Assembly (NCBI RefSeq): GCF_020169335.1
Contig: NZ_JAIEZN010000001.1
Span: 1,133,426-1,197,425, forward strand
Source of the DNA: Devosia aquimaris
GTDB taxonomy: Bacteria > Pseudomonadota > Alphaproteobacteria > Rhizobiales > Devosiaceae
DNA: 64,000 nt
Reading direction: 5' to 3'
The notes under the pieces are model-generated. The model was given only the letters and a program-made list of their open reading frames with translations. It was not told the DNA's origin and searched no databases. The stretch's first letter is position 1; every line of letters starts with the position of its first letter. Shown in pieces: positions 1 to 64,000 of this stretch. The position numbers and the translations under genes were made by a program.

Positions 1-2051
1 CCGGCGAACTGGTTGGCAAGCTTGCGGACCGTCTCCGGGTCAGGTCCGGACACTCGATATTGCACCGGCCGACCAACGGGTGGGCCGATATCAAGCAGAC
101 GCACGAACACATCGGTGCCGGGCAGGTTCTCATTGGCCCAGGGCTGCAGATCAGCGCGCAGTCGGTCACGGGCCTCCAGGGATTTCGAGACAATGATGAC
201 CTGCCCGACGGACGGGTTCTGCGGTTCAGGATCAAATGTCAGCAGGAAGCGGCTGGCGCCCTGGCCAACGTAGGAACTCCAGTGTGCGACATCGTCATTG
301 CCGACGAGCTTTTCCTGTTCGAACTTGTCGAGCACGGCCTTGGTGGCCTGGATGGTACTATCCTTGGGAAGATTGAAGTCCACCACCAGCTCAACGCGAT
401 CCGAATTGGGAAAGAACTGCTGTTCCACCAGGCGCAAGCCCCCGATAGATGCGACCAGCGCCACCACGCAGATGCCGATGGTCAGCCATCGTTGCCGCAT
501 GCAGACGTCGAGGGCACTGGCAAAGGCTCGGGCCATCCGGCCGGGACCATGGGCCTTATGGGCAATGGTCTTGGGCAGGATGAGCACGCCAAGAAGAGGC
601 GTAAAAAGCACCGCGACCACCCATGACACCACAAGGGACACCGCAATCACCACAAACAGGGTGAAAACGAATTCGCCAGCGGAACTGTCGTTGAGGCCCA
701 CGGGGATGTAGCTGGCAACCGTCACCAGGGTACCGGTCAGCATCGGGAAGGCCGTGGACGTATAGACATGGGTTGCTGCCTTGCGCAGCGTGTCGCCGGC
801 TTCGAGCCGTGACACCATCATCTCCACGGCGATCATGGCGTCGTCGACCAGGAGGCCCAGCGCAATGATCAGGGCGCCCAGGGAAATACGCTGCAGCGAG
901 ATGCCGAGATACTCCATGATCACGAAGGTGATCGCCAGGACCAGCGGGATAGCCAGGGCCACCACCAGACCGGCCCTGAGCCCCAGGCTGACAAAGCTGA
1001 CGGCCAACACGATGGCGACGGCTTCCAGCAGGCTCCGAAGAAAGTGCGAAACGGCCTCGTCGACGACTTCGGGCTGGTTGGAGACTTGATGCACGCCCAC
1101 GCCGACAGGCAGGTCCGCCACGGCTTCGTCAAGCGTCTTTTCCAAAGCCTCGCCGAATTTGAGCAGGTTCGAGTTCGGAATCATGCCGATGGCAAGGCTG
1201 ATGGCTGGCTGGCCGTTGTAGCGGAACATCGGGCTCGGGGGATCCACATAGCCGCGCGTCACGGTCGCAACGTCCGACAGGCGGAAGAATACGCTACCGA
1301 CGCGCAGATTGATGCTCTCAAGGCTCTGCTCGGATGTGAAGGCACCCCCGACACGGATGGCCACACGATCGTCGCCGGCTTCAATGACCCCCGACTGCGA
1401 CACCGAATTCTGCGCCTGCAGGGCCCCGACGATCGATTGGATATCCAGGCCGAAGGCGCGCAGCTTTTGCGTCGAGAACTCAAGGTAGATAACCTCGTCC
1501 TGCGTTCCCACGAGGTCAACCCGGCCAACATTGGGGACCTGGAGCACCTTGTCGCGCACCGTCTCCACATAGTCGCGCAGCTGACGCTCTGTCAGCCCGT
1601 CGGCAGTGAAGGCATAGATATTGCCGTAGACGTCGCCGAACCGGTCGTTGAAGAAGGGACCCCGTACGCCTTGGGGGAAGGTGCTGGCAATGTCGCCGAC
1701 CATGTTGCGCACCTGCGTCCATGCCGCTGTGACAGCGCTCCCGCGAACAGTATCCTTGAGGTGAACATAGACAACCGAGGTGCCGGCGGTTGTTGTGCTG
1801 TTGGTGTGGTCGAGCTCTGCCAGCTCCACCAGCTTGCTCTCGATGCGATCGGTAACCTGGTTGACCGTCTCGTCCACAGTTGCGCCTGGCCATTGCGCCG
1901 CGATGACCATGGTCTTGACGGTGAAGCTGGGGTCTTCCTCGCGCCCCAGGTTCATATAGGACATCACCCCGGCAACCGAGAGGATGATCATGAAGAACCA
2001 GACCAGCGACTTGTGGTCCAGCGCCCATTCGGAAAGGTTGAACGTCTTCAT
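1..2051 (-). CDS. RND efflux transporter permease (partial, 3' end outside window)
   Basis: Inner-membrane proton-driven pump of the AcrB/HAE family. I translated the minus strand from the ATG at 2051 and the frame stays open to base 1, giving about 683 residues; the C-terminal third lies beyond the edge. A hydrophobic segment (residues about 15-33) follows a short cytoplasmic N-terminus, as in AcrB TM1. The intramembrane proton-relay pair is present as Asp403-Asp404 in LGLLVDDAM, matching the Asp pair in AcrB TM4. The start overlaps the stop of the upstream adaptor gene (TGATG), so they are translationally coupled. With two adaptors and a TetR regulator it forms one export operon. No outer-membrane factor is visible. 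The substrate cannot be read from the sequence. Confidence 0.93.
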   Translation of the reverse strand, partial: MKTFNLSEWALDHKSLVWFFMIILSVAGVMSYMNLGREEDPSFTVKTMVIAAQWPGATVDETVNQVTDRIESKLVELAELDHTNSTTTAGTSVVYVHLKDTVRGSAVTAAWTQVRNMVGDIASTFPQGVRGPFFNDRFGDVYGNIYAFTADGLTERQLRDYVETVRDKVLQVPNVGRVDLVGTQDEVIYLEFSTQKLRAFGLDIQSIVGALQAQNSVSQSGVIEAGDDRVAIRVGGAFTSEQSLESINLRVGSVFFRLSDVATVTRGYVDPPSPMFRYNGQPAISLAIGMIPNSNLLKFGEALEKTLDEAVADLPVGVGVHQVSNQPEVVDEAVSHFLRSLLEAVAIVLAVSFVSLGLRAGLVVALAIPLVLAITFVIMEYLGISLQRISLGALIIALGLLVDDAMIAVEMMVSRLEAGDTLRKAATHVYTSTAFPMLTGTLVTVASYIPVGLNDSSAGEFVFTLFVVIAVSLVVSWVVAVLFTPLLGVLILPKTIAHKAHGPGRMARAFASALDVCMRQRWLTIGICVVALVASIGGLRLVEQQFFPNSDRVELVVDFNLPKDSTIQATKAVLDKFEQEKLVGNDDVAHWSSYVGQGASRFLLTFDPEPQNPSVGQVIIVSKSLEARDRLRADLQPWANENLPGTDVFVRLLDIGPPVGRPVQYRVSGPDPETVRKLANQFA

Positions 2052-3124
2052 CACATCTGTCCTTCGTCAATCCTGACGGCCTGGCCGTCTTCCAGGCTAT
2101 GCACGCCCGCGACGACCACAATGTCGCCCGCGGACAGGCCGCTGGTGACCTCGACGGTTGCCTCGTCGCGGTCGGCCGTGGTTACGCTTTGCTGCGAAAC
2201 TGTTTGGGTCTTGGGGTCCACCACCCAGGCAGAGGCAGCTCCATCCCTGTCCAGCACGGCAGACCGTGGCAGCACGAGCTGATCTGGTTCCGCATGGGCC
2301 AGGCTGGCCGTGATGGTCGAGCCGATGGTAAAGCTTGCCGAGGCGCCGTTGAGGGCTATCCGCACTTCGAAGCTACGGGTGTTTGGGTCGGCCTGAGGCG
2401 CGATCTCGCGCACCGATCCGACCGCAACGATTGCGGGATCAAGCTGCTTGACGATGTCGAAGCGGTCGCCGACCTTGAGGTCGGTCGCAAAAGCCTCGGG
2501 CACAGATATCACGGCCTCGCGCTCGTCAGGGCGCACGACGGTGGCAACGACCTGGCCCACACCGATCGTTTGGCCGGGTTCGACGCCAACAGCAGTGACC
2601 ACGGCTTCTGCATCAGCACGCAGGACAGTGTAGTTCAGCTGTTCGCGCGCCTTGTCGAGTTGCGCCCGAGCCTGGGCGACTGCGGCCGCGCCCGACCGGC
2701 TCGCCTGCTGGGCTGTTTCATAGACAATGTCCGAGATCGTGCCGCGTTCCAGCAGGTCCGCCTGGCGCTGTTCGACAGCCAGCAGATTGTTCAGTTGCGC
2801 CTCCGCCGATGCCAGATTGGCTTCCGCAGCGCGGACATTGAGCTGTTGGCTGGTGGAATCGAGCTGGGCGATCTGCTGTCCGGTGGTGATCGTGTCGCCG
2901 ACATTGACCGAGCGCTCGATAACGCGACCGAAGACCTGGAAGCTGAGATCGGTCTGGTAGCGTGGTGCCACCTCGCCGGCAAATCGAACGGTTGGCGCGG
3001 CCTCGAGAGTGAGCACTTTGGTCAGGACAGGGCGTACTGGCTCGGGCTTGTCGGCAGCCGGTTGGCAGCCAGCCAGGGCTAGGCTTGCAACAATCGCCAA
3101 TGCGGCGGGGAAGGGGGCTCTCAT
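2051..3124 (-). CDS. RND periplasmic adaptor (membrane fusion protein), lipoprotein
   Basis: AcrA/HlyD-type adaptor of 357 residues linking the RND pump to an outer-membrane channel. The N-terminus is a lipoprotein signal with lipobox LAGC and Cys20 as lipidated residue. It continues with the lipoyl-like half-motif, a coiled-coil hairpin rich in Ala/Gln/Glu (residues about 95-165), the second lipoyl half, then beta-barrel and membrane-proximal domains. It is the second of two adjacent adaptors; only 4 bp separate it from the first and its stop overlaps the pump start. The two adaptors are clearly different in sequence, so this is not a recent tandem copy. Confidence 0.92.
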   Translation of the reverse strand: MRAPFPAALAIVASLALAGCQPAADKPEPVRPVLTKVLTLEAAPTVRFAGEVAPRYQTDLSFQVFGRVIERSVNVGDTITTGQQIAQLDSTSQQLNVRAAEANLASAEAQLNNLLAVEQRQADLLERGTISDIVYETAQQASRSGAAAVAQARAQLDKAREQLNYTVLRADAEAVVTAVGVEPGQTIGVGQVVATVVRPDEREAVISVPEAFATDLKVGDRFDIVKQLDPAIVAVGSVREIAPQADPNTRSFEVRIALNGASASFTIGSTITASLAHAEPDQLVLPRSAVLDRDGAASAWVVDPKTQTVSQQSVTTADRDEATVEVTSGLSAGDIVVVAGVHSLEDGQAVRIDEGQM

Positions 3125-3128
3125 GGCT

Positions 3129-4235
3129 CTATTCCTTGAACGCGACGATCTGTTGCGGATAGATCAGGCTGGCACCATCGGTAACGATGCGCTCACCGGG
3201 CGAAACGCCGTCGGTAATGACCAACGACTGGGCGTCGAACTTGTCCATCGTCACCGGGCGCAGAGAGACGGCGTGCGTCTCGGCGTCGACAACCCAAACC
3301 GCAGGTTGGCCGTCCGATGAGGTCAGCGCAGATGCCGGCAGTACGATTGCTGAGGTGACCTGGTATTGCGCGGTCGTGCCCACCACCGAGCCAAGCGTCA
3401 TCTGTGCTGGTGGAGCATCCATCCTGAGCTTCACGCGGACAGATCCCGTGGATTTGTCGATCGTCGGCGCAATTTCGCTGAGCTCTGCTGTTGCAGAGAC
3501 CTCGGGCCGTTCGAGCAAGCGCACCGTGAAGGTCTGCTTGGCGAATTGGTCGGTCAAGACGCCTTCGTCTACATGAAAGACAGCTTCGCGCGCGCCATCA
3601 TTGGCAACTGTAAAGGCGTACTGACCTGGCTGTACCACCTGGCCGGGCTCCACCTTGAGGGCCGTCACCGTGCCATCCGCAAAGGACTTCAGTTCCGTGT
3701 GCGCCAAAGCCTCGTCGGCGCCATCCAGCGCGGCCTGTGCGCTGTCGACGGCGCTGCGGCTGGTGGCCAGGATTTCTACCGCGCGGTCATAGGCGCTACG
3801 CGTTACAAGTCCCTGATCAACAAGGCTCTTTTGTCGATCATGATCAGCTTGCGATTGATTGAGCTGGGACTGCGCAGCAGCCAGCTGGGCTGCCGCTGCG
3901 TCACGATCAGCCATCTGCTCGGCCGATCCGACCCGGGCCAATACCTGTCCCGCCTTCACATGGTCTCCGATATCGACCAAGCGCTCCTGCACCTGTCCGC
4001 CAACCTGGAAGGCCAGCGCTGCGGAGAACTCGGCTTGCACCTCACCGCTGAGGGCCGTTTCCGTCGGGTACTCCACCAGGCTGGCTACGACGGTGTCGAC
4101 GTCGACAGCGGCGTTCTTCTGCTCTGGCGGAGGGGCCTGACAGGCACAAAGGCTGAGCGCAACTGCCACCGACGCGGCCAGTGTTCGCAGGTCTCGTCTC
4201 TTCGTTCGTACAGCAGCAAACGGTTTGGGAAACAT
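3129..4235 (-). CDS. RND periplasmic adaptor, first of two, lipoprotein
   Basis: Second AcrA/HlyD-type adaptor and first gene of the efflux operon. From the ATG at 4235 it has 368 residues with an Arg/Lys-rich N-terminus, a hydrophobic stretch and lipobox LCAC with Cys32 as the lipid attachment site. A coiled-coil hairpin (around residues 110-180) sits between two lipoyl half-motifs. The start is uncertain: a TTG at 4247 has a better placed GGAG (7 nt upstream) and would add four residues. A further in-frame ATG at 4301 is unlikely because it lies inside the palindromic operator. Expression should be set by the divergent TetR gene. Confidence 0.88.
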   Translation of the reverse strand: MFPKPFAAVRTKRRDLRTLAASVAVALSLCACQAPPPEQKNAAVDVDTVVASLVEYPTETALSGEVQAEFSAALAFQVGGQVQERLVDIGDHVKAGQVLARVGSAEQMADRDAAAAQLAAAQSQLNQSQADHDRQKSLVDQGLVTRSAYDRAVEILATSRSAVDSAQAALDGADEALAHTELKSFADGTVTALKVEPGQVVQPGQYAFTVANDGAREAVFHVDEGVLTDQFAKQTFTVRLLERPEVSATAELSEIAPTIDKSTGSVRVKLRMDAPPAQMTLGSVVGTTAQYQVTSAIVLPASALTSSDGQPAVWVVDAETHAVSLRPVTMDKFDAQSLVITDGVSPGERIVTDGASLIYPQQIVAFKE

Positions 4236-4280
4236 GTTCGTGACCAAGCTGGTTCTCCAATGATCCCTTGCCGACCTAAT

Positions 4281-4302
4281 ATTGACTAACTGATTAGTCA
4301 AT
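4281..4302. promoter_or_regulatory. TetR-type operator between efflux operon and tetR
   Basis: Inverted repeat with perfect 9-bp arms (ATTGACTAA / TTAGTCAAT) around a 4-bp spacer. It sits in the short gap between the divergent adaptor gene and the TetR gene. Size and symmetry are typical of TetR-family operators, and the TTGAC element can double as a -35 box. Autorepression plus repression of the pump is the expected arrangement. Confidence 0.8.
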
Positions 4303-4362
4303 GAAAATATGTGTCACACGGCAACACCGACGACGACGCCCCTCAAGAAAGGCACAAGAACA

Positions 4363-4983
4363 ATGACAAAGGGTTCCCGCGCCGCTGCAAAACAGGCGCG
4401 GCCACGCGAGATTCTGGAGGCCGCATTCGAGGAATTCTCTCTTCGCGGCTACGCAGCGACCCGGCTCGACGACATCGCGGCCCGCGTTGGCGTCACCAAG
4501 GGTACGATCTACGTCTACTTTGAGAACAAGGAGACGCTGTTCGAGACCATGGTTGTCGAGCTGTCCACGCCGGAACACGACACCACGCCCTATCTTGCAG
4601 AACTCGAGACCTCGGCAGCGTCCGCGCTGGAGCACCTGCTGCGCAACGTCTATGCCGAGGCCCTGTCCGATCGCTACTCCCGGGAAATCCTGCGTCTGCT
4701 GATTGCTGAGAAGAATACCTTCCAGAGCCTGTCACGGCGTTTCAAGGACAATTTTGCCGGGCCGGTCTTCGGCAGTTTGCAGCAGATTCTGCAAAAGGGC
4801 AGCGAGACCGGCGAGTTTGCCCCGCAGGCCGCCAGTATTGATCCCTTTTTCATCCTCAGCCCGTTCCTGGGCTATTTCGTGCTCGATCTGGTGTTGCCGG
4901 AAGATAGCCCGGAAGCCGACAGCTTTCTGGGTACACACATCGAAATGGTGAAACGGCTGGTTGCGCCCATCGCAAAGCCGTAG
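4363..4983 (+). CDS. TetR/AcrR family transcriptional regulator
   Basis: One-component repressor of 206 residues. The N-terminal TetR_N helix-turn-helix spans residues about 14-60: a REILEAAFEEFSLRGY helix, a TRLDDIAARVGVTKGTIY recognition region and a YFENKETLF end, all canonical. The C-terminal ligand domain is not diagnostic for an inducer. I chose the ATG at 4363, preceded by AAGAAAGG; an in-frame ATG at 4309 would add 18 poorly coding residues and lies too close to the operator. Divergent orientation and the operator at 4281-4302 make the RND operon the obvious target. Confidence 0.92.
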   Translation: MTKGSRAAAKQARPREILEAAFEEFSLRGYAATRLDDIAARVGVTKGTIYVYFENKETLFETMVVELSTPEHDTTPYLAELETSAASALEHLLRNVYAEALSDRYSREILRLLIAEKNTFQSLSRRFKDNFAGPVFGSLQQILQKGSETGEFAPQAASIDPFFILSPFLGYFVLDLVLPEDSPEADSFLGTHIEMVKRLVAPIAKP

Positions 4984-5007
4984 CCGGGCCTTAAGCCCGA
5001 CTGCATC

Positions 5008-6516
5008 TCAATCCCGGGAGGGTTTTTCGTCGAGCATTGTTCCGGTCGCCTGCCGGCGCAGGTGCCAGGAAAAGGCCTCTTCAAGCAGATGGGGCGTGTG
5101 CCCGCCCCGGGCCGTTGCACGGTCCAAATAGTCTTGCAGTTGCACGCGGTAGCTGGGGTGGACGCAATTGGCGATAATCTGCGCCGCCCGCTCGCGAGGC
5201 GCCAGCTCTCGAAGGTCGGCCAGGCCCTGCTCTGTGACGATGATATCGACGTCATGCTCCGTGTGGTCGACATGAGAAACCATGGGCACCACCGATGAAA
5301 TAGCACCGTCCTTGGCCAGTGATTTCGTGACGAACACCGACAAATAGGCGTTGCGGGCGAAGTCACCTGATCCGCCGATGCCATTCATCATCTGCGTGCC
5401 GTTGACATGTGTGGAGTTCACATTTCCATAGATGTCGACTTCCAGGGCGGTGTTGATCGCGATGATCCCCAGTCGCCTGATGACCTCGGGATGATTGCTG
5501 ATCTCCTGCGGTCGCAGCACGAGGCGATCCTTGTAGGCCGCCAGATTGCCGAACACGCGCCTGGCATAGTCGGCACTCAGCGTGATCGACGAACCCGAGG
5601 CGAACAGCAGCTTGCCTGAATCGAGCAGATCGAACGTGCTGTCCTGCAGCACCTCGCTATACATCCGCAGGTGGTGGAAAGGACCGTCCCGCAAGCCAGC
5701 GAGAACGCCGTTGGCAATATTGCCGATGCCGGCCTGCAGCGGGTTGAGGCTGAGATCGAGCCGTCCCATACCGACCTCGCGTTCGAGAAAGTCCGTCAGA
5801 TGCCGGGCAATAGCAGCAGTGTCGGCCTCCGGCGCTTCGAGAACGGCGGGGCTGTCCGCCTGCTGGGTGATCACGATGGCAACGATCTTGTCGGGGTCGA
5901 TCTGCACATAAGGCAGCCCCACACGGCTGTCGGTTGCTACCACGGGAATGGGCTCGCGCGCCGGACGTCGGGTCGGGATGTAGATATCGTGCAGGCCCTC
6001 GAGCTCTGCCGGTTGCCCGAGGTTGATCTCGACGATCAGCTTCTTGGCCAGGATGGCAAAGCTCGCTGAGTTGCCCACAGAAGTGGTCGGCACGATGCCG
6101 CCGTCCTCGGTAATGGCAGCGGCCTCGATTACCGCGATGTCCATTGGGCCCAGCTGTCCGGACCGCAGATGCTCCACCGTCTCCGACAGATGCTGGTCGA
6201 TGAACATCACGTCGCCACGGTTGATGGCAGCCCGGAGCGTGGGATCGGATTGAAAAGGCATCCGCCGCGCCAGCACATGGGCCTCGGTCAGCACGCGGTC
6301 AACGTCCTTGCCAAGCGAGGCGCCAGTGACCAGGGAGACCTGGAACGGATGGTCTTTCGCCCGACGGGCCATCGCAAGCGGCACAGCCTTGGCGTCGCCC
6401 GCCCGGGTGAAGCCGCTCATGCCCACCACCATGCCGTCGGAGATCAGGCTGGCGGCCTCGTCTGCGGTGACAATTCGCTCAAGCAGGGCTGGCATTCGGA
6501 TACGCGTCGCTGGCAC
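5008..6516 (-). CDS. Succinyl-CoA:acetate CoA-transferase (acetyl-CoA hydrolase/transferase family)
   Basis: Class I CoA-transferase of the Cat1/AarC/Ach1 group, moving CoA between succinyl-CoA and acetate (or related short acids). It has 502 residues from a GTG at 6516, close to the usual family length. The N-terminal block TRIRMPALLERI...ADEAA and the MSGFTRAGDAKAVP block are family hallmarks. Glu288 in MYSEVLQD matches the catalytic Glu region of AarC (Glu294), and a GIGGSGDFARNAYLS block and EQGLADLR follow. The GTG has GGAG 6 nt upstream; a longer TTG start at 6546 would lie at or before the predicted transcription start. The gene stands alone behind an FNR-type box, suggesting use in acetate handling at low oxygen. 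Confidence 0.88.
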   Translation of the reverse strand: MPATRIRMPALLERIVTADEAASLISDGMVVGMSGFTRAGDAKAVPLAMARRAKDHPFQVSLVTGASLGKDVDRVLTEAHVLARRMPFQSDPTLRAAINRGDVMFIDQHLSETVEHLRSGQLGPMDIAVIEAAAITEDGGIVPTTSVGNSASFAILAKKLIVEINLGQPAELEGLHDIYIPTRRPAREPIPVVATDSRVGLPYVQIDPDKIVAIVITQQADSPAVLEAPEADTAAIARHLTDFLEREVGMGRLDLSLNPLQAGIGNIANGVLAGLRDGPFHHLRMYSEVLQDSTFDLLDSGKLLFASGSSITLSADYARRVFGNLAAYKDRLVLRPQEISNHPEVIRRLGIIAINTALEVDIYGNVNSTHVNGTQMMNGIGGSGDFARNAYLSVFVTKSLAKDGAISSVVPMVSHVDHTEHDVDIIVTEQGLADLRELAPRERAAQIIANCVHPSYRVQLQDYLDRATARGGHTPHLLEEAFSWHLRRQATGTMLDEKPSRD

Positions 6517-6574
6517 TTCATTCTCCACATCGGGTGTAGTGACCAAGCTATGCGTTCACGGACCGGACAACGCG

Positions 6575-6588
6575 TTGATCCAGGTCAA
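6575..6588 (-). promoter_or_regulatory. FNR/FixK-type box upstream of the CoA-transferase
   Basis: TTGATCCAGGTCAA matches the FNR/FixK dyad TTGAY-N4-RTCAA with only the inner bases degenerate. Its centre is about 41 bp upstream of a predicted transcription start near 6540, with a CATAGCT -10-like element between. This leaves a leader of about 24 nt before the GTG at 6516 and fits a class II activator site. Confidence 0.75.
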
Positions 6589-6616
6589 CGCCCTGATCTG
6601 CATTGAAAATCCGAAG

Positions 6617-7420
6617 CTAGTGATAAAACGGCGGCGGGAGGCGCTTCTCGCCAGCTTCAATTCGGATCGGCAACACGTTCTCCGGCGGTGGCAACGGACA
6701 CACGGCGTGCTCGGTGAACGCACAGGGCGGATTGATGGCCTTGTTGAAGTCCAGAACAATTGTGGTGTCTGTAACGTCCTCGCCGTAGAGGAATCGCGAG
6801 GCGGGGTAGGTCAAATCGCGTGACGTCAGGTCCCGCAGCACGAACTGCGGTGCGGCCGCCGTGCCATGCGTCGCCAGCAATTCGAACCGTTCACCATTCA
6901 GAGTGAACACGGCCTTGTGGGTCACCTGCACATCGGTGGTGATTGATTTCGTAGTGTCCACCGTCATCCCCTGGGGCGCCTCCAGCGCGACCCAGTCGGC
7001 GACGATGCGCCAATTCGGATCCAGCGGAAATGTGTCGATGTCCGTCAGTGTCGCTGGCACAGGCGACTCCGTGTCCCGAACCCGCAGCGCATTGTCACCG
7101 TTCAGTGAGGTCACCTCCAGCAGCAGCGTTCCGGACTGGAAGCGCGGCGGCTTGGCCTTGTCGAGCTTGAGCTGGATCGGCGCGCTGCCATCAGCTGGCG
7201 TGTAAAGCACGCCCTTGTCGTCCTGCGTCAGCGAACCGACATGGGCGGGACCGGCCGAAAGCACCAGATCATTGTCCGCCGCACTCCCGACCGTGACTAT
7301 GCCGTCTTCCAGCCAGTATCGACCGATGATGTTGAGCCACCCATCTGCAGCTTTCAGATTGGCCAGGCGCTTTGCCCGCCACTGCGCGTACTGCTCGACA
7401 TAGTTGCTGGATGACGTCAT
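6617..7420 (-). CDS. DUF1684 family protein
   Basis: Soluble protein of 267 residues resembling the DUF1684 family, whose biochemical role I do not know. It starts at the ATG at 7420, which overlaps the stop of the ATPase gene (ATGA). Features typical of the family are visible: an N-terminal W-rich block ending GWLNIIGRYWLEDG, a central FNLNG-like beta region, a YPASRFLYGEDV block and a C-terminal NPPCAFTEHAVCPLPPPEN segment with two Cys. There is no signal peptide or membrane segment. Being the last gene of the peptide importer operon hints at processing of an imported compound; that is inference only. Confidence 0.75.
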   Translation of the reverse strand: MTSSSNYVEQYAQWRAKRLANLKAADGWLNIIGRYWLEDGIVTVGSAADNDLVLSAGPAHVGSLTQDDKGVLYTPADGSAPIQLKLDKAKPPRFQSGTLLLEVTSLNGDNALRVRDTESPVPATLTDIDTFPLDPNWRIVADWVALEAPQGMTVDTTKSITTDVQVTHKAVFTLNGERFELLATHGTAAAPQFVLRDLTSRDLTYPASRFLYGEDVTDTTIVLDFNKAINPPCAFTEHAVCPLPPPENVLPIRIEAGEKRLPPPFYH

Positions 7421-8175
7421 GGCATAAGTCCTTCTGGCATACGGGGGACACTGGCAAGCAGCGCCTGGGTATAGGGGTGCTTTGGGCGCCCGAGTACATC
7501 CTGGGTCCGACCGGCCTCCACGATGCGACCGCGCTCCAATACGACGATGTCGCGGCAAAGAGCAGCAACCACCCCAAGATCATGGGAAACGAACACCAGG
7601 GTCATGTGTTGCGCCAGGGTCTGCAGCAGGGCGACAATGCGAACGCGGGTTGTCAGGTCAAGCGCACTGACGGCTTCGTCAGCCAGCAACAGCTGGGGAC
7701 GCGCAACGATGGCGCGGGCTATGGCAATACGCTGGCGTTGCCCACCGGAGAACTGGTGCGGATAGCGCCGCAGACTGTCCTGGGGGAGGCCGACGGAATC
7801 AAGCGCAGCGCCGACCATATCCTCATGGTTGCCCGCGACCCGCAGCGAACGCAGCGGCTCCGCGATGATGTCGAATACATTCCGCCGTGGGTCGAGCGAA
7901 GAGTAGGGGTCCTGGAACACCGCCTGCACCTGGCGACGATAGCTCCGCATAAAGCCGGCATCGCGCGTATCCACACGTGCACCATTGAGTGCGATCGAGC
8001 CTGCACTGGGCTGCGACAGGCCAAGAAGCAAGCGCAGCAAAGTGGTCTTGCCAGATCCAGATTCGCCCACGATGCCAAGGCTTGCGCCGGCTTCAACTGC
8101 AAAGGACACCTGCTGCAAGACGGCCTTGTCGCTGCGGTAGGCAAAGTCCACGGCGTTGACGTCAAGAAGGTTCAT
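7417..8175 (-). CDS. Peptide/oligopeptide ABC importer ATPase (DppF/OppF type)
   Basis: Cytoplasmic ATP-hydrolysing subunit of 252 residues. Walker A is GESGSGKTT near residue 37, the signature is FSGGQRQRIAIA, Walker B is LLLADEAVSALD and the switch His is in VFVSHDLGVV. The C-terminus carries the HPYTQALL block found in Dpp/Opp ATPases, although the last part is shorter than in full-length family members. Start and stop both overlap neighbours by 4 bp, so it is cotranslated with the partner ATPase and DUF1684. It should work as a heterodimer with the 8172-8981 protein. Confidence 0.92.
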   Translation of the reverse strand: MNLLDVNAVDFAYRSDKAVLQQVSFAVEAGASLGIVGESGSGKTTLLRLLLGLSQPSAGSIALNGARVDTRDAGFMRSYRRQVQAVFQDPYSSLDPRRNVFDIIAEPLRSLRVAGNHEDMVGAALDSVGLPQDSLRRYPHQFSGGQRQRIAIARAIVARPQLLLADEAVSALDLTTRVRIVALLQTLAQHMTLVFVSHDLGVVAALCRDIVVLERGRIVEAGRTQDVLGRPKHPYTQALLASVPRMPEGLMP

Positions 8176-8981
8176 GCCGCACCTTCCAGTGCGCCATCAA
8201 AGCTTCGAGCGGCGGCCACGAGCGAGCGCGTGTAGTCATGTTGCGGCCTTGAGAAGACCTCGCCCACCGGCCCGGCCTCGACGACGACGCCATGCTGCAT
8301 AACCACCACGCGATCAACGACACGCGCCACGACGGGCAGGTCATGGCTGATGAACAGGAGAGCCATGCCATTGTCCGCGACCAGCTTGGCGAGCAACCGA
8401 AGAATTTCCGCCTGTGTTGTAACATCAAGCGCTGTAGTCGGTTCATCGGCAATCAGCAGTTGCGGGCGGCAAGCCAGAGCCATGGCGATGGCAACGCGCT
8501 GGCGTTGACCACCCGACAGCTCATGCGGATAGCGCCGCGACAGCGCCAGGGGGTCAGGCAGCGCAACCTGGGCGAGAAGATTTTGCACCCCGGCCGCCAC
8601 GTCTGTCCGGCCCGCAGCCTCTCCATCGCGCCGAAGGCGCCGGCGAAGGGGCTCGGCAATCTGCCGCCCGACAGGCTGCAGCGGATCGAGCGCGGTGAGC
8701 GGCTCCTGGAACACCGTCGCCGTCACATTGCCCCGAAGCGACACCATTGAGCGCTCGCTGGCGCCGATGACGTCCTGACCATCAAGTGAAATCGCCCCCG
8801 TTGCGGTCAGGCCGGGCGCGAGCAGGCCAATCGCGGCCAGTGCCGTCAGGGACTTGCCCGATCCGGATTCCCCGATCAGACCCACGCGCTCGCCTGGCGC
8901 AATCGAAAGAGACACCTTGTCCAGGAGCGTCTTGCCATTGGCGGCGATGGACAGGTCCGCAATATCGAGAACGGGTCTCAT
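8172..8981 (-). CDS. Peptide/oligopeptide ABC importer ATPase (DppD/OppD type)
   Basis: Partner ATPase of 269 residues. Walker [11 protein letters not shown] (about residue 37), signature [12 protein letters not shown], Walker [13 protein letters not shown] and switch region [11 protein letters not shown] are all intact. The C-terminal [12 protein letters not shown] block corresponds to the Dpp/Opp-specific tail. ATGA overlaps with the permease before it and the ATPase after it indicate tight coupling. Confidence 0.92.
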
Positions 8982-9829
8982 CTCTGTGCGCTCCGCGTTG
9001 GGTCCGCAACATCACGCAGGCCATCGGCCAAAAGGTTGATGCCCACAACAAGAATGACTAGCGCCAGTCCCGGCGCAAAGGCGCCGATGGGCGCGGTGTA
9101 GACAGTGCCTTGCGCTTCCTGCAGCAGATGTCCCCAGGAGGCATTCGGTGGCGGCGCGCCAAGGCCCAGGTAGGAGAGGGACGCTTCGGCAATGGCCGCC
9201 AGCCCAAACTGCAAAGCGAAATTGACCGCCAGCGTCGGCCAGATGTTGGGCAGAACATGGATCAGGACAATGCCCATCCACGAGGTTCCAGACGTGCGCG
9301 CGGCCGTGATGTAGTCGAGCAGCAGTACGCGCTTGGCCAGAATGCGGGTCAGGCGGGCCACGATAGCCGACAGGGCAATGCCAATGGCCAGAATGGCCGT
9401 GAACAGGTTGGCCTCGTCGCTTGCAGCAACCACCAGCATGGCGATCAGCAGTGTGGGAAAGGCTATCAGGATATCCAGCGTCGCGGCCAAGGCATCGTCA
9501 AGCCAGCGGCTGGCGAACGCTGCCAGCAGGCCAAGAGTGACGCCAATCGCGCCGCCGATTGCTACGGCGCCAGCGCCCACGACCAGCGCGATCTGGCTAC
9601 CCAGCATGATCTGGGTAAAGAAGTCCCGCCCCAGCCGATCTGTTCCAGCCCAATGCGCCCAACTGGGCGCCTCGAGGCGTCCGCCGGTCATTCCGAGGGG
9701 ATCATACGGTGTCCACACCAGACTAAGCAGGGCGATGGCCACATGCAGCCCCACCAGAACCAACCCCACCCAAAGTGTAGCCGAGACCCTGGGATGCGTT
9801 TGTGGAATCGTGAGCTCAGGAGTTGTCAT
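8978..9829 (-). CDS. Peptide ABC importer permease (DppC/OppC type)
   Basis: Inner-membrane permease of 283 residues. After a soluble N-terminus comes TM1 (about 20-40), then the family motif GTDRLGRDFFTQIMLGSQIAL that identifies DppC-like permeases. The coupling loop AARTSGTSWMGIVLIHVLPN corresponds to the EAA motif. Further TM segments lie around residues 80-110, 120-165 and 245-270. It overlaps DppB-like and DppD-like genes by 4 bp each. Confidence 0.93.
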   Translation of the reverse strand: MTTPELTIPQTHPRVSATLWVGLVLVGLHVAIALLSLVWTPYDPLGMTGGRLEAPSWAHWAGTDRLGRDFFTQIMLGSQIALVVGAGAVAIGGAIGVTLGLLAAFASRWLDDALAATLDILIAFPTLLIAMLVVAASDEANLFTAILAIGIALSAIVARLTRILAKRVLLLDYITAARTSGTSWMGIVLIHVLPNIWPTLAVNFALQFGLAAIAEASLSYLGLGAPPPNASWGHLLQEAQGTVYTAPIGAFAPGLALVILVVGINLLADGLRDVADPTRSAQR

Positions 9830-10788
9830 GTCGGGGCCTGCACTCGGTCGCGCAGACGCGGGTCAATCAGGCGCTGCAGCATGTCGGCGGCAAAGCCGAT
9901 GAGCAGCACCAGCAAGGTCGAAACGATCAGTACGCCCTGCAAGTTTGGGTAGTCACGTTGCTGGATCGCCAGCAACAGCATGGAGCCCATGCCGGGCAGG
10001 GTGAAAACACGTTCCACAACCACGGCCCCCAGGAAGGTACTGGCCAGCTCGATACCCAGAACTGAAATGATCGGCACGGACCCGTTACGGATACCGTGCT
10101 TGATCAAGGCCTCGGTAAACCCCGATCCGAGAGCCCGCGCGGTGCGGATATAGTCGCTGTCGATGACGTCCAGGGTCGCGGCGCGAACATAGCGCAGCAG
10201 CGACGCGCCAATCACCAGTGCGACGGTCAGAACGGGCAGCAACAGGCCAGTTATTGCCTCCAGTGGATTTTGCCAGCCGCGAAGGGGAAAGCCGCCGGAC
10301 GGCAGCAAACGCAGATTGATGGCAAAAACGGTAACCAGCAGGATACCCAGCCAGAACACCGGGATGGCAATCCCCAACTGCGACACCACCGAGATCAGCC
10401 AGCCATACCAGGTCTGGGACTTGACCGCCGCAATCACGCCCAGCGGAATGGCGATGACCAAGGCCAGAACGAAACCCAAGAGAGTCAGCGGCAGCGTGAC
10501 GGCCATCCGGTTGCCGATTTCATCCAGAACCGGCGCATGGCTGACAAAGGATGTGCCAAGGTCAAACCGCGCCAGACTGTTGAGATAATTGATAAATTGC
10601 GTCCCCAGCGGTTGGTCTGAACCGAGCTGGGCCCGGGCCGCCGCGATCTGCTCGGGGGTTGCGCCCACGCCCAATAGCGCGTTTGCCGGATCGCCCGGCA
10701 ACAGGCGAAGCAAAGCGAAGAGCACCATCGCTGCAATCAGCAGCGACAGCAGCAGAATAACCAGCCGGCGCAGGGTGTAAGCGAGAAT
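9826..10788 (-). CDS. Peptide ABC importer permease (DppB/OppB type), probable ATT start
   Basis: Inner-membrane permease with EAA-like loop ARALGSGFTEALIKHGIRN and the PLGTQFINYL N-terminal periplasmic block. The first canonical start is an ATG at 10728, but that would delete TM1. In frame upstream the codons read ILAYTLRRLVILLLSLLIAA, exactly the usual DppB N-terminus with Ile in place of Met. The in-frame stop TAA lies at 10822-10824 and no ATG, GTG or TTG occurs between. The ATT at 10786-10788 has GAGGG about 7 nt upstream, so I annotate initiation at ATT, giving 320 residues. A CTG further upstream is the alternative. Confidence 0.82.
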   Translation of the reverse strand: MLAYTLRRLVILLLSLLIAAMVLFALLRLLPGDPANALLGVGATPEQIAAARAQLGSDQPLGTQFINYLNSLARFDLGTSFVSHAPVLDEIGNRMAVTLPLTLLGFVLALVIAIPLGVIAAVKSQTWYGWLISVVSQLGIAIPVFWLGILLVTVFAINLRLLPSGGFPLRGWQNPLEAITGLLLPVLTVALVIGASLLRYVRAATLDVIDSDYIRTARALGSGFTEALIKHGIRNGSVPIISVLGIELASTFLGAVVVERVFTLPGMGSMLLLAIQQRDYPNLQGVLIVSTLLVLLIGFAADMLQRLIDPRLRDRVQAPT

Positions 10789-10840
10789 GGGAGGACCCTC
10801 GTTTGACAGCGTCGCACTGGCTTACAGCACGACGCAATTG

Positions 10841-10871
10841 GGGTCACCCGCCATTCGAATGCGAGTGACCC
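10841..10871. other. Stem-loop between binding-protein gene and permease genes
   Basis: GGGTCACCCGC pairs with GCGAGTGACCC (one mismatch) around CATTCGAAT, which itself is nearly self-complementary. It lies 33 nt after the stop of the peptide-binding protein on the minus strand, with no T-run on that strand. This suits an mRNA-stabilising or attenuating hairpin more than a full terminator. Confidence 0.6.
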
Positions 10872-10903
10872 TTTCTAGCAAAGCGTCAACAATAGGCTGA
10901 CGT

Positions 10904-12418
10904 TTAATTCGCCTTTTCGATGTCATAGGCGAAGAACTGTGCGTTCAGCCCATTGACCGGGTAGCCCGTGACATTGGCCGCCGACACCACGATCTGCGGA
11001 TAGAGGTACAGCCAGTTGCTGGCGGCGTCCTCGGCGATGATCTCGTTGGCTTCCTTGAGCTTGGCCGTCTGCTCGTCGACCGATGCGGCGGCTTCGGAGT
11101 CGGCGATCAGCTTGACCACGTCAGGGTTGTTGTAACCCCAGTAGAAATCTGGATTGCCGTAGAAGACGATATCGCGGTGATTGACGTGTTCCTGCAGCGT
11201 CGCCTGGAAATCATGCGCCTGGTAGATCTTGGTGTACCATTCATTGGCGGTGATGATGTTGATGTTCATCTTCACGCCGATCTTGGCATATTCGCCCTGC
11301 AGGAACTGCGCCACGATCGGATGTGGATCGTAGTCGGGCGTGTCGAGCGTGAACTCGAAGCCGTCAGGGTAGCCGGCCTCGGCCAGCAGGGCCTTGGCGC
11401 TCTCGACGTCATAGGCATCCACGCCGGTGAGGTCGACATACCAGGGATCGGTCGGCGGCACGAAGGAGCCGATCAGCGTGCCATAGTCACCCCAGATGGA
11501 GTTGAGCAGCTTGGCCTTGTCGACGGCGCGGGCCAGGGCCTTGCGCACCTTGACGTTGTCGAAGGGGGCCACGCGGTCGTTGTAGGCCAGCAGTTCCTTG
11601 GTGGTGGAGGCGCCTTCGGTGACCTTGAAGGCCGGGTTGTCGGCGAACTGGGCCAGCGAATCCGGGCTCTGCACCGAGGTGATGATATCCACCGCATTGG
11701 TCAGCAGCGCGTTGTTGAGCGCCGTTGCGTCGGTGAAATACTGGAACAGCACCTGGCCATTTGTCGGCGCGTCGCCCCAATAGCCATCGAACCGGGTCAG
11801 GGCGAGGGCAGAGCCGCGGCGCCACTCTTCGAGAGTGTAGGGACCCGTGCCGTCTTCGGTACCGGTGATGTCGGTGGCCGCATCGTTGACGATCCAGACG
11901 TAGCTCAGGTTGTAGGGCAGCGAGATCGACCGGCTCGACAGCGTGATGACCACGGTCTTGTCGTCCGGGGTCTCGATGCCGGTGATGGTCGAAAGGCTCT
12001 TCTTGCGCGAGCTCTTGGAGGTCTCGGCAGTGACGCGCTCGATCGAGTATTTCACATCGGCCGCAGTGAGCGGTTCGCCGGAGTGGAAGGACACCCCATC
12101 GCGCAGGGTGATCGTATAGGTCAGCCCGTCTTCGCTGATGGTGTAGTCGGCGGCCAGCACGGGCTCGACAGAGCCGGCGTCGGTGAGCTGGAAGAGGGCT
12201 TCGTAGACATTGCCGTTGAAGGCTTCGTTGATGCCCTGGCCAGCGCCCGCAGTGTTGTCCAGGTTCTGCGGCTCATAGAGAGAGCCAATGCGGATCGTGG
12301 CGTCCTTGTCATAGCTCTGGGCCATGGCGGCGCCGGCGGAAACACTGGTGAGCAGCGCAGCAGTCAGCAGCGCGCGACCAAGGCGGACGGCGACCGAACG
12401 GGACGGGAAGGTGGACAT
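10904..12418 (-). CDS. Peptide ABC importer substrate-binding protein (SBP family 5)
   Basis: Periplasmic extracellular solute-binding protein of 504 residues from the ATG at 12418, which has AGGAG 7-8 nt upstream. A Sec signal peptide with Arg-rich start and AMAQS cleavage region covers residues 1-34. Family-5 blocks are visible: LYEPQNLDNTAG, LAADYTISEDGLTYTITLRDGVSFHSGEPLTA, a KKSLSTITGIETPDD strand and a DFYWGYNNPDVV region. It heads the dppBCDF-like operon. An upstream in-frame ATG at 12454 lacks a ribosome site. The exact substrate (dipeptide, oligopeptide, opine-like) cannot be told. Confidence 0.92.
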   Translation of the reverse strand: MSTFPSRSVAVRLGRALLTAALLTSVSAGAAMAQSYDKDATIRIGSLYEPQNLDNTAGAGQGINEAFNGNVYEALFQLTDAGSVEPVLAADYTISEDGLTYTITLRDGVSFHSGEPLTAADVKYSIERVTAETSKSSRKKSLSTITGIETPDDKTVVITLSSRSISLPYNLSYVWIVNDAATDITGTEDGTGPYTLEEWRRGSALALTRFDGYWGDAPTNGQVLFQYFTDATALNNALLTNAVDIITSVQSPDSLAQFADNPAFKVTEGASTTKELLAYNDRVAPFDNVKVRKALARAVDKAKLLNSIWGDYGTLIGSFVPPTDPWYVDLTGVDAYDVESAKALLAEAGYPDGFEFTLDTPDYDPHPIVAQFLQGEYAKIGVKMNINIITANEWYTKIYQAHDFQATLQEHVNHRDIVFYGNPDFYWGYNNPDVVKLIADSEAAASVDEQTAKLKEANEIIAEDAASNWLYLYPQIVVSAANVTGYPVNGLNAQFFAYDIEKAN

Positions 12419-12787
12419 CGGAATGCTCCTGTTTGCATCTGGCGCGGCAGCCATGGGGGCCTAGCCATTCGCCGTGTTCAATCAATAGACCATATAGGCA
12501 GATGCGCTTAGTCGACTTGGTAGACAATTCTTGCGCCGGGCTCGATCGCCCGGAAACACTCTTCGCTTGTCGGAGCTCCGCACGAAATTGCGATCCAAGC
12601 GCCTGAAAAATAGGGTTTTTTCAGTAAAAATTCTTTACTTTCGGTTCGTTTCCGCGCCCCTTGCCGTCAAGGCCGATCTGCCAAGCTCAACGCCAGGGCC
12701 GCGCTTGCAAGCCAGCCTCTGCCATCCCATTTTAATAGAATGGGCACACACCCAGCATGATGACCGGCTGGCGGCCCGGAGACAAGG
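12419..12787. other. Intergenic region between peptide SBP gene and trxC
   Basis: No gene supported. It must hold both divergent promoters. Visible elements are an A/T-rich block with a CTGAAAAA / TTTTTCAG inverted repeat (12603-12624), an overlapping GTAAA / TTTAC repeat (12624-12638) and a CCCATT / AATGGG repeat (12726-12744) about 45 bp before the thioredoxin gene. Functions are unknown. Confidence 0.6.
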
Positions 12788-13237
12788 GTGTCTGATATGG
12801 CTGAGCACAATCACGTTGTTTGTACTTCTTGTGGCGCGGTCAACCGTCTGCCAGCCAGCCATGACGCGACGACAGGCAAGTGTGGCAAGTGCGGAGAACC
12901 TCTGTTCAGCGGTCAACCCGCTGAGGTGTCGGCTGTCCAGTTTGATCGGCAAGTTGGAAAGTCGGGGATTCCCGTTCTCGTCGATGTCTGGGCGCCCTGG
13001 TGCGGTCCCTGCCGGGTGATGGGGCCGCAGTTTGCCGCCGCCGCCGCCAAGGCCGAGCCGGCAATGCGCTTCATCAAGCTCAACTCCGATGCTGCGCCCG
13101 AGCTGTCGGCGCGGCTGGGGATCCGCAGTATCCCGACAATGCTCCTCTTCCAGGATGGCCATGAGATCGCCCGCGTGTCCGGTGCGATGTCATCGGCGGA
13201 CATCCTCAAGTGGGCAACAGACGCCCGGCGCAACTAG
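12788..13237 (+). CDS. trxC: Thioredoxin 2 (zinc-binding N-terminus)
   Basis: Cytoplasmic thiol-disulfide reductase of 149 residues. It has the TrxC-specific N-terminal zinc ribbon with CxxC pairs at 12-15 and 32-35, followed by a thioredoxin fold with active site W71-C72-G-P-C75 and the cis-Pro in IRSIPTMLLF. The annotated start is GTG at 12788; an ATG at 12797 has better spacing from AAGG and would remove three residues only. It converges on tatD with 9 bp between stops and no obvious terminator. Confidence 0.93.
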   Translation: MSDMAEHNHVVCTSCGAVNRLPASHDATTGKCGKCGEPLFSGQPAEVSAVQFDRQVGKSGIPVLVDVWAPWCGPCRVMGPQFAAAAAKAEPAMRFIKLNSDAAPELSARLGIRSIPTMLLFQDGHEIARVSGAMSSADILKWATDARRN

Positions 13238-13246
13238 GGTCGGGCA

Positions 13247-14032
13247 TCAGTCGGCGGCAACCGGGACCTTCTTGAACAAGCGGTAGAAATTGGCCGACGT
13301 CGTGGTGCCCAGATCAGCCATGGAAACCTTGCGCAAATCGGCCAGCAATGTCGCGACGTCGAGCAGCCGGATCGGCTCATTGCGCTGATCCTGGTCCGGG
13401 GCGGGCGCCAGGGACGGGGAGTCTGTTTCAAGCAGGATGCGGTCGGCGGGAACGCTGGCGGCAATCTCCCGCATCTGATGATTGTCCGGATAGGTCAGCA
13501 GCCCGCCGAATCCAAGGTAGCCGCCCAGGCTCAGCGCCGTTTCTGCCAGGACCGGCCCGCCGGAGAAGGCGTGCACGACAAAGGGGAACGCGCCCTGACG
13601 CGTGCCTTCGCGCAGCATATCAGCCATGGCCTCATCCTGGCGGACCGAGTGGATTACCAGGGGCATCTGGGTCTGCCGCGCTGCATCGATGTGGGCCCGG
13701 AAAACCGCGATCTGCGCGTCCCAGGAAGCATTGCCGAAGAAGGTGTCGAGGCCTGCCTCTCCGATCCCAACCACCTTGGGGTGGTGGGTATGCGCAACGA
13801 TCTCGGCTGCTGTCACATCATGCTCGTCGTCGGCGTGATGGGGCAGGGTGCCCACCGTGCAATAGACATCCCGATAGGCTTCGGCGACGGCCAGCACGCG
13901 CGCAAAATCGCGGACACGGATGCCGATGGAGACGAACCGGCCGACCCCGGCCGCCTGCGCCCGCTCGATCACGGCTGCGCGGTCGGCGGAGAACTCGTCG
14001 AAATCGAGGTGCAAATGGCTATCGATGAACAT
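13247..14032 (-). CDS. tatD: TatD family metal-dependent deoxyribonuclease
   Basis: TIM-barrel metal-dependent hydrolase of 261 residues from ATG at 14032. The N-terminal metal motif is DSHLHLDF (HxH), the bridging Glu is in GIGEAGLDTF, and further ligands appear in PLVIHSVRQDE, VVHAFSGG and LLETDSPSLAP. This is the complete TatD/YcfH set. It is spaced well away from the histidine-kinase gene and probably has its own promoter. The substrate (DNA 3' ends or D-aminoacyl-tRNA) cannot be decided. Confidence 0.92.
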   Translation of the reverse strand: MFIDSHLHLDFDEFSADRAAVIERAQAAGVGRFVSIGIRVRDFARVLAVAEAYRDVYCTVGTLPHHADDEHDVTAAEIVAHTHHPKVVGIGEAGLDTFFGNASWDAQIAVFRAHIDAARQTQMPLVIHSVRQDEAMADMLREGTRQGAFPFVVHAFSGGPVLAETALSLGGYLGFGGLLTYPDNHQMREIAASVPADRILLETDSPSLAPAPDQDQRNEPIRLLDVATLLADLRKVSMADLGTTTSANFYRLFKKVPVAAD

Positions 14033-14155
14033 GGCAGTGGGTATCCGGGAGACTGTCGGGCGGCGAGATCGGCTTGATGATGACACCTAGCATGGCCCAT
14101 GCCGATTGGCAGATGCACAAGGCACATGGCAAGTCTGCAGCGGGGCTCGTGCCGC

Positions 14156-15493
14156 CTAAACAGTGCTGGCGCTCCAGTCCAGACTGACTTCGAAGCCGTC
14201 TGTCTGGCCAGCTCTTGGCGACGCCAGCCGCATCCGTCCCCCGGTCTGCTGGACGATAGCATCGACAATTGCCAGGCCCAGCCCTGTCCCACTGGCGCCG
14301 GTTTCCCCGCGAGCAAAGCGCGTCCCCAGTTGCGACAGGACCTCTGGTGGCACCACGGCGCCTCGATTTCGCACGATAATGATCGGGCCAGGCAGCGCCG
14401 TGATCTCGACAGGTCCGCCTTGCTGGCCATGCAGCAAGGCGTTCTGGATCAGATTGCGCAGCGCGATCGCAAAGGCATCGGGATTGATGCGCGTCTCGAG
14501 CTGTACGTTCTCGGCGGCGCTGAACGCCACCCGCCCGGCTGTCGCCTTTGCGGTCTCGAAATCCCGCACCACCAGATCAATGATCGGCCGCAGGGCGACG
14601 GGGTCGTCCGACCGCGCGAACCCCGCTTCAAGCCGCGCCAGCTGCAGAAGCTTCTCGGACAAGAGCGAGAGGTGGCGCAACGCGCGCTCGATCTCCTGCA
14701 CCCGCGCACTCGCGGGGTGCGTGCCCAGTTCCAGTGCCAGCCTCTGGGTCTGTGCCAGGGCGCCGGCAAGGGGCGTGCGCAGTTCGTGCGCACTATTGGC
14801 CGCAAAGCTCCGCTCGGCGTCCATGGCACCCTTGAGGCGGTCGAGCAGGGCGGTGACCTCACTGGCGATCGGCGCGAGCTCTATGGGCTGGCCGGCGGCG
14901 TCGAGCGGCGCCAGATTGCCACTGTCACGCAGGGCAACATCACGGGAGAACCTGTTGATGGGCTGCATGCCTAGCCGAACGACACCCCAGATGCCGACAC
15001 CGAGGAGCGGGACAAGCGCCACCAGCGGCCAGAAGAGAGTGCTTGCAGCATCAACCAGCGCATCCTGCCGGTGGTTGGACATTTCCAGCACGACAATGCT
15101 CAATCCGCTGCGGCGGTCGCTGATCGAAAAGGCCCGCCGACCGTCGACATCGCTGAAGCCGGTGGAGGTGGGCAGAGTGGTGACGTTCTCAGGCGCGTCC
15201 TCGGCGCGCAACAGGATGCGCCCCTTGCCGTCATGCACAAAATAGGTGAAGGCGCTGTTTTCGGGCTCATCCAGGCGCCGCACAGTTTCACGGCGTTCTT
15301 CCGGCTCGCGCAGGTCGTGCAGGGCCAACGGCAGCAGGCGATAGGCGCTCTGACTCAGGCTTTCGTCAAAGGCCTCCTGCAATTCGTGCTGCAGCACCGT
15401 CGTCGACACCGCCGCCGCGCCGACCCAGAAGACCCCGATGACCAGCGTCAGCAGGAGCGCCAGGCGCAAGGCTATGGACGACGGGCGCCTCAC
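14156..15493 (-). CDS. Two-component sensor histidine kinase (QseC/PmrB-like)
   Basis: Inner-membrane sensor of 445 residues. TM1 lies at about residues 8-30 and TM2 at about 155-175, enclosing a periplasmic sensor of some 125 residues. HisKA carries the phospho-His in SAHELRTPLAGA, followed by N-box NLIQNALLHG and G-box GTGLGLAIVDAI. The start overlaps the response-regulator stop (ATGA). Its divergent neighbours are the DUF2271/PepSY-reductase operon, which it most likely controls; similar kinases respond to cations, metals or redox compounds. Confidence 0.92.
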   Translation of the reverse strand: MRRPSSIALRLALLLTLVIGVFWVGAAAVSTTVLQHELQEAFDESLSQSAYRLLPLALHDLREPEERRETVRRLDEPENSAFTYFVHDGKGRILLRAEDAPENVTTLPTSTGFSDVDGRRAFSISDRRSGLSIVVLEMSNHRQDALVDAASTLFWPLVALVPLLGVGIWGVVRLGMQPINRFSRDVALRDSGNLAPLDAAGQPIELAPIASEVTALLDRLKGAMDAERSFAANSAHELRTPLAGALAQTQRLALELGTHPASARVQEIERALRHLSLLSEKLLQLARLEAGFARSDDPVALRPIIDLVVRDFETAKATAGRVAFSAAENVQLETRINPDAFAIALRNLIQNALLHGQQGGPVEITALPGPIIIVRNRGAVVPPEVLSQLGTRFARGETGASGTGLGLAIVDAIVQQTGGRMRLASPRAGQTDGFEVSLDWSASTV

Positions 15494-16146
15494 GCCGGCA
15501 CCTGGTAGCCGAGTCCGCGCAATGTGGTGACAAAGTCCTTGCCCAGTTTCTTGCGAAGGCGGCTAACATAGACTTCCACGGCATTGCTCTCGATTTCGGC
15601 GCCGAAGGCATACAGCGAGTCTTCGATGTCTGCCTTGGTCACGATGGCGCCGCGCCGGCTGAGAAGACGCTCGAGCACCGCCCATTCTCGCGCTGTCAAA
15701 GTCACCGGCTTCCCATCGAGGGTCACAATTCTTGTGGCCGTGTTGACGGCGACGCTGCCGATGGTGACCACGGGCGACGGACTGCCACCATAGCGGCGGG
15801 CAACGGCTGCCAGCCGGGCCGACATTTCGCTGAGGTCATAGGGCTTGACCAGATAGTCATCTGCGCCAGCATTCAGGCCCTCGATCCGGACCGCTATCTG
15901 GTCCTGCGCAGTGCTGATGATGACAGGCACATCATTGCCTTTGGCCCTGAGCCCGCGCAACAGGTCGAGGCCGCGTCCATCCGGCAGGTTGAGGTCAAGA
16001 AGCACCAGTTGATAGGCAACGGTGTCCAGCGCCGCACGCGCATCGTCCAGACGCTGCATCCAGTCCACGCCGTGGCCCTCGGCCGCAATGTGATCGCGGA
16101 TGGCTGCGCCCAGCACGTGGTCGTCTTCGATCAACAGAATGCGCAC
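15490..16146 (-). CDS. OmpR-family response regulator
   Basis: DNA-binding regulator of 218 residues. Receiver domain (1-115) has acidic pocket EDD (7-9), phospho-acceptor Asp in LVLLDLNLPDG (about residue 51), Ser/Thr in IISTA and Lys in LVKPYD. The C-terminal winged helix (about 125-216) ends VEVYVSRLRKKLG...LRGLGYQVPA, as in OmpR/PhoB proteins. Cotranscribed with the kinase and divergent from 16279. Confidence 0.94.
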   Translation of the reverse strand: MRILLIEDDHVLGAAIRDHIAAEGHGVDWMQRLDDARAALDTVAYQLVLLDLNLPDGRGLDLLRGLRAKGNDVPVIISTAQDQIAVRIEGLNAGADDYLVKPYDLSEMSARLAAVARRYGGSPSPVVTIGSVAVNTATRIVTLDGKPVTLTAREWAVLERLLSRRGAIVTKADIEDSLYAFGAEIESNAVEVYVSRLRKKLGKDFVTTLRGLGYQVPA

Positions 16147-16278
16147 GGATCACTCTCCCCCGCGCCTCTCTATTAGCCCAAGCTGACACCAGGCTGAAGG
16201 ATGAAAGCCTCGCAGTTCAGGCTGGCGTCAGGAACGCATGGGACAAGCAGTGCAATTCCAACGCATTGGAGCTGTGCC

Positions 16279-16752
16279 ATGCTCAAGAAACTCACCGCCG
16301 TATTGCTTTTGGCAACCGCCTTTTCGGTCCCCGGCGTCGCCTATGCCAAAGACGCCACTCTGGCCATTCGGATGACGGGATACCAGGGGCCGCCGGCCTA
16401 TCTGGCGGTCTACCTCACTAAGCCCGACGGCAGCTATGACTCGACGCTCTGGGTGGCTGGGACGCAGTCCAAATACTACCGCCATCTGCGCGGCTGGATT
16501 CAGGGCGTATCGGGCTCAGGCGAGCGACTGGACGGGATCACCGGCGCCAGCGTTGGCAGCGGTCGCACCATGGAAGTGGGCATCACCATCGCTGACGCCC
16601 TGATTGACGCCGGCTACACCATACATGTCGACAGCGCTGTTGAGCACGGCGCGGAAAACCAGGACGACGTCGTTCTGCCGCTGACATCGGCGAACTCGGG
16701 AACCGTGGTCTCGGGCAGCGGCTATATCTCGGCCATGGCCGTCACCTTCTAG
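16279..16752 (+). CDS. DUF2271 periplasmic protein with putative covalent FMN site
   Basis: Small exported protein of 157 residues, starting at the ATG at 16279 with GGAG 7 nt upstream. A Sec signal (MLKK, hydrophobic core, VAYAKD cleavage region) covers residues 1-23. Residues 85-91 read DGITGAS, which fits the ApbE flavinylation consensus (Asp, x, x, Thr/Ser, Gly, Ala, Thr/Ser), with Thr88 the predicted FMN ester site. It is first in an operon with a PepSY reductase and ApbE, so I infer a periplasmic flavoprotein receiving electrons from the reductase. A C-terminal beta-rich part is typical of DUF2271. Confidence 0.82.
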   Translation: MLKKLTAVLLLATAFSVPGVAYAKDATLAIRMTGYQGPPAYLAVYLTKPDGSYDSTLWVAGTQSKYYRHLRGWIQGVSGSGERLDGITGASVGSGRTMEVGITIADALIDAGYTIHVDSAVEHGAENQDDVVLPLTSANSGTVVSGSGYISAMAVTF

Positions 16753-16768
16753 GATCGGGAGGTTCGGC

Positions 16769-18982
16769 ATGATCCGTCGTTTCCATTCCCTGGCCGGGCT
16801 CGCCGCTGGCGTGATCGTCGCCTTGATGGCCATCACCGGCGCGGTGCTGTCTCTGCAGCCGGTGCTGGATCACCTGGCCACGCCGTCATCGGGCAGCATG
16901 AGCGTGGCCGCTTTGGCCGAGGCGGTGTCCGCCCAGCTGCCGGGCGTGACGCGGATCACCCACGCCGCCTCCGGCGCAATAACGGCCTATTACGATGCTG
17001 GGGCAGGAGAGCTGGCGGCGAGCATCGATCCAGCCACAGGCAATGTTCTGGGAGCAACCGCGCCGTCGCCGGTGTTCGCCTTCTTTACCGAGCTGCATCG
17101 CTCCTTGTTTCTCAACATGAATGGGCGGGTTGCGTCTGGTCTTGCGGCCCTGGCCATCACCGTGCTGTCGGTGAGCGGCCTGGTCCTGCTGGCCAACCGG
17201 CTGGGCGGGTGGCGCAAACTGTTCACCACCGCCAAGGGGACTCTGTCGCAGCGCCTGCATGTCGAACTGGCCCGCATGGGCGTGCTCGGGCTGATTGTGA
17301 GCGGCGCCTCGGGCATCGCCATGTCGCTCAACAGCTTTGGCCTGCTGCCCGGCACCGATGCGCCAATGACGGCCTTTCCCAGCAATGTCGACGGCGGCAC
17401 GCCGGCCGCGATCAGCACACTGTCAGCGCTCCAGGGGCTGGACCTCTCCAGCCTGCGCGAACTCACGTTTCCCTATCTCGGCGATGTCACGGACGTTTTC
17501 AGCGTCATCACGGCCAATGGCCAGGGCTATGTCGACCAGGGCACGGGCGCCTGGCTGAGTTTTACCCCCAACGGCCTGGGTCAGACCATCTATGAGACCA
17601 TCTACATGCTGCACACGGGGCAGGGGCTGTGGTGGTTCGGCGCGCTGCTGGGCCTGGCATCGCTGTCCGTGCCCGCTCTGGCCATCACCGGGGGCCTGAT
17701 CTGGTGGGTTCGACGCCGCAACCAGCCGCGGCTGGTGGGCAATGTCCCGGCACGCCACGCCGATACCATCATTCTGGTGGGCAGCGAGGGCAATTCGACC
17801 TGGGGCTTTGCGACCACGCTGCACGCAGCCCTGACCCAGGCCGGCCACAAGGTTCATGCCGCTGCCATGAACAGCCTTGCCGCCAGCTATCCTTCGGCGC
17901 GCCAGATCCTGGTGTTGACCGCCACCTATGGCGACGGCGCCGCGCCCGCCTCTGCGCGCAACTTTGCCGCCCGCCTGCGCCACTTTACGCCCGTGCCGGG
18001 CCAGCGCTTTGCCGTGTTGGGATTTGGCGACCGCAGCTTCGCCCAGTTCTGCCACTTCGCCGAAGAGACCCAGCAGGCCATGCTGGACCGAGGGCTCAAG
18101 CAGCTACTGACCTATGAGAGCATCGACCGCCAGTCGGCCCAGAGCTTTGCCAAATGGGGCAATGACCTGGGCGCTGCCCTGGGGCACGAACTGACGCTTG
18201 TCCATGCGCCCGTGGTGCCGGTGACAAGCACGCTGGCGCTGCTCGACCGCACCGATTTTGGCACCGAGGTGCAGGCGCCCACGGCGGTGCTCCGCTTTGC
18301 ATTGCCTGCGGGGGAGGTCGGCCTGATCGATCGCCTCCTGGGCCGGACGCAGGCGCTGCGCTTCGAGCCGGGCGATCTGGTCGGCATCGTGCCACCTGGC
18401 GAAACCATCCCGCGCTACTATTCGCTGGCGTCGTCGTCGCGCGACGATGTGCTGGAGATCTGCGTGCGCAAGGTGTCGGGCGGCGTGTGCTCGGAATTCC
18501 TGCATGGGCTGGAGCCGGGCCAGACAATCTCTGCCTTCATCAAGCGCAACCCCGATTTCCGGCCGCAGCCGGGCCGCGCCCCGGTCATCCTCATCGGCGC
18601 CGGGACGGGCATCGGTCCGCTCGCCGGCTTTGTCGATGGCAACCGTCGGCACCAGCCCTACTACCTCTATTTCGGTGGCCGCGACCCGGCATCGGACTTC
18701 CTCTATGCGCCCCTGTGGCGGGCGGCACTGGCCGATCATCGGCTGGCCGGCCTGGCGACCGCCTTTTCCCGGGTTGTGGGCGGCCGCTATGTCCAGGACA
18801 GCGTGCGCGAAGACGCCGCCAATATTCGCAAGCTCGTGGCCTCGGGTGCGCAGATCCTGGTCTGCGGCGGGCGCGACATGGCCGCCGGCGTCCGCGACAG
18901 CATCGATTATTGCCTGGCCCCGGCGGGCGAAACCGTCACCGGCCTGCGGGCAAAGGGCCGCTACCTCGAGGACGTGTACTGA
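16769..18982 (+). CDS. PepSY-membrane / flavodoxin / FNR fusion reductase
   Basis: Trans-membrane flavin reductase of 737 residues. Four TM segments (about 8-30, 122-143, 169-190, 286-314) enclose PepSY-like periplasmic parts; His110, His164 and His282 near the helices are candidate haem ligands. Residues 333-475 form a flavodoxin (FMN) domain starting VGSEGNSTWGFA. Residues 495-737 form an NADPH-ferredoxin-reductase module with FAD motif RYYSLAS (549-555), nucleotide motif GAGTGIGP (610-617) and CGGRDM (699-704). The layout resembles the reductase half of sulfite reductase or cytochrome P450 reductase joined to a PepSY membrane anchor. It should carry electrons from NADPH through FAD and FMN to a periplasmic acceptor, probably the DUF2271 protein. 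Confidence 0.88.
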   Translation: MIRRFHSLAGLAAGVIVALMAITGAVLSLQPVLDHLATPSSGSMSVAALAEAVSAQLPGVTRITHAASGAITAYYDAGAGELAASIDPATGNVLGATAPSPVFAFFTELHRSLFLNMNGRVASGLAALAITVLSVSGLVLLANRLGGWRKLFTTAKGTLSQRLHVELARMGVLGLIVSGASGIAMSLNSFGLLPGTDAPMTAFPSNVDGGTPAAISTLSALQGLDLSSLRELTFPYLGDVTDVFSVITANGQGYVDQGTGAWLSFTPNGLGQTIYETIYMLHTGQGLWWFGALLGLASLSVPALAITGGLIWWVRRRNQPRLVGNVPARHADTIILVGSEGNSTWGFATTLHAALTQAGHKVHAAAMNSLAASYPSARQILVLTATYGDGAAPASARNFAARLRHFTPVPGQRFAVLGFGDRSFAQFCHFAEETQQAMLDRGLKQLLTYESIDRQSAQSFAKWGNDLGAALGHELTLVHAPVVPVTSTLALLDRTDFGTEVQAPTAVLRFALPAGEVGLIDRLLGRTQALRFEPGDLVGIVPPGETIPRYYSLASSSRDDVLEICVRKVSGGVCSEFLHGLEPGQTISAFIKRNPDFRPQPGRAPVILIGAGTGIGPLAGFVDGNRRHQPYYLYFGGRDPASDFLYAPLWRAALADHRLAGLATAFSRVVGGRYVQDSVREDAANIRKLVASGAQILVCGGRDMAAGVRDSIDYCLAPAGETVTGLRAKGRYLEDVY

Positions 18983-18983
18983 G

Positions 18984-19934
18984 ATGGATCGCCTTGCCCT
19001 CAATGGCCCCACCATGGGCACCCGCTGGTCGGCCGTGTTCTCCGCGTCCAAGGCTGAGCAGACAGGTCTGACCGAGGCCCTGCAGGCGGCGGTCGACGCC
19101 GTCGACGACACCATGTCGACCTGGAAGCCGGACAGCGCGCTCATGCGGCTCAACCGGACGCCGCCGGGGACGTGGATGCCGGCGTCCCCGCAGCTCTGCG
19201 CGATCATGGCGCTGAGCCTGCAGATCGGCCAGGCCTCGCAGGGCGCGTTCGACATCGGCGTGGGCGAAACTGTCAATGCCTGGGGCTTCGGTGCCGCCCG
19301 GGCTGAGCCGGATAGTGGAGCTATCGCCTCCCTGCATAGCCAGCAGTCGGCGGACGGCGCGGTGGAGGTCGACATGGACGGCGGGCGGCTCCGTCGGCTG
19401 CACGACGTCCAGCTCGACCTCTGCGGCATTGCCAAGGGCCATGGCGTCGACTGTCTGGCCGAGGTTCTGCTGGCGCATGGCATCGAGAGCTTTGTCGTCA
19501 GCATCGACGGCGAGGTGCGGGCGCGCGGAACGCGGCCCGACGGCAGCGGTTGGCTGGTGGGACTCGAACGCCCCGAGCGCGACAAGCGCGTCCTGGCCCG
19601 CACGATCGCCGTCAGCGACCTGGCCATGGCGACCTCGGGCGACTATCGCCAGTTCCGCCGCCATGGCGACGCCGTGGTGTCGCACACAATCGATCCGCGC
19701 AGTGGCGCGCCACTGCAAAGCGCAGTCTGTGCCGTGACCGTGACGGCCGAACATTGTGCCGCCGCAGACGCCTGGGCCACCGCATTGATGGTGCTGGGCG
19801 AAGCGGCCGGTCCGGCGATGGCTGCAGAGCAGGGGCTCGACGCCCTCTTCACCCTGCGCCGACCAGAAGGACTGCATGATATCGGCGTCGGCGCATTTGC
19901 CGCCCTGAGCACCCACACAACAGGAGGACTTTGA
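18984..19934 (+). CDS. apbE: FAD:protein FMN transferase
   Basis: ApbE-type flavin transferase of 316 residues that attaches FMN from FAD to a Thr/Ser of target proteins. The start ATG at 18984 follows the reductase stop by 1 bp. Family landmarks are DDTMSTW (41-47), CGIAKGHGVD (147-156), SIDGEVRARG (173-182), ATSGDY (216-221), HTIDPRSG (234-241) and the metal site region ADAWATALM (261-269). No signal peptide or lipobox is present, unlike many ApbE proteins, so it may act in the cytoplasm before export of the target, or the family member is exported differently. The nearby DUF2271 protein is the likely substrate. Confidence 0.9.
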   Translation: MDRLALNGPTMGTRWSAVFSASKAEQTGLTEALQAAVDAVDDTMSTWKPDSALMRLNRTPPGTWMPASPQLCAIMALSLQIGQASQGAFDIGVGETVNAWGFGAARAEPDSGAIASLHSQQSADGAVEVDMDGGRLRRLHDVQLDLCGIAKGHGVDCLAEVLLAHGIESFVVSIDGEVRARGTRPDGSGWLVGLERPERDKRVLARTIAVSDLAMATSGDYRQFRRHGDAVVSHTIDPRSGAPLQSAVCAVTVTAEHCAAADAWATALMVLGEAAGPAMAAEQGLDALFTLRRPEGLHDIGVGAFAALSTHTTGGL

Positions 19935-19935
19935 A

Positions 19936-20457
19936 GTGACGCAGACCCGGACCGACGGCTACGCGCCGATACAGATCGGCTTGCACTGGCTGATGGCAGC
20001 CATGGTGCTGTTCCAGCTCATCTTTGGAGAGAGCATGGCCGAAGCCACGGAGGCCGCCGAAGAAGGCGAAGCTTTGAGCAATGGCGACGCCATTCTGGCG
20101 ACAGCGCACTATTGGGTCGGGGTGGCCATCCTGGTCCTGGTGGCGGCGCGATTGATTGTGCGCCTGCGCTATGGCGCACCAGCCCCGCTCGACAGCAATC
20201 CCTTGATGGTGGCGGCAAGCAAGGTGACCCACGGTCTGTTCTACCTGCTGCTGGTCATTGTCCCGATTTCGGGCCTGGTGGCCGTCCATCTCAATCCTGA
20301 GGTCGGCGAGATACACGAGCTCGCCAAGCCGGCTTTCATTCTGCTGATCCTGGTGCATGCCGGCGCGGCGCTCTTCCACCATTTTGTCCTCAGAGACCGA
20401 ACGCTAGTGCGTATGCTCGCACCGACAAAAGCGCGCACCGACAGTCCGTCGGCGTGA
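19936..20457 (+). CDS. Cytochrome b561 family protein
   Basis: Membrane di-haem cytochrome b of 173 residues, GTG start preceded by AGGAGG at 8 nt. Four TM helices with the usual His positions: IGLHWLMAA in helix 1, ATAHYWVGVAI in helix 2, KVTHGLFYLLL in helix 3 and LVHAGAALFHHFVLRD in helix 4. Last gene of the DUF2271 operon; 1 bp after apbE. It could exchange electrons between quinol and the periplasmic flavoprotein or pseudoazurin. Confidence 0.9.
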   Translation: MTQTRTDGYAPIQIGLHWLMAAMVLFQLIFGESMAEATEAAEEGEALSNGDAILATAHYWVGVAILVLVAARLIVRLRYGAPAPLDSNPLMVAASKVTHGLFYLLLVIVPISGLVAVHLNPEVGEIHELAKPAFILLILVHAGAALFHHFVLRDRTLVRMLAPTKARTDSPSA

Positions 20458-20516
20458 TCGCTCTGGCGCTGGTCGGTCAGGCGACCGGCGCCGCCCTGCG
20501 ACAAATTCGCCCGGAC

Positions 20517-20530
20517 TTGACCTGCATCAA
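20517..20530 (+). promoter_or_regulatory. FNR/FixK-type box upstream of pseudoazurin
   Basis: TTGACCTGCATCAA, an excellent TTGAY-N4-RTCAA dyad. A CAATCT -10-like element lies about 22 bp downstream, placing a start near 20565 and the box at about -41. The same 14-mer recurs exactly at 27037-27050 before ccoG. Confidence 0.78.
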
Positions 20531-20601
20531 CCTGCTCCGGGCCGAAATGGCCAATCTGTGGCCAACGAACGGCAGCAGCCGTTCTGCCACGGAGAATCAA
20601 A

Positions 20602-21042
20602 GTGTTTGCTTTCAAAGCCGCTGCGGTTGCAGCTCTCGCCCTTCTGGCCACCCCAGTGTTCGCCGCCAATTTCGAAGTCCACATGCTCAACAAGGGCGCT
20701 GATGGTCAGACAATGGTCTTTGAACCGGCGCTGACCAAGGTCGCGGTCGGCGACACGGTCACCTTCCTCCCCACCGACAAGGGCCACAACGCCGAAACCA
20801 TCAAGGATATCCTTCCCGCCGGCGCAGAACCGTTCAAGGGCGCCATCGGCAAGGAAGTGGTCGTGACCTTCACGGTGCCGGGCGCCTATGGCGTCAAATG
20901 CACGCCGCATTTCGGCATGGGCATGGTTGCGCTCATCGTGGTGGGTGATGAGCCCGTGGACGCGGAGGCCATCAAGGCGGTCAAGATGGCCCCAAAGACC
21001 CACGAACGCATGGAAGCCATTCTGGAGCAGCTCGAGCACTGA
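20602..21042 (+). CDS. Pseudoazurin (type I blue copper protein)
   Basis: Periplasmic electron carrier of 146 residues with GTG start. Signal peptide residues 1-22 (cleavage near VFAAN). All four type-1 copper ligands are present: His62, Cys100, His103 and Met108, which in mature numbering are 40, 78, 81 and 86, exactly as in characterised pseudoazurins. It usually donates electrons to copper nitrite or nitrous oxide reductase; none is in this window. The FNR-type box upstream and the hairpin terminator downstream make it a single-gene low-oxygen transcript. Confidence 0.95.
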
Positions 21043-21086
21043 CGCGCGGGCCGTCACCCGGCCTGGCGTTCAGACGCAAGAATGAC

Positions 21087-21115
21087 AACGGCCCCATTCG
21101 GGGCCGTTCTTTTTT
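21087..21115 (+). terminator. Rho-independent terminator after pseudoazurin
   Basis: AACGGCCCC / GGGGCCGTT stem of 9 bp with an ATTC loop, followed by CTTTTTT. Textbook intrinsic terminator, 45 bp after the pseudoazurin stop. Confidence 0.92.
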
Positions 21116-21142
21116 GTCCTGATGCCTACGGTGGCCCAAAGA

Positions 21143-21166
21143 ACCCCTGCGCTTTTGCGCAGGGGT
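21143..21166 (-). terminator. Stem-loop after hemN
   Basis: ACCCCTGCGC / GCGCAGGGGT, perfect 10-bp stem with TTTT loop, 8 bp after the hemN stop on the minus strand. The minus-strand tail is TCTTTGGG, so termination is plausible but the T-run is weak. Confidence 0.65.
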
Positions 21167-21173
21167 CCGGCAA

Positions 21174-22517
21174 CTAGACAGCCTTTGAGTAGCGGGCCGT
21201 GTCCTGTGCCAGATAGGCGTCGAAGCGTGCCGCATAGCTGCGGACAAAGGGGCGGCCGGCAGCGGTCACCTCCATGACGCCGGGCCGCATGGTGATGTGA
21301 CCGTTCTGGTCTTCCATAGCCATGGCCACGGCCTCGCAGATCACCGGTTCCGCGGCGCCGCCGAAGCGTTGGCGCAGCGCGTTGAAATCCACCTGGAAGT
21401 CACACATCAGCCGCTCGATGGCATAGCCCCGCAACCTGTCATCGTCTGTCAGGGCAATTCCCTTCGCCACGGTGCCTTCGCCGGACAGCGCCCGCCGCTG
21501 GTAGTCGCCGGTTGCAACCACATTCTGGATATAGCCCTGCGGCAGGCGTCCGATCGCAGAAGCCCCGAGCCCGATCAGCGCATCATGTTCGTCGACGGTG
21601 TAGCCCTGGAAGTTCCGCTGCAGCGTGCCATCGACGGCAGACTTGGCCATGCTGTCGTGGGGCAGGGCGAAGTGGTCAAAGCCGATGCTGACATAGCCAG
21701 CCGCGCGAAGAACATCGGCTGCGGCATTGGCCTGGGCAAAGCGCGCCTGGCTGTCGGGCAGGCTGGCCTCCTCGATCATGGTCTGGTGCTTCTTGATCCA
21801 GGGAACATGTGCATAGCCGAACAGGGCCACGCGATCGGGACGTAGCGACACCACCTGACGGGCCGTGGACGCCGCGCCTTCGATCGTCTGGTGGGGCAGG
21901 CCATAGAGCATGTCGATATTGACCGAGCCGACGCCGCGGCTGCGCATGGCATCGACCACAACCTTGGTCTGTTCAAAGCTCTGCAGCCGATTGATAGCGA
22001 CCTGGACCTTTGGATCGAAGTCCTGGACACCGATGCTGGCGCGCGTCAGTCCGGCAGCAGCCCAGGCGTCAAACTTGGCGTCTTCCATGTCGCTGGGATC
22101 CAGCTCGACGCTGAACTCGGCGGACGGGGTGACGTTGAACACGCTGCGCAGCAGGGCAGTCACCTGGGCAATGTCGTCCGCCGCTAGCAGCGAGGGCGAG
22201 CCGCCACCCCAGTGAATGGCGGTGACCGGTCGATTGCCGACAATACCGGCAATCCGCACGATCTCCGCTTTGAGCGCCTCAAGATATTGCGTAACTGGCG
22301 CGTAACGATTGATCTGCTTGGTGTGGCAGCCGCAAAACCAGCACAGCCGGTCGCAGAACGGCAGATGGAGATAGAGCGAGACCCGGGCATCCGGTGCAAG
22401 CTCCGCCAGCCAGGCCTCATAAGTCCGCTGGTCGATGCCGGCGTGGAAATGCGGGGCCGTGGGATAGCTGGTGTAGCGCGGCACGGGCTTGGTCAGATGG
22501 GCGAGTGAATCGGACAT
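21174..22517 (-). CDS. hemN: Oxygen-independent coproporphyrinogen III dehydrogenase
   Basis: Radical-SAM enzyme of 447 residues that makes protoporphyrinogen IX without oxygen, supplying haem for the neighbouring cbb3 oxidase. The start ATG at 22517 has GGAG 7 nt upstream. Cluster ligands sit in C55-x3-C59-x2-C62-x-C64, the HemN form. GGGSPSLL, the SVELDP strand and RVALFGYAHVPW are further HemN blocks. It is last in the minus-strand cbb3 cluster and has its own FNR-type box inside the end of ccoS. Confidence 0.94.
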   Translation of the reverse strand: MSDSLAHLTKPVPRYTSYPTAPHFHAGIDQRTYEAWLAELAPDARVSLYLHLPFCDRLCWFCGCHTKQINRYAPVTQYLEALKAEIVRIAGIVGNRPVTAIHWGGGSPSLLAADDIAQVTALLRSVFNVTPSAEFSVELDPSDMEDAKFDAWAAAGLTRASIGVQDFDPKVQVAINRLQSFEQTKVVVDAMRSRGVGSVNIDMLYGLPHQTIEGAASTARQVVSLRPDRVALFGYAHVPWIKKHQTMIEEASLPDSQARFAQANAAADVLRAAGYVSIGFDHFALPHDSMAKSAVDGTLQRNFQGYTVDEHDALIGLGASAIGRLPQGYIQNVVATGDYQRRALSGEGTVAKGIALTDDDRLRGYAIERLMCDFQVDFNALRQRFGGAAEPVICEAVAMAMEDQNGHITMRPGVMEVTAAGRPFVRSYAARFDAYLAQDTARYSKAV

Positions 22518-22547
22518 TGGCGTTCTCCAGTGTCCCACTGCTAGGGC

Positions 22548-22730
22548 CTAGTTGCCGCCCCTGCCTTGACCTCGGTCAATGTTCTCCAATGGCTCGTCAT
22601 TGAGCAGCACGCGCTGACCATCGCCTTCGAGATCGTCATACTGTCCGCTGCGCAACGCCCAGAAGAACGCGAGCAGGGCGAGCGCGCCCAGGCCAATCGC
22701 GCAGGGGATGAGAATCAGGAGTCCACTCAC
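22548..22730 (-). CDS. ccoS: cbb3 oxidase maturation protein CcoS
   Basis: Small membrane protein of 60 residues needed for cofactor insertion in cbb3 oxidase. One TM helix (about residues 3-22), followed by WALRSGQYDDLEGDGQRVL, the diagnostic CcoS/FixS motif. The start is GTG at 22730 with GGAGG 7 nt upstream; that ribosome site spans the stop codon of ccoI. Its last codons contain the FNR-type box that serves hemN. Confidence 0.92.
   Translation of the reverse strand: MSGLLILIPCAIGLGALALLAFFWALRSGQYDDLEGDGQRVLLNDEPLENIDRGQGRGGN
22566..22579 (-). promoter_or_regulatory. FNR/FixK-type box for hemN, inside ccoS
   Basis: TTGACCTCGGTCAA within the final codons of ccoS, encoding the IDRGQ part. 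The centre lies about 55 bp upstream of the hemN ATG. A class II geometry puts transcription near 22531, giving a very short leader. Confidence 0.75.
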
Positions 22731-22734
22731 GCAC

Positions 22735-24948
22735 TTACCTCCGGCTGGCCGCAAATTCGGACGGCCCGGCGCCCAGGCGCAGCCGCAGGGCATTGAGCAC
22801 AACGATGACCGACGAGCTCGACATGGCAATGGCCGCAACCAGCGGCGTCACATACCCCAGGATCGCCAGGGGCAAGACGACGGCATTGTAGGCGACGGCA
22901 AAGCCGAGATTCTCGCGAACCAGCCGATCGGCCCGACGGGCAACCGATACCACAAACGGCACGCCTGTCAGCTTGTCATTGGTGAGGATGAAGTCTGCCG
23001 CGGCCCGGCCGATATCGGCGGCACTGGCTGGCGCTATCGAGACATCGGCAGCCCGTAGGGCCGGCGCGTCATTGATGCCGTCGCCAACCATGAGCACGGC
23101 GCCATGGTCGCGGCGAAGGTCGGCAATGGCCGCCTGCTTCTGCTCCGGGGTCAGGCCCGCCAGCCAATTGGTGGCGCCCACCGCGTTGGCCACGTCGGCC
23201 ACGGCGGCCCCGCGATCGCCGGACAGGACATGCACCGGAACGCCCAGCCGAGCCATGCCGGCAACGGCCGCGGACGCATCGCTGCGCGGGGCATCGCGGA
23301 AGAAGAACTGGGCCACCGGCTGGCCATCGCGTGCCAGCCAGACATGGCTGGCGCTGTCGCCATCCTTGTCTTCGGCATTGCAAAAGGCAGCACTCCCCAG
23401 CTTCCAGTCAGCATTCCCGATCTGCGCCGAGACACCCTTGCCCGGCACTTCGGTCACGGCGATGGGGTCGACGTTCAGGTGCCCCTCTGCCTCTGCGGCA
23501 GCGGCGATGGCGCGGGAGAGCGGGTGGTTGCTCTGCGCCCCCAGTCGGGCCGCAACTGCCAGCAGTGCAGGATCGTCGGGCTCTTGCCGCACCAGGCGTG
23601 GCGTGCCCAGTGTCAAGGTGCCGGTCTTGTCAAAGGCAGCGACCCTCACAGCGCCCATGCGTTCCAGCGCCGAGCCCTCGCGCATCACGACGCCATTTGC
23701 GAACAGGCGGCCAGCTGCCACGACATGGACGATCGGGACCGCCAAAGCCAGGGCACAGGGGCAGGTGATGATCAGAACGGCAACGGCATTGAGCAATGCG
23801 GCGTGCCAGCCCGCTCCCATGACGAGCCAGCCCAGGAAGGTAATGGCCGCCGTCAGATGCACTACGGGCGCATAGAGCTGCGCGGCCCTGTCAGCAATGC
23901 GGCGGTATCTGGTTCGGGTGTCCTCTGCCGCTTCGACATAGGCCTGCATCCGCGCGAGAAATGAATCGCGGGCCGGGCGGGCAGCAACGATCTCCAGCGA
24001 GCCAAGAAGATTGATGGCGCCGGCAGGCAGGCTCGTGCCGGGAGACGCAGCCAGGGGGATCGACTCACCATTGACCATGGCCATATCGATCTGTCCGTTG
24101 CCGTCGACCACCGTGGCGTCGACCGGCACGCGCTCGCCGGCCTTGAGGGCAAATCGCATGCCCGGCACGATGTCAGCCAGGCGGACAAACGCGACGGTGC
24201 CGTCATCGAGCAATTGATAGGCCCCGCGCGGCGACAGACGGGCAAGATTGTCGACCGCACTGCGCGCCTGCTTGCGCATCATGTGGTCAAGGGTCCGCCC
24301 CGCCAGCAGGAAGAACAGCAGCATCGTGGAGGCATCGAAATAGGCATGCTCGCCGCCGGTCACCGTCTCGAACAGGCTCAGCGCCGTGGTCAGGGTGACA
24401 CCGATCGAAATTGGTACGTCCATATTGGTCCGCCCGACGCGCAATGCCGACCAGGCCGACCGGAAGAATGGCCGCCCGGCATAGACAATTGCCGGCAGCG
24501 CCAGAAGTGCCGAGAGCCAGTGGAAGAGGGCGCGGGTCGCCTCGTCTGCGCCGGCCCAGACCGACACCGAGAACAGCATGATATTGCCGGCGGCAAATCC
24601 GGATACGGCCAGCGCGCGGACCAGTTCGGTCAGAGCGGCGTCGTGCTGGGGATCGACCGTGGCGTCCACCGGAAAGTTCCGATAGCCGCTGCGGGTGATG
24701 TGCCCGGCAAAGCCGCTGACGTCGGCCGACTGGTCATAGCGGATGAGGACGCGCCGCTGTGACAGGTTCACGCGGGCGCTGCGCACCCCCGCGACATTGG
24801 TCAATTCCCCTTCGATTGCCTGGATGCAGGCTGCGCAATAGGCGTCCGGCACGGCAAAGCAAATCTCGCCAGTGCCATCAGCAGCATAGGCGATGAAGGG
24901 ATCAAGCTCGACTGGCGCGGCGCCCGCTGGCGCCGTCAAGGTTGTCAA
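22735..24948 (-). CDS. ccoI: Copper-transporting P1B-type ATPase for cbb3 assembly
   Basis: CcoI/FixI copper exporter of 737 residues delivering Cu for subunit CcoN. N-terminal heavy-metal domain with C38-x2-C41, eight TM helices, metal site CPC in IITCPCALALAVP, phosphorylation site DKTGTLT, and hinge GDGINDAPAL. The start is a TTG at 24948 that overlaps the ccoH stop (TTGA); a downstream ATG would delete the metal domain. Its gene order ccoG-H-I-S is standard. Confidence 0.93.
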   Translation of the reverse strand: MTTLTAPAGAAPVELDPFIAYAADGTGEICFAVPDAYCAACIQAIEGELTNVAGVRSARVNLSQRRVLIRYDQSADVSGFAGHITRSGYRNFPVDATVDPQHDAALTELVRALAVSGFAAGNIMLFSVSVWAGADEATRALFHWLSALLALPAIVYAGRPFFRSAWSALRVGRTNMDVPISIGVTLTTALSLFETVTGGEHAYFDASTMLLFFLLAGRTLDHMMRKQARSAVDNLARLSPRGAYQLLDDGTVAFVRLADIVPGMRFALKAGERVPVDATVVDGNGQIDMAMVNGESIPLAASPGTSLPAGAINLLGSLEIVAARPARDSFLARMQAYVEAAEDTRTRYRRIADRAAQLYAPVVHLTAAITFLGWLVMGAGWHAALLNAVAVLIITCPCALALAVPIVHVVAAGRLFANGVVMREGSALERMGAVRVAAFDKTGTLTLGTPRLVRQEPDDPALLAVAARLGAQSNHPLSRAIAAAAEAEGHLNVDPIAVTEVPGKGVSAQIGNADWKLGSAAFCNAEDKDGDSASHVWLARDGQPVAQFFFRDAPRSDASAAVAGMARLGVPVHVLSGDRGAAVADVANAVGATNWLAGLTPEQKQAAIADLRRDHGAVLMVGDGINDAPALRAADVSIAPASAADIGRAAADFILTNDKLTGVPFVVSVARRADRLVRENLGFAVAYNAVVLPLAILGYVTPLVAAIAMSSSSVIVVLNALRLRLGAGPSEFAASRR

Positions 24949-25418
24949 TTGGCTGTCACCCTGTGCTCATAGGCGATGGCGCCCAATTCGGTGGGATTGG
25001 TGGTCACGGTGACATCCCACACCCCGGCCGGCAGCGCGATGGCAGCCTGATAGGCCCCATCCTTGAGGGTCAGGCCCACCGAGGTGTCGTCATGGCCGCC
25101 GACCGGCCGCCGGATAAAGGCGCTGACCCCGGTCAGCGCCAGTGGCGCGCCGGATCCGTCGAGCGCCGTGAAGCGCACCAGGCCCGACTCATAGCTGGTC
25201 TTGAGCGTCCATCCGGCGGCCTTCTGACGGGCAATGGTGTCCTGGATGGTCTGGAACTCCTGGCTCGCGACATAGCTGTTCTGCACCACCAGGCCAGTCC
25301 AGGTGCGGGCCGACGATATGGCCATCGTCAGGTTCGCAGCCACCACGACGGCAAAGAAGCCGACAGTGACCAGGAGCATGTGGCGGCCGGTGAAAGGCTT
25401 GGGTGTCGAGGTTGCCAT
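24945..25418 (-). CDS. ccoH: cbb3 oxidase assembly protein CcoH/FixH
   Basis: Membrane-anchored assembly factor of 157 residues. One N-terminal TM helix (about 12-36) followed by a periplasmic beta-rich domain; SSARTWTGLVVQNSYVASQEFQ is a typical FixH block. It lies between ccoG (3 bp gap) and ccoI (overlap). Confidence 0.9.
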   Translation of the reverse strand: MATSTPKPFTGRHMLLVTVGFFAVVVAANLTMAISSARTWTGLVVQNSYVASQEFQTIQDTIARQKAAGWTLKTSYESGLVRFTALDGSGAPLALTGVSAFIRRPVGGHDDTSVGLTLKDGAYQAAIALPAGVWDVTVTTNPTELGAIAYEHRVTAN

Positions 25419-25421
25419 GGC

Positions 25422-26984
25422 TCAATCCTGTGGGGTTTCAAAGCGGACGGGCGTGCTGGCGCTGACTGTGCCATCGGCGTTCGTCACGGTCATCGTGAAA
25501 TCGATCTGCCCTGTTGCCTGGGTGGGCGGCGCCTTGACGTAGACGCGCAGCGGCAGAACCAGGTCTGGCTCGACCTCGAGATGGATCTCGTCGCTGGCGG
25601 TGCCATCTGCGCCCGATGTCGTGACGGTTGCGCCGGGCAATCCCGAAATGGAGAAGACCATGTCCTGCGGCTGCGTCGTCATATTGAGGATCTTGACGTC
25701 ATAGCCGTTCTGGATCGAGCCGTCCGAGAGCATCACATAGAGCGGGTTGCGGTCGTGCAGAACATTGATGCCGATGGGTGCGCGCAGCGACAGCACGGTC
25801 AGCATGCCCAGGCCGATACCGGCCCAGACGACAAAGTAGACCAGCGTGCGCGGCCGCAAGACCGAGCGCCAGCTGGTGTGCCGAATGGCCGAGACGAAGC
25901 GGCCCGTCACCGAGTCGCGCACGCGGGTCGGATCGAGGCGGCCTTCCGGCGCCGCCAGATTCATGTTGGCGTTGTAGTCGGCCAGCGTGGTGTAGGAGAT
26001 CAGCCCGCGCTCACGGCCGAGCTTGTCCATCACATTGTCGCAGGCATCGATGCACAGGGCGCAGGTGATGCACTCCAGCTGCTGGCCATCGCGGATGTCG
26101 ATGCCCATCGGGCAGACCACCACGCAGGCGTTACAGTCCACGCAATCGCCCTGGGGCGCACCTGCACTGGCGGCCTTCTTGGCGTGACGACCGCGCGGCT
26201 CCCCGCGCCAGTCGTTGTAGGTGACGGTCAGCGAATGCTCATCGAGCATCGCGGCCTGGATGCGCGGCCAGGGGCACATATAGGTACAGACCTGTTCGCG
26301 CATCAGCCCGCCGAATGTGTAGGTCGTCGCAGTCAGCAGCGCGATCGTCGCATAGGCCACCATGGGCGCCTGCAGATGCACCACATCACCGAGCAGCGTC
26401 GGCGCATCGGCAAAATAGAAGATCCAGGCACCGCCGGTTGCCACACCGATCAGCAGCCACAGCGCGTGCTTGCTGACCCGCTTTACCAGCTTCCCGGCGC
26501 TCCAGGGCGCAGCGTCCAGCTTCATGCGGGCGTTACGGTCCCCCTCAATGGCGCGCTCAACCACCAGGAACAGATCGACCCAGACGGTCTGCGGGCAGGC
26601 ATAGCCACACCAGGCGCGACCCACGGTCGATGTGATCAGGAACAGTCCGACGCCCGCCATCACCAGCAATCCGGCGACGTAGTAGAACTCCTGCGGCCAG
26701 ATCTCGATGAAGAAGAAGTAGAATCGGCGATTGGCCAGGTCCAGCAGCACGGCCTGGTCGGGGGCATATTCGCCGCGATCCCAGCGCAGCCAGGGCGTCA
26801 CATAGTAGATCGTCAGTGTGATGGCCATGACCAGCCATTTGAACCGGCGGAAATTGCCTTCAGCCCGCTTGGGGAAAATCTTGCGGCGCGCCGCATACAG
26901 AGGCTGTCGCAGCTTGGCTGAGTTGACCGGCTCTACGTCGTGGCGGTCGAGTGGCGGCAGGGGGCTGTCGGTCGTTGTGTTCAT
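25422..26984 (-). CDS. ccoG: cbb3 oxidase accessory iron-sulfur membrane protein
   Basis: CcoG/FixG/RdxA-like protein of 520 residues with two 4Fe-4S ferredoxin motifs, CVDCNACVVVCP and CITCALCIDACD, in the centre. About five TM helices surround conserved WCGYACPQTVW and CTYMCPWPR blocks, whose Cys pairs are typical of the family. The C-terminal 120 residues form a periplasmic Ig-like domain. CcoG is known to reduce Cu(II) for cbb3 assembly. An FNR-type box precedes it, so ccoGHIS is a separate transcript. Confidence 0.94.
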   Translation of the reverse strand: MNTTTDSPLPPLDRHDVEPVNSAKLRQPLYAARRKIFPKRAEGNFRRFKWLVMAITLTIYYVTPWLRWDRGEYAPDQAVLLDLANRRFYFFFIEIWPQEFYYVAGLLVMAGVGLFLITSTVGRAWCGYACPQTVWVDLFLVVERAIEGDRNARMKLDAAPWSAGKLVKRVSKHALWLLIGVATGGAWIFYFADAPTLLGDVVHLQAPMVAYATIALLTATTYTFGGLMREQVCTYMCPWPRIQAAMLDEHSLTVTYNDWRGEPRGRHAKKAASAGAPQGDCVDCNACVVVCPMGIDIRDGQQLECITCALCIDACDNVMDKLGRERGLISYTTLADYNANMNLAAPEGRLDPTRVRDSVTGRFVSAIRHTSWRSVLRPRTLVYFVVWAGIGLGMLTVLSLRAPIGINVLHDRNPLYVMLSDGSIQNGYDVKILNMTTQPQDMVFSISGLPGATVTTSGADGTASDEIHLEVEPDLVLPLRVYVKAPPTQATGQIDFTMTVTNADGTVSASTPVRFETPQD

Positions 26985-27036
26985 GGCGGAGGGACCCTTT
27001 CACGCTCCCTTTAAGCATGACGCCGACGCGCTGGAT

Positions 27037-27050
27037 TTGACCTGCATCAA
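27037..27050 (-). promoter_or_regulatory. FNR/FixK-type box upstream of ccoG
   Basis: TTGACCTGCATCAA, identical to the box before pseudoazurin. Its centre is about 59 bp from the ccoG ATG, so a class II start near 27002 is expected. Confidence 0.78.
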
Positions 27051-27070
27051 GCCAGGGCAGGGATGCGCAA

Positions 27071-27094
27071 AGGGGGGCGCCACGACGCCCCCCT
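27071..27094 (-). terminator. Terminator after ccoP
   Basis: AGGGGGGCG / CGCCCCCCT, perfect 9-bp stem with 6-nt loop, followed on the minus strand by TTTGCG. It lies 43 bp after the ccoP stop and separates ccoNOQP from ccoGHIS. Confidence 0.7.
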
Positions 27095-27136
27095 CCGCAT
27101 ATCGGTCGGTCAGCCAAAGCTGGAGCCGGCCGCTAT

Positions 27137-28018
27137 TTACTCGCCACCACCCAGGCCGTGCACATAGACGGCCAGTTCCTTGATGGTGCTGTCGTCGAGC
27201 TTCTCCGACCAGGCCTGCATGACGCCATGGCGCGGTTTCTCGATCTGGCTCTTGATGGACGCCAGCGAGCCTTCATAGAGCCACAGGGCGTCCGTCAGGT
27301 TGGGCCCGCCGACGTCAGTCACCCCGATGCCGCCCTCGCCATGGCAGGCCGCGCAATTGTCGCTGAACAACTGAGCGCCCTCGGGTGTGTTCACCCCGCC
27401 TTCGAGGCCCGAGAGGCTGGCCACATACTCTGCCAGGGTGTTGATCGAAGCGGCATCCAGCAGTTCGTCAGCACCGAAGTTCGGCATGATGTTGTAGCGC
27501 GTATCCGGATCGGTCGGCGAACGAACGCCATGGGCGATCGTGGTGTAGATGGCGTCGATGGTGCCACCCCAGATCCAGGAGTCGTCGTTCAGGTTCGGAT
27601 AGCCCGGACCGCCGGCTGCGCCGGTGCCATGGCACTGGGTGCAGTTCACCTTGAAGGCCGATTCGCCAGCCGCAGAGGCAAAGCGGTTCAGCTCGGGATC
27701 AGCCAGGATATCGGCCACCGGCAGCTCGGCGATCTTGGAGACGACCGCCTGGTTGCCGACCTGCACTTCGCTCATGGTCTTGGTCAGGTCCGCACGGCTG
27801 GAGTAACCCAGCACGCCCGTGGTGGCCGAGCTGAGCATCGGCCAGGCCGGGAAGAAGATCGTGTAGACCAGCGCCCAGACGATACAGCCGTAGAAGGTCC
27901 ACAACCACCAACGGGGCAGGGGATTGTTGAGCTCCTTGATGCCGTCCCATTCGTGACCGGTGGTTTCCACACCGCTCAGGTCATCGACCGGCTTACCCGT
28001 GTTCTTGTTGGTGCTCAT
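27137..28018 (-). CDS. ccoP: cbb3 oxidase subunit III (di-haem cytochrome c)
   Basis: Membrane-anchored cytochrome c subunit of 293 residues. Short N-terminus, TM helix around residues 32-55 (WWLWTFYGCIVWALVYTIFF), then two c-type haem sites CTQCHG and CAACHG. It accepts electrons from soluble donors and passes them to CcoO. Its start overlaps the ccoQ stop (ATGA). Confidence 0.95.
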   Translation of the reverse strand: MSTNKNTGKPVDDLSGVETTGHEWDGIKELNNPLPRWWLWTFYGCIVWALVYTIFFPAWPMLSSATTGVLGYSSRADLTKTMSEVQVGNQAVVSKIAELPVADILADPELNRFASAAGESAFKVNCTQCHGTGAAGGPGYPNLNDDSWIWGGTIDAIYTTIAHGVRSPTDPDTRYNIMPNFGADELLDAASINTLAEYVASLSGLEGGVNTPEGAQLFSDNCAACHGEGGIGVTDVGGPNLTDALWLYEGSLASIKSQIEKPRHGVMQAWSEKLDDSTIKELAVYVHGLGGGE

Positions 28019-28185
28019 TTGCTGTCCACCCTTTCATCGGTATCCCGCAGCGGGATCTGCGCAGCCTCAATTGCGGCTTTCTTGGCGCCGGGGCGGAAGA
28101 TGTAGACCGCCACGGCCAGGAAGATCACGAACAGATAGACGAGCCCCCAGGAGTCGGCGAAATGGCGTAACGTATTGTAATCCAT
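28015..28185 (-). CDS. ccoQ: cbb3 oxidase subunit CcoQ
   Basis: Small single-TM subunit of 56 residues. MDYNTLRHFADSWGLVYLF, a TM helix and then YIFRPGAKKAA: classical CcoQ/FixQ. It begins 10 bp after the ccoO stop. Confidence 0.93.
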   Translation of the reverse strand: MDYNTLRHFADSWGLVYLFVIFLAVAVYIFRPGAKKAAIEAAQIPLRDTDERVDSK

Positions 28186-28195
28186 AACGTTCTCC

Positions 28196-28927
28196 CTAGC
28201 GGTAGTTCGCTTCAGCGTCGTAGCTGTCGAAGTCGACCAGCGTGCCGAGCATCTGCAGATAAGCGACCAGCGCATCCATCTCGGTGATCCGCTGGCTGTC
28301 GCCGTCGAAATCGCCGAACACAGCCTTGGGATAGCGATCCGCAACGGCCGAGGTATCGGCGTCTGGCGTCGCCTGGGCGATCAGGTCATTGCTCGCGTTG
28401 TCGATCATGTCCTGCGTGTAGGGCACGCCAACGGTGGCATTGGCCTGGAGCATGCCGCCGATCGTGTCGTAATCCAGCGTTGCCTTGGCCAGGAACGCGT
28501 AGCTCGGCATGATCGATTCCGGCACCACGGAGCGCGGGTCGGTGAGGTGCTGGACCTGCCATTCGTTGGAATAGCGGCCGCCGACGCGGGCCAGGTCTGG
28601 CCCGGTCCGCTTGGAACCCCACTGGAACGGGTGGTCGTACATCGACTCCGCTGCCAGCGAGTAGTTGCCATAGCGCTCGACCTCGTCGCGGAACGGACGG
28701 ATCATCTGGCTGTGGCAGACGTAGCAGCCTTCACGGATGTAGATGTCGCGGCCAGCCAGCTCGAGCGGTGAATAGGGACGCATCCCCTCCACCTTCTCGA
28801 TGGTGTTCTGGAAGTAGAACAGTGGCGTGATTTCCACCAGACCGCCGATGCAGACCACCAGCAGCGAGCCCACCAGCAGCAGCGAGGCGTTGCGTTCGAT
28901 TATGCCATGCTTCTCAATAAGTGACAT
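28196..28927 (-). CDS. ccoO: cbb3 oxidase subunit II (mono-haem cytochrome c)
   Basis: Membrane-bound cytochrome c of 243 residues. N-terminal TM helix (about 14-36), haem site CYVCHSQ within [17 protein letters not shown] and axial-Met region further on. TAGGAG stands 6 nt before the ATG. Conserved order N-O-Q-P. Confidence 0.95.
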
Positions 28928-28936
28928 GGGATACTC

Positions 28937-30541
28937 CTACTCGGCGGGTTGCAGTTGAGCGGGCGTGGGCATCGGACGTTCTGTCCGCACGCGGCCGGCA
29001 ATGGTCATGGCGATGTTGAAGGCCATCACCAGGCCACCGGCCAGGTAGAGCAGCCCACCAGCAGCGCGCATCACGTAGTAGGGGTGCATGGCCGCAACCG
29101 ATTCAGCGAACGAGTAGACCAGGAAGCCCTGACTATCGTACTCGCGCCACATCAGGCCCTGCATGATGCCCGACACCCACATCACGGCCGCGTAGACCAC
29201 GATGCCAAGGGTCGCCAGCCAGAAGTGCCAGTTGACCATGCGCAGCGAATAGAGGCGTTCACGGCCCCACAGACGCGGCACCAGGAAGTAGATGGCGCCG
29301 AACGAGATCATGCCAACCCAACCCAGGGCGCCCGAGTGCACATGGCCGATGGTCCAGTCCGTATAGTGGCTGAGTGCGTTGACCGACTTGATCGACATCA
29401 CCGGACCTTCGAAGGTCGACATGCCATAGAAGGCCACGGCGATCACCATCATGCGGATGATGGGGTCCGTGCGCATCTTGTCCCAGGCGCCACGCAGCGT
29501 CATCAGGCCGTTGATCATGCCGCCCCAGCTGGGCATCCACAGCATGATCGAGAACACCATGCCCAGGGTCTGCGCCCAGTCGGGCAGGGCGGTGTAGTGC
29601 AGATGGTGCGGACCGGCCCAGATGTAGAGGAAGATCAGCGCCCAGAAGTGGATGATCGACAGCCGGTAGCTATAGACGGGCCGTTCGGCCTGCTTGGGCA
29701 GGAAGTAGTACATCATGCCCAGGAAGCCGGCGGTGAGGAAGAAGCCCACGGCATTGTGGCCATACCACCACTGCGTCAGCGCGTCCTGCACGCCCGAGAA
29801 CAGCGAATAGCTGCGCGAACCAAAGAACGACACCGGCACGGCCAGATTGTTGACCACATGCAGCAGGGCAACGGTGACGATGAACGCCAGGTAGAACCAG
29901 TTGGCGACGTAGATGTGCGGTTCCTTGCGCTTGAGCAAGGTGCCCAGGAAGACCACGAGATAGGCCACCCAGACGACCGTCAGCCACAGGTCGACATACC
30001 ATTCCGGCTCGGCATATTCGCGGCTCTGCGTGATCCCCAGCAAATAGCCTGTCGCCGCCAGTGCGATGAACAGCTGGTAGCCCCAGAACACGAACCAGGC
30101 GAGGTCTCCGCCGAACAGGCGTGCCCGGGTGGTGCGCTGCACCACATAGAAGCTGGTTGTGATCAGCGCCGTGCCGCCGAACGCGAAAATCACGGCGGAG
30201 GTGTGCAGGGGCCGAATGCGGCCGAAGTTCAGCCATGGGCCGAAATTCAGTTCCGGAAAGGCCAGCTGCAACGCTGCTACCAGCCCCACGGTGAAGCCGA
30301 TGATTCCCCAGAATACGGTGAGGATTGAACCGACGCGCACCGGCCCGTCCATATAGCCGGCCGAATGTGCCACGCCCTCAACCGGCGCAGGCAGCCGCAT
30401 GGCCACCACAACCCCAATGCCCAAGATCAGGGTCAGTATCCCCATGTGGATGCGGAACGCATCGTCGACGGCCAGGGCAGACATGATGAACGCGCCCACC
30501 ATGCCTATTCCTAGCCCTATAGCCCAGCCCGAGTATCTCAC
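28937..30541 (-). CDS. ccoN: cbb3 oxidase catalytic subunit I
   Basis: Haem-copper oxidase subunit of 534 residues reducing oxygen with high affinity. Twelve or more TM helices; [28 protein letters not shown] (CuB His and catalytic Tyr helix), [13 protein letters not shown] and the HVHSGALGW haem-ligand block are all intact. The GTG start at 30541 follows AGGGGG. The promoter region is shared with the divergent gene at 30701. Confidence 0.95.
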
Positions 30542-30617
30542 CGGTGCCCCCTAGTTTTTCCGAACTCGCAGCCATGGCTGCTTGGCATCACACTATTGTG
30601 AGGGGGAGGGAGTCTCA

Positions 30618-30631
30618 TTGATCTAGGTCAA
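30618..30631. promoter_or_regulatory. FNR/FixK-type box between ccoN and the hemerythrin-like gene
   Basis: TTGATCTAGGTCAA, nearly symmetric. It lies 77 bp from the ccoN start on one side and 70 bp from the 30701 start on the other. On the ccoN side an ACAATAGT -10-like element falls at the class II distance. Confidence 0.8.
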
Positions 30632-30700
30632 TGTCGGCGGGCCTCGAACACGAGAGGCTGCACCGGTCATGGTCTTGCCGCGACAAGGAGAATTCACACC

Positions 30701-31156
30701 ATGGTCGTGCACATAGATGAGGGCGCGTTGCGCCGCCTGCTGGCCGGACATGATGAGCAACTGGCTATTTGCGATACGCTCGAGCAAATTGCAGATGGTT
30801 TGCCGCATGATGTCGACTCGGCACTTTGCCACAGGACGGCAGAGCGTCTTCACGCCGTCATGCAGGAGGCGACGGCAAATGAGCGGGCGATTCTGGGGGC
30901 AACGCTGGTCGAAATCGGCACAGTGCGGCACCTGGACGTGAGCCGAACGGCCCGGCGCCTGCTGCGCGAAAGTGACGAGGATCTCAGCCATGCCGAAGAA
31001 CTGCAGGACGCGCTCAGCACCATCGGCACCGATCGCCCGACCGTTTGCACCGATGCCCTCGGCTATATGCTGCGAGGCTTCTTCGAGGCCCGCAAGCGGC
31101 GCATCGCACTGGAGCGTGAGGTGGTGATGGCACTTCTGGGAACCACGGCTCATTGA
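30701..31156 (+). CDS. Hemerythrin-like four-helix protein (tentative)
   Basis: Soluble, largely helical protein of 151 residues with AAGGAG before the ATG. Four helical stretches are apparent: LRRLLAGHDEQLAICDTLEQ, CHRTAERLHAVMQEATANE, a third around residues 90-108 and FFEARKRRIALEREVVMALL. Spacing and the C-terminal Arg/Glu-rich helix recall hemerythrin HHE bundles, but several iron-binding His are missing or shifted, so metal binding is doubtful. It overlaps the next gene (TGATG) and shares an FNR-box region with ccoN, hinting at a low-oxygen role. I do not recognise it with certainty. Confidence 0.6.
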   Translation: MVVHIDEGALRRLLAGHDEQLAICDTLEQIADGLPHDVDSALCHRTAERLHAVMQEATANERAILGATLVEIGTVRHLDVSRTARRLLRESDEDLSHAEELQDALSTIGTDRPTVCTDALGYMLRGFFEARKRRIALEREVVMALLGTTAH

Positions 31157-31851
31157 TGCTCGCCAGCGCGGTCATCTGGGGCCTGACCCTGGGGCTGGCA
31201 TCGAGCCTGCATTGCGCCGGCATGTGCGGCCCCATCGGCTGCACGCTCATGATGCTGGGACCCGCACCGCAGGACAAGGCCTCCGTAGCGCTCCGCCTGG
31301 GCTTGCTGCAGCTGGGCCGCATTTCCGCCTATGCGCTCGCGGGCCTGGCCTTTGGCGTCTTCGGCGCCGGTCTCTATGGCCAGTTCAACCTCACGGCAGC
31401 CCATGGCGCGCTGCAGGTGGTGGCTGCCGCGGTCATCGTCTGGATGGGGCTGACCACCGCTGGCCTGGTTCCGAGCCTTGCTCTTGCCGATCGCGCGCTC
31501 GCGCCCGTGGCTGCCACCATGTCTCGCTGGCGCAGCTCTCCCGTTCTGGGCACGCCGGAGATGGCGATCGTTGCTGGCCTGGCCTGGGGCGCGACGCCTT
31601 GTGCCATGGTCTATACAGCGTTGTTCAACTCACTGCTCACCGGCGACCCCCTGTTCGGCGCCGCCCTGATGCTGTCCTTTGGCCTCGGGACTGTGCCAGC
31701 CGTGGTGGCCAGTACACTTGCATTTTATGGCTCTGGCCGGGCCCGCCGCCGCCCTGGTCGCCTGGTTGCGGGTGCAACCCTGATCCTGGGCGGTATCCTG
31801 GGCCTTCTGCTGACGGCTCCGGGCAGTCCGTTCTGCATCACGGGGGCCTGA
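31156..31851 (+). CDS. TauE/SafE or DsbD-like membrane protein with HCxGMC motif
   Basis: Inner-membrane protein of 231 residues with about six TM helices. The first helix ends in H19-C20-A-G-M-C24, and a second Cys site appears in GATPCAMVYTALF; this pairing is characteristic of the DsbD_2/TauE-like proteins found beside cbb3 genes. A role in copper or thiol chemistry for oxidase maturation is likely by context. ATG at 31156 overlaps the previous stop; a TTG one codon earlier is possible. Confidence 0.78.
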   Translation: MLASAVIWGLTLGLASSLHCAGMCGPIGCTLMMLGPAPQDKASVALRLGLLQLGRISAYALAGLAFGVFGAGLYGQFNLTAAHGALQVVAAAVIVWMGLTTAGLVPSLALADRALAPVAATMSRWRSSPVLGTPEMAIVAGLAWGATPCAMVYTALFNSLLTGDPLFGAALMLSFGLGTVPAVVASTLAFYGSGRARRRPGRLVAGATLILGGILGLLLTAPGSPFCITGA

Positions 31852-32009
31852 CGGGGCGCGACGCGACCCGTGCGTGGGGGCAGCCATTGGCCGCCAAAGG
31901 TTTACATCCTGGACTCAATACCTACATTGGGCATTCGCTGTCGCGCGCCACATGCGCGGCCTCACTGGATGGACGGGTCGACCGTCCGCAATCGCAGAAG
32001 GAAACAGCC

Positions 32010-32447
32010 ATGACCCAAGCCAAGATGGGCGACGTCGTTCGCATCAACTACACGGGGCGCCTTACCAACGGAAAACAGTTCGATTCGTCAGTTGGTCGCG
32101 CGCCACTCGAATTCACGCTCGGCGAGGGACAGGTCATCAAGGGCCTTGAGGCTCACGTCGAAGGCATGGCGCCCGGCGCCACCAGCACGGTGACCATTCC
32201 CTGCGAACAGGCCTATGGCCCGCACCGCGCAGAAGCCGTCCAGACACTCGATCGCGCCAAGGTTCCGGCCGGCATCGAAGTTCGTCCCGGCACCCAATTG
32301 CAGGCGCGCAGCGCCGACGGCAGCGTGATCCCGATCACGGTCGTCGAAATCAACGAGGCGAATGTGAAGGTTGACGCCAACCATCCGCTCGCCGGTCAGG
32401 ACCTGGTGTTCGACGTTGAACTGATCGAAATCGTCAAGGCCGCCTGA
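32010..32447 (+). CDS. FKBP-type peptidyl-prolyl isomerase (SlyD-like)
   Basis: Cytoplasmic FKBP of 145 residues: VRINYTGRLTNGKQFDSS, a GQVIKGLEAHVEGM core, then an inserted IF domain with the AYGPHR block and the NHPLAGQDLVFDVELIEI end typical of SlyD/FkpA-B proteins. It lacks the His-rich metal tail of E. coli SlyD. The start ATG is preceded by AGAAGGAAA. It stands alone between the TauE-like gene and a strong terminator. Confidence 0.9.
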   Translation: MTQAKMGDVVRINYTGRLTNGKQFDSSVGRAPLEFTLGEGQVIKGLEAHVEGMAPGATSTVTIPCEQAYGPHRAEAVQTLDRAKVPAGIEVRPGTQLQARSADGSVIPITVVEINEANVKVDANHPLAGQDLVFDVELIEIVKAA

Positions 32448-32455
32448 GGCCGCGC

Positions 32456-32482
32456 GGCGGGCTCAGGGCCCGCCGTTTCTTT
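32456..32482 (+). terminator. Rho-independent terminator after FKBP gene
   Basis: GGCGGGC / GCCCGCC stem with TCAGG loop, followed by GTTTCTTT, starting 9 bp after the stop codon. Confidence 0.85.
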
Positions 32483-32558
32483 ATCCGGGGCTGGTCCAGC
32501 GTGGCATTGCCACCCCGTAATCTTGGGAGGCCTGCCGGCATCGCCGGCGCGCCTGCCC

Positions 32559-32864
32559 CTAATCCGCGCAATAGATCCCATACAAAGTCATCAGAACCTG
32601 CTGCACGGCCGGCGACGCCAGGCTGTAGTGGACTTGCTGGCCCTCGCGCCGCGTCTTCACAAATCCCCAGGCGCGCAGCTTGGAGAGATGCTGTGACAGC
32701 GGCGACTGCGCCAACCCGACTCGCTCGCCCAGCTCGGTCACATTGAGTTCCTGCTCAAGCAGATTGCACAGGATCATCAGGCGCTTGGAATTTGCCATGG
32801 CCGTCAGGAGGCGACTGGCCTCCTCGGCATTGACTTCCATTCTTTCGATTTCCATATTGCTCAT
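32559..32864 (-). CDS. ArsR-family regulator, BigR/SqrR-like persulfide sensor
   Basis: Winged-helix repressor of about 101 residues (ATG at 32864; ATGs at 32855 and 32840 are equally possible because the first overlaps the operator and none has a strong ribosome site). HTH core VTELGERVGLAQSPLSQHLS and wing RREGQQVHYSL. Cys33 in MILCNLLEQE and Cys99 in GIYCAD match the two redox Cys of BigR/SqrR, which form a tetrasulfide link with persulfides and release DNA. The divergent operon encodes persulfide metabolism, supporting this reading strongly. Confidence 0.88.
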   Translation of the reverse strand: MSNMEIERMEVNAEEASRLLTAMANSKRLMILCNLLEQELNVTELGERVGLAQSPLSQHLSKLRAWGFVKTRREGQQVHYSLASPAVQQVLMTLYGIYCAD

Positions 32865-32882
32865 ATTAGAATGTTCTTATAT
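32863..32882. promoter_or_regulatory. ArsR/BigR-type operator
   Basis: ATATTAGAATGTTCTTATAT, a 20-bp dyad with matching arms except one symmetric pair and the two central bases. This is the AT-rich form bound by BigR/SmtB-like repressors. It overlaps the first candidate start of the regulator and the likely -10 of the sulfur operon. Confidence 0.8.
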
Positions 32883-32939
32883 ACAACCTGCGGCAGCGTC
32901 AATGTCTGCCGATTTCGCGCCTGATTCAAGGAGCTACCC

Positions 32940-33164
32940 ATGTTGGCCAATGTTGGAACCCCCGATCGTATCGCCCGGCTTCTCGCTGGCGTTGCCCTCA
33001 TCGTCCTGCCCTGGTTGCCCGGGTTGTCCCTGTTTGCCGAGCCTGTCTGGTTCTGGATCGCAACTGTGGTTGGCATTGTCCTGATTGCCACCGCCGTCCT
33101 GAGATTTTGCCCGATCTACAGGATTTTTGGTTTCTCTACATCCAAGGTTACCCATAATGACTGA
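32940..33164 (+). CDS. DUF2892 membrane protein
   Basis: Small protein of 74 residues with two TM helices (about 13-31 and 38-57). The NVGTPDRIARLLAG start is characteristic of DUF2892, the membrane domain also found at the end of the sulfurtransferase YgaP. First gene of the persulfide operon, AGGAG 6 nt before ATG. Role unknown; probably membrane recruitment or transport of sulfur species. Confidence 0.85.
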   Translation: MLANVGTPDRIARLLAGVALIVLPWLPGLSLFAEPVWFWIATVVGIVLIATAVLRFCPIYRIFGFSTSKVTHND

Positions 33165-33585
33165 ATTTACGCCGGTGCTCTCGCTCGTTGGCGGTGCACT
33201 GATTGGCCTGTCGGCCGTGCTGCTGATGGCCACCCATGGCCGCATTGCCGGCATGACCGGTATTCTGACGGGTTTGATTCCGCCGGGATCGACCGATTGG
33301 GCCTGGCGGGCGGCCTTTGTTGCCGGCGCCATTATTGCACCCATGCTGATGCTGCAGGTCTCCGAGACGGCCATCGCCTTCGATAGTCCTGTGCCCATGC
33401 CCTGGGTCATCATCAGCGGCTTGATCGTCGGCGGCGGCGCCTATTTCGGGTCCGGTTGCACATCCGGCCATGGCGTTTGCGGCCTGGCCCGCCTGTCTCC
33501 CCGTTCGCTTGTTGCGACGCTGACCTTCCTTGGCTCTGCGATTGCCACGGTGTTCGTCATTCGCCATGTGCTGGGGGGCTTGTGA
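33157..33585 (+). CDS. YeeE/YedE family membrane protein, first half
   Basis: Membrane protein of 142 residues with four TM segments. The signature GSGCTSGHGVCGL (Cys101, His105, Cys108) is the Cys motif seen in thiosulfate transporter TsuA/YeeE. It overlaps the previous gene by 8 bp and the next by TGATG. Together with the 33585 gene it corresponds to one split YeeE-type transporter. Confidence 0.9.
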   Translation: MTEFTPVLSLVGGALIGLSAVLLMATHGRIAGMTGILTGLIPPGSTDWAWRAAFVAGAIIAPMLMLQVSETAIAFDSPVPMPWVIISGLIVGGGAYFGSGCTSGHGVCGLARLSPRSLVATLTFLGSAIATVFVIRHVLGGL

Positions 33586-34028
33586 TGAAACGCACGATTG
33601 TTGCTGGCCTCATCGGCCTGGTCTTCGGCGCGGGCATCGCCCTTTCGGGCATGGCCAACCCAGCCAAGGTGCTCAACTTCTTTGATGTCGCCGGGCAGTG
33701 GGATCCGTCCCTGCTGGTGGTCATGGTCTCGGCGCTCGCCGTGGCATTCGTCGGCTATCGCCTCGTGCTCCGTCGACCCGGCCCGCTGCTGGAGCCCAGC
33801 TTCCACCTGCCGACCAACCGCAGGATTGATCTGCCCCTGGTTGGCGGTTCTGCAGTCTTCGGCCTTGGCTGGGGCATTTCCGGCTTCTGTCCGGGCGGCG
33901 CCATACCGGCGCTGGGTCTGGGTGAAGCCACAGCCTGGGCCTTCGTCGGCTCGATGCTGACCGGTCTGTTCATTGCCCGCAGCATTCGCCAGGCCAACGC
34001 AGCCAGCGCCGCCACCAAAACCGCGTAA
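33585..34028 (+). CDS. YeeE/YedE family membrane protein, second half
   Basis: Membrane protein of 147 residues, four TM segments. Family signatures are SGMANPAKVLNFFD (21-34) and GISGFCPGGAIPAL (97-110, Cys102). It pairs with the 33157 product as the second half of a YeeE-type sulfur transporter. Confidence 0.9.
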   Translation: MKRTIVAGLIGLVFGAGIALSGMANPAKVLNFFDVAGQWDPSLLVVMVSALAVAFVGYRLVLRRPGPLLEPSFHLPTNRRIDLPLVGGSAVFGLGWGISGFCPGGAIPALGLGEATAWAFVGSMLTGLFIARSIRQANAASAATKTA

Positions 34029-34048
34029 ACCCCTCAAGGAGTTCTAAG

Positions 34049-34942
34049 ATGAGCACTCTTCCTTTCGAAGCCGACCTCTCGGTTCATCCTGAAGTGACCG
34101 CGTTCTTTGACGCGCCAACCAATACCATCAGCTACGTGGTCAAGGATCCGCAGTCCAACGCCTGCGCCGTGATCGATTCCGTCATGGACATCGACTATGC
34201 GGCCGGTCGCATCAGCTATGAGGGCGCCGACGCCATCATCCGCCATATCGAGGAGCATCAGCTCAAGCTCGAGTGCCTGATCGAAACCCATGTGCATGCC
34301 GACCACCTGTCAGCAGCGCCCTATATCCAGGGCAAGCTGGGCGGCAAGCTGGGGATCGGCGCCAACATCACCATCGTGCAGGACACCTTCGGCAAGATCT
34401 TCAACGAGGGCACCGAATTTCAGCGCGATGGCAGCCAGTTCGACAAGCTGTTTGTCGATGGCGACAGCTATCAGATCGGCGAACTGACCGCGCATGTCCT
34501 GCTCACGCCCGGCCACACGCCGGCCTGCATGACCCATGTCATCGGCGACGCGGCCTTTGTTGGCGACACCCTGTTCATGCCCGATGGCGGCTCCGCACGC
34601 GCCGACTTCCCGGGCGGCGACGCGCGCGTGCTCTACCGGTCTATCCAGCGCGTGCTCACCCTGCCACGCGAAACGCGCCTGTTCATGTGCCACGACTACG
34701 GTCCGAACGGCCGGGACATCCAGTGGGAGACCACGGTCGGCGAGGAGATCGACCACAATATCCACGTTGGCCAGGGCACCGACGAGGACACCTTCGTCAA
34801 GATGCGCGAAGCCCGCGACGCTACGCTCAACATGCCGCGCCTGATCATTCCGTCGCTGCAGGTCAACATGCGCGCCGGACGCCTGCCGCCACGGGATTCA
34901 AGTGGCAAGACTTTCCTCAAGGTTCCCATCAACGGGCTCTAG
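34049..34942 (+). CDS. Persulfide dioxygenase-like metallo-beta-lactamase fold protein (Blh)
   Basis: Metallo-hydrolase fold enzyme of 297 residues, ETHE1/Blh group, oxidising glutathione persulfide to sulfite. Metal motif THVHADH (80-86) followed by His156, Asp173 and His215 (MCHDYGPNGRDI), the set expected for a mono-iron persulfide dioxygenase. GHTPACMTHVIGDAAFVGDTLFMPD is the family core. It is in an operon controlled by a BigR-like repressor, as in Agrobacterium and Xylella blh operons. Confidence 0.9.
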   Translation: MSTLPFEADLSVHPEVTAFFDAPTNTISYVVKDPQSNACAVIDSVMDIDYAAGRISYEGADAIIRHIEEHQLKLECLIETHVHADHLSAAPYIQGKLGGKLGIGANITIVQDTFGKIFNEGTEFQRDGSQFDKLFVDGDSYQIGELTAHVLLTPGHTPACMTHVIGDAAFVGDTLFMPDGGSARADFPGGDARVLYRSIQRVLTLPRETRLFMCHDYGPNGRDIQWETTVGEEIDHNIHVGQGTDEDTFVKMREARDATLNMPRLIIPSLQVNMRAGRLPPRDSSGKTFLKVPINGL

Positions 34943-34992
34943 CGCCCGGTGCACTGCCTGGCGCAGTGCGCTCAACATCGACGAGACCAACC

Positions 34993-35352
34993 ATGTTTTC
35001 CTTTCTCAAGCCCAAGGCCAAGACCATGAACCTCCGCAAGGTCGACGACAATTTCTCCGTGACCGGTCAGATCACTCCCGAGCAGGTCAAGGATGTTTCC
35101 GACGCCGGCTTCAAATCCATCGTGTGTGCCCGCCCGGACAATGAAGAGCCCGGCCAGCCGAGCTTTGCCGAAGTGGCCCGCGCCGCTGAAAACCTCGGGC
35201 TCAAGATCGTGCACATCCCCGTCTCGGGAATGCTGGGGGAGGGCCAGATCATCCGCTTCCACGACGCCTGGGCGCAGATGCCCAAGCCCATGCTCGGCTA
35301 TTGCCGCTCGGGCGCGCGCGCCGGCAGCCTGCACAGCACTCTTGGCCGCTGA
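34993..35352 (+). CDS. DUF442 / TIGR01244 family sulfurtransferase-phosphatase
   Basis: Protein of 119 residues with a dual-specificity-phosphatase-like fold. VTGQITPEQVKDVSDAGF, VCARPDNEEPGQP and the active-site loop GYCRSGARA with Cys104 and Arg109. In blh operons this domain serves as sulfurtransferase-type partner of the persulfide dioxygenase and is sometimes fused to it. Here it is a separate gene. Confidence 0.88.
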   Translation: MFSFLKPKAKTMNLRKVDDNFSVTGQITPEQVKDVSDAGFKSIVCARPDNEEPGQPSFAEVARAAENLGLKIVHIPVSGMLGEGQIIRFHDAWAQMPKPMLGYCRSGARAGSLHSTLGR

Positions 35353-35364
35353 CCCATCTTTCCC

Positions 35365-35388
35365 GGCCGGCTGCGGGCGCAGCCGGCC
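35365..35388 (+). other. Intra-operon stem-loop before SulP gene
   Basis: GGCCGGCTGC / GCAGCCGGCC, perfect 10-bp stem with GGGC loop in the gap between the DUF442 and SulP genes. No T-run, so likely an attenuating or stabilising hairpin. Confidence 0.55.
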
Positions 35389-35412
35389 CATCTATTCAAG
35401 GCGACCGCTTCA

Positions 35413-37197
35413 ATGAACCTCAAGACCTATTTCCCCATCCTGGACTGGGGCCGGCGCTATAACCGGCAAACGCTGACAAGCGATCTCATTGCGGCGGTCA
35501 TCGTCACCATCATGCTGATCCCCCAGTCGCTGGCCTACGCCTTGCTGGCCGGCCTGCCGCCGGAGGTGGGTCTTTACGCGTCGGTGTTGCCGCTGGTCGC
35601 CTATGCCATTTTCGGCACCTCCTCGGCGCTCGCCGTCGGGCCCGTGGCTGTCGTTTCCCTGATGACGGCCACCGCGGTCGGGCGCCTGGCGGCCGAAGGC
35701 TCCGTCGACTACACCAGCGCCGCGATCATCCTGGCGCTGCTGTCCGGCGTGATGCTCGCCCTGATGGGCCTGTTTCGCCTGGGCTTTATCGCCAATTTTC
35801 TGTCGCATCCGGTGATCTCCGGCTTCATCACTGCGTCAGGCCTGATCATCGCCACCAGCCAGGTGGGCGGCCTGCTCGGTATCAAGACCGAGGGGCACGC
35901 CATGCCCGACCTGCTGATGTCGATCATCGAGAATATCGGCCAGATCAATGGCCACACGGTTGCCGTCGGCTTCGTTGCGCTCGCCTTGCTCCTCTGGATC
36001 CGTCTTGACCTCAAGAACTGGCTCGCCCGCTTTGGCGTCCCCAAGGGGCCTGCCACCGTGATCGTGCGCGCCGGCCCGGTTCTGGTCGTCTTCCTCACCA
36101 TGGCCTGGTCCGGCTTGTTGGAGCTTGGCGCCAAGGGCGTTTCGCTGGTCGGGCAGGTGCCGCAAGGGCTGCCTCTGCTGACTTTGCCCAGCTTCAATCT
36201 CGACACCGTGCAGCAGCTGCTGGTGCCCGCCCTGATCATCTCGATCGTTGGCTTTGTGGAATCGATCTCTGTCGCCCAGACCCTGGCCGCCAAGCGGCGC
36301 GAACGCATCTCGCCCAACCAGGAGCTGATTGGCCTGGGCGCATCCAATATCGCCGCTGCGATCGGCGGCGGCTATCCGGTGACCGGCGGGTTCGCGCGCT
36401 CTGTGGTCAACTTCGACGCCGGTGCCGCCACGCCTGCCGCGGGGGCCTTTACCGCCATCGGCATCGCCGCGGCGACATTGCTGCTGACGCCGTTCCTGGC
36501 GCTGCTGCCCAAGGCAACGCTGTCGGCAACCATCGTGATCGCCGTGCTCACCCTGGTGGACTTCTCCATTCTGGCGCGCGCCTGGCGCTACTCGAAGGCG
36601 GATTTCGCCGCCGTCGCGTTGACTCTGGCCGGGACGCTCTTGCTTGGCGTCGAGATCGGTATCTCGCTGGGCGTTGGTGCCTCGATCCTGATTTTTCTCT
36701 ATCGCTCCTCGCAGCCACACGCCGCCGTGGTGGGCCTCGTGCCGGGGACGGAGCACTATCGCAACGTCAAGCGCCACAAGGTGGACACTGTCCCCGGGGT
36801 GCTTTCCATCCGCATCGACGAAAGCCTCTACTTCGCCAACGCCCACTATCTGGAAGATCTGGTCATCGCCCAGGTTGCCGCTAATCCGGGCCTGACCGAT
36901 GTCGTGCTGATGTGTTCGGCCGTAAACGCCATCGATATGTCGGCGCTCGAAAGCCTCGAGGCCATTGCCAGCCGCCTCAAGGACATGAATGTCCGCCTGC
37001 ACCTGTCTGAGGTCAAAGGTCCGGTCATGGATCGGCTGGCGGGGACTGACTTCGTTGCTCATCTCAGCGGACAAGTGCACCTCAGTCAGCACCAGGCGAT
37101 GCTGGCGATCGCCCAGCATAGGCTGGCCGCTGCCGACGCCGATGGCACGCAGAAGTCCGCGGGCAGGGCGCCCCAACAAGCCGCAACTCATCCGTAA
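35413..37197 (+). CDS. SulP family inorganic anion transporter with STAS domain
   Basis: Membrane transporter of 594 residues. SulP signature IVTIMLIPQSLAYALLAGLPPEVGLYAS near residue 40, about 11-12 TM helices to residue 430, and a cytoplasmic STAS domain (about 450-565, VLSIRIDESLYFANAHYLED ... NAIDMSALESLEAI). As last gene of the persulfide operon it may export sulfite/sulfate formed from sulfide oxidation or import sulfate; direction cannot be read. Confidence 0.9.
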   Translation: MNLKTYFPILDWGRRYNRQTLTSDLIAAVIVTIMLIPQSLAYALLAGLPPEVGLYASVLPLVAYAIFGTSSALAVGPVAVVSLMTATAVGRLAAEGSVDYTSAAIILALLSGVMLALMGLFRLGFIANFLSHPVISGFITASGLIIATSQVGGLLGIKTEGHAMPDLLMSIIENIGQINGHTVAVGFVALALLLWIRLDLKNWLARFGVPKGPATVIVRAGPVLVVFLTMAWSGLLELGAKGVSLVGQVPQGLPLLTLPSFNLDTVQQLLVPALIISIVGFVESISVAQTLAAKRRERISPNQELIGLGASNIAAAIGGGYPVTGGFARSVVNFDAGAATPAAGAFTAIGIAAATLLLTPFLALLPKATLSATIVIAVLTLVDFSILARAWRYSKADFAAVALTLAGTLLLGVEIGISLGVGASILIFLYRSSQPHAAVVGLVPGTEHYRNVKRHKVDTVPGVLSIRIDESLYFANAHYLEDLVIAQVAANPGLTDVVLMCSAVNAIDMSALESLEAIASRLKDMNVRLHLSEVKGPVMDRLAGTDFVAHLSGQVHLSQHQAMLAIAQHRLAAADADGTQKSAGRAPQQAATHP

Positions 37198-37217
37198 CGG
37201 AACTGTTGCTGATGGTG

Positions 37218-37249
37218 GTGGCCAGTGCTGGGAGCCCAGCGCTGGCCAC
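37218..37249. terminator. Bidirectional stem-loop between convergent operons
   Basis: GTGGCCAGTGCTGGG pairs with CCAGCGCTGGCCAC (one G-T pair) between the SulP and Rbs-type permease stops. A long GC-rich hairpin serving both strands; no strong T-run. Confidence 0.65.
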
Positions 37250-37256
37250 TCCCATT

Positions 37257-38258
37257 TCAGCCTCCCGTCGCCGAGCGGGCGTCGAGCCCGCGCAGTTCCA
37301 TGGCCTTGGCCCGCTGCCGTTCGCGGTAGCGGGTGAATTGCTGGTCGGCCAGCACGCCGGCAAGGATTACCGCCCCCATGACGGCGAAGTTGAGCGAGGA
37401 GGGAATGCCAAGCAGATTGACGAGGTTCTGCAGCTCCTGCAGCAGTAGCGCCCCCAGCATGACGCCGATGATCGAGCCTTCGCCGCCGCGCAGCGAAAAC
37501 CCGCCCAAAACAGCTGCTGCGATCGCATAGAGCTCGTAGAAATTGCCGTGCGACGAGGGCTGCACCGAGCGGGTGAACATGGCGAAGTAGATGGCCGCAA
37601 CCGAAGTCAGCACCGCGCAGATGATATAGGCGGCGATAACAACGGCGTCGGTGCGGATACCGGAATAGCGGGCCGCGTCCTCGTTCTTGCCGACGGCATA
37701 AAGATGCCGCCCAAAGACGGAGCGATGCAGGATGACCCAGCAGATGCCGCCCACGACCAGCATGGCAATGAAGGAATGGGGCACGCCAAAGCTGCGTCCG
37801 ATGGTGATCCATTCCACCTCCGGAAAGCTGGTGCCAAAGGGAAAGCCAGCTGTCGCCTCGCCGGTATAGCCACGGGCGACGCCGCGGTAGATCAGCAAGC
37901 CGCAGAGCGTCACGACGAAAGGCTGCATCTTGAGCTTGGTGATGAGCAGGCCGTGCGCCAGGCCCATCAGGGTGCCGGCGGCAACCACAATCAGCATGGC
38001 AAGCGGCCAGGGCACGGCATATTTGCCCAGCAGCTCGACGAACAGCACGCCCAGCAAGGCAATCATCGAGCCCACCGAGAGATCAATGCCACCGGTCATG
38101 ATGACGAAGCCCTGGCCGATGGCAAACAAGCCGAACAGTCCAATGAGATTGGCGGTATTGGCCAGGTTGATGGGCGACAGGAACAGTGGATTGCGCAGGT
38201 AAACCACCAGGCCGACGACGATGATCAGGATAGCCAGTCCCAGGTCTTTCTTTTGCAT
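37257..38258 (-). CDS. Sugar ABC importer permease (RbsC type)
   Basis: Permease of 333 residues for a ribose/xylose/allose-type (CUT2) importer. Ten or so TM helices; FVIMTGGIDLSVGSMIAL is the CUT2 permease signature. The C-terminal GGFSLRGGEGSIIGVMLGALLL loop fits the cytoplasmic coupling region. ATG at 38258 (MQKKDLG); upstream in-frame codons belong to the intergenic and ATPase region. Gap to the ATPase stop is 10 bp. Confidence 0.92.
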   Translation of the reverse strand: MQKKDLGLAILIIVVGLVVYLRNPLFLSPINLANTANLIGLFGLFAIGQGFVIMTGGIDLSVGSMIALLGVLFVELLGKYAVPWPLAMLIVVAAGTLMGLAHGLLITKLKMQPFVVTLCGLLIYRGVARGYTGEATAGFPFGTSFPEVEWITIGRSFGVPHSFIAMLVVGGICWVILHRSVFGRHLYAVGKNEDAARYSGIRTDAVVIAAYIICAVLTSVAAIYFAMFTRSVQPSSHGNFYELYAIAAAVLGGFSLRGGEGSIIGVMLGALLLQELQNLVNLLGIPSSLNFAVMGAVILAGVLADQQFTRYRERQRAKAMELRGLDARSATGG

Positions 38259-38268
38259 TGTTGGTCCC

Positions 38269-39783
<1,515 letters not shown>

Positions 39784-39836
39784 TGTTTGGCAATTTCACG
39801 CAGTCGGACCCGGGAAGGGTCTGGAAGCAGAAATGT

Positions 39837-39870
39837 GCACCGGGCCAGGCTGCCGTTCCTGGCCCGGTGC
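39837..39870. other. Stem-loop between sugar-binding protein and ATPase genes
   Basis: GCACCGGGCCAGG / CCTGGCCCGGTGC, perfect 13-bp stem with 8-nt loop, 18 bp after the binding-protein stop on the minus strand. No T-run on that strand. Confidence 0.75.
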
Positions 39871-39887
39871 GACATCAGCGGTGAGGA

Positions 39888-40835
39888 TTAGCCGCCAATG
39901 CGCGCCTTGAGCTCGGCCTCGAAGGCATCGACATTGTCCTTGTCGATCACCTTGGTGGGCACGATGATCAGCCCATCCGCGGGAACGCCGGACTTGTCGC
40001 CCTCAAGATACTTCGCCATCAGGTGCATGCCCTGATAGCCCCACTGGTAGGGGTCCTGCACAACAGTGCCGGCAAAGTTGCCCTCACGCACGGCACCCAG
40101 GGTGATGGGGTCTTCGTCAAAGGCGATGACCGTGATCTGCCCCAGCTTGCCCGCTGCCTGCAGCGCCTCATAGATCTTGGGCGGGTTGTAAGAGTAGAAG
40201 CCAACCATGCAGTTGATCTCTGGGTTGGCGGCCAGAACGTCATCGACATTGGACCGGGCCCGACCGAAATCCACGTCGTCGCCGCGAACATCGACCAGCT
40301 CGATCCCCTTGCCTTCAACGGCCTGGCGGAAGCCGGCAATGCGCTCAACGGCGTTGTCGGCGCCCAGGAAGCCCACAAAGCCCATGCACTTGGCCCCGTC
40401 GGGCAGCGCCTTGACCGCGATCTCGCCCGCCTGAACGCCGGCCGCGGTATTGGACGAGCCCAGGTAGGCGATGCGATTGCTGGCTGGGGCATCGCTATCG
40501 GTGGTGAACAGGGGCACCTGCGCCGCAATGCGGTTGAACGCATCGATGGAGTTCTTGGGATCCGCCGACGAGATCATGATGGCGTCCGTTCCGGCGGCCA
40601 CCAGATCGTCCATCAGGGCGTTCTGCAACGCGGCGGTCCCCTGCACAGGATAGCGGAACTGCAGGTCATAACCGGGCAGCTCGTCCTGCGCCTTCTTGAC
40701 GCCGGCCTCTGCCAGTTTCCAGAAGTCGGAAGCGGCGTTCACCACGAAGGCGAGCTGCGGCTTGTCCTGGGCAAAGGCTGGGCCGGACAGCAGTCCAGCG
40801 AGGCTAAGCAGTGAGATGGCAATCTTTGACTTCAT
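39888..40835 (-). CDS. Sugar ABC importer substrate-binding protein (RbsB-like)
   Basis: Periplasmic CUT2 binding protein of 315 residues. Sec signal peptide residues 1-22 (GPAFAQDK). Core blocks include AFVVNAASDFWKLAEAG, AIMISSADPKNSIDAF, FTTDSDAPASNRIAYLG and DEDPITLGAVREGNF. ATG at 40835 has AGGGAGG upstream (GGAGGATC). The ligand is probably a pentose, hexose or polyol; the specific sugar is not evident. Confidence 0.92.
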   Translation of the reverse strand: MKSKIAISLLSLAGLLSGPAFAQDKPQLAFVVNAASDFWKLAEAGVKKAQDELPGYDLQFRYPVQGTAALQNALMDDLVAAGTDAIMISSADPKNSIDAFNRIAAQVPLFTTDSDAPASNRIAYLGSSNTAAGVQAGEIAVKALPDGAKCMGFVGFLGADNAVERIAGFRQAVEGKGIELVDVRGDDVDFGRARSNVDDVLAANPEINCMVGFYSYNPPKIYEALQAAGKLGQITVIAFDEDPITLGAVREGNFAGTVVQDPYQWGYQGMHLMAKYLEGDKSGVPADGLIIVPTKVIDKDNVDAFEAELKARIGG

Positions 40836-40891
40836 GATGATCCTCCCTGTCGAGGGGGCATATTGCTTGCCTCCTCCCGACCTGTTGACGT

Positions 40892-40921
40892 CACCCACGG
40901 CAAACCATTTGCCGTGAGGTG
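40892..40921. other. Stem-loop between epimerase and binding-protein genes
   Basis: CACGGCAAA / TTTGCCGTG, 9-bp stem with CCA loop, extended by CACC/GGTG across one bulge. It follows the epimerase stop on the minus strand and precedes the binding-protein gene. Confidence 0.6.
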
Positions 40922-41002
40922 GGCTTACCGCCTGTCCCCCTTTTCCGAACGCACTGCACAGATTGCGGACTTTGGGGTGCGCGGATTCCATTGCCGTATC
41001 GT

Positions 41003-41977
41003 CTAGCCCGGGTACCAGACGATGCGGGGGTCGTCGGGCGCGCGGCGATAGTCCCAGGCGCGCTCGACAAGAAGTTTGGTATCCACCATCGGCCGCCAGT
41101 TGAGCAGCAGCCCAGCCTTTGACGTATCGAGCCAATTGCTGTGATAGGGTGTGTTGATGTCGACAGAGGGCAGGCCACGGGTGGCGCGCAGATGCGCAGC
41201 CACAAAGCCGTAGTCTACCGGCTGGCTCATGCCGATGTTGAACAGATGACCGCGGGCAGCCTGGTGATCGAGCGCGGTCAGGATGGCGCACACCAGATCC
41301 GAGACATGAACGAAATTTCGCCGCAGCGGCGCGCCGTTGAGGTCCCTCAGCAGGGGAACAGTATCTGACGCCGCAAGCCTCTCGATCTCGGACGGCGGCA
41401 GCAGTTCGCTCCAGGCCGGGCCGCCGAACTGCTCGCCAAAGCTGAGTGCGTAGCGAAAGTCATCCTTTTCCATGATCCACGGCGCCCGCAGGCAGCAGGT
41501 GTTGATGCCATACTGGATCGCGTACTGCTCCAGCATGACCTCCTCGATCACCTTGGTGAGCGCGTAACAGCCGGGATAGGCGCGGCGTGGCGCGGTCTCG
41601 GTGATGGGGGCGTCATAGGCGTGGAACATATGCCCCACCGAGCAATCGCCGCCGATCAACATGAACTGCTCTGCATCGGGCGCGCTGCGGAATGCCTCGA
41701 GCAGGTTGAACATGCCCTTGACGCCCACATCCATGGCCAGGGCAGGAGACTCCTTTACGGCCGCCATATGGAGCACATGGGTTACCCCTTCCATGGCGCT
41801 GCGGACTAGGTCGGCGTCTGAAAGTGACCCCTTCACCACCTCCACGGACGGATGCTCGATGATGCGGTTGTTGCAGATGGCCCGGATTGTCCATCCTGCG
41901 AACTTGTTGGCAGACAGAAACGCCGGCAGAAAATTGCTGCCAACCTTCCCGGTAATGCCCGTGACGAGCAACTTCAT
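41003..41977 (-). CDS. NAD-dependent epimerase/dehydratase family protein
   Basis: Extended short-chain dehydrogenase of 324 residues. Rossmann motif TGITGKVG (6-13), LHMAAVKE block and active site Y-x3-K in GCYALTKVIEE. ATG at 41977 gives the usual MKLLVTGITGKVG start, though the ribosome site is weak. Located before an RbsB-like gene on the same strand and after a LacI regulator, so it most likely acts on the imported sugar or a uronate; substrate unknown. Confidence 0.85.
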   Translation of the reverse strand: MKLLVTGITGKVGSNFLPAFLSANKFAGWTIRAICNNRIIEHPSVEVVKGSLSDADLVRSAMEGVTHVLHMAAVKESPALAMDVGVKGMFNLLEAFRSAPDAEQFMLIGGDCSVGHMFHAYDAPITETAPRRAYPGCYALTKVIEEVMLEQYAIQYGINTCCLRAPWIMEKDDFRYALSFGEQFGGPAWSELLPPSEIERLAASDTVPLLRDLNGAPLRRNFVHVSDLVCAILTALDHQAARGHLFNIGMSQPVDYGFVAAHLRATRGLPSVDINTPYHSNWLDTSKAGLLLNWRPMVDTKLLVERAWDYRRAPDDPRIVWYPG

Positions 41978-42419
41978 GAAAGCCGCGCTCGGCCAAAGGA
42001 AGAAAGATATACGTACCTCAAAACGGCTCCCCTCCCGTCCCGGTGCACATGCGGCAGCACCGGAAACGTCACATGCCAATCTGGTTTGGTTGCCGAGCGG
42101 GCCTCCCCTCCCGCCCGGCTTCGCATCTGCACTTCGACCCAGGCCAGAGCGCAAATATCACGGACCACCGCATCGCGAATGATCATATTATGTGATAATA
42201 TCAGCATTCAACACGGCATGCCGTCAAGACAGTATTTGCAGGTATAGTGTCAGCACATGAAGCGCTGTCCGCTGGCCTACAAAGTACCGACAATTGCCGA
42301 CGCGCAGTGCTCACAGCACCGCCGTCTCAGGGGCGCAAATATGGCGTCAATCGAATGCCGCTGCGACCGCTGCAGAACGAGCAAGTTATTGGCCGTGATT
42401 GTCTTTTGTGCTGAGCAGT
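41978..42419. other. Intergenic region upstream of the epimerase
   Basis: No gene supported; short open frames here have no codon structure like the neighbours. It contains TGATAATATCA (42193-42203) and ACGGCATGCCGT (42213-42224), both perfect palindromes, which look like regulator sites upstream of the epimerase operon. Confidence 0.6.
42193..42224. promoter_or_regulatory. Pair of palindromic operator-like sites
   Basis: TGATA-A-TATCA (42193-42203) and ACGGCATGCCGT (42213-42224), about 20 bp apart centre to centre. The first resembles the GATAATATTATC palindrome at 43711-43722 before the LacI gene. Which regulator binds is unknown. Confidence 0.45.
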
Positions 42420-43505
42420 CTATTCCGCCGCTCTGCGTGCCTTGACGGCGTTGGCGGCAAGGCCGGTGGATTCGCGCACGATGAGCTCGCACTCCACCTT
42501 GATGCGGGTCGGCGCAATGGGAAGGCCGCCAGAAGCATCAATCAACAGTTCAGCCGCCGTCCGACCCATCTCGTACTGCGGGAGCACCAGCGTGGACAGC
42601 GGCGGGTGCATGTATTGCGCGATGTCACGATCATCGAACCCGATCACGGCGACGTCGCCGGGAATGCTCAGCCCGAGTTCCTTGAGCGCCTCATAGCAGC
42701 CGACTGCCATCATGTCGTTCGCACAGAATATGGCATCCGGTGGCGCGGGCAGGGCCATCAGCTCGCGCGTCATGTTATAGCCAGCCGAGGGCTCCCAGTT
42801 TCCGGGTTTGACCAGCTGTGGATCAAAGCTCATGTCGGCGCTGGCCAAGGCCTGGCGATAGCCCTTGAGGCGATCACGTGCGCCCTCGACGCCATGTTGG
42901 CCATTGATGTAGCCGATCCGTCGCCGCCCCATGGCGATCAGGTGCTCGGTGGCCACCCGGCCGCCAACCAAATCGCCCGGCAAGACAGCGCTATGGGCCC
43001 GTTCGGCGTCATGGCAGTTCACCAAGACCGTGCGATGTCCGGCAAATGCCTGCGAGAGCTGCACTTCGCGGGTGAGGATGGTCCCATACAAGACCCCGAC
43101 AAGCCGCTGCCGCGCCGCGCTGGCAATCAGGCTGGCTTCGACCTCGGGGTCGCCGTGGCTAACCCCCAGCGTAACGCTGATGCCCTGTTCCAGGGCAAAG
43201 TCGCGGGCGCCCTCGAAGGCCAGCGCCATCCAGGGGTCAGCCGAAATCTCATCCACGACGAACAGGATTGTCGACTGCGCCTCGGGCGCCATGGGCCGCG
43301 GCCCCCGGCGGACAAACCGATAGCCCAGCGCATTTGCGGCGTCGACGACGCGCCGCCGTGTTGCTTCCGCCAGCCTCGCGCCCTTGCTGCCGCTGAGCAC
43401 AAGCGACACCGTCGCCTGGGACACCCCGGCAGCCGCGGCAACATCCATCATGGTGGGCCTGGTCGCGCCCGCCTGTTTTTTGGACTTGGGCATAGGGGCG
43501 GGCAT
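42420..43505 (-). CDS. LacI family transcriptional regulator
   Basis: Repressor of 361 residues. N-terminal HTH TMMDVAAAAGVSQATVSLVLSG (about residues 18-39) and hinge ANALGYRFVRR, then a periplasmic-binding-like effector domain with FCANDMMAVGCYEALKELG. Lies upstream of the epimerase and Rbs-type importer on the same strand and probably controls them. The tail lacks unusual features. Confidence 0.92.
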   Translation of the reverse strand: MPAPMPKSKKQAGATRPTMMDVAAAAGVSQATVSLVLSGSKGARLAEATRRRVVDAANALGYRFVRRGPRPMAPEAQSTILFVVDEISADPWMALAFEGARDFALEQGISVTLGVSHGDPEVEASLIASAARQRLVGVLYGTILTREVQLSQAFAGHRTVLVNCHDAERAHSAVLPGDLVGGRVATEHLIAMGRRRIGYINGQHGVEGARDRLKGYRQALASADMSFDPQLVKPGNWEPSAGYNMTRELMALPAPPDAIFCANDMMAVGCYEALKELGLSIPGDVAVIGFDDRDIAQYMHPPLSTLVLPQYEMGRTAAELLIDASGGLPIAPTRIKVECELIVRESTGLAANAVKARRAAE

Positions 43506-43710
43506 CTCCGAACTTGCTGTAGCCGGCGTGCTGGGCGCGACGCCGGACTGTCTGGACGAGTGGTGCGTGGCAGTTGGCCATGCGGGTGACGTCTTCGTCT
43601 CCCGCCGAGCCAGTCACGCCCCGTACCCGCCCACCGCAGCCGTGGCCGGATACATGCTGGGCATACTCGCCCATGGGCACACCAAACGTCACGCCTTCAG
43701 TGATTTCAAG

Positions 43711-43722
43711 GATAATATTATC
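43711..43722. promoter_or_regulatory. Palindrome GATAATATTATC upstream of lacI-like gene
   Basis: Perfect 12-bp palindrome in the 235-bp gap between the GntR stop and the LacI start. It resembles TGATAATATCA at 42193 and may be a GntR or LacI operator. Confidence 0.45.
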
Positions 43723-43740
43723 AACTGAACGGCTGGTGGC

Positions 43741-44601
43741 TCAAACGCGAGCCGGGGCGCTTTTGCCAGCCAGGGCATCACGCTGGCGGTGCTTCGCCTC
43801 CAGGGCGTCGACAACGTCCTTCAAGGAGTCGTCGATCAGGATCTCCATTCGGGTTCGTGCCATTTCTGCGTTGCGCTGGCGAATGGCTTCCAGCACGTCG
43901 AAGTGCTGCAACAGGCGCGCAGGCTTGGACGCAGCGGATTCGACACCCTGCCACCCCAGGCGGAGAGTCCGCCGCATCACCGTATTGAGCAGCGTGTTGA
44001 ACGCGCCGATGAACGGATTGTGGGTGGCGCTGACGATCTCGAGGTGAAACCGGAGGTCCGCCGTGAGCAAAGCCTGTTCGTCCCGCCCCGCAGACTTCAT
44101 CTGCTCATAGGCAAGCTCAAGCCGCTTCAGTTCGGCGTCGGTCCGCACCTGCGCCGCCATGGCTGCCGCGCCCGGCTCAATCATGCGACGCAGCGGATAG
44201 ATGCTCATGGCAATTTCATCCAGCGGCTTGGCGTCCAGGTGCCATGCCAGGACCTCTGGATCGAGCATGTTCCAGAACATGGGCAGGGTGACGCTGGTGC
44301 CGACGCGCGTCTTGGCCACGATCATGCCCTTGGACGTCAACTGGGCATAGGCCTCGCGCAGCCCCGTGCGCGTGACGCCATACCGATCCAGCATGGCGGC
44401 TTCGTCGGGCAGGCGGGCGTCAGCGGGGTAGGTGCCAGAGACAATTTCGCGTCCGAGGATGTGGAGCAGGTCATTGTCGTTTCGTCCCTCGCCATGAGGG
44501 GTCATCAACCGTTCGACTGCAGGGTTGCGGTCAATGGTTGTGGGGTCGTCCGAGTAGTCACGTAAAGCCATCAGGGGATCGATCGGTGTTGGCCATGCCA
44601 T
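43741..44601 (-). CDS. GntR (FadR subfamily) transcriptional regulator
   Basis: Regulator of 286 residues with winged HTH (RLPDEAAMLDRYGVTRTGLREAYAQLTSKGMI) and an all-helical FCD domain (about 120-270) with ligand residues in DLRFHLEIVSATHN. The first 30-40 residues before the HTH are longer than usual; starts at residues 11 (MALRDY) or 33 are alternatives. Precedes the LacI gene on the same strand; sugar-acid effector likely by family. Confidence 0.9.
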   Translation of the reverse strand: MAWPTPIDPLMALRDYSDDPTTIDRNPAVERLMTPHGEGRNDNDLLHILGREIVSGTYPADARLPDEAAMLDRYGVTRTGLREAYAQLTSKGMIVAKTRVGTSVTLPMFWNMLDPEVLAWHLDAKPLDEIAMSIYPLRRMIEPGAAAMAAQVRTDAELKRLELAYEQMKSAGRDEQALLTADLRFHLEIVSATHNPFIGAFNTLLNTVMRRTLRLGWQGVESAASKPARLLQHFDVLEAIRQRNAEMARTRMEILIDDSLKDVVDALEAKHRQRDALAGKSAPARV

Positions 44602-44651
44602 GGCCGGCAGGAAGCGGGGCCATTGCGACCCGGGTTCCTTTAGTGTTGCGG

Positions 44652-44687
44652 CAAAAGGCGCCGGATAGCAATGCTCGTCCGGCGCCT
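44652..44687 (-). terminator. Terminator after malK-like gene
   Basis: TCCGGCGCCT on one side and AGGCGCCGGA on the other, a 10-bp stem with 12-nt loop, followed on the minus strand by TTTTGCC. Intrinsic terminator 41 bp after the ATPase stop. Confidence 0.82.
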
Positions 44688-44727
44688 AAACTGCGGCATT
44701 TGCCCGCAAAAATGCGGGTGAGACGGT

Positions 44728-45786
44728 CTAGGGAACGATGCGCTGCTCGGTTGCGCCGTCGAACAGGTGCACCAGATCCATGGCAAAGCCGATACCGATG
44801 GTTTCGCCAGGAAGCGTCGTGATCCGCTCCCGGAAGACGCCCACCAGCTCGTGTTGGCCCATCTTGAGAGCCACCTGGGTTTCAGATCCCGTTGGCTCGA
44901 TCACCAGGACCTCTGCCTTCATGCCCGCTGGATCAAGGCGCAGATGTTCTGGCCGTATGCCCAGCTTGGCTGGCCCCTGGTGCGATGCCGCCGTGTGCGG
45001 CTGCAGCGGGATGATGGTGCCGTCGTTTAGCTTGAAGCCGTTGCCCTCGACGATGCCATCCAAGACGTTCATGGCTGGCGATCCGATGAAACCAGCGACG
45101 AACAGGTTTGCCGGCGTATCGTAGAGTTCAAGCGGCGTACCGATCTGCTCGACTTCGCCCGAGCGCATGACCACGATGCGGTCGGCCATGGTCATGGCCT
45201 CGATCTGGTCGTGCGTCACATAGACAGTGGTGGTGCTGAGTCGCCGATGGTTGAGCTTGATCTCGCTGCGCATCTGCACGCGCAGCTTGGCATCCAGATT
45301 GGACAGCGGCTCGTCAAACAGGAACACCTGGGGATTGCGCACGATTGCGCGGCCCATGGCGACACGCTGGCGCTGGCCGCCTGACAGATGCCGGGGGTAG
45401 CGCTCGAGATAGGGCTCAAGCCCCAGCACTTGCGCAGCGCTGGCCACGCGGCGACGGATTTCGTCGCGCGGGACACGGCCCAGCTTGAGCGAGAACCCCA
45501 TGTTCTCTTCAACGGTCATGTGCGGATAGAGCGCATAGGACTGAAACACCATGGCGATGTCGCGGTCTTTGGGGGCGAGGTCATTGACGACCTGGCCGGC
45601 AATCTCGATCTCTCCGCCCGAAATATCCTCCAGGCCCGCGATCATCCGCAGGAGGGTCGATTTCCCACATCCTGATGGCCCGACCAGGATGACAAACTCG
45701 CCGTCAGCAATGTCGATGGAAACGCCATGCAGCACCTCGACGCTGCCATAGCTCTTGCGCACATCACGGATGGTCACTGCGCCCAT
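44728..45786 (-). CDS. Carbohydrate ABC importer ATPase (MalK/UgpC type)
   Basis: ATPase of 352 residues for a CUT1 importer. Walker [11 protein letters not shown]-loop [14 protein letters not shown], signature [15 protein letters not shown], Walker [17 protein letters not shown], switch His in [14 protein letters not shown]. The C-terminal TOBE region (about 240-350) reads [12 protein letters not shown]...IRPEHLRL. Divergent from the binding protein at 46146. It is the only MalK-type ATPase seen for two CUT1 importers. Confidence 0.93.
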
Positions 45787-46145
45787 ATTATCCTCCCCTC
45801 AGCGTGGTCGCCAACCGCGGACGACCTTGGTTTTCCGCCTCTTGGGCTGCCGTTCTCTGTTTGCGGACGGCTTTTAACCAAGTGCGAGAGCAAGTTTTTT
45901 AGCCCGCAGACTCCACGCGCACAAGTATTTTGTCCGACAATATATTGACGGTCAGAAGGTCGTGACCTAATAATCCGACAATTCGGTGCCAATGCTGGGA
46001 CAAATAGGGGCAGGGCATCGGATAGGGGCAAGGGAGAAGGCCCCGCCAGGGAGGACTGGGCATCATCTGACATTTCGATTCGTCCGCGCGCTTGATTGTG
46101 TGCGGGTGCCCGCCGCCATGTTCCATTGAGGAGGAGACTGGAACC
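45787..46145. other. Divergent promoter region between malK-like and binding-protein genes
   Basis: No gene. For the + strand a promoter is visible: -35 TTGACG (45945-45950), 17-bp spacer, -10 TAATAA (45968-45973). A GntR-type palindrome lies just upstream and a related half-site just downstream (separate entry). The rest (46000-46140) looks like a leader without a clear hairpin. Confidence 0.65.
45930..45983. promoter_or_regulatory. GntR-type operators flanking a sigma70 promoter
   Basis: TTGTC-C-GACAA (45930-45940) is a perfect palindrome typical of GntR/FadR sites. ATCCGACAATT (45973-45983) repeats one and a half arms about 41 bp away. They bracket the -35/-10 pair at 45945-45973, so binding of a GntR protein (49636-50388) would loop over or block the promoter. 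Confidence 0.65.
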
Positions 46146-47546
46146 ATGACGAAAAATCGTTTCAATCGACGCGATGTTCTGCGCGGCGGCGGTGCGGCTG
46201 GCCTGGGCCTTTGGGCCACCAGCCAGGGCCTGCCGGTCTTCGCTCAGGACAAGGCTCCGGAGCTTGACCTGCCGCAGGGTGCCGCAGGCAAGCTGACCGT
46301 CATTCACCGGACCGAATATTTCGAAGCCGCCCAAAACCTGTTCCGCGACACCGTGACCACCTTCGCCAAGGCCAACGGTGCGGAACTCGACATCTCGACC
46401 ACCAATCCGGAGTCGTTCGGCGACTTCCTTGGCAAGATGTCCGCGGCCGTGAAGGCCGGAAATCCACCAGACCTGGCCTATACCAGCAATGTGTCGGTGC
46501 CGCAGATGCATCTGCTCGGCCTGCTGGAAGACGTCAACGACGTGGTCGAGGAAGCCATCAGCAAGTACGGCAATGTGATGCGCGGCATCAACGCCGAGAA
46601 GACCGGCAAGATCGACGGTCGCTGGGTCGCCATTCCGTTCATTGCCAACACCACTGGCACGTTCTTCCGCGGTGACAAGCTCGCGGAAAAGAACATCGAT
46701 CCCAGCACCCTGGACACCTGGGAACAGCGCCGCGAAGCAGCCCTGGCTATTTCGGACCCGGCCAATGGCTTCTACGGCTGGGGCCTCACGGTCAACCAGT
46801 CCGGCGACGGATGGGGCGTGGCTTCGGGCATTCTCAATGCCTTTGGCGGGCACTTCACCGATGCCTCGGGCACCAAGGTCGAGTTCGACTCGCCTGAGAC
46901 CGTGGCCGCCTTTGAGTTCGTGCGCGAGACCTATGATCGCAATGGCAAGTACGCGGCCATGCTGCCCCCGGGCGTTGAAAGCTGGGGCGACATTTCCAAC
47001 AACGAAGCCTACCTCGCCGGCAGCATCGGCTATACGCACAATGCGTTCTCGGTCTATGCGGCAGCAAAGCGCGACAACAACCCGGTGTTCCCGGGCACGA
47101 TCCTGCTGCGCCAGCCCAATGCCAACAATGGCGACAGTCGCGACGGCGGTGCTGTTGGCGGCTGGCTGACGGTCTTCAAGGGCGCACCCAACGTTGAACT
47201 GGCCAAGAAGCTGGCACTCGACCTGCTCGATCCGGCCAACTTCACCCCGATGTCCTCGGTGGCTGGCGGCCTGTTCATGCCCGCCTATGAGAAGCTCTGG
47301 ACGCCTGAACTGATCGAGGCCGATCCGAACTTCGCCATCATCAAGGACCAGGTCAGCGTTCCCGATCCCTTCATTGGCCCGTCCTGGCCCGCCCAGCCGG
47401 CGGCTCAGATCGACGCCATCCGGGCCCAGGGCATCCTCGAGCAGTCGATGGGCAATGTCATTGCCGGCCGCATGACGTCTCAGGAAGCAGTGACCGACGC
47501 TCACAACAAGATCGTCCAGCTCTTCGAAGAAGGCGGCATCATGTAA
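46146..47546 (+). CDS. Carbohydrate ABC importer binding protein (SBP family 1), Tat-type signal
   Basis: Periplasmic CUT1 binding protein of 466 residues. N-terminus RFNRRDVLRGGGAAGLGLW is a twin-arginine signal, cleavage region VFAQDK. SBP_1 blocks: NPPDLAYTSNVSVPQMHLLG, WVAIPFIANTTGTFFRG, NEAYLAGSIGYTHNAFS. ATG at 46146 (MTKNRF) with GGAGGAGA upstream. Ligand unknown, probably an oligosaccharide or polyol. Confidence 0.92.
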   Translation: MTKNRFNRRDVLRGGGAAGLGLWATSQGLPVFAQDKAPELDLPQGAAGKLTVIHRTEYFEAAQNLFRDTVTTFAKANGAELDISTTNPESFGDFLGKMSAAVKAGNPPDLAYTSNVSVPQMHLLGLLEDVNDVVEEAISKYGNVMRGINAEKTGKIDGRWVAIPFIANTTGTFFRGDKLAEKNIDPSTLDTWEQRREAALAISDPANGFYGWGLTVNQSGDGWGVASGILNAFGGHFTDASGTKVEFDSPETVAAFEFVRETYDRNGKYAAMLPPGVESWGDISNNEAYLAGSIGYTHNAFSVYAAAKRDNNPVFPGTILLRQPNANNGDSRDGGAVGGWLTVFKGAPNVELAKKLALDLLDPANFTPMSSVAGGLFMPAYEKLWTPELIEADPNFAIIKDQVSVPDPFIGPSWPAQPAAQIDAIRAQGILEQSMGNVIAGRMTSQEAVTDAHNKIVQLFEEGGIM

Positions 47547-47554
47547 GTCGCGGT

Positions 47555-47588
47555 GCGGCAGGGGCGGGCAATGTCTCGCCCCTGCCGC
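47555..47588. other. Stem-loop between binding protein and permease genes
   Basis: GCGGCAGGGGCG / CGCCCCTGCCGC, perfect 12-bp stem with 10-nt loop, 9 bp after the binding-protein stop, no T-run. Confidence 0.75.
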
Positions 47589-47677
47589 TCGCCTGATTGG
47601 CGCCCGTGCACCCGGTCGGGTGCTGCGGACGCTTGCCCTTTGTCATCTGCGGGCGCGTTCCCGTTGGAGTTCAAGCC

Positions 47678-49639
47678 ATGGAAGATCGCATGAGCCTGGC
47701 CACCGCCATCACCAAGCCTCGTCGCGCACGCGCAAAGCGCATTGACCAGTTCTTCGGCCGTGACTGGAAGGTTGGTTATCTGTTCGTGCTGCCCATGGTC
47801 CTGATCATGGCGCTGCTGATCTTCTGGCCGTTTGTCAGCGCCATCATCCAGAGCACCACGTCGCTGAACTTCCTGACGGGCGAGACCACCAATGTGGGCC
47901 TGCGCAACTACACGCGCCTGTTCACCAACAGCGACTTCCTGCAGTCCATGCAGAACACGATCGTGTTCACCTTCTGGTCGTTGCTGATCAAGTTCATCGT
48001 CGGCCTGTCGGTTGCCCTTATTCTCAACAGCCGCCTGCCGTTTCGCGGTGTGCTCAGCGGCTTGATGCTGCTGCCCTGGATCATTCCCGAGATCGTGACC
48101 GCACTGGCCTGGAAGTCCATCTACGACCCGCTGTTCGGTGGCCTCAACCCGATCCTTCAGGGCGCCGGCATCATCGATCGTCCGCTGGGCTGGCTCTCGG
48201 ACCCCAACATGGCGATGGGCAGCATTATCTCGGTCAACGTCTGGAAGGGGATTCCCTTCTTCGTCCTGCTGTTGCTGGCCGGCCTCAAGGCCGTCGACCG
48301 CGAGCAGCTCGAGGCGGCCCAGGTCGATGGCGCCAATGCCATCCAGCGTTTCCGCAACGTTACGCTGCCGAGCCTGCGCTATGTGATCGTGGTCACCCTG
48401 CTCTTGTCGTTCATCTCGACATTCAACCAGTTCGGCTTGCCATTCCTGATGACTGGCGGCGGACCGAGCGGTGCGACAAAGCTCTACTCCATTCTCGCCT
48501 ACGAAAAGGCCATTGCGTCGCTGCAGTACGGCCCCGGTATTGCGATCGCCTTCTCGGTGGCGCCGTTGATGGCCGTGATGATCTGGCTGCTGGCGCGCTT
48601 CATGCGTCAGGACGACAAGCGTGACGGCGATTTCAACAAGTCGCCAGGGCTTGCCGACCGCGCCCTGAAGTGGATCGGCAAGGGCATGAACCTGCTGATC
48701 GACGCCGTGCTTTGGCCAATCCAGAAGCTGTTTGAACTCTACGAGGCCGGTGTTCGGGCGGTCCGGCGGGCTTCGGGCCGTCGCGTCACCCAGCCCATGA
48801 CCTCGCAGGCCGTGCGTCGCAATGGCGGGCCCTGGCTGCGCCTGATCGTGCTGCTGCCGGTGATGATCTTTGTGGCCTTTCCATTCTACTGGATCATCAC
48901 CACATCGCTCAAAACCACCGAGCAGATCAGCCAGCGCGAATCCATCTTCTGGCCACAGCCGGCCACGCTCGACCAATATCGGTCGCTGCTGCAGGATACG
49001 CCATTTGTGACCTGGCTGCTCAACTCGGCCTTTGTTGCGGCATCCGCGACCCTGGTCTCGGTGGCGCTGGCGTCCCTGGCTGCCTATGCGCTGTCGCGCC
49101 TGCGGTTCCGCGGGGCAGGGCTGCTCACCACGCTGCTGCTCATCACCTATCTTCTGCCGGGCACGCTGCTGTTCATCCCGCTCTACCAGACACTGACGTC
49201 GCTGGGCGTGATCAACACGCATGCCGCGCTGATCCTGACCTATCCGACGTTCCTGCTCCCCTTCGCCACTTGGGTGCTCATGGGTTATTTCCGCTCCATT
49301 CCGGTGGAGCTGGAGGAGGCTGCCCGCATCGATGGCGCCAGCCGACTCTATATCTTCTGGCGCATTACCTTGCCGCTGGCGGCCCCGGCCATCCTCTCGG
49401 TGACGCTGTTTGCCTTCACCAATGCGTGGAACGAGTTCCTGTTCGCCTTCGTGTTCATCACCTCTGAATCCCTGCGGACCTTGCCGATCGGGCTGCAATC
49501 CCTGGTGGTGGGCGACATCCTGCCATGGGGCAAGCTGATGGCGGCGTCCCTGCTGACCACTATTCCGGTTGCGGTGCTCTACATCTATGCCCAGCGGTTC
49601 CTGGCCGAAGGGCTCACTGTCGGAGCGGTCAAGGGATGA
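47678..49639 (+). CDS. Fused double CUT1 permease (MalF/UgpA + MalG/UgpE in one chain)
   Basis: Single open frame of 653 residues containing both permeases of a carbohydrate importer. N-half (about 1-310): MalF-like, TM1 at about 33-55, EAA loop EQLEAAQVDGANAIQRF (about 208-225). Linker (about 310-390) is positively charged with a possible amphipathic helix. C-half (about 390-653): MalG-like, EAA loop VELEEAARIDGASRLYIF (about 543-560). No frameshift or stop occurs between. The ATG at 47678 has GGAG 8 nt upstream. Usually these are two genes; fusion forces 1:1 stoichiometry. Confidence 0.9.
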   Translation: MEDRMSLATAITKPRRARAKRIDQFFGRDWKVGYLFVLPMVLIMALLIFWPFVSAIIQSTTSLNFLTGETTNVGLRNYTRLFTNSDFLQSMQNTIVFTFWSLLIKFIVGLSVALILNSRLPFRGVLSGLMLLPWIIPEIVTALAWKSIYDPLFGGLNPILQGAGIIDRPLGWLSDPNMAMGSIISVNVWKGIPFFVLLLLAGLKAVDREQLEAAQVDGANAIQRFRNVTLPSLRYVIVVTLLLSFISTFNQFGLPFLMTGGGPSGATKLYSILAYEKAIASLQYGPGIAIAFSVAPLMAVMIWLLARFMRQDDKRDGDFNKSPGLADRALKWIGKGMNLLIDAVLWPIQKLFELYEAGVRAVRRASGRRVTQPMTSQAVRRNGGPWLRLIVLLPVMIFVAFPFYWIITTSLKTTEQISQRESIFWPQPATLDQYRSLLQDTPFVTWLLNSAFVAASATLVSVALASLAAYALSRLRFRGAGLLTTLLLITYLLPGTLLFIPLYQTLTSLGVINTHAALILTYPTFLLPFATWVLMGYFRSIPVELEEAARIDGASRLYIFWRITLPLAAPAILSVTLFAFTNAWNEFLFAFVFITSESLRTLPIGLQSLVVGDILPWGKLMAASLLTTIPVAVLYIYAQRFLAEGLTVGAVKG

Positions 49640-50388
49640 ACGACCAGGTGTCGGGCAAGACAGGCAGGGCCAGGGCGGTCACAGCCGAGCGCCCGGCACC
49701 ATCAGCGGTCGACGCCATGGTGGCCAAGATCCGCGGCCTCATTTCCGATGGTGGCCTGCAGCTGGGCGACAGCCTGCCCACCGAAAAGGAGCTGTGCGAA
49801 CGCTTCGATGCCGGTCGCAACACGGTTCGCGAGGCCATGCGCATTCTCAAGGCGTACGGCGTCGTTGCCGTGCGCCCCAAGGTGGGCGCGACCCTGATCG
49901 ATGACCGCATGGAGCGCGCACTCGACCTCTTCTCGTTCAATACGCTCGACATTTCGCGGCGCACCTTCAATGACATTCAGGGGTTCCGAAAGCTGATCGA
50001 AGTGGGGTCGGTAGACACCATTTTCGACCATGTCTCGGCCAAGGATGTCGCCGAGCTGCGCGCGCTGAACGCCGCGTTGCGCGAGGCGCCCAGCATCAGC
50101 GAGGCGTCGGAGCTGGACTTCCGTTTCCACCTCCGACTGGTTTCAATCCTCGACAATCGCGCGGCGCACGATGTCTACCGCATCATGAAGCCGGTGATCA
50201 TCCGGATCATGGAGCGCGGCAAGCAGATCCGCGACTTCAATGTCGACACCTTCGAGCAGCACGCCACAGTGGTCGATGCGCTCGAGCTGCGGGATCGCAT
50301 TCGCTACCAATATGCGCTGATCACGCATTTGCATCTGGGACTTTGGGCCTTCGACGAAGAGGGGGAGGCGGATCGGCCGGCGCTGTGA
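49636..50388 (+). CDS. GntR (FadR subfamily) transcriptional regulator
   Basis: Regulator of 250 residues. HTH region LPTEKELCERFDAGRNTVREAMRILKAYGVV (about 46-78); helical FCD ligand domain with DFRFHLRLVS (about 158-167) and later His residues. Its ATG overlaps the permease stop (ATGA), so it is cotranslated with the importer it probably regulates through TTGTCCGACAA sites. Confidence 0.92.
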   Translation: MNDQVSGKTGRARAVTAERPAPSAVDAMVAKIRGLISDGGLQLGDSLPTEKELCERFDAGRNTVREAMRILKAYGVVAVRPKVGATLIDDRMERALDLFSFNTLDISRRTFNDIQGFRKLIEVGSVDTIFDHVSAKDVAELRALNAALREAPSISEASELDFRFHLRLVSILDNRAAHDVYRIMKPVIIRIMERGKQIRDFNVDTFEQHATVVDALELRDRIRYQYALITHLHLGLWAFDEEGEADRPAL

Positions 50389-50486
50389 CGCAGGCCGTGG
50401 GGAGCAATGTGCAGGCCGCCCGTCTCGCATGGAGCAGGACCGCCTGAACATGGCGTCGGGGAGACGCCAATCTTGGGAGGACGAAA

Positions 50487-51623
50487 ATGAAGACTATGCA
50501 CGTAGCAACTTTGGTTGTGGCGAGCCTGCTCGCTTCGACCAGCCTCACTCTCGCCGGACCGGAGACCGTCTCCGGCCCTGGTGCCGATCCAACCTGCTTC
50601 GCGCCCTGGGGCGATGACGCCAAATACATGCAGTGGCCAGCTCAGGAGGGGCCATACCGCATCGCCGTGGTCAACGGCTTTGTCGGGAACACCTGGCGCA
50701 TTCAGATGATCAAGACCGCCAAGGCATTTGCCGAGGATCCGGCCATCAAGGACAAGATTGCCGAATTCAAGGTGGTCTCGACCGGGACGGACGCGCCTGC
50801 CCAGCTTGGCGCCATCGAGGACTTCATCAACCAGGGCTTTGACGCCATCGTCACCATCGCCGTCTCGCCGGACGGCTTTGATCGCGTGATCCGCCTGGCC
50901 GACAAGGAAAACGTCGTTCTGGTGCCGTTCGACAACGTTCTGGATACCGACGCTGTCATGCAGGTCAACGAGGACCAGACCGAAATGGGCCATCGCTGGG
51001 CCCAGTTCCTGATCGACGAGCTGGCGGCCCAGGGCAAGACGGGTGGCAAGATCCTTGAAGTGCGCGGCCTTGCCGGTAACTCGGTCGACCGCGACCGATC
51101 GGCCGCAATTCACGATGCATTCGCGGCCAGTGGCGGCAATTGGGAGATCGTGGAGGTCGTTGGCAACTGGGATGACGGCACCGCGCAGAAGGTCACCGCA
51201 GACGCGATCGCCGTGCATGGTCAGTTCGACGCCATCGCAGCCCAGGGCGGCACCACCGGTGTGGTGCAGGCCATGATCGATGCGGGCCATCCCATGGTGC
51301 CCATTGCCGGTGAATCCGAGAATGGCTTCCGCAAACTCGTGGCGGAGCACTCTGCCGACGGACTGAAGGGCATTTCCATTGGCCAGTCGCCAGGCCTCGT
51401 GGCCATTGCCATGAAGGCGGCAGTGTCCGCCCTTGAGGGCAATGTCATGCCGCAGCTGATCTCGGTGCCGCTGCCCGTTGCCACCTACGACCAGCTCAAG
51501 GATGGCGAGAACTTCTGGTCCGATCTGCCGGACAACTTCTTCACCGTGAACGAGTTCCCGCCCTGCGGCGTCAACATTTCGGGCCCCGCCATCATGGCGC
51601 AGTCCGAAGCGGACGTGAAGTAA
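50487..51623 (+). CDS. Sugar ABC importer substrate-binding protein (CUT2-like)
   Basis: Periplasmic binding protein of 378 residues, signal peptide 1-23 (LTLAGPE). Start AGGACGAAAATGAAG. Longer than RbsB, with an N-terminal GPGADPTCFAPWGDDAKYMQW block, then IAVVNGFVGNTWRIQMIKTA and AIVTIAVSPDGFDRVIRLAD. Heads an operon with one ATPase and two different permeases. Ligand not evident. Confidence 0.9.
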   Translation: MKTMHVATLVVASLLASTSLTLAGPETVSGPGADPTCFAPWGDDAKYMQWPAQEGPYRIAVVNGFVGNTWRIQMIKTAKAFAEDPAIKDKIAEFKVVSTGTDAPAQLGAIEDFINQGFDAIVTIAVSPDGFDRVIRLADKENVVLVPFDNVLDTDAVMQVNEDQTEMGHRWAQFLIDELAAQGKTGGKILEVRGLAGNSVDRDRSAAIHDAFAASGGNWEIVEVVGNWDDGTAQKVTADAIAVHGQFDAIAAQGGTTGVVQAMIDAGHPMVPIAGESENGFRKLVAEHSADGLKGISIGQSPGLVAIAMKAAVSALEGNVMPQLISVPLPVATYDQLKDGENFWSDLPDNFFTVNEFPPCGVNISGPAIMAQSEADVK

Positions 51624-51633
51624 AGCCATATCG

Positions 51634-51660
51634 TGGCGGCGCCATTCCCGGGCGCCGCCA
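51634..51660. other. Stem-loop between binding protein and ATPase genes
   Basis: TGGCGGCGCC / GGCGCCGCCA, perfect 10-bp stem with 7-nt loop, 11 bp after the binding-protein stop, without T-run. Confidence 0.72.
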
Positions 51661-51691
51661 TACCGGCCCGAGCGGTGGAGATGGCTCAAAC

Positions 51692-53218
51692 ATGTCTGAA
51701 CACCCGTTTTTGCAGCTGACTGGCGTGTCCAAGTATTTCGCCGGTACGCGCGCCCTGGAAAGCGTCGACTTCGCGTGTGAACGCGGGTCGATCCATGCCG
51801 TTCTGGGCGAGAACGGCGCCGGCAAGTCGACGCTGATCAAGATCATCTCGGGCGTTCTCAAGCCCGACACCGGGTCGATCAGCATTGACGGCATGCCGGT
51901 CGACTACGCCAGTCCGGCCGACGCCAACGCCGCTGGGATTGTCTGCATCTTCCAGGAGCTGTCCCTGGTGCCCGACCTGACGGTCGCCGACAATATCTCG
52001 CTGGCGCAGCCTCCGCGCCGGTTTGGAATGATCGATCGTCGCGCACAGCGCGAGATTGCTGAACACCTCCTGGCGCGGATCAAATGCGAAGATGTCGATC
52101 CCAACGCCCTGGTACGCGACCTGTCGCTGTCGCGCCGGCAGATGGTGGAAATTGCCAAGGCGCTTGGCAAGCGACCGCGCCTGTTGATCCTGGACGAGGC
52201 GACGTCAGCCCTGACCCGTAACGATGTCGAGACGGTTTATGGGCTTCTGGCAGATTTGCGCCAGGATAATGTCGCCAGCCTGTTCATCTCCCATCGCATG
52301 AACGAGGTCGAGCGCCTGTGCGACACGCTGTCCGTGTTCCGCAATGGGCGCCATGTCGAGACCTTCGCCAAGGGAGAAAAGACCGATGGCCAGATCGTCC
52401 GGCTGATGATTGGTCGCGAAGTCGATGCACAGTTTCCGCCCAAACCCGCGCCAACCGAGCATCCCGCGCATCTGCGGGTCAACGCCCTGAGTTGGGAGAA
52501 GCGGCTCAAGGGCGCGTCGCTGACGGTTGGGCGTGGCGAGATCGTCGGCTTGGGCGGCCTGGACGGGCAGGGCCAGAAGGAACTCATGCTGGCCCTGTTC
52601 GGCGTGCTGCGAGGCGTGGAGGGCCGCGTGGAGGTTGGCGAGACATCTGGCGTGCCCGGCGACCCCGCCATTGCAAAGCAGGCACCACGGCGCATCGCGC
52701 TGGTGCCGGAAGATCGCAAGACAGAAGGCCTGATGCTGCCCATGTCGATTGCCGACAATTTGCTGGCAGCGTCCTATGCCTATGTCTCGGTCGGCCCCTT
52801 TATCAGCCCAGCGCTGGAGAGCCAGGCTGTCAGCGAGGCTGTCGCCAGGCTGCAGATCAAGATCGGCGACCCGCAGGACGCCGTTGCCACCCTGTCGGGC
52901 GGCAATCAGCAGAAGGTGGTTATCGCCAAATGGCTGATGACCGATCCGGACGTCATTCTGCTCAATGACCCGACCCGCGGCATCGACGTCGGCACCAAAC
53001 AGGAGATCTATCGCCTCATGCGCCGCCTGGCCGACGAGGGACGAGCCATCCTCTTTTATTCCACCGACTATGCCGAACTCATCGGCTGCTGTGAGCGGGT
53101 CGCCATCATGTACGACGGCGCCATTGTCGCTGAACTAACCGGCGACGCGGTGACCGAGGAAGCCATCGTTGCCGCCTCGCTCAATATCCACGCCGGTGCA
53201 TTCGGGGTGACCCAATGA
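51692..53218 (+). CDS. Sugar ABC importer ATPase, two ABC domains (RbsA type)
   Basis: Double ATPase of 508 residues. Domain 1: GENGAGKST, signature LSLSRRQMVEIAKAL, LLILDEATSAL. Domain 2: degenerate P-loop GLDGQGQKE, signature LSGGNQQKVVIAKWL, VILLNDPTRGIDVG. Overlaps the next permease by 4 bp. Confidence 0.93.
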   Translation: MSEHPFLQLTGVSKYFAGTRALESVDFACERGSIHAVLGENGAGKSTLIKIISGVLKPDTGSISIDGMPVDYASPADANAAGIVCIFQELSLVPDLTVADNISLAQPPRRFGMIDRRAQREIAEHLLARIKCEDVDPNALVRDLSLSRRQMVEIAKALGKRPRLLILDEATSALTRNDVETVYGLLADLRQDNVASLFISHRMNEVERLCDTLSVFRNGRHVETFAKGEKTDGQIVRLMIGREVDAQFPPKPAPTEHPAHLRVNALSWEKRLKGASLTVGRGEIVGLGGLDGQGQKELMLALFGVLRGVEGRVEVGETSGVPGDPAIAKQAPRRIALVPEDRKTEGLMLPMSIADNLLAASYAYVSVGPFISPALESQAVSEAVARLQIKIGDPQDAVATLSGGNQQKVVIAKWLMTDPDVILLNDPTRGIDVGTKQEIYRLMRRLADEGRAILFYSTDYAELIGCCERVAIMYDGAIVAELTGDAVTEEAIVAASLNIHAGAFGVTQ

Positions 53219-54264
53219 GCAGCAAGCTAGCCAATCTTGCCAGCAGCATCCGCCAGAACCGGGCCTTTGCCGGCGCCGTCCTCATGCTGCTCGCGCTTTT
53301 CGTGCTCTACAACATTCTGCATCCCCGCGGCTTCTCCTCGGCGGTGCTGATTCAGAACGCCAATGAATCGGTGGCCATTGTGTTTGTCGCCATGGCACAG
53401 ACCATTCCGGTGCTGCTCGGCGGCCTCGATCTCTCGGTCGGCGCCGTCATGACCCTGTCGGCCTGCATAGCCTCCGTCCTGGTCAACGGGTCGCCGCTGC
53501 AGATCATCATGGGCATGGTGGCAACGCTTCTGGCCGGCACGGCGTTTGGCTTCTGCAATGGGCTGATCGTGGTCTATGGCCGCTTGCAGCCGATCATTGC
53601 CACGCTGGCAACCGGTGCCATCGCCATGGGCCTGGCGCTGTTCATCCGACCCAAGCCGGGCGGAGATGTTGATGGCGACCTCAATTGGGCGGTGACCAAT
53701 TCACTGTGGGACTTTGTGGACACCTATGGCTTCTTCGATCCCGACGCCGCCTGGTTTGCGCCGGTCGCCTGGATTCCGGTGCCGCTGCTGATCATCCTGG
53801 TGTTTGGCGCAGGCGTCTGGCTGCCGTTCCGTCGGACAGTGATTGGCCGAACCATCTATGCCATCGGCTCTGCCGAGGGCGCCGCATATATGTCTGGGCT
53901 GCCGATCAATCGCGCCAAGATCGCCGCCTTCACCCTGGCTGGCTTCTTCGCTGCCTGCGGCGGGCTTTACCTCGCCATCCAGACAGCCTCTGGCAACGCC
54001 GACATCACCCAGGCCGGCGCCTACACGCTCAATTCAATCGCTGCCGTGGTGTTGGGCGGGACGTCTCTGCTCGGTGGCGTTGGCGGCGCCCTTGGCTCGC
54101 TGATTGGCGCACTGATCCTGCGCGTCATCTCCTTCTATTTCCGCATCCTGTCTATTGATCCGCTGCTGCAGCCGCTGGTCGAAGGGCTGGTTCTTCTGGC
54201 TGCGGTCAGCCTGGGGGCCGTCCGCGTGTTCCGCATCAAGAACCGCCTCGATCTATTCCGCTAG
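53215..54264 (+). CDS. Sugar ABC importer permease 1 (RbsC type)
   Basis: CUT2 permease of 349 residues, about ten TM helices. Signature IPVLLGGLDLSVGAVMTLSA; coupling region TSLLGGVGGALGSLIGALIL. It has an inserted loop (about 145-185, DVDGDLNWAVTNSLWDFVD) facing the periplasm. ATGA overlap with the ATPase. Confidence 0.92.
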   Translation: MSSKLANLASSIRQNRAFAGAVLMLLALFVLYNILHPRGFSSAVLIQNANESVAIVFVAMAQTIPVLLGGLDLSVGAVMTLSACIASVLVNGSPLQIIMGMVATLLAGTAFGFCNGLIVVYGRLQPIIATLATGAIAMGLALFIRPKPGGDVDGDLNWAVTNSLWDFVDTYGFFDPDAAWFAPVAWIPVPLLIILVFGAGVWLPFRRTVIGRTIYAIGSAEGAAYMSGLPINRAKIAAFTLAGFFAACGGLYLAIQTASGNADITQAGAYTLNSIAAVVLGGTSLLGGVGGALGSLIGALILRVISFYFRILSIDPLLQPLVEGLVLLAAVSLGAVRVFRIKNRLDLFR

Positions 54265-54273
54265 GAGCTCGAC

Positions 54274-55233
54274 ATGACCTCTGCCTTCTCGCGCCTTCGT
54301 CCGGACGACAAGCCCGTCGTCATCTCGGCGGCCTTCATCGTCCTGATCCTGATCCTCGGCACGGTCTACACACTGGCAACCCAGGGCACGGCACCGCTGT
54401 TCTCGCCAAACTACCTGCTGCAACAGCTGCAGACCGGGGCGTTCCTGGGCATTGTGGCCGCCGGAATGATGATGGTCATTCTGCTCGGCCACATCGATCT
54501 TTCTGTCCCCTGGACACTCACCGCCGCAGCGATGATGGCCACGGCTGTGGGCGGCGATATGGCGCTTCCAACCGGTATTGCCGTGGGCGTGGCCGTTGGG
54601 CTGATCAACGGCCTGGGCGTGGCCTATCTGCGCATCCCCTCGATGATCTTCACCCTGGGCGTGGATTCAGTCATGCGGGGGCTGATGGTATGGCACACCG
54701 GCGGCTTTGCCCCGCAGGATCAGGCGACGCCGCTGATGCGCTTCCTTGCAGCCGAAAAGCTGCTGGGCATTCCCGTCGCCATCTTTGTCTGGCTGTTTGT
54801 GTCGGTGGTCATCGTCACCATACTCGGACGCACCGCCTTTGGTCGCTCCATCTATGCCACGGGCAACCGGGAAGCCGCCGCTTACCTCTCCGGCATTCGT
54901 ACGCGTTGGGTCATCGTTGGCGCCTTTGTCATCTCCGGCGTCTGCGCCGCCATTGCCGGCATCCTGCTGGCCGGCTATTCCACCAAAGCCTATCAGGGCA
55001 TGGGAAATGCCTTTCTGCTGCCCGCCATTGCCGCGGTCGTCATTGGCGGAACGCGCATTCTGGGCGGACGCGGTCGATATGTCGGCACGGTCGTGGGGGT
55101 GACGCTGATTGTCCTGCTCAACTCTGTTCTGTCCATCATGCAGATGCCCGAGGCCGGTCGGCAGGTGATCTACGGCACAGTCATTGTCGGCATGCTGCTG
55201 GTCTACGGTCGCGACAAGCAATTGACCGCCTGA
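54274..55233 (+). CDS. Sugar ABC importer permease 2 (RbsC type)
   Basis: Second CUT2 permease of 319 residues, sequence clearly different from its neighbour. Signature MMMVILLGHIDLSVPWTLTAA; coupling region TRILGGRGRYVGTVVGVTLIV. Two permease genes suggest a heterodimeric channel. Follows the first permease by 9 bp. Confidence 0.92.
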   Translation: MTSAFSRLRPDDKPVVISAAFIVLILILGTVYTLATQGTAPLFSPNYLLQQLQTGAFLGIVAAGMMMVILLGHIDLSVPWTLTAAAMMATAVGGDMALPTGIAVGVAVGLINGLGVAYLRIPSMIFTLGVDSVMRGLMVWHTGGFAPQDQATPLMRFLAAEKLLGIPVAIFVWLFVSVVIVTILGRTAFGRSIYATGNREAAAYLSGIRTRWVIVGAFVISGVCAAIAGILLAGYSTKAYQGMGNAFLLPAIAAVVIGGTRILGGRGRYVGTVVGVTLIVLLNSVLSIMQMPEAGRQVIYGTVIVGMLLVYGRDKQLTA

Positions 55234-55367
55234 CCACGGCAGGCCAACTGCGCCGTGTGACTTGGCCCCGTGGCAGGCCTGAGATTGCCGCACACCCTGG
55301 TGGCAAGGACGGTTTCACCGGGTTCAGGCACGTGCAATGCGTTACGAGAGCTCGTTGGCGTCTCTGT

Positions 55368-55397
55368 TTGCGTGCAAATTCCATTTCACAGTATGAT
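55368..55397 (+). promoter_or_regulatory. Putative sigma70 promoter for PLP-enzyme gene
   Basis: -35 TTGCGT (55368-55373), 18-bp spacer, -10 TATGAT (55392-55397). Predicted start near 55404 agrees with translation from 55429 and rules out upstream ATGs. Confidence 0.5.
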
Positions 55398-55428
55398 GTG
55401 CTACAGAATGATCAAATGGGAGCACATG

Positions 55429-56574
55429 ATGCTTCCGTGCGGTCATTCTGTGGAATGTGTCATGTTGGACAACGTCGTGCCGTGCAGCCGGAGTGGTGTG
55501 GATCGTACCTGGGCGCGCCGCGCCATCGCCATTCTGGAGGCCGAGGGACGCCGCTCCGCGGACACCCATCTGATTGCCATGCCGGTCGCCGCGTTTCCCG
55601 ATCTGGCCTTCTATTTCAAGGACGAATCCGCCCATCCCACCGGCAGCCTCAAGCACCGCCTGGCACGGTCGCTGTTTCTCTACGGCATCTGTAACGGCAA
55701 GATTACCGAAGGAGTCACGCTGACCGAAGCGTCCTCGGGCTCAACGGCCGTGAGCGAAGCCTATTATGCGCGCCTGCTCGGTCTGAATTTCATCGCGGTT
55801 CTTCCAGCCAGCACCAGTCCGCGCAAGATTGAGGCTATCGAACAGCAGGGTGGCCGCTGCCACCTGGTTGCGGACGGCTGCACAATCTATGCCGAGGCGG
55901 CACGGCTGGCCGCCGAATGTGGTGGGCACTATCTCGACCAGTTCACCTATGCCGAGCGCGCCACCGATTGGCGCGGCAACAACAATATCGCCGAGTCCAT
56001 CTTCCGCCAGATGGAGAACGAACCCTTTTCGACACCAAGCTGGATCATTGTCGGCGCCGGCACGGGCGGGACGTCGGCGACCATCGGCCGATACATCCGC
56101 TATCGCGGCTGCGAAACGCAGCTTCTGGTGCCCGATGTCGAGCACTCCGCCTTTTACGACGGCTGGACGCACGGGGACATGCAGGCCCGCTGCGCCACGC
56201 CGTCCGGCATCGAGGGGGTGGGGCGGCCACAGGTGGAAAAATCCTTTGTTCCCGATGTGGTCGACGAGATGATCAAGGTGCCCGATGCGGCCTCGCTGGG
56301 CGCCATGCGTGTATTGTCGCGCCGGCTGGGACGACGCGTCGGTGGCTCCACCGGCACAAATTTCTTCGGCATGTGCTGGGCCGCCGACGGTATGCGCAAC
56401 CGCGGGGAATGCGGCGCCCTGGTCACGCTGATCTGCGATAGCGGTGAGCGGTACGAAGACAGCTACTACAACGATGCCTGGCTGGCCGCCCGCGGCATCG
56501 ACACCCGGCCCTATGAAGCCATGGTGGAGAGCTTCCTCGCTGGAGGCCTCTTTCGCGCCAGGTTGGGCAACTAG
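55429..56574 (+). CDS. PLP-dependent enzyme of the cysteine synthase fold
   Basis: Fold-type II PLP enzyme of 381 residues. PLP-lysine in [13 protein letters not shown], substrate loop [20 protein letters not shown], phosphate-binding [12 protein letters not shown]. Resembles cysteine synthase/cystathionine beta-synthase-like proteins but lacks features for a specific reaction. The ATG at 55429 has GGGAG at 6 nt; ATGs at 55426 and 55462 are alternatives. It follows the second permease; a link to the imported compound is possible. Confidence 0.82.
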
Positions 56575-56598
56575 GCCAGACGATCAGGCACTCGAAAG

Positions 56599-56629
56599 CC
56601 AACACCGCCGGTGTTTGCGGCGGTGTTGG
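56599..56629. terminator. Bidirectional stem-loop between PLP enzyme and isomerase genes
   Basis: CCAACACCGCC / GGCGGTGTTGG, perfect 11-bp stem with 9-nt loop in the 107-bp gap between convergent genes. Confidence 0.7.
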
Positions 56630-56681
56630 GCGAGACTGGTTCATCGGCCCGGCAGTCTGGCGAGATCGGCGCTGCGGCCGA

Positions 56682-57602
56682 TCAATCCTGATGACGGGCG
56701 ACCACTGCCACGCCATCTCGCAATGCGGCAACCGGATCGGCTGCAACGTCGAGTTCGATCAGGGCAATGTCGCGACCAGGCGTCTGATTCATGGCCGCCG
56801 ACCAGGCTGCCCAATCGACAATGCCCTTGCCGAAGTCCGCCATGTAGCGTTGCTGCTGATCATAGATCGTGGAGTCGATTACCAGATGCCCCTCGATGGG
56901 GGCGAGGGCGTCCTTCCAATGCGCGAGAGCAATGCGGGGCGCGTGTCGCTGGGCAACGCGAACCGGATCGCCACCGCCGAGGGCAATATGGCAGGAATCC
57001 GGGCACAGCCAGACATAGCCAGGGTCGGTCAACCCCATGAACAGATCGACATCGCGTTCGTACCACAAGGCGCTGTTGGATTCGGTGTGGATCGCCAGCT
57101 TGATGCCGATGCGGCTCACCGCCTCGCCAACAGCATGGGCAATATCGGCCATGCGCTGCATATAGGGCCCGTCGATAAAGACCGGGGGCTGAACGCCAAA
57201 CGTCTGCCGCATGGGCAATCCACAGACCAGCAGACCGCCGCCCAGCTCGGACAGGACAGTCGCGCGCCGTTCGGCATCTGCGACGATGTCGGCCAGATTG
57301 TCGCCCTGATCCCATTTCGGGCCGTCGGCCACGAAAGCGCTCACAATGCTGACGCCGGCATGATCGAGCGCCGCCTTGAACCCGGCGACATCGCCATAGG
57401 CCGCCAGGGCATTGTCGATGCTGCCGGGCCCAAACGTCAGCTCCAGTCCGGTGACGCCCGTGCCTTTGAGTGTGGCGAGCACCTTGTCCCAGAAGGGGCG
57501 GGGATTGGCAGCCCCCCAGGCAAGCACCTCACCAAAGTGCGCAACGCCCCAGAAGTCTGGGTGGTAGAAGGTGATAATGTCGGTGGCGATAATTCTGGCC
57601 AT
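56682..57602 (-). CDS. Sugar phosphate isomerase/epimerase-like TIM-barrel protein
   Basis: AP-endonuclease/xylose-isomerase-like TIM barrel of 306 residues. Metal-binding acidic/His residues are likely in TGLELTFGPGS, LAIHTESNSALW, CPDSCHIALGGGD and HLVIDSTIYD. Last gene of the minus-strand operon with the MalFG-like permeases. IolE/IolI-like proteins have this fold; substrate undetermined. Confidence 0.85.
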   Translation of the reverse strand: MARIIATDIITFYHPDFWGVAHFGEVLAWGAANPRPFWDKVLATLKGTGVTGLELTFGPGSIDNALAAYGDVAGFKAALDHAGVSIVSAFVADGPKWDQGDNLADIVADAERRATVLSELGGGLLVCGLPMRQTFGVQPPVFIDGPYMQRMADIAHAVGEAVSRIGIKLAIHTESNSALWYERDVDLFMGLTDPGYVWLCPDSCHIALGGGDPVRVAQRHAPRIALAHWKDALAPIEGHLVIDSTIYDQQQRYMADFGKGIVDWAAWSAAMNQTPGRDIALIELDVAADPVAALRDGVAVVARHQD

Positions 57603-57640
57603 TGGAATACCCTAGCTGGAACGAAGGTGCGGAACGGCGG

Positions 57641-58471
57641 CTACTTGATGCCGGTGCCCGCAATACCCTGGACGAAGTACTTCTGGAGAAAGAGGAAAAG
57701 GATCAGGACCGGCAACAGCACCACGATGGCGCCTGCGAGAAGCAGGCCATAGTCGGTGGATTTGGCCGCCTGGGACGCCACCGCCAATCCCACGGGCAGC
57801 GTATAGGTGTCCTGGTTCTGCGCCACGATCAGCGGCCAGAGGAAATAGTTCCATGAGTTCAGGAACGTGATGATCGCCACCGTGGCGATCGCCGGCCCAA
57901 CCAGGGGCAGGAAGATCTTGAAGAAGATAGCGAATTCGCCCGCGCCATCGAGCCTTGCGGCTTCCAGGAGTTCGTCCGGAACCGAATTGGCGAACTGGCG
58001 CATGATGAACACGCCAATGGGCATGACCGCCATCGGCAGGACCACTGCGGTCAGTGTGTTGACCAGCCCCATCTGGACCACGATGAAGAACTGCGGAACG
58101 AACAGGGCGATATAGGGCACCATCATCGCCGCGAGCACACAGCCGAACACCATCTTCTGTCCGGGAAACTCCAGCTTTGCCAGCGCATAGCCCGCCATGG
58201 TGGCAAACAGCACATTGGTGATCACCGTTGCCGCCGACACGATCAATGAGTTGATCATGTATCGGCCGAACCGGCGCTCGGAGAACAGGGTGACGAAATT
58301 GTCCAGATTGGCAAAGCTGCGCGGCAGCCAGGCCCCGGGCGCTGACATGATTTCGGCTTGCGTCTTGAACGCGCCGAACAGCACCCAGGCGAAGGGCAGC
58401 AGGGCGATCACCGCACCGATGGTGAGCAGGCCATAGAGCAGGGCAGTGAGAGCAGGGTGTGGCTTGGTCAT
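57641..58471 (-). CDS. Carbohydrate ABC importer permease (MalG type)
   Basis: CUT1 permease of 276 residues, six TM helices. EAA loop VPDELLEAARLDGAGEFAIFF around residue 175. ATG overlaps the MalF-like stop (TGATG). N-terminus is short. Confidence 0.93.
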   Translation of the reverse strand: MTKPHPALTALLYGLLTIGAVIALLPFAWVLFGAFKTQAEIMSAPGAWLPRSFANLDNFVTLFSERRFGRYMINSLIVSAATVITNVLFATMAGYALAKLEFPGQKMVFGCVLAAMMVPYIALFVPQFFIVVQMGLVNTLTAVVLPMAVMPIGVFIMRQFANSVPDELLEAARLDGAGEFAIFFKIFLPLVGPAIATVAIITFLNSWNYFLWPLIVAQNQDTYTLPVGLAVASQAAKSTDYGLLLAGAIVVLLPVLILFLFLQKYFVQGIAGTGIK

Positions 58472-59370
58472 CAGTGGGCCCTCAGCAGACGCAGTTGCAG
58501 AACGCCGAGCACCACCACAATGGCGAGCATGACATAGGATCCGGCCATGGCGGGCGCGATATTGCCCTGGCCGAACTGCTCATAGACCCACAACGCCACC
58601 GACTTGGTGGAACTGAGTGGGCCACCCTTGGTGACGAGGTAGGGCTCGTCGAAGATATTCATGAAGGACACGGTCATCAGCACCGTGACCAACAGGGTTG
58701 CGGGCTTGAGCAGGGGCAAGGTGATCGCGCTGAAACGGCGCCAGGCGGAGGCGCCATCGATCCGGGCGGCCTCATAGACATCGCTGGGTATAGCCTGCAG
58801 GCCAGCCAGGAACAGCACCATGCAGGTGCCGATATTGCGCCAGACCGCGAGCATGATGACCGTCGGCATGGCCATCCGCGGATCGCCGAGCCAGTTCGGG
58901 CCCGTCGCGCCCATGGCCTCGAGCATGGAATTGACCGGTCCGCTCAGCGTGAAGGCGTATTGCCAGATGACGGCGGCCGCCACGATATTGGTGATCACCG
59001 GCAGGTAGAACGCGGCCCGATAGGTTGCGCGCAGCTTGGTGATGCCGCTGTTGAGCCCGATGGCCAGCGCCAACCCGATCATCATCGTCAATGGCACGCC
59101 GATCAGCACAAACAGTGCCGTGGTCCACACCGACTTGAGAAATCCCGGATTGGTCAGCACGCGCGCGAAGGTCTGGAACGATACGAAATCGACGTCGAGC
59201 GGGTGTCGGATGTCGGCAACGCCGATGTCTGTGAAGCTGTAGATCAGCGCCAGCACCGCAGGCACAGCGGTGAAGACCACAAAGATCGTCATGAACGGCG
59301 CAACGAACAACCAGGCCGTGGCCGCACGCCAGGGGCTGGGCTCTTGCTTCCAAAGCGCGATGCGGAACAC
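58471..59370 (-). CDS. Carbohydrate ABC importer permease (MalF type)
   Basis: CUT1 permease of 299 residues with six TM helices. EAA loop IPSDVYEAARIDGASAWRRF around residue 195. It begins MFRIALWKQEPSPW, followed by TM1 (about 22-44). Separated from the binding-protein stop by a stem-loop. Confidence 0.93.
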   Translation of the reverse strand: MFRIALWKQEPSPWRAATAWLFVAPFMTIFVVFTAVPAVLALIYSFTDIGVADIRHPLDVDFVSFQTFARVLTNPGFLKSVWTTALFVLIGVPLTMMIGLALAIGLNSGITKLRATYRAAFYLPVITNIVAAAVIWQYAFTLSGPVNSMLEAMGATGPNWLGDPRMAMPTVIMLAVWRNIGTCMVLFLAGLQAIPSDVYEAARIDGASAWRRFSAITLPLLKPATLLVTVLMTVSFMNIFDEPYLVTKGGPLSSTKSVALWVYEQFGQGNIAPAMAGSYVMLAIVVVLGVLQLRLLRAH

Positions 59371-59403
59371 GGCTGGACTCCAGGCTCTAGGGCGTTTGGG
59401 AAA

Positions 59404-59428
59404 GGCTCCGGGGGCAAGCCCCGGAGCC
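59404..59428. other. Stem-loop between binding protein and MalF-type gene
   Basis: GGCTCCGGGG / CCCCGGAGCC, perfect 10-bp stem with 5-nt loop, 11 bp after the binding-protein stop on the minus strand. The minus-strand tail TTTCCC is a weak T-run. Confidence 0.72.
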
Positions 59429-59438
59429 GCTCGGGAGG

Positions 59439-60689
59439 TCAGTTACCCAGGCCAACGCCTTCGGCGAAGCTCTGGACGTCATCGAGCACATCCTGGGCAC
59501 TGGCCTGGCCGCGGGCCACCAGTTCCATCTGCTGGCCCATATAGGTCCCGACCTGCGGCCAGGTGGACACCTGCGGAATGTCGACGGCCGTTTGCAGGGC
59601 CTCACGCTCTGCGTCCAGCAGCGGATTGGACGCGATGGCGGGATCGTCCCAGGCGGCCTTGACCGCGGGCAGGGAGCCAAACGCCTTGTACCAGGCGATC
59701 TGGGTCTCCGGCGTCGTCAGGTAGCGGGCCAGCTTCCAGGCTGCGTCAGGGTTCTTGGCGTCCTTGAGCACGGCAATGCTGCCCGACCCCAGCGCCGAAA
59801 AGCTTCCAGCCGGACCGGCGGGCACCTGCGCGGTCGCCAGATGATCCTTCACCCAGTCTGCGCCATTGGCCTCCACGAGCCACTGCTCGAGCCAGGGACC
59901 ATTGTCCTTGGCGGCAATCTGGCCGGACGTGAACCAGGGGACGGTATCGAGGAACTTCGGCCCGTCTGCGGAAGCGTAGCCTTCCGTGATCAACGAGGCC
60001 CAGTATTCCAGCGCCGCGACATTCTCGGGCGAGTTGATGGTCCAGGCGCTGCCATCGGCGGCGATAAAGCTGCCACCGTTCTGATGCACGAATTCGTTCA
60101 GCCCCTGTGCGTTGTAGATGTCATATCCGACGTCGAGCGAAATCGGCCACTCGACGCCCTGCGCCTTCATCGCGGCAGCAAATGTCTTGAGCTCGTCCCA
60201 GGTCTTTGGAACCGAAACGCCGGCCTTTTCCGCAAGATCCTTGCGATACTGGAAAATGGTGGCGTAGGCGTCCCAAGGCACGCCATAGGCCACGCCGTTC
60301 TTGACGTTGGTGTTGTAGGTATTGCTGAAGAACGCATCCGGATCGACCAGGCCCGCCGGAACCTCTGCGAATGCGCCTGTCGCCATCAGGCCAGCCTGGC
60401 TCTGCGAATACAGCCGCACCAGATCCGGCACCGTTCCGGCCGCAATCGCGGTGAGCAGCTTGGTGTCAAACTGATCCGACGGAATCTGGGTCACCTCGAC
60501 CGTGAGGTCCGGATTGGCCGCCTCGAAGTCTGCAAGGAAGGCGGGGAGCTTCTCGCCCTCGGCGCCACCAATCCACACCTGCAGCGAACCGGTGGCCGGG
60601 CTATCGTCGATGGCGTCTTGTGCAGAGGCGAACGGGGTCGCGACGGCGGTGGCAGCGAGCAGAGCTGCTGCGATGGCTAGATGCTTCAT
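59439..60689 (-). CDS. Carbohydrate ABC importer binding protein (SBP family 1)
   Basis: Periplasmic CUT1 binding protein of 416 residues. ATG at 60689 has GGAGG 6 nt upstream. Sec signal 1-24 (ATPFASAQDA). SBP_1 features: LQVWIGGAEGEKLPAFLADFE, VTQIPSDQFDTKLLTAIAAG, VPDLVRLYSQSQAGLM. No ATPase gene lies in this operon. Confidence 0.92.
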   Translation of the reverse strand: MKHLAIAAALLAATAVATPFASAQDAIDDSPATGSLQVWIGGAEGEKLPAFLADFEAANPDLTVEVTQIPSDQFDTKLLTAIAAGTVPDLVRLYSQSQAGLMATGAFAEVPAGLVDPDAFFSNTYNTNVKNGVAYGVPWDAYATIFQYRKDLAEKAGVSVPKTWDELKTFAAAMKAQGVEWPISLDVGYDIYNAQGLNEFVHQNGGSFIAADGSAWTINSPENVAALEYWASLITEGYASADGPKFLDTVPWFTSGQIAAKDNGPWLEQWLVEANGADWVKDHLATAQVPAGPAGSFSALGSGSIAVLKDAKNPDAAWKLARYLTTPETQIAWYKAFGSLPAVKAAWDDPAIASNPLLDAEREALQTAVDIPQVSTWPQVGTYMGQQMELVARGQASAQDVLDDVQSFAEGVGLGN

Positions 60690-60774
60690 AAGGGTCCTCC
60701 ACAAGACCGGGAATGACGACATTCTGGCCCGCCTGAGCGCGGCTTCCCTCCAGCACCGGCTAGACCAACTGAGT

Positions 60775-60792
60775 TTGGCAATCGATTGCCAA
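60775..60792. promoter_or_regulatory. LacI-type operator between binding-protein and lacI genes
   Basis: TTGGCAATCGATTGCCAA, a perfect 18-bp palindrome with central CG as in LacI/PurR-family operators. It lies 86 bp from the importer start and 102 bp from the LacI start, in the 205-bp divergent region. Confidence 0.8.
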
Positions 60793-60894
60793 CGCGCAAT
60801 TCATGGCATATGCTGATTTGGTACGCAAGAGTGGTTCGTGCCTTCAAATTAGGCTACTCCGTCGACCAAACGCCGGCGGGAGGAAACAGGCGAA

Positions 60895-61947
60895 ATGGCG
60901 AAGCAAGATGACAGGCCCGTTGGGCCATCCATCGCAGATGTGGCCAGGGAGGCGGGCGTGGCCACCTCGACGGTGAGTCGTGCCCTGACCAAGCCAGGCC
61001 GGATTGCCGAACCCACTCGGCTAAAGGTCGAGGCCGCGGCCCGCAAGCTGGGCTATACGGTCAATCAGACCGCACGCAGCCTGCGGGTGGGGCAAACTCG
61101 CACGGTAATGATCGTATTGCCCGAAAGCCTCTATATCGGCGCCTCGCAGACCGTTCTTGAGGGCCTCGAGTCCGTTGCCAAGACGTTGACCGAGCGCGGC
61201 TACCACCTGCTCATCGCCAACGTGTCGCGCGACGCTTCGACAGACGAGCACATCATCACCACGGCCTTTGGCGGCACCATTTGCGGCATCATCCTGATGG
61301 CGACGCTGCCGCCGCGGGCAGGGGGGCTGACCGTCGCCGACGCCGGTCTGCCAGTGGTTTCGCTACACTTCGACCAGAGCGGGGATGGCATTCCCAGCGT
61401 GGTCAGCAATGATTTTGCCGCCATTGCCCAGGCGGTGCAGGCGCTGTTCGACATGGGGCACCGGCGCTTCATTTATGTCGGTGGTCGCGTGGACAATTAT
61501 CACGAGCGGCAGCGCGTCTCCGGTGTCCGCAAGACGCTGGCTTCCCTTGGCGTTGCCGATCCGTTTCTCACCGTCATGCGCGGCGACTTCAACTTCGGCG
61601 GCGGTGTCCGAGCGGCCGAGCAGTTTCTCGCCACCCCGGCGGCCGAACGCGCCAGCGCTATTGTCTGCGCCAATGACGACACGGCAATTGGCTTCATCAA
61701 GACAGTCAGCGACGCGGGCCTGAACGTCCCCGGCGACGTGTCTGTGGTCGGCTTCGACGGTGCCCCGGTGGGCGCCTTCATGGTGCCCAGCCTCTCCACC
61801 ATCCAGCAGTCAACAACCGAACTTGGCCTGCATGCCGCCGACCTGATCATCCGCATGGTCGAAGGCGAGACAGTTGCCCCCGCAGAGCGCATCGAAGTCC
61901 CATGCCAGCTGGTCCTGCGCCAGAGTGTCCGAGAAATCGCATCATGA
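60895..61947 (+). CDS. LacI family transcriptional regulator
   Basis: Repressor of 350 residues. HTH SIADVAREAGVATSTVSRALT (about 12-32) and hinge helix EAAARKLGYTVNQTAR; effector domain with VCANDDTAIGFIKTVSDAG and GDVSVVGFDGAPVG. GGGAGGA precedes the ATG. Its stop overlaps the guaD ATG. The perfect palindrome at 60775 is its probable site. Confidence 0.93.
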   Translation: MAKQDDRPVGPSIADVAREAGVATSTVSRALTKPGRIAEPTRLKVEAAARKLGYTVNQTARSLRVGQTRTVMIVLPESLYIGASQTVLEGLESVAKTLTERGYHLLIANVSRDASTDEHIITTAFGGTICGIILMATLPPRAGGLTVADAGLPVVSLHFDQSGDGIPSVVSNDFAAIAQAVQALFDMGHRRFIYVGGRVDNYHERQRVSGVRKTLASLGVADPFLTVMRGDFNFGGGVRAAEQFLATPAAERASAIVCANDDTAIGFIKTVSDAGLNVPGDVSVVGFDGAPVGAFMVPSLSTIQQSTTELGLHAADLIIRMVEGETVAPAERIEVPCQLVLRQSVREIAS

Positions 61948-63335
61948 ACCAAGCCGTCCACCCAACACTCCGCGGCAAAGCCATCGTCGGGAACTTCTTC
62001 CATGCTCCCGCCATCGACAGGCTAGAGGTGCTCTTCGACACGCTGATCACCATCGATAACGCTGGCAGCATCTCGGGTGTTCTCGGCCCAGATGCACCAG
62101 GACGGGCGGAAACGGAGCAGGCACTTGGCGAAGGCGTCGTCCGCCTGCCCAAGCACACCTATTGCATCCCTGGTTTTGTCGATCTGCACGTCCATGCACC
62201 GCAGTATCCGCAACTGGGGCTGGCGCTGGACGCGCCGCTCGAAGTCTGGCTGAACACCTACACCTTTCCCCTCGAAGCCCAGTACGCTGACGAGCAACTG
62301 GCGGAATCGCGCTATCGGGTGCTCGTGGAGGACCTTTTGGCCAACGGCACCACCACGGCGCTGTACTTCGCCACCCAACATGTCGAGGCCAGCAAGATCC
62401 TTGCCGATCTGTGCCTGGAACTGGGGCAGCGGGCGCTGGTGGGCAAGGTTGCCATGGATGATCCGGCAGCCTGTCCGGACAACTACCGCGACGCCGATGC
62501 CCAAGCGGCCGTGTCTGGGACCCGCGCCGTGATCGAACACATTCGAGCCCATCCGGACAACGCCGAGGCCCGCGTGCTGCCCGTGGTGACGCCGCGCTTC
62601 ACGCCATCCTGTTCCGACGCTGCGCTAGCCGGGCTCGGGGCCCTGGCCGAAGAGTTCGGCTGCCATGTGCAGACCCACTGCTCGGAGAGTGACTGGGCCC
62701 ACGCCCATCCCTTGGCGCGATTCGGCGTCACCGACGCCCAGGCTCTGGACGGCTTTGGCCTGCTCACCCGCCGCACGGTGCTGGCGCACTCCAATTTCCT
62801 CACCAGCGATGACATGGATCGCCTTGCCCAGCGCGGGTCCGGCGTGGCGCATTGCGCTCTCTCCAATGTCTATTTTGCCAACAGCGTGTTTCCGCTGCGC
62901 AAGGCGCTCGAGCGGCAGGTTCGAGTGGGGCTGGGCACCGATATTTCTGGCGGGCCGTCATCCTCCATGTTCGACGCCTGCCTCACCACGGTGCGGTCAT
63001 CGCGCATGTTGGAGGAGGGGGTTGATCCCGACCTGCCCGCCGATCGGCGTGGCCGTCCAAACTCCGCCGTTGATCTGGTTGCGGCCTTTCATCTGGCGAC
63101 CGCGGGCGGCGGCGACGTGCTTGATCTGCCCATCGGGCGGCTCGCAACGGGACAACGCTTCGACGTTGTCGCCATCGATACGGCGGTCCGGGCAGGGGGT
63201 ATTCGCCTCTTCGACACCGTCGAGCCTGTCGCCATTTTCGAGAAGATCATTCACGGCGCCACGCGGGCCAATGTCGCGTCCGTCTGGGTCGACGGCCATC
63301 AGGTCATCGGTTCAACCGGCGCTGAACAGCTTTAG
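61944..63335 (+). CDS. guaD: Guanine deaminase
   Basis: Amidohydrolase of 463 residues converting guanine to xanthine. Zinc motif DLHVHAPQYPQLG (HxH), substrate blocks TYTFPLEAQY and FATQH, further zinc ligands HCSES, VLAHSNFL and GTDISGGPSSSM. ATGA overlap with LacI shows cotranslation; this pairs purine catabolism with control of a neighbouring importer. Confidence 0.93.
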   Translation: MNQAVHPTLRGKAIVGNFFHAPAIDRLEVLFDTLITIDNAGSISGVLGPDAPGRAETEQALGEGVVRLPKHTYCIPGFVDLHVHAPQYPQLGLALDAPLEVWLNTYTFPLEAQYADEQLAESRYRVLVEDLLANGTTTALYFATQHVEASKILADLCLELGQRALVGKVAMDDPAACPDNYRDADAQAAVSGTRAVIEHIRAHPDNAEARVLPVVTPRFTPSCSDAALAGLGALAEEFGCHVQTHCSESDWAHAHPLARFGVTDAQALDGFGLLTRRTVLAHSNFLTSDDMDRLAQRGSGVAHCALSNVYFANSVFPLRKALERQVRVGLGTDISGGPSSSMFDACLTTVRSSRMLEEGVDPDLPADRRGRPNSAVDLVAAFHLATAGGGDVLDLPIGRLATGQRFDVVAIDTAVRAGGIRLFDTVEPVAIFEKIIHGATRANVASVWVDGHQVIGSTGAEQL

Positions 63336-63383
63336 CGCCTGCCGGCGCACATATTTTTCATCCAGCAGATTTTTGGAGCGACT

Positions 63384-64000
63384 ATGCCGGATACTCTCTA
63401 CGACGCCCTTATTGTTGGGTCAGGCGCATCCGGCATGTTTGCGGCCCAGGAACTGACGGCGCAGGGCCTGCGGGTCGTGCAGCTTGAAGCTGGGCCTGAG
63501 ATCGGCCCCGGCGATTTTGACCCCTCATCCGTGCGCCGCCAGAGCGACATCAACCTCTGGCAACGCGCCAAGGCGTTTATCGGCGGCCAGGGCATCCAGG
63601 CGCGCGCCGCCTTCTTTGACGCCCGGCAGCGGCACCTTTTTGTCAACGACCGGCAATTGCCCTACACGACACCGGCCGATGCCCCTTTCGTCTGGATCCG
63701 CAGTCGCCAGGCCGGTGGCCGAACCCATGTGTTCGGTCGTGTCCTGCTGCGCTGGACCGACGACGATTTCAAGGTCCACAGCCGGACCGGGCGCGGCGTC
63801 GACTGGCCCATCGGCTATGACGATCTCGTGCCCTATTACGAAGAAGTGGAACGGAGCCTCGCCATCTATGGCGAAGACGACGGCGTGCCCACGCTTCCGG
63901 ACAGCATCTATGGTCACCGCGCCGAGCTGACGCCGGCCGAACGCATCTTCAAGAACGACGTCGAGAGCCGCTGGCCCGACCGTCGGGTGGTGACGTGGCG
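63384..64000 (+). CDS. GMC family oxidoreductase (partial, 3' end outside window)
   Basis: FAD-dependent glucose-methanol-choline type oxidoreductase; 205 N-terminal residues are in the window and the frame is open at the edge. ADP-binding motif VGSGASG (11-17) and acidic strand end VVQLEAGPE (about 33-41). The block AGGRTHVFGRVLLR fits GMC signature region. GGAG precedes the ATG at 63384. Likely oxidises a sugar or polyol. Confidence 0.88.
   Translation, partial: MPDTLYDALIVGSGASGMFAAQELTAQGLRVVQLEAGPEIGPGDFDPSSVRRQSDINLWQRAKAFIGGQGIQARAAFFDARQRHLFVNDRQLPYTTPADAPFVWIRSRQAGGRTHVFGRVLLRWTDDDFKVHSRTGRGVDWPIGYDDLVPYYEEVERSLAIYGEDDGVPTLPDSIYGHRAELTPAERIFKNDVESRWPDRRVVTW

What the first reader, a model, noticed from the sequence alone, without database searches (positions are those of the whole stretch)
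16279..20457. Flavinylated trans-membrane electron-transfer module with its own two-component system
Four tightly linked genes encode an exported DUF2271 protein with a candidate ApbE site (D85-GITGAS-91), a 737-residue PepSY membrane/flavodoxin/NADPH-reductase fusion, ApbE and cytochrome b561. Seen: motifs, domain order, gene spacing. Known: ApbE covalently attaches FMN at Dxx(T/S)GA(T/S) in Rnf/Nqr-type and other exported proteins. Inferred: NADPH electrons pass FAD, FMN and a haem-bearing membrane part to a periplasmic FMN protein, then on to an unknown acceptor. A divergent kinase/regulator pair suggests a specific inducing stress. The terminal acceptor is not described by anything in the sequence.
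Basis: partly seen in the sequence, partly recalled or inferred. Interest (0 to 1): 0.78.

Follow-up and report, generated by a model that had tools for sequence, protein, structure and literature searches.

The report
Switchable flavin-haem electron relay across membrane
A Devosia gene cluster encodes proteins predicted to carry electrons from NADPH across the inner membrane to an exported protein that likely carries a covalently bound flavin and would reduce iron or another metal outside the cytoplasm, and next to it lie a sensor-regulator gene pair and a paired DNA motif, conserved in relatives, that likely switch it on.

Summary
A Devosia locus carries an exported DUF2271 protein with D85-GITGAS-91, a 737-aa PepSY/flavodoxin/FAD-NAD(P) fusion, ApbE and cytochrome b561, divergent from an OmpR/QseC-type two-component system. 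The kind is known: PepSY-like flavinylated systems with DUF2271 as ApbE substrate (Meheust 2021).

New here: (1) a distinct branch of that kind, with its own kinase subfamily near 88 of 109 relatives and 10 of 13 such loci in a DUF2271 sampling, but none of that subfamily near 51 other-branch loci. (2) A conserved operator, CTGAC-N6-CTGAA: its core is in 93 of 96 TCS/module upstream regions (control mean 2.3, max 7); its strict form occurs twice in the 3.81-Mb genome, both here. (3) Relatives carry VIT-family genes (33 of 109) and a sensor with ExxExxD after TM1, hinting at iron. (4) ApbE lacks a signal peptide (0 of 104 in this branch) although its presumed target is exported.

The pseudoazurin next door is probably not part of it. 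Electron flow, FMN attachment, operator function, signal and acceptor remain untested.

The parts
14156..15493 (-). Sensor histidine kinase (QseC/heavy-metal-sensor type, 445 aa); juxtamembrane H36-E37-x-x-E40-x-x-D43 after TM1
   Evidence: Pfam HisKA+HATPase_c, NCBIfam QseC best hit below cut-off; D43 in 88 of 88, E37 in 80, E40 in 66 linked kinases
15490..16146 (-). OmpR-family response regulator (PmrA/QseB type, 218 aa)
   Evidence: Pfam Response_reg+Trans_reg_C; best NCBIfam PmrA and QseB, both below cut-off; best PDB BasR
16183..16198 (+). Predicted operator box 1, CTGACACCAGGCTGAA (11-bp direct repeat, reads toward the module)
   Evidence: 93 of 96 relatives have CTGA-N7-CTGA; one of only two strict matches in the genome; coordinates
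16216..16231 (-). Predicted operator box 2, CTGACGCCAGCCTGAA on the minus strand (reads toward the regulator)
   Evidence: second of the two strict genome matches; start-to-start spacing of cores 34 in 35 of 61 loci with both boxes
16279..16752 (+). Exported DUF2271 protein, 157 aa, predicted FMN carrier; candidate FMN site Thr88 in D85-GITGAS-91
   Evidence: AF2 mean pLDDT 86.2
16531..16551 (+). Codons of DGITGAS, the ApbE target motif
   Evidence: [T/S]GAS in 107 of 109
16769..18982 (+). PepSY_TM / flavodoxin / FAD-NAD(P) reductase fusion, 737 aa
   Evidence: Pfam; AF2 mean pLDDT 87.9; diflavin reductase fold; FoxB 7ABW relative
18984..19934 (+). ApbE FMN transferase, 316 aa, no signal peptide
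   Evidence: Pfam ApbE E 3.3e-74; starts MDRLALNGPTMGT, about ten residues before the MGT motif; only ApbE match in the genome
19936..20457 (+). Cytochrome b561 (Ni_hydr_CYTB), 173 aa; accessory, b561 genes near 18 of 109 related loci
   Evidence: tally; a b561 gene also lies opposite a paralogous TCS with its own box (L329)

Best explanation
The locus encodes a PepSY/DUF2271 flavin-haem relay that is predicted to pass electrons from NADPH through FAD, FMN and membrane haem to an FMN that ApbE likely attaches to exported DUF2271, which would then reduce periplasmic iron or a similar metal, and it lies beside a two-component gene pair with a paired CTGAC-N6-CTGAA motif that likely switches it on. 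Shown by calls: gene content, domains, conserved motif and histidines, fold of the reductase half, linkage of one kinase/regulator subfamily, and the conserved motif pair whose strict form is unique in this genome. Inferred: cofactors, electron direction, that the response regulator binds the boxes, that the signal is a metal (best guess Fe2+), and that iron is the acceptor. The likely sense is a response to metal excess in the envelope rather than Fur-type starvation, because relatives put VIT-family genes or heavy-metal P-type ATPases beside it. ApbE lacks an export signal, so FMN would be attached before DUF2271 leaves the cytoplasm, unless ApbE leaves by an unknown route.
Against: No expression, binding or chemical data. 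The window locus has no VIT gene; the genome's only VIT match is MbfA on another contig. VIT is missing from 76 of 109 loci and ApbE from 24 of 109. With up to 2 mismatches the box pattern matches 142 places in the own genome against 78 for the reversed control, so weaker sites elsewhere are not excluded. 11 of the 54 strict boxes in other genomes lie away from the module and 9 of these 11 have no evident link. 18 of 47 genomes have no strict box at the held locus. The profiles used for the tallies were built from the same loci, and some loci are near-identical, so counts are not independent. The kinase control is small and partly mis-framed (n=13), and 31 of 88 kinases lack ExxExxD by that test. 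A Sec-exported protein flavinylated before export would be unusual. L111 has Ala at the FMN site yet keeps DUF2271, fusion and TCS.
Confidence: 0.55

Rival explanations
1. Assimilatory ferric reductase: the module reduces Fe(III) so that Fe(II) can be taken up, as proposed for PepSY-like clusters in general.
For: Meheust 2021 (PMC8238504, passages read) proposes it and reads VIT1 as an uptake route; Caulobacter CCNA_03155-03159 (PepSY, DUF2271, DUF4198) is a Fur target needed under EDTA (PMC12004947, passages).
Against: The DUF4198 and TonB genes seen in three examined loci belong to the other branch, which has no VIT, P-type ATPase or TCS of these profiles in 51 of 51 loci. VIT and MbfA proteins move iron out of the cytosol in the studied cases (recalled; PMC4902296 seen as search listing and start of abstract only).
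Confidence: 0.22
2. Envelope oxidation or copper response: the relay feeds a periplasmic repair reductase, as MsrQ feeds MsrP.
For: The kinase also scores against heavy-metal (CztS/SilS/CopS) sensors, below cut-off; ferric-reductase-like (MsrQ-type) genes lie near 21 of 109 loci.
Against: None of the six recurrent unassigned neighbour clusters printed looks like a repair reductase by eye (no MsrP profile was searched); VIT association points to iron or manganese.
Confidence: 0.15
3. Respiratory branch: electrons go to the neighbouring pseudoazurin and on to the cbb3 oxidase whose maturation genes follow.
For: Pseudoazurin 20602-21042, then hemN and a CPC-type P-type ATPase (taken as CcoI), lie immediately downstream.
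Against: Pseudoazurin is in 34 of 41 Devosia genomes, the module in 20 of 61; in 7 of 7 Devosia pseudoazurin loci fetched no DUF2271, fusion or ApbE was found; among the 109 loci only the window and its sister genome pair them; the next closest Devosia locus, L381, shows no pseudoazurin.
Confidence: 0.06

Closest known systems
PepSY-like flavinylated system with DUF2271 (Meheust et al. 2021, PMC8238504; passages read)
   Same: PepSY membrane protein, DUF2271 with [S/T]GA[S/T], ApbE; some clusters there also hold VIT1 (167) or MsrQ-like proteins (108)
   Different: This branch has its own kinase/regulator and operator and no DUF4198/TonB arrangement in the window; 'histidine kinase' and 'response regulator' have 0 occurrences in that main text and 'two-component' one, in a reference
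FoxB (Pseudomonas aeruginosa PepSY reductase, PDB 7ABW)
   Same: PepSY_TM relative with conserved histidines
   Different: Here fused to a cytosolic diflavin reductase and paired with a DUF2271 protein
BqsRS/CarRS and PmrAB (iron-sensing OmpR-type systems)
   Same: Direct-repeat box with 11-bp period (BqsR: TTAAG-N6-TTAAG, PMC4682146 passages); ExxE after TM1
   Different: Box sequence differs (CTGAC/CTGAA), strict boxes lie only at this locus in the own genome, and the signal is untested
Diflavin reductases (CysJ, NADPH-P450 reductase)
   Same: FMN and FAD/NADPH domains and fold
   Different: Fused behind a PepSY membrane domain

Membership tests
PepSY-like flavinylated system | PepSY_TM protein encoded in a cluster with ApbE/DUF2271, at least one with a signal peptide | tested here: met
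   PF03929 E 1.3e-35, PF10029, PF02424; hydrophobic signal-like N-terminus on DUF2271 (hydrophobicity only, no SignalP)
PepSY-like flavinylated system | [S/T]GA[S/T] ApbE target motif on DUF2271 | tested here: met
   DGITGAS; [T/S]GAS in 107 of 109 relatives
PepSY-like flavinylated system | FMN covalently attached by the cognate ApbE | not testable with these tools
   needs mass spectrometry; shown for another DUF2271 in PMC8238504 (passage)
Fur-type DUF2271/DUF4198/TonB iron-uptake branch | DUF4198 and TonB receptor beside DUF2271 | tested here: not met
   neither among the ten proteins of 12.8-22.5 kb scanned; seen in part of the frames scanned of other-branch loci L205, L218, L243
FoxB-like PepSY haem protein | homology to 7ABW and conserved histidines | tested here: met
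   E 5e-9, sole PDB sequence match; four invariant His
FoxB-like PepSY haem protein | bound haem b | not testable with these tools
   needs spectroscopy
BqsRS-type Fe2+-sensing TCS | ExxE in the periplasmic part of the kinase | tested here: met
   E37xxE40 in the window; ExxE anywhere in the periplasmic part in 77 of 88 linked kinases; directly after TM1 in 58 of 88 high-scoring kinases
BqsRS-type Fe2+-sensing TCS | activation by Fe2+ | not testable with these tools
   needs kinase or reporter assay; the BqsS sequence itself was not compared
Exported (periplasmic lipoprotein) ApbE | N-terminal signal peptide | tested here: not met
   none in the window; 0 of 104 in this branch reach the hydrophobicity cut

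The most novel reading that the evidence does not exclude
A metal-excess branch of the PepSY/DUF2271 systems: an Fe2+-sensing kinase turns on a flavin-haem relay that keeps iron reduced in the periplasm while VIT and P-type pumps push it out of the cell, and its FMN carrier is flavinylated in the cytoplasm by a signal-less ApbE and then exported with the flavin attached.
Probability: 0.25. Interest if true: 0.78.

Novelty: new variant of a known kind. Interest (0 to 1): 0.55.

Why it matters
PepSY-like flavinylated clusters were counted in about 3,000 genomes (PMC8238504, passage) and are read mainly as iron-assimilation reductases. A branch with a dedicated two-component system and a recognisable operator gives a direct handle on what induces it, and suggests that some of these relays answer metal excess. 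The operator can help to annotate this branch in other genomes. A flavin transferase without an export signal, facing an exported target, makes the question of where extracytosolic proteins receive their flavin directly testable.

Tried and rejected
Pseudoazurin as the dedicated acceptor: rejected as likely, because it lies apart from the module in other Devosia.

Strict RExxE at the first place I suspected (R62-E63-P-E-E66): not conserved in register (alignment); the conserved acidic set is E37/E40/D43.

A regulon beyond the locus: no strict box outside the intergenic region in the own genome, but four places with one mismatch, and 142 with up to two against 78 for the reversed control, so weaker sites are open. 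In other genomes 11 of 54 strict boxes are off the module. All 11 were fetched: 2 precede paralogous TCS copies (L326, L329); 8 lie within or at the end of open frames; L400 lies in a doubtful frame upstream of a UspA-like one. I first counted 9 off-locus and mended this to 11.

ApbE without a signal peptide as a mark of this branch alone: rejected. Unfused ApbE of the other branch also mostly lacks one: 4 of 28 with a located motif reach the cut. Two of those four (L212, L254) hold DUF2271 in the same ORF by profile, L251 looks fused by its C-terminus, and L217 is not fused. L253, fused, scores just under the cut.

Tat export of a folded flavoprotein: an RR pair was flagged near the hydrophobic stretch in 12 of 109 DUF2271 proteins and not in the window, so not a general answer.

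DUF2271 structure: no PDB match at E 0.001 or better by Foldseek, so it gave no hint of function. FoxB did not appear among the VIA-align rows shown, which the reductase half filled.

Repeat periods other than 11 were also above expectation in the first scan (12: 23 versus 4.3; 14: 17 versus 3.7; 9: 9 versus 3.8); for the CTGA core only the N7 spacing stands out.

Literature: 10 searches. No paper found that describes this TCS-linked branch or its operator: PepSY + two-component + ApbE: 2 papers, one Meheust, the other not opened; DUF2271 + response regulator: 1 paper, not opened; 0.
Full report
What is there. The genome is a Devosia: a same-genus genome (G179) has the same coordinates as the record Devosia sp. 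FKR38 (L061), 81% identical over the fusion. DUF2271 starts at 16279; an upstream in-frame ATG at 16201 exists but would put codons across operator box 2. Gaps between the four genes are 16, 1 and 1 nt. The genome gives one DUF2271 match and one ApbE match.

Two branches. L038 duplicates L061, so 109 are counted. Near the module: HK 88, RR 87, DUF2271 109, ApbE 85, small PepSY_2 protein 89, VIT 33, P-type ATPase 22, ferric-reductase-like 21, b561 18. Of the 22 ATPases, four (window, L061, L071, L107) were nearest to CcoI, leaving 18. This set is biased to close relatives, the profiles were built from it, and some loci are near-identical (for example L032, L033 and L075). As a wider check I took the over-cut-off DUF2271 hits of two overlapping samplings of 289 and 349 genomes that were not already held: 64 loci. 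They split by score to the branch profiles: 13 of this branch, with HK and RR in 10, and 51 of another branch with no HK or RR at 250 bits or more and no VIT, b561 or P-type ATPase match. Lower-scoring kinase or regulator matches (up to 164 bits) lie in 7 of the 51. In three of the 51, part of the frames was scanned with Pfam: two show DUF4198 and two a TonB receptor, the arrangement known from Fur-regulated iron acquisition (PMC8238504, PMC12004947; passages).

The switch. Upstream regions of the regulator in 96 loci (one dropped, L060, no start found) show an excess of exact 6-mer direct repeats at period 11 (63 observed, 4.5 expected). The shared core is CTGA-N7-CTGA, in 93 of 96; random 160-bp pieces of the same loci, which are mostly coding, give a mean of 2.3 and a maximum of 7 over 200 draws; other spacings from N3 to N12 occur in 0 to 3 loci. 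The consensus is CTGAC-R-NN-A-R-S-CTGAA. 61 of 96 loci have boxes in both orientations; 35 of the 61 are spaced 34 bp start to start, 9 (Pseudomonas) 19, the rest scattered from 23 to 90. In the window the boxes are 16183-16198 (+) and 16216-16231 (-). The strict pattern occurs twice in the 3.81-Mb genome, both here; with up to two mismatches there are 142 matches against 78 for the reversed control, so weaker sites elsewhere are possible. In 47 genomes with the module the strict pattern occurs 54 times, in 31 genomes, versus 3 for the reversed pattern. 43 of the 54 lie in the held module loci, in 29 of the 47 genomes. Of the 11 others, 2 stand before a second copy of this TCS, one of which faces a b561 gene; the other 9 have no evident link. 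Inside Devosia, 20 of 61 genomes hold the module. Of 19 loci fetched besides the window (a partial hit in G835 was left out; L385 is the contig of L062), the 17 with the TCS all have the core box at the regulator's upstream side, and the 2 without a TCS (L398, L399) have none in 18 kb. The spacing is that of the BqsR box (TTAAG-N6-TTAAG, PMC4682146 passages) and of PmrA boxes (recalled).

The signal and the acceptor. The linked kinases share E37 (80 of 88), E40 (66 of 88) and D43 (88 of 88) just after TM1. ExxExxD directly after TM1 is found in 57 of 88 kinases scoring above 450 bits, 2 of 5 between 250 and 450, and 0 of 13 lower-scoring ones; the control is small and some of its segments are not true juxtamembrane stretches. 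An ExxE (or ExxxE) in the periplasmic part is shared by iron-sensing kinases, and Glu48 of BqsS is needed for Fe2+ binding (PMC12666569, section 5 read in full). VIT genes lie in 10 of 19 Devosia loci, directly behind the kinase in 7. VIT proteins in studied cases move iron out of the cytosol (recalled), and the own genome has the exporter MbfA elsewhere. I therefore favour metal excess, iron first, as the trigger and iron as the acceptor; the window locus itself has no VIT, and uptake cannot be excluded.

The ApbE puzzle. In this branch no ApbE shows a hydrophobic export signal: 0 of 104 with a located motif reach the cut (117 matches; 13, the window among them, had no locatable motif in the stop-to-stop frame; the window was read directly), whereas 105 of 109 DUF2271 proteins pass the same kind of test. 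The same is mostly true of the other branch, so it is not a branch mark. In the passages I saw of the ApbE review (PMC12052999) cytosolic ApbEs are mentioned for intracellular fumarate reductases. FMN attachment before export is an inference from N-termini; no signal-peptide predictor was run.

Neighbours not included. Pseudoazurin (20602-21042) is in 34 of 41 Devosia genomes, and none of 7 such loci fetched shows DUF2271, fusion or ApbE. TatD (13247-14086), which follows the kinase, takes the place where other Devosia have VIT.

Verdict. A real, well-defined locus of a known kind, in a branch with a dedicated switch that I did not find described. Electron relay likely, two-component control likely, iron as target plausible but untested.

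Noticed in passing
L032 (NC_021819.1 16514-42727), L033, L034, L035: The branch travels on plasmids typed conjugative or mobilizable by PLSDB; on a Salmonella plasmid it lies within 15 kb of mcr-9.1 and a second QseBC-like pair.
   Followed up: no
L329 4001; L326 4001: Second copies of this TCS subfamily with their own strict operator box; the one in L329 lies opposite a cytochrome b561 gene.
   Followed up: partly
L111, L063: Natural changes at the FMN site (AGAS, TGGS) in clusters that keep the fusion gene; L111 has no ApbE nearby.
   Followed up: no
L212, L251, L253, L254: Long ORFs of 492-529 aa with an ApbE match and an export-signal-like N-terminus; DUF2271 found in the same ORF by profile in L212, L253 and L254, and suggested by the C-terminus in L251.
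   Followed up: partly
L034 7127-7483, L035 7112-7468: Small proteins with signal-like N-termini and runs of aspartate, related ones near 21 of 109 loci; no Pfam match for the L035 protein. Possibly metal-binding.
   Followed up: no
window 20602-24948: Pseudoazurin, hemN and a CPC-motif P-type ATPase with a small CcoS-like frame: a likely cbb3 oxidase maturation neighbourhood (the cco names are by recall).
   Followed up: partly
L384 3037 and 6976: Two extra strict operator boxes in one Devosia locus, away from the divergent promoter.
   Followed up: no
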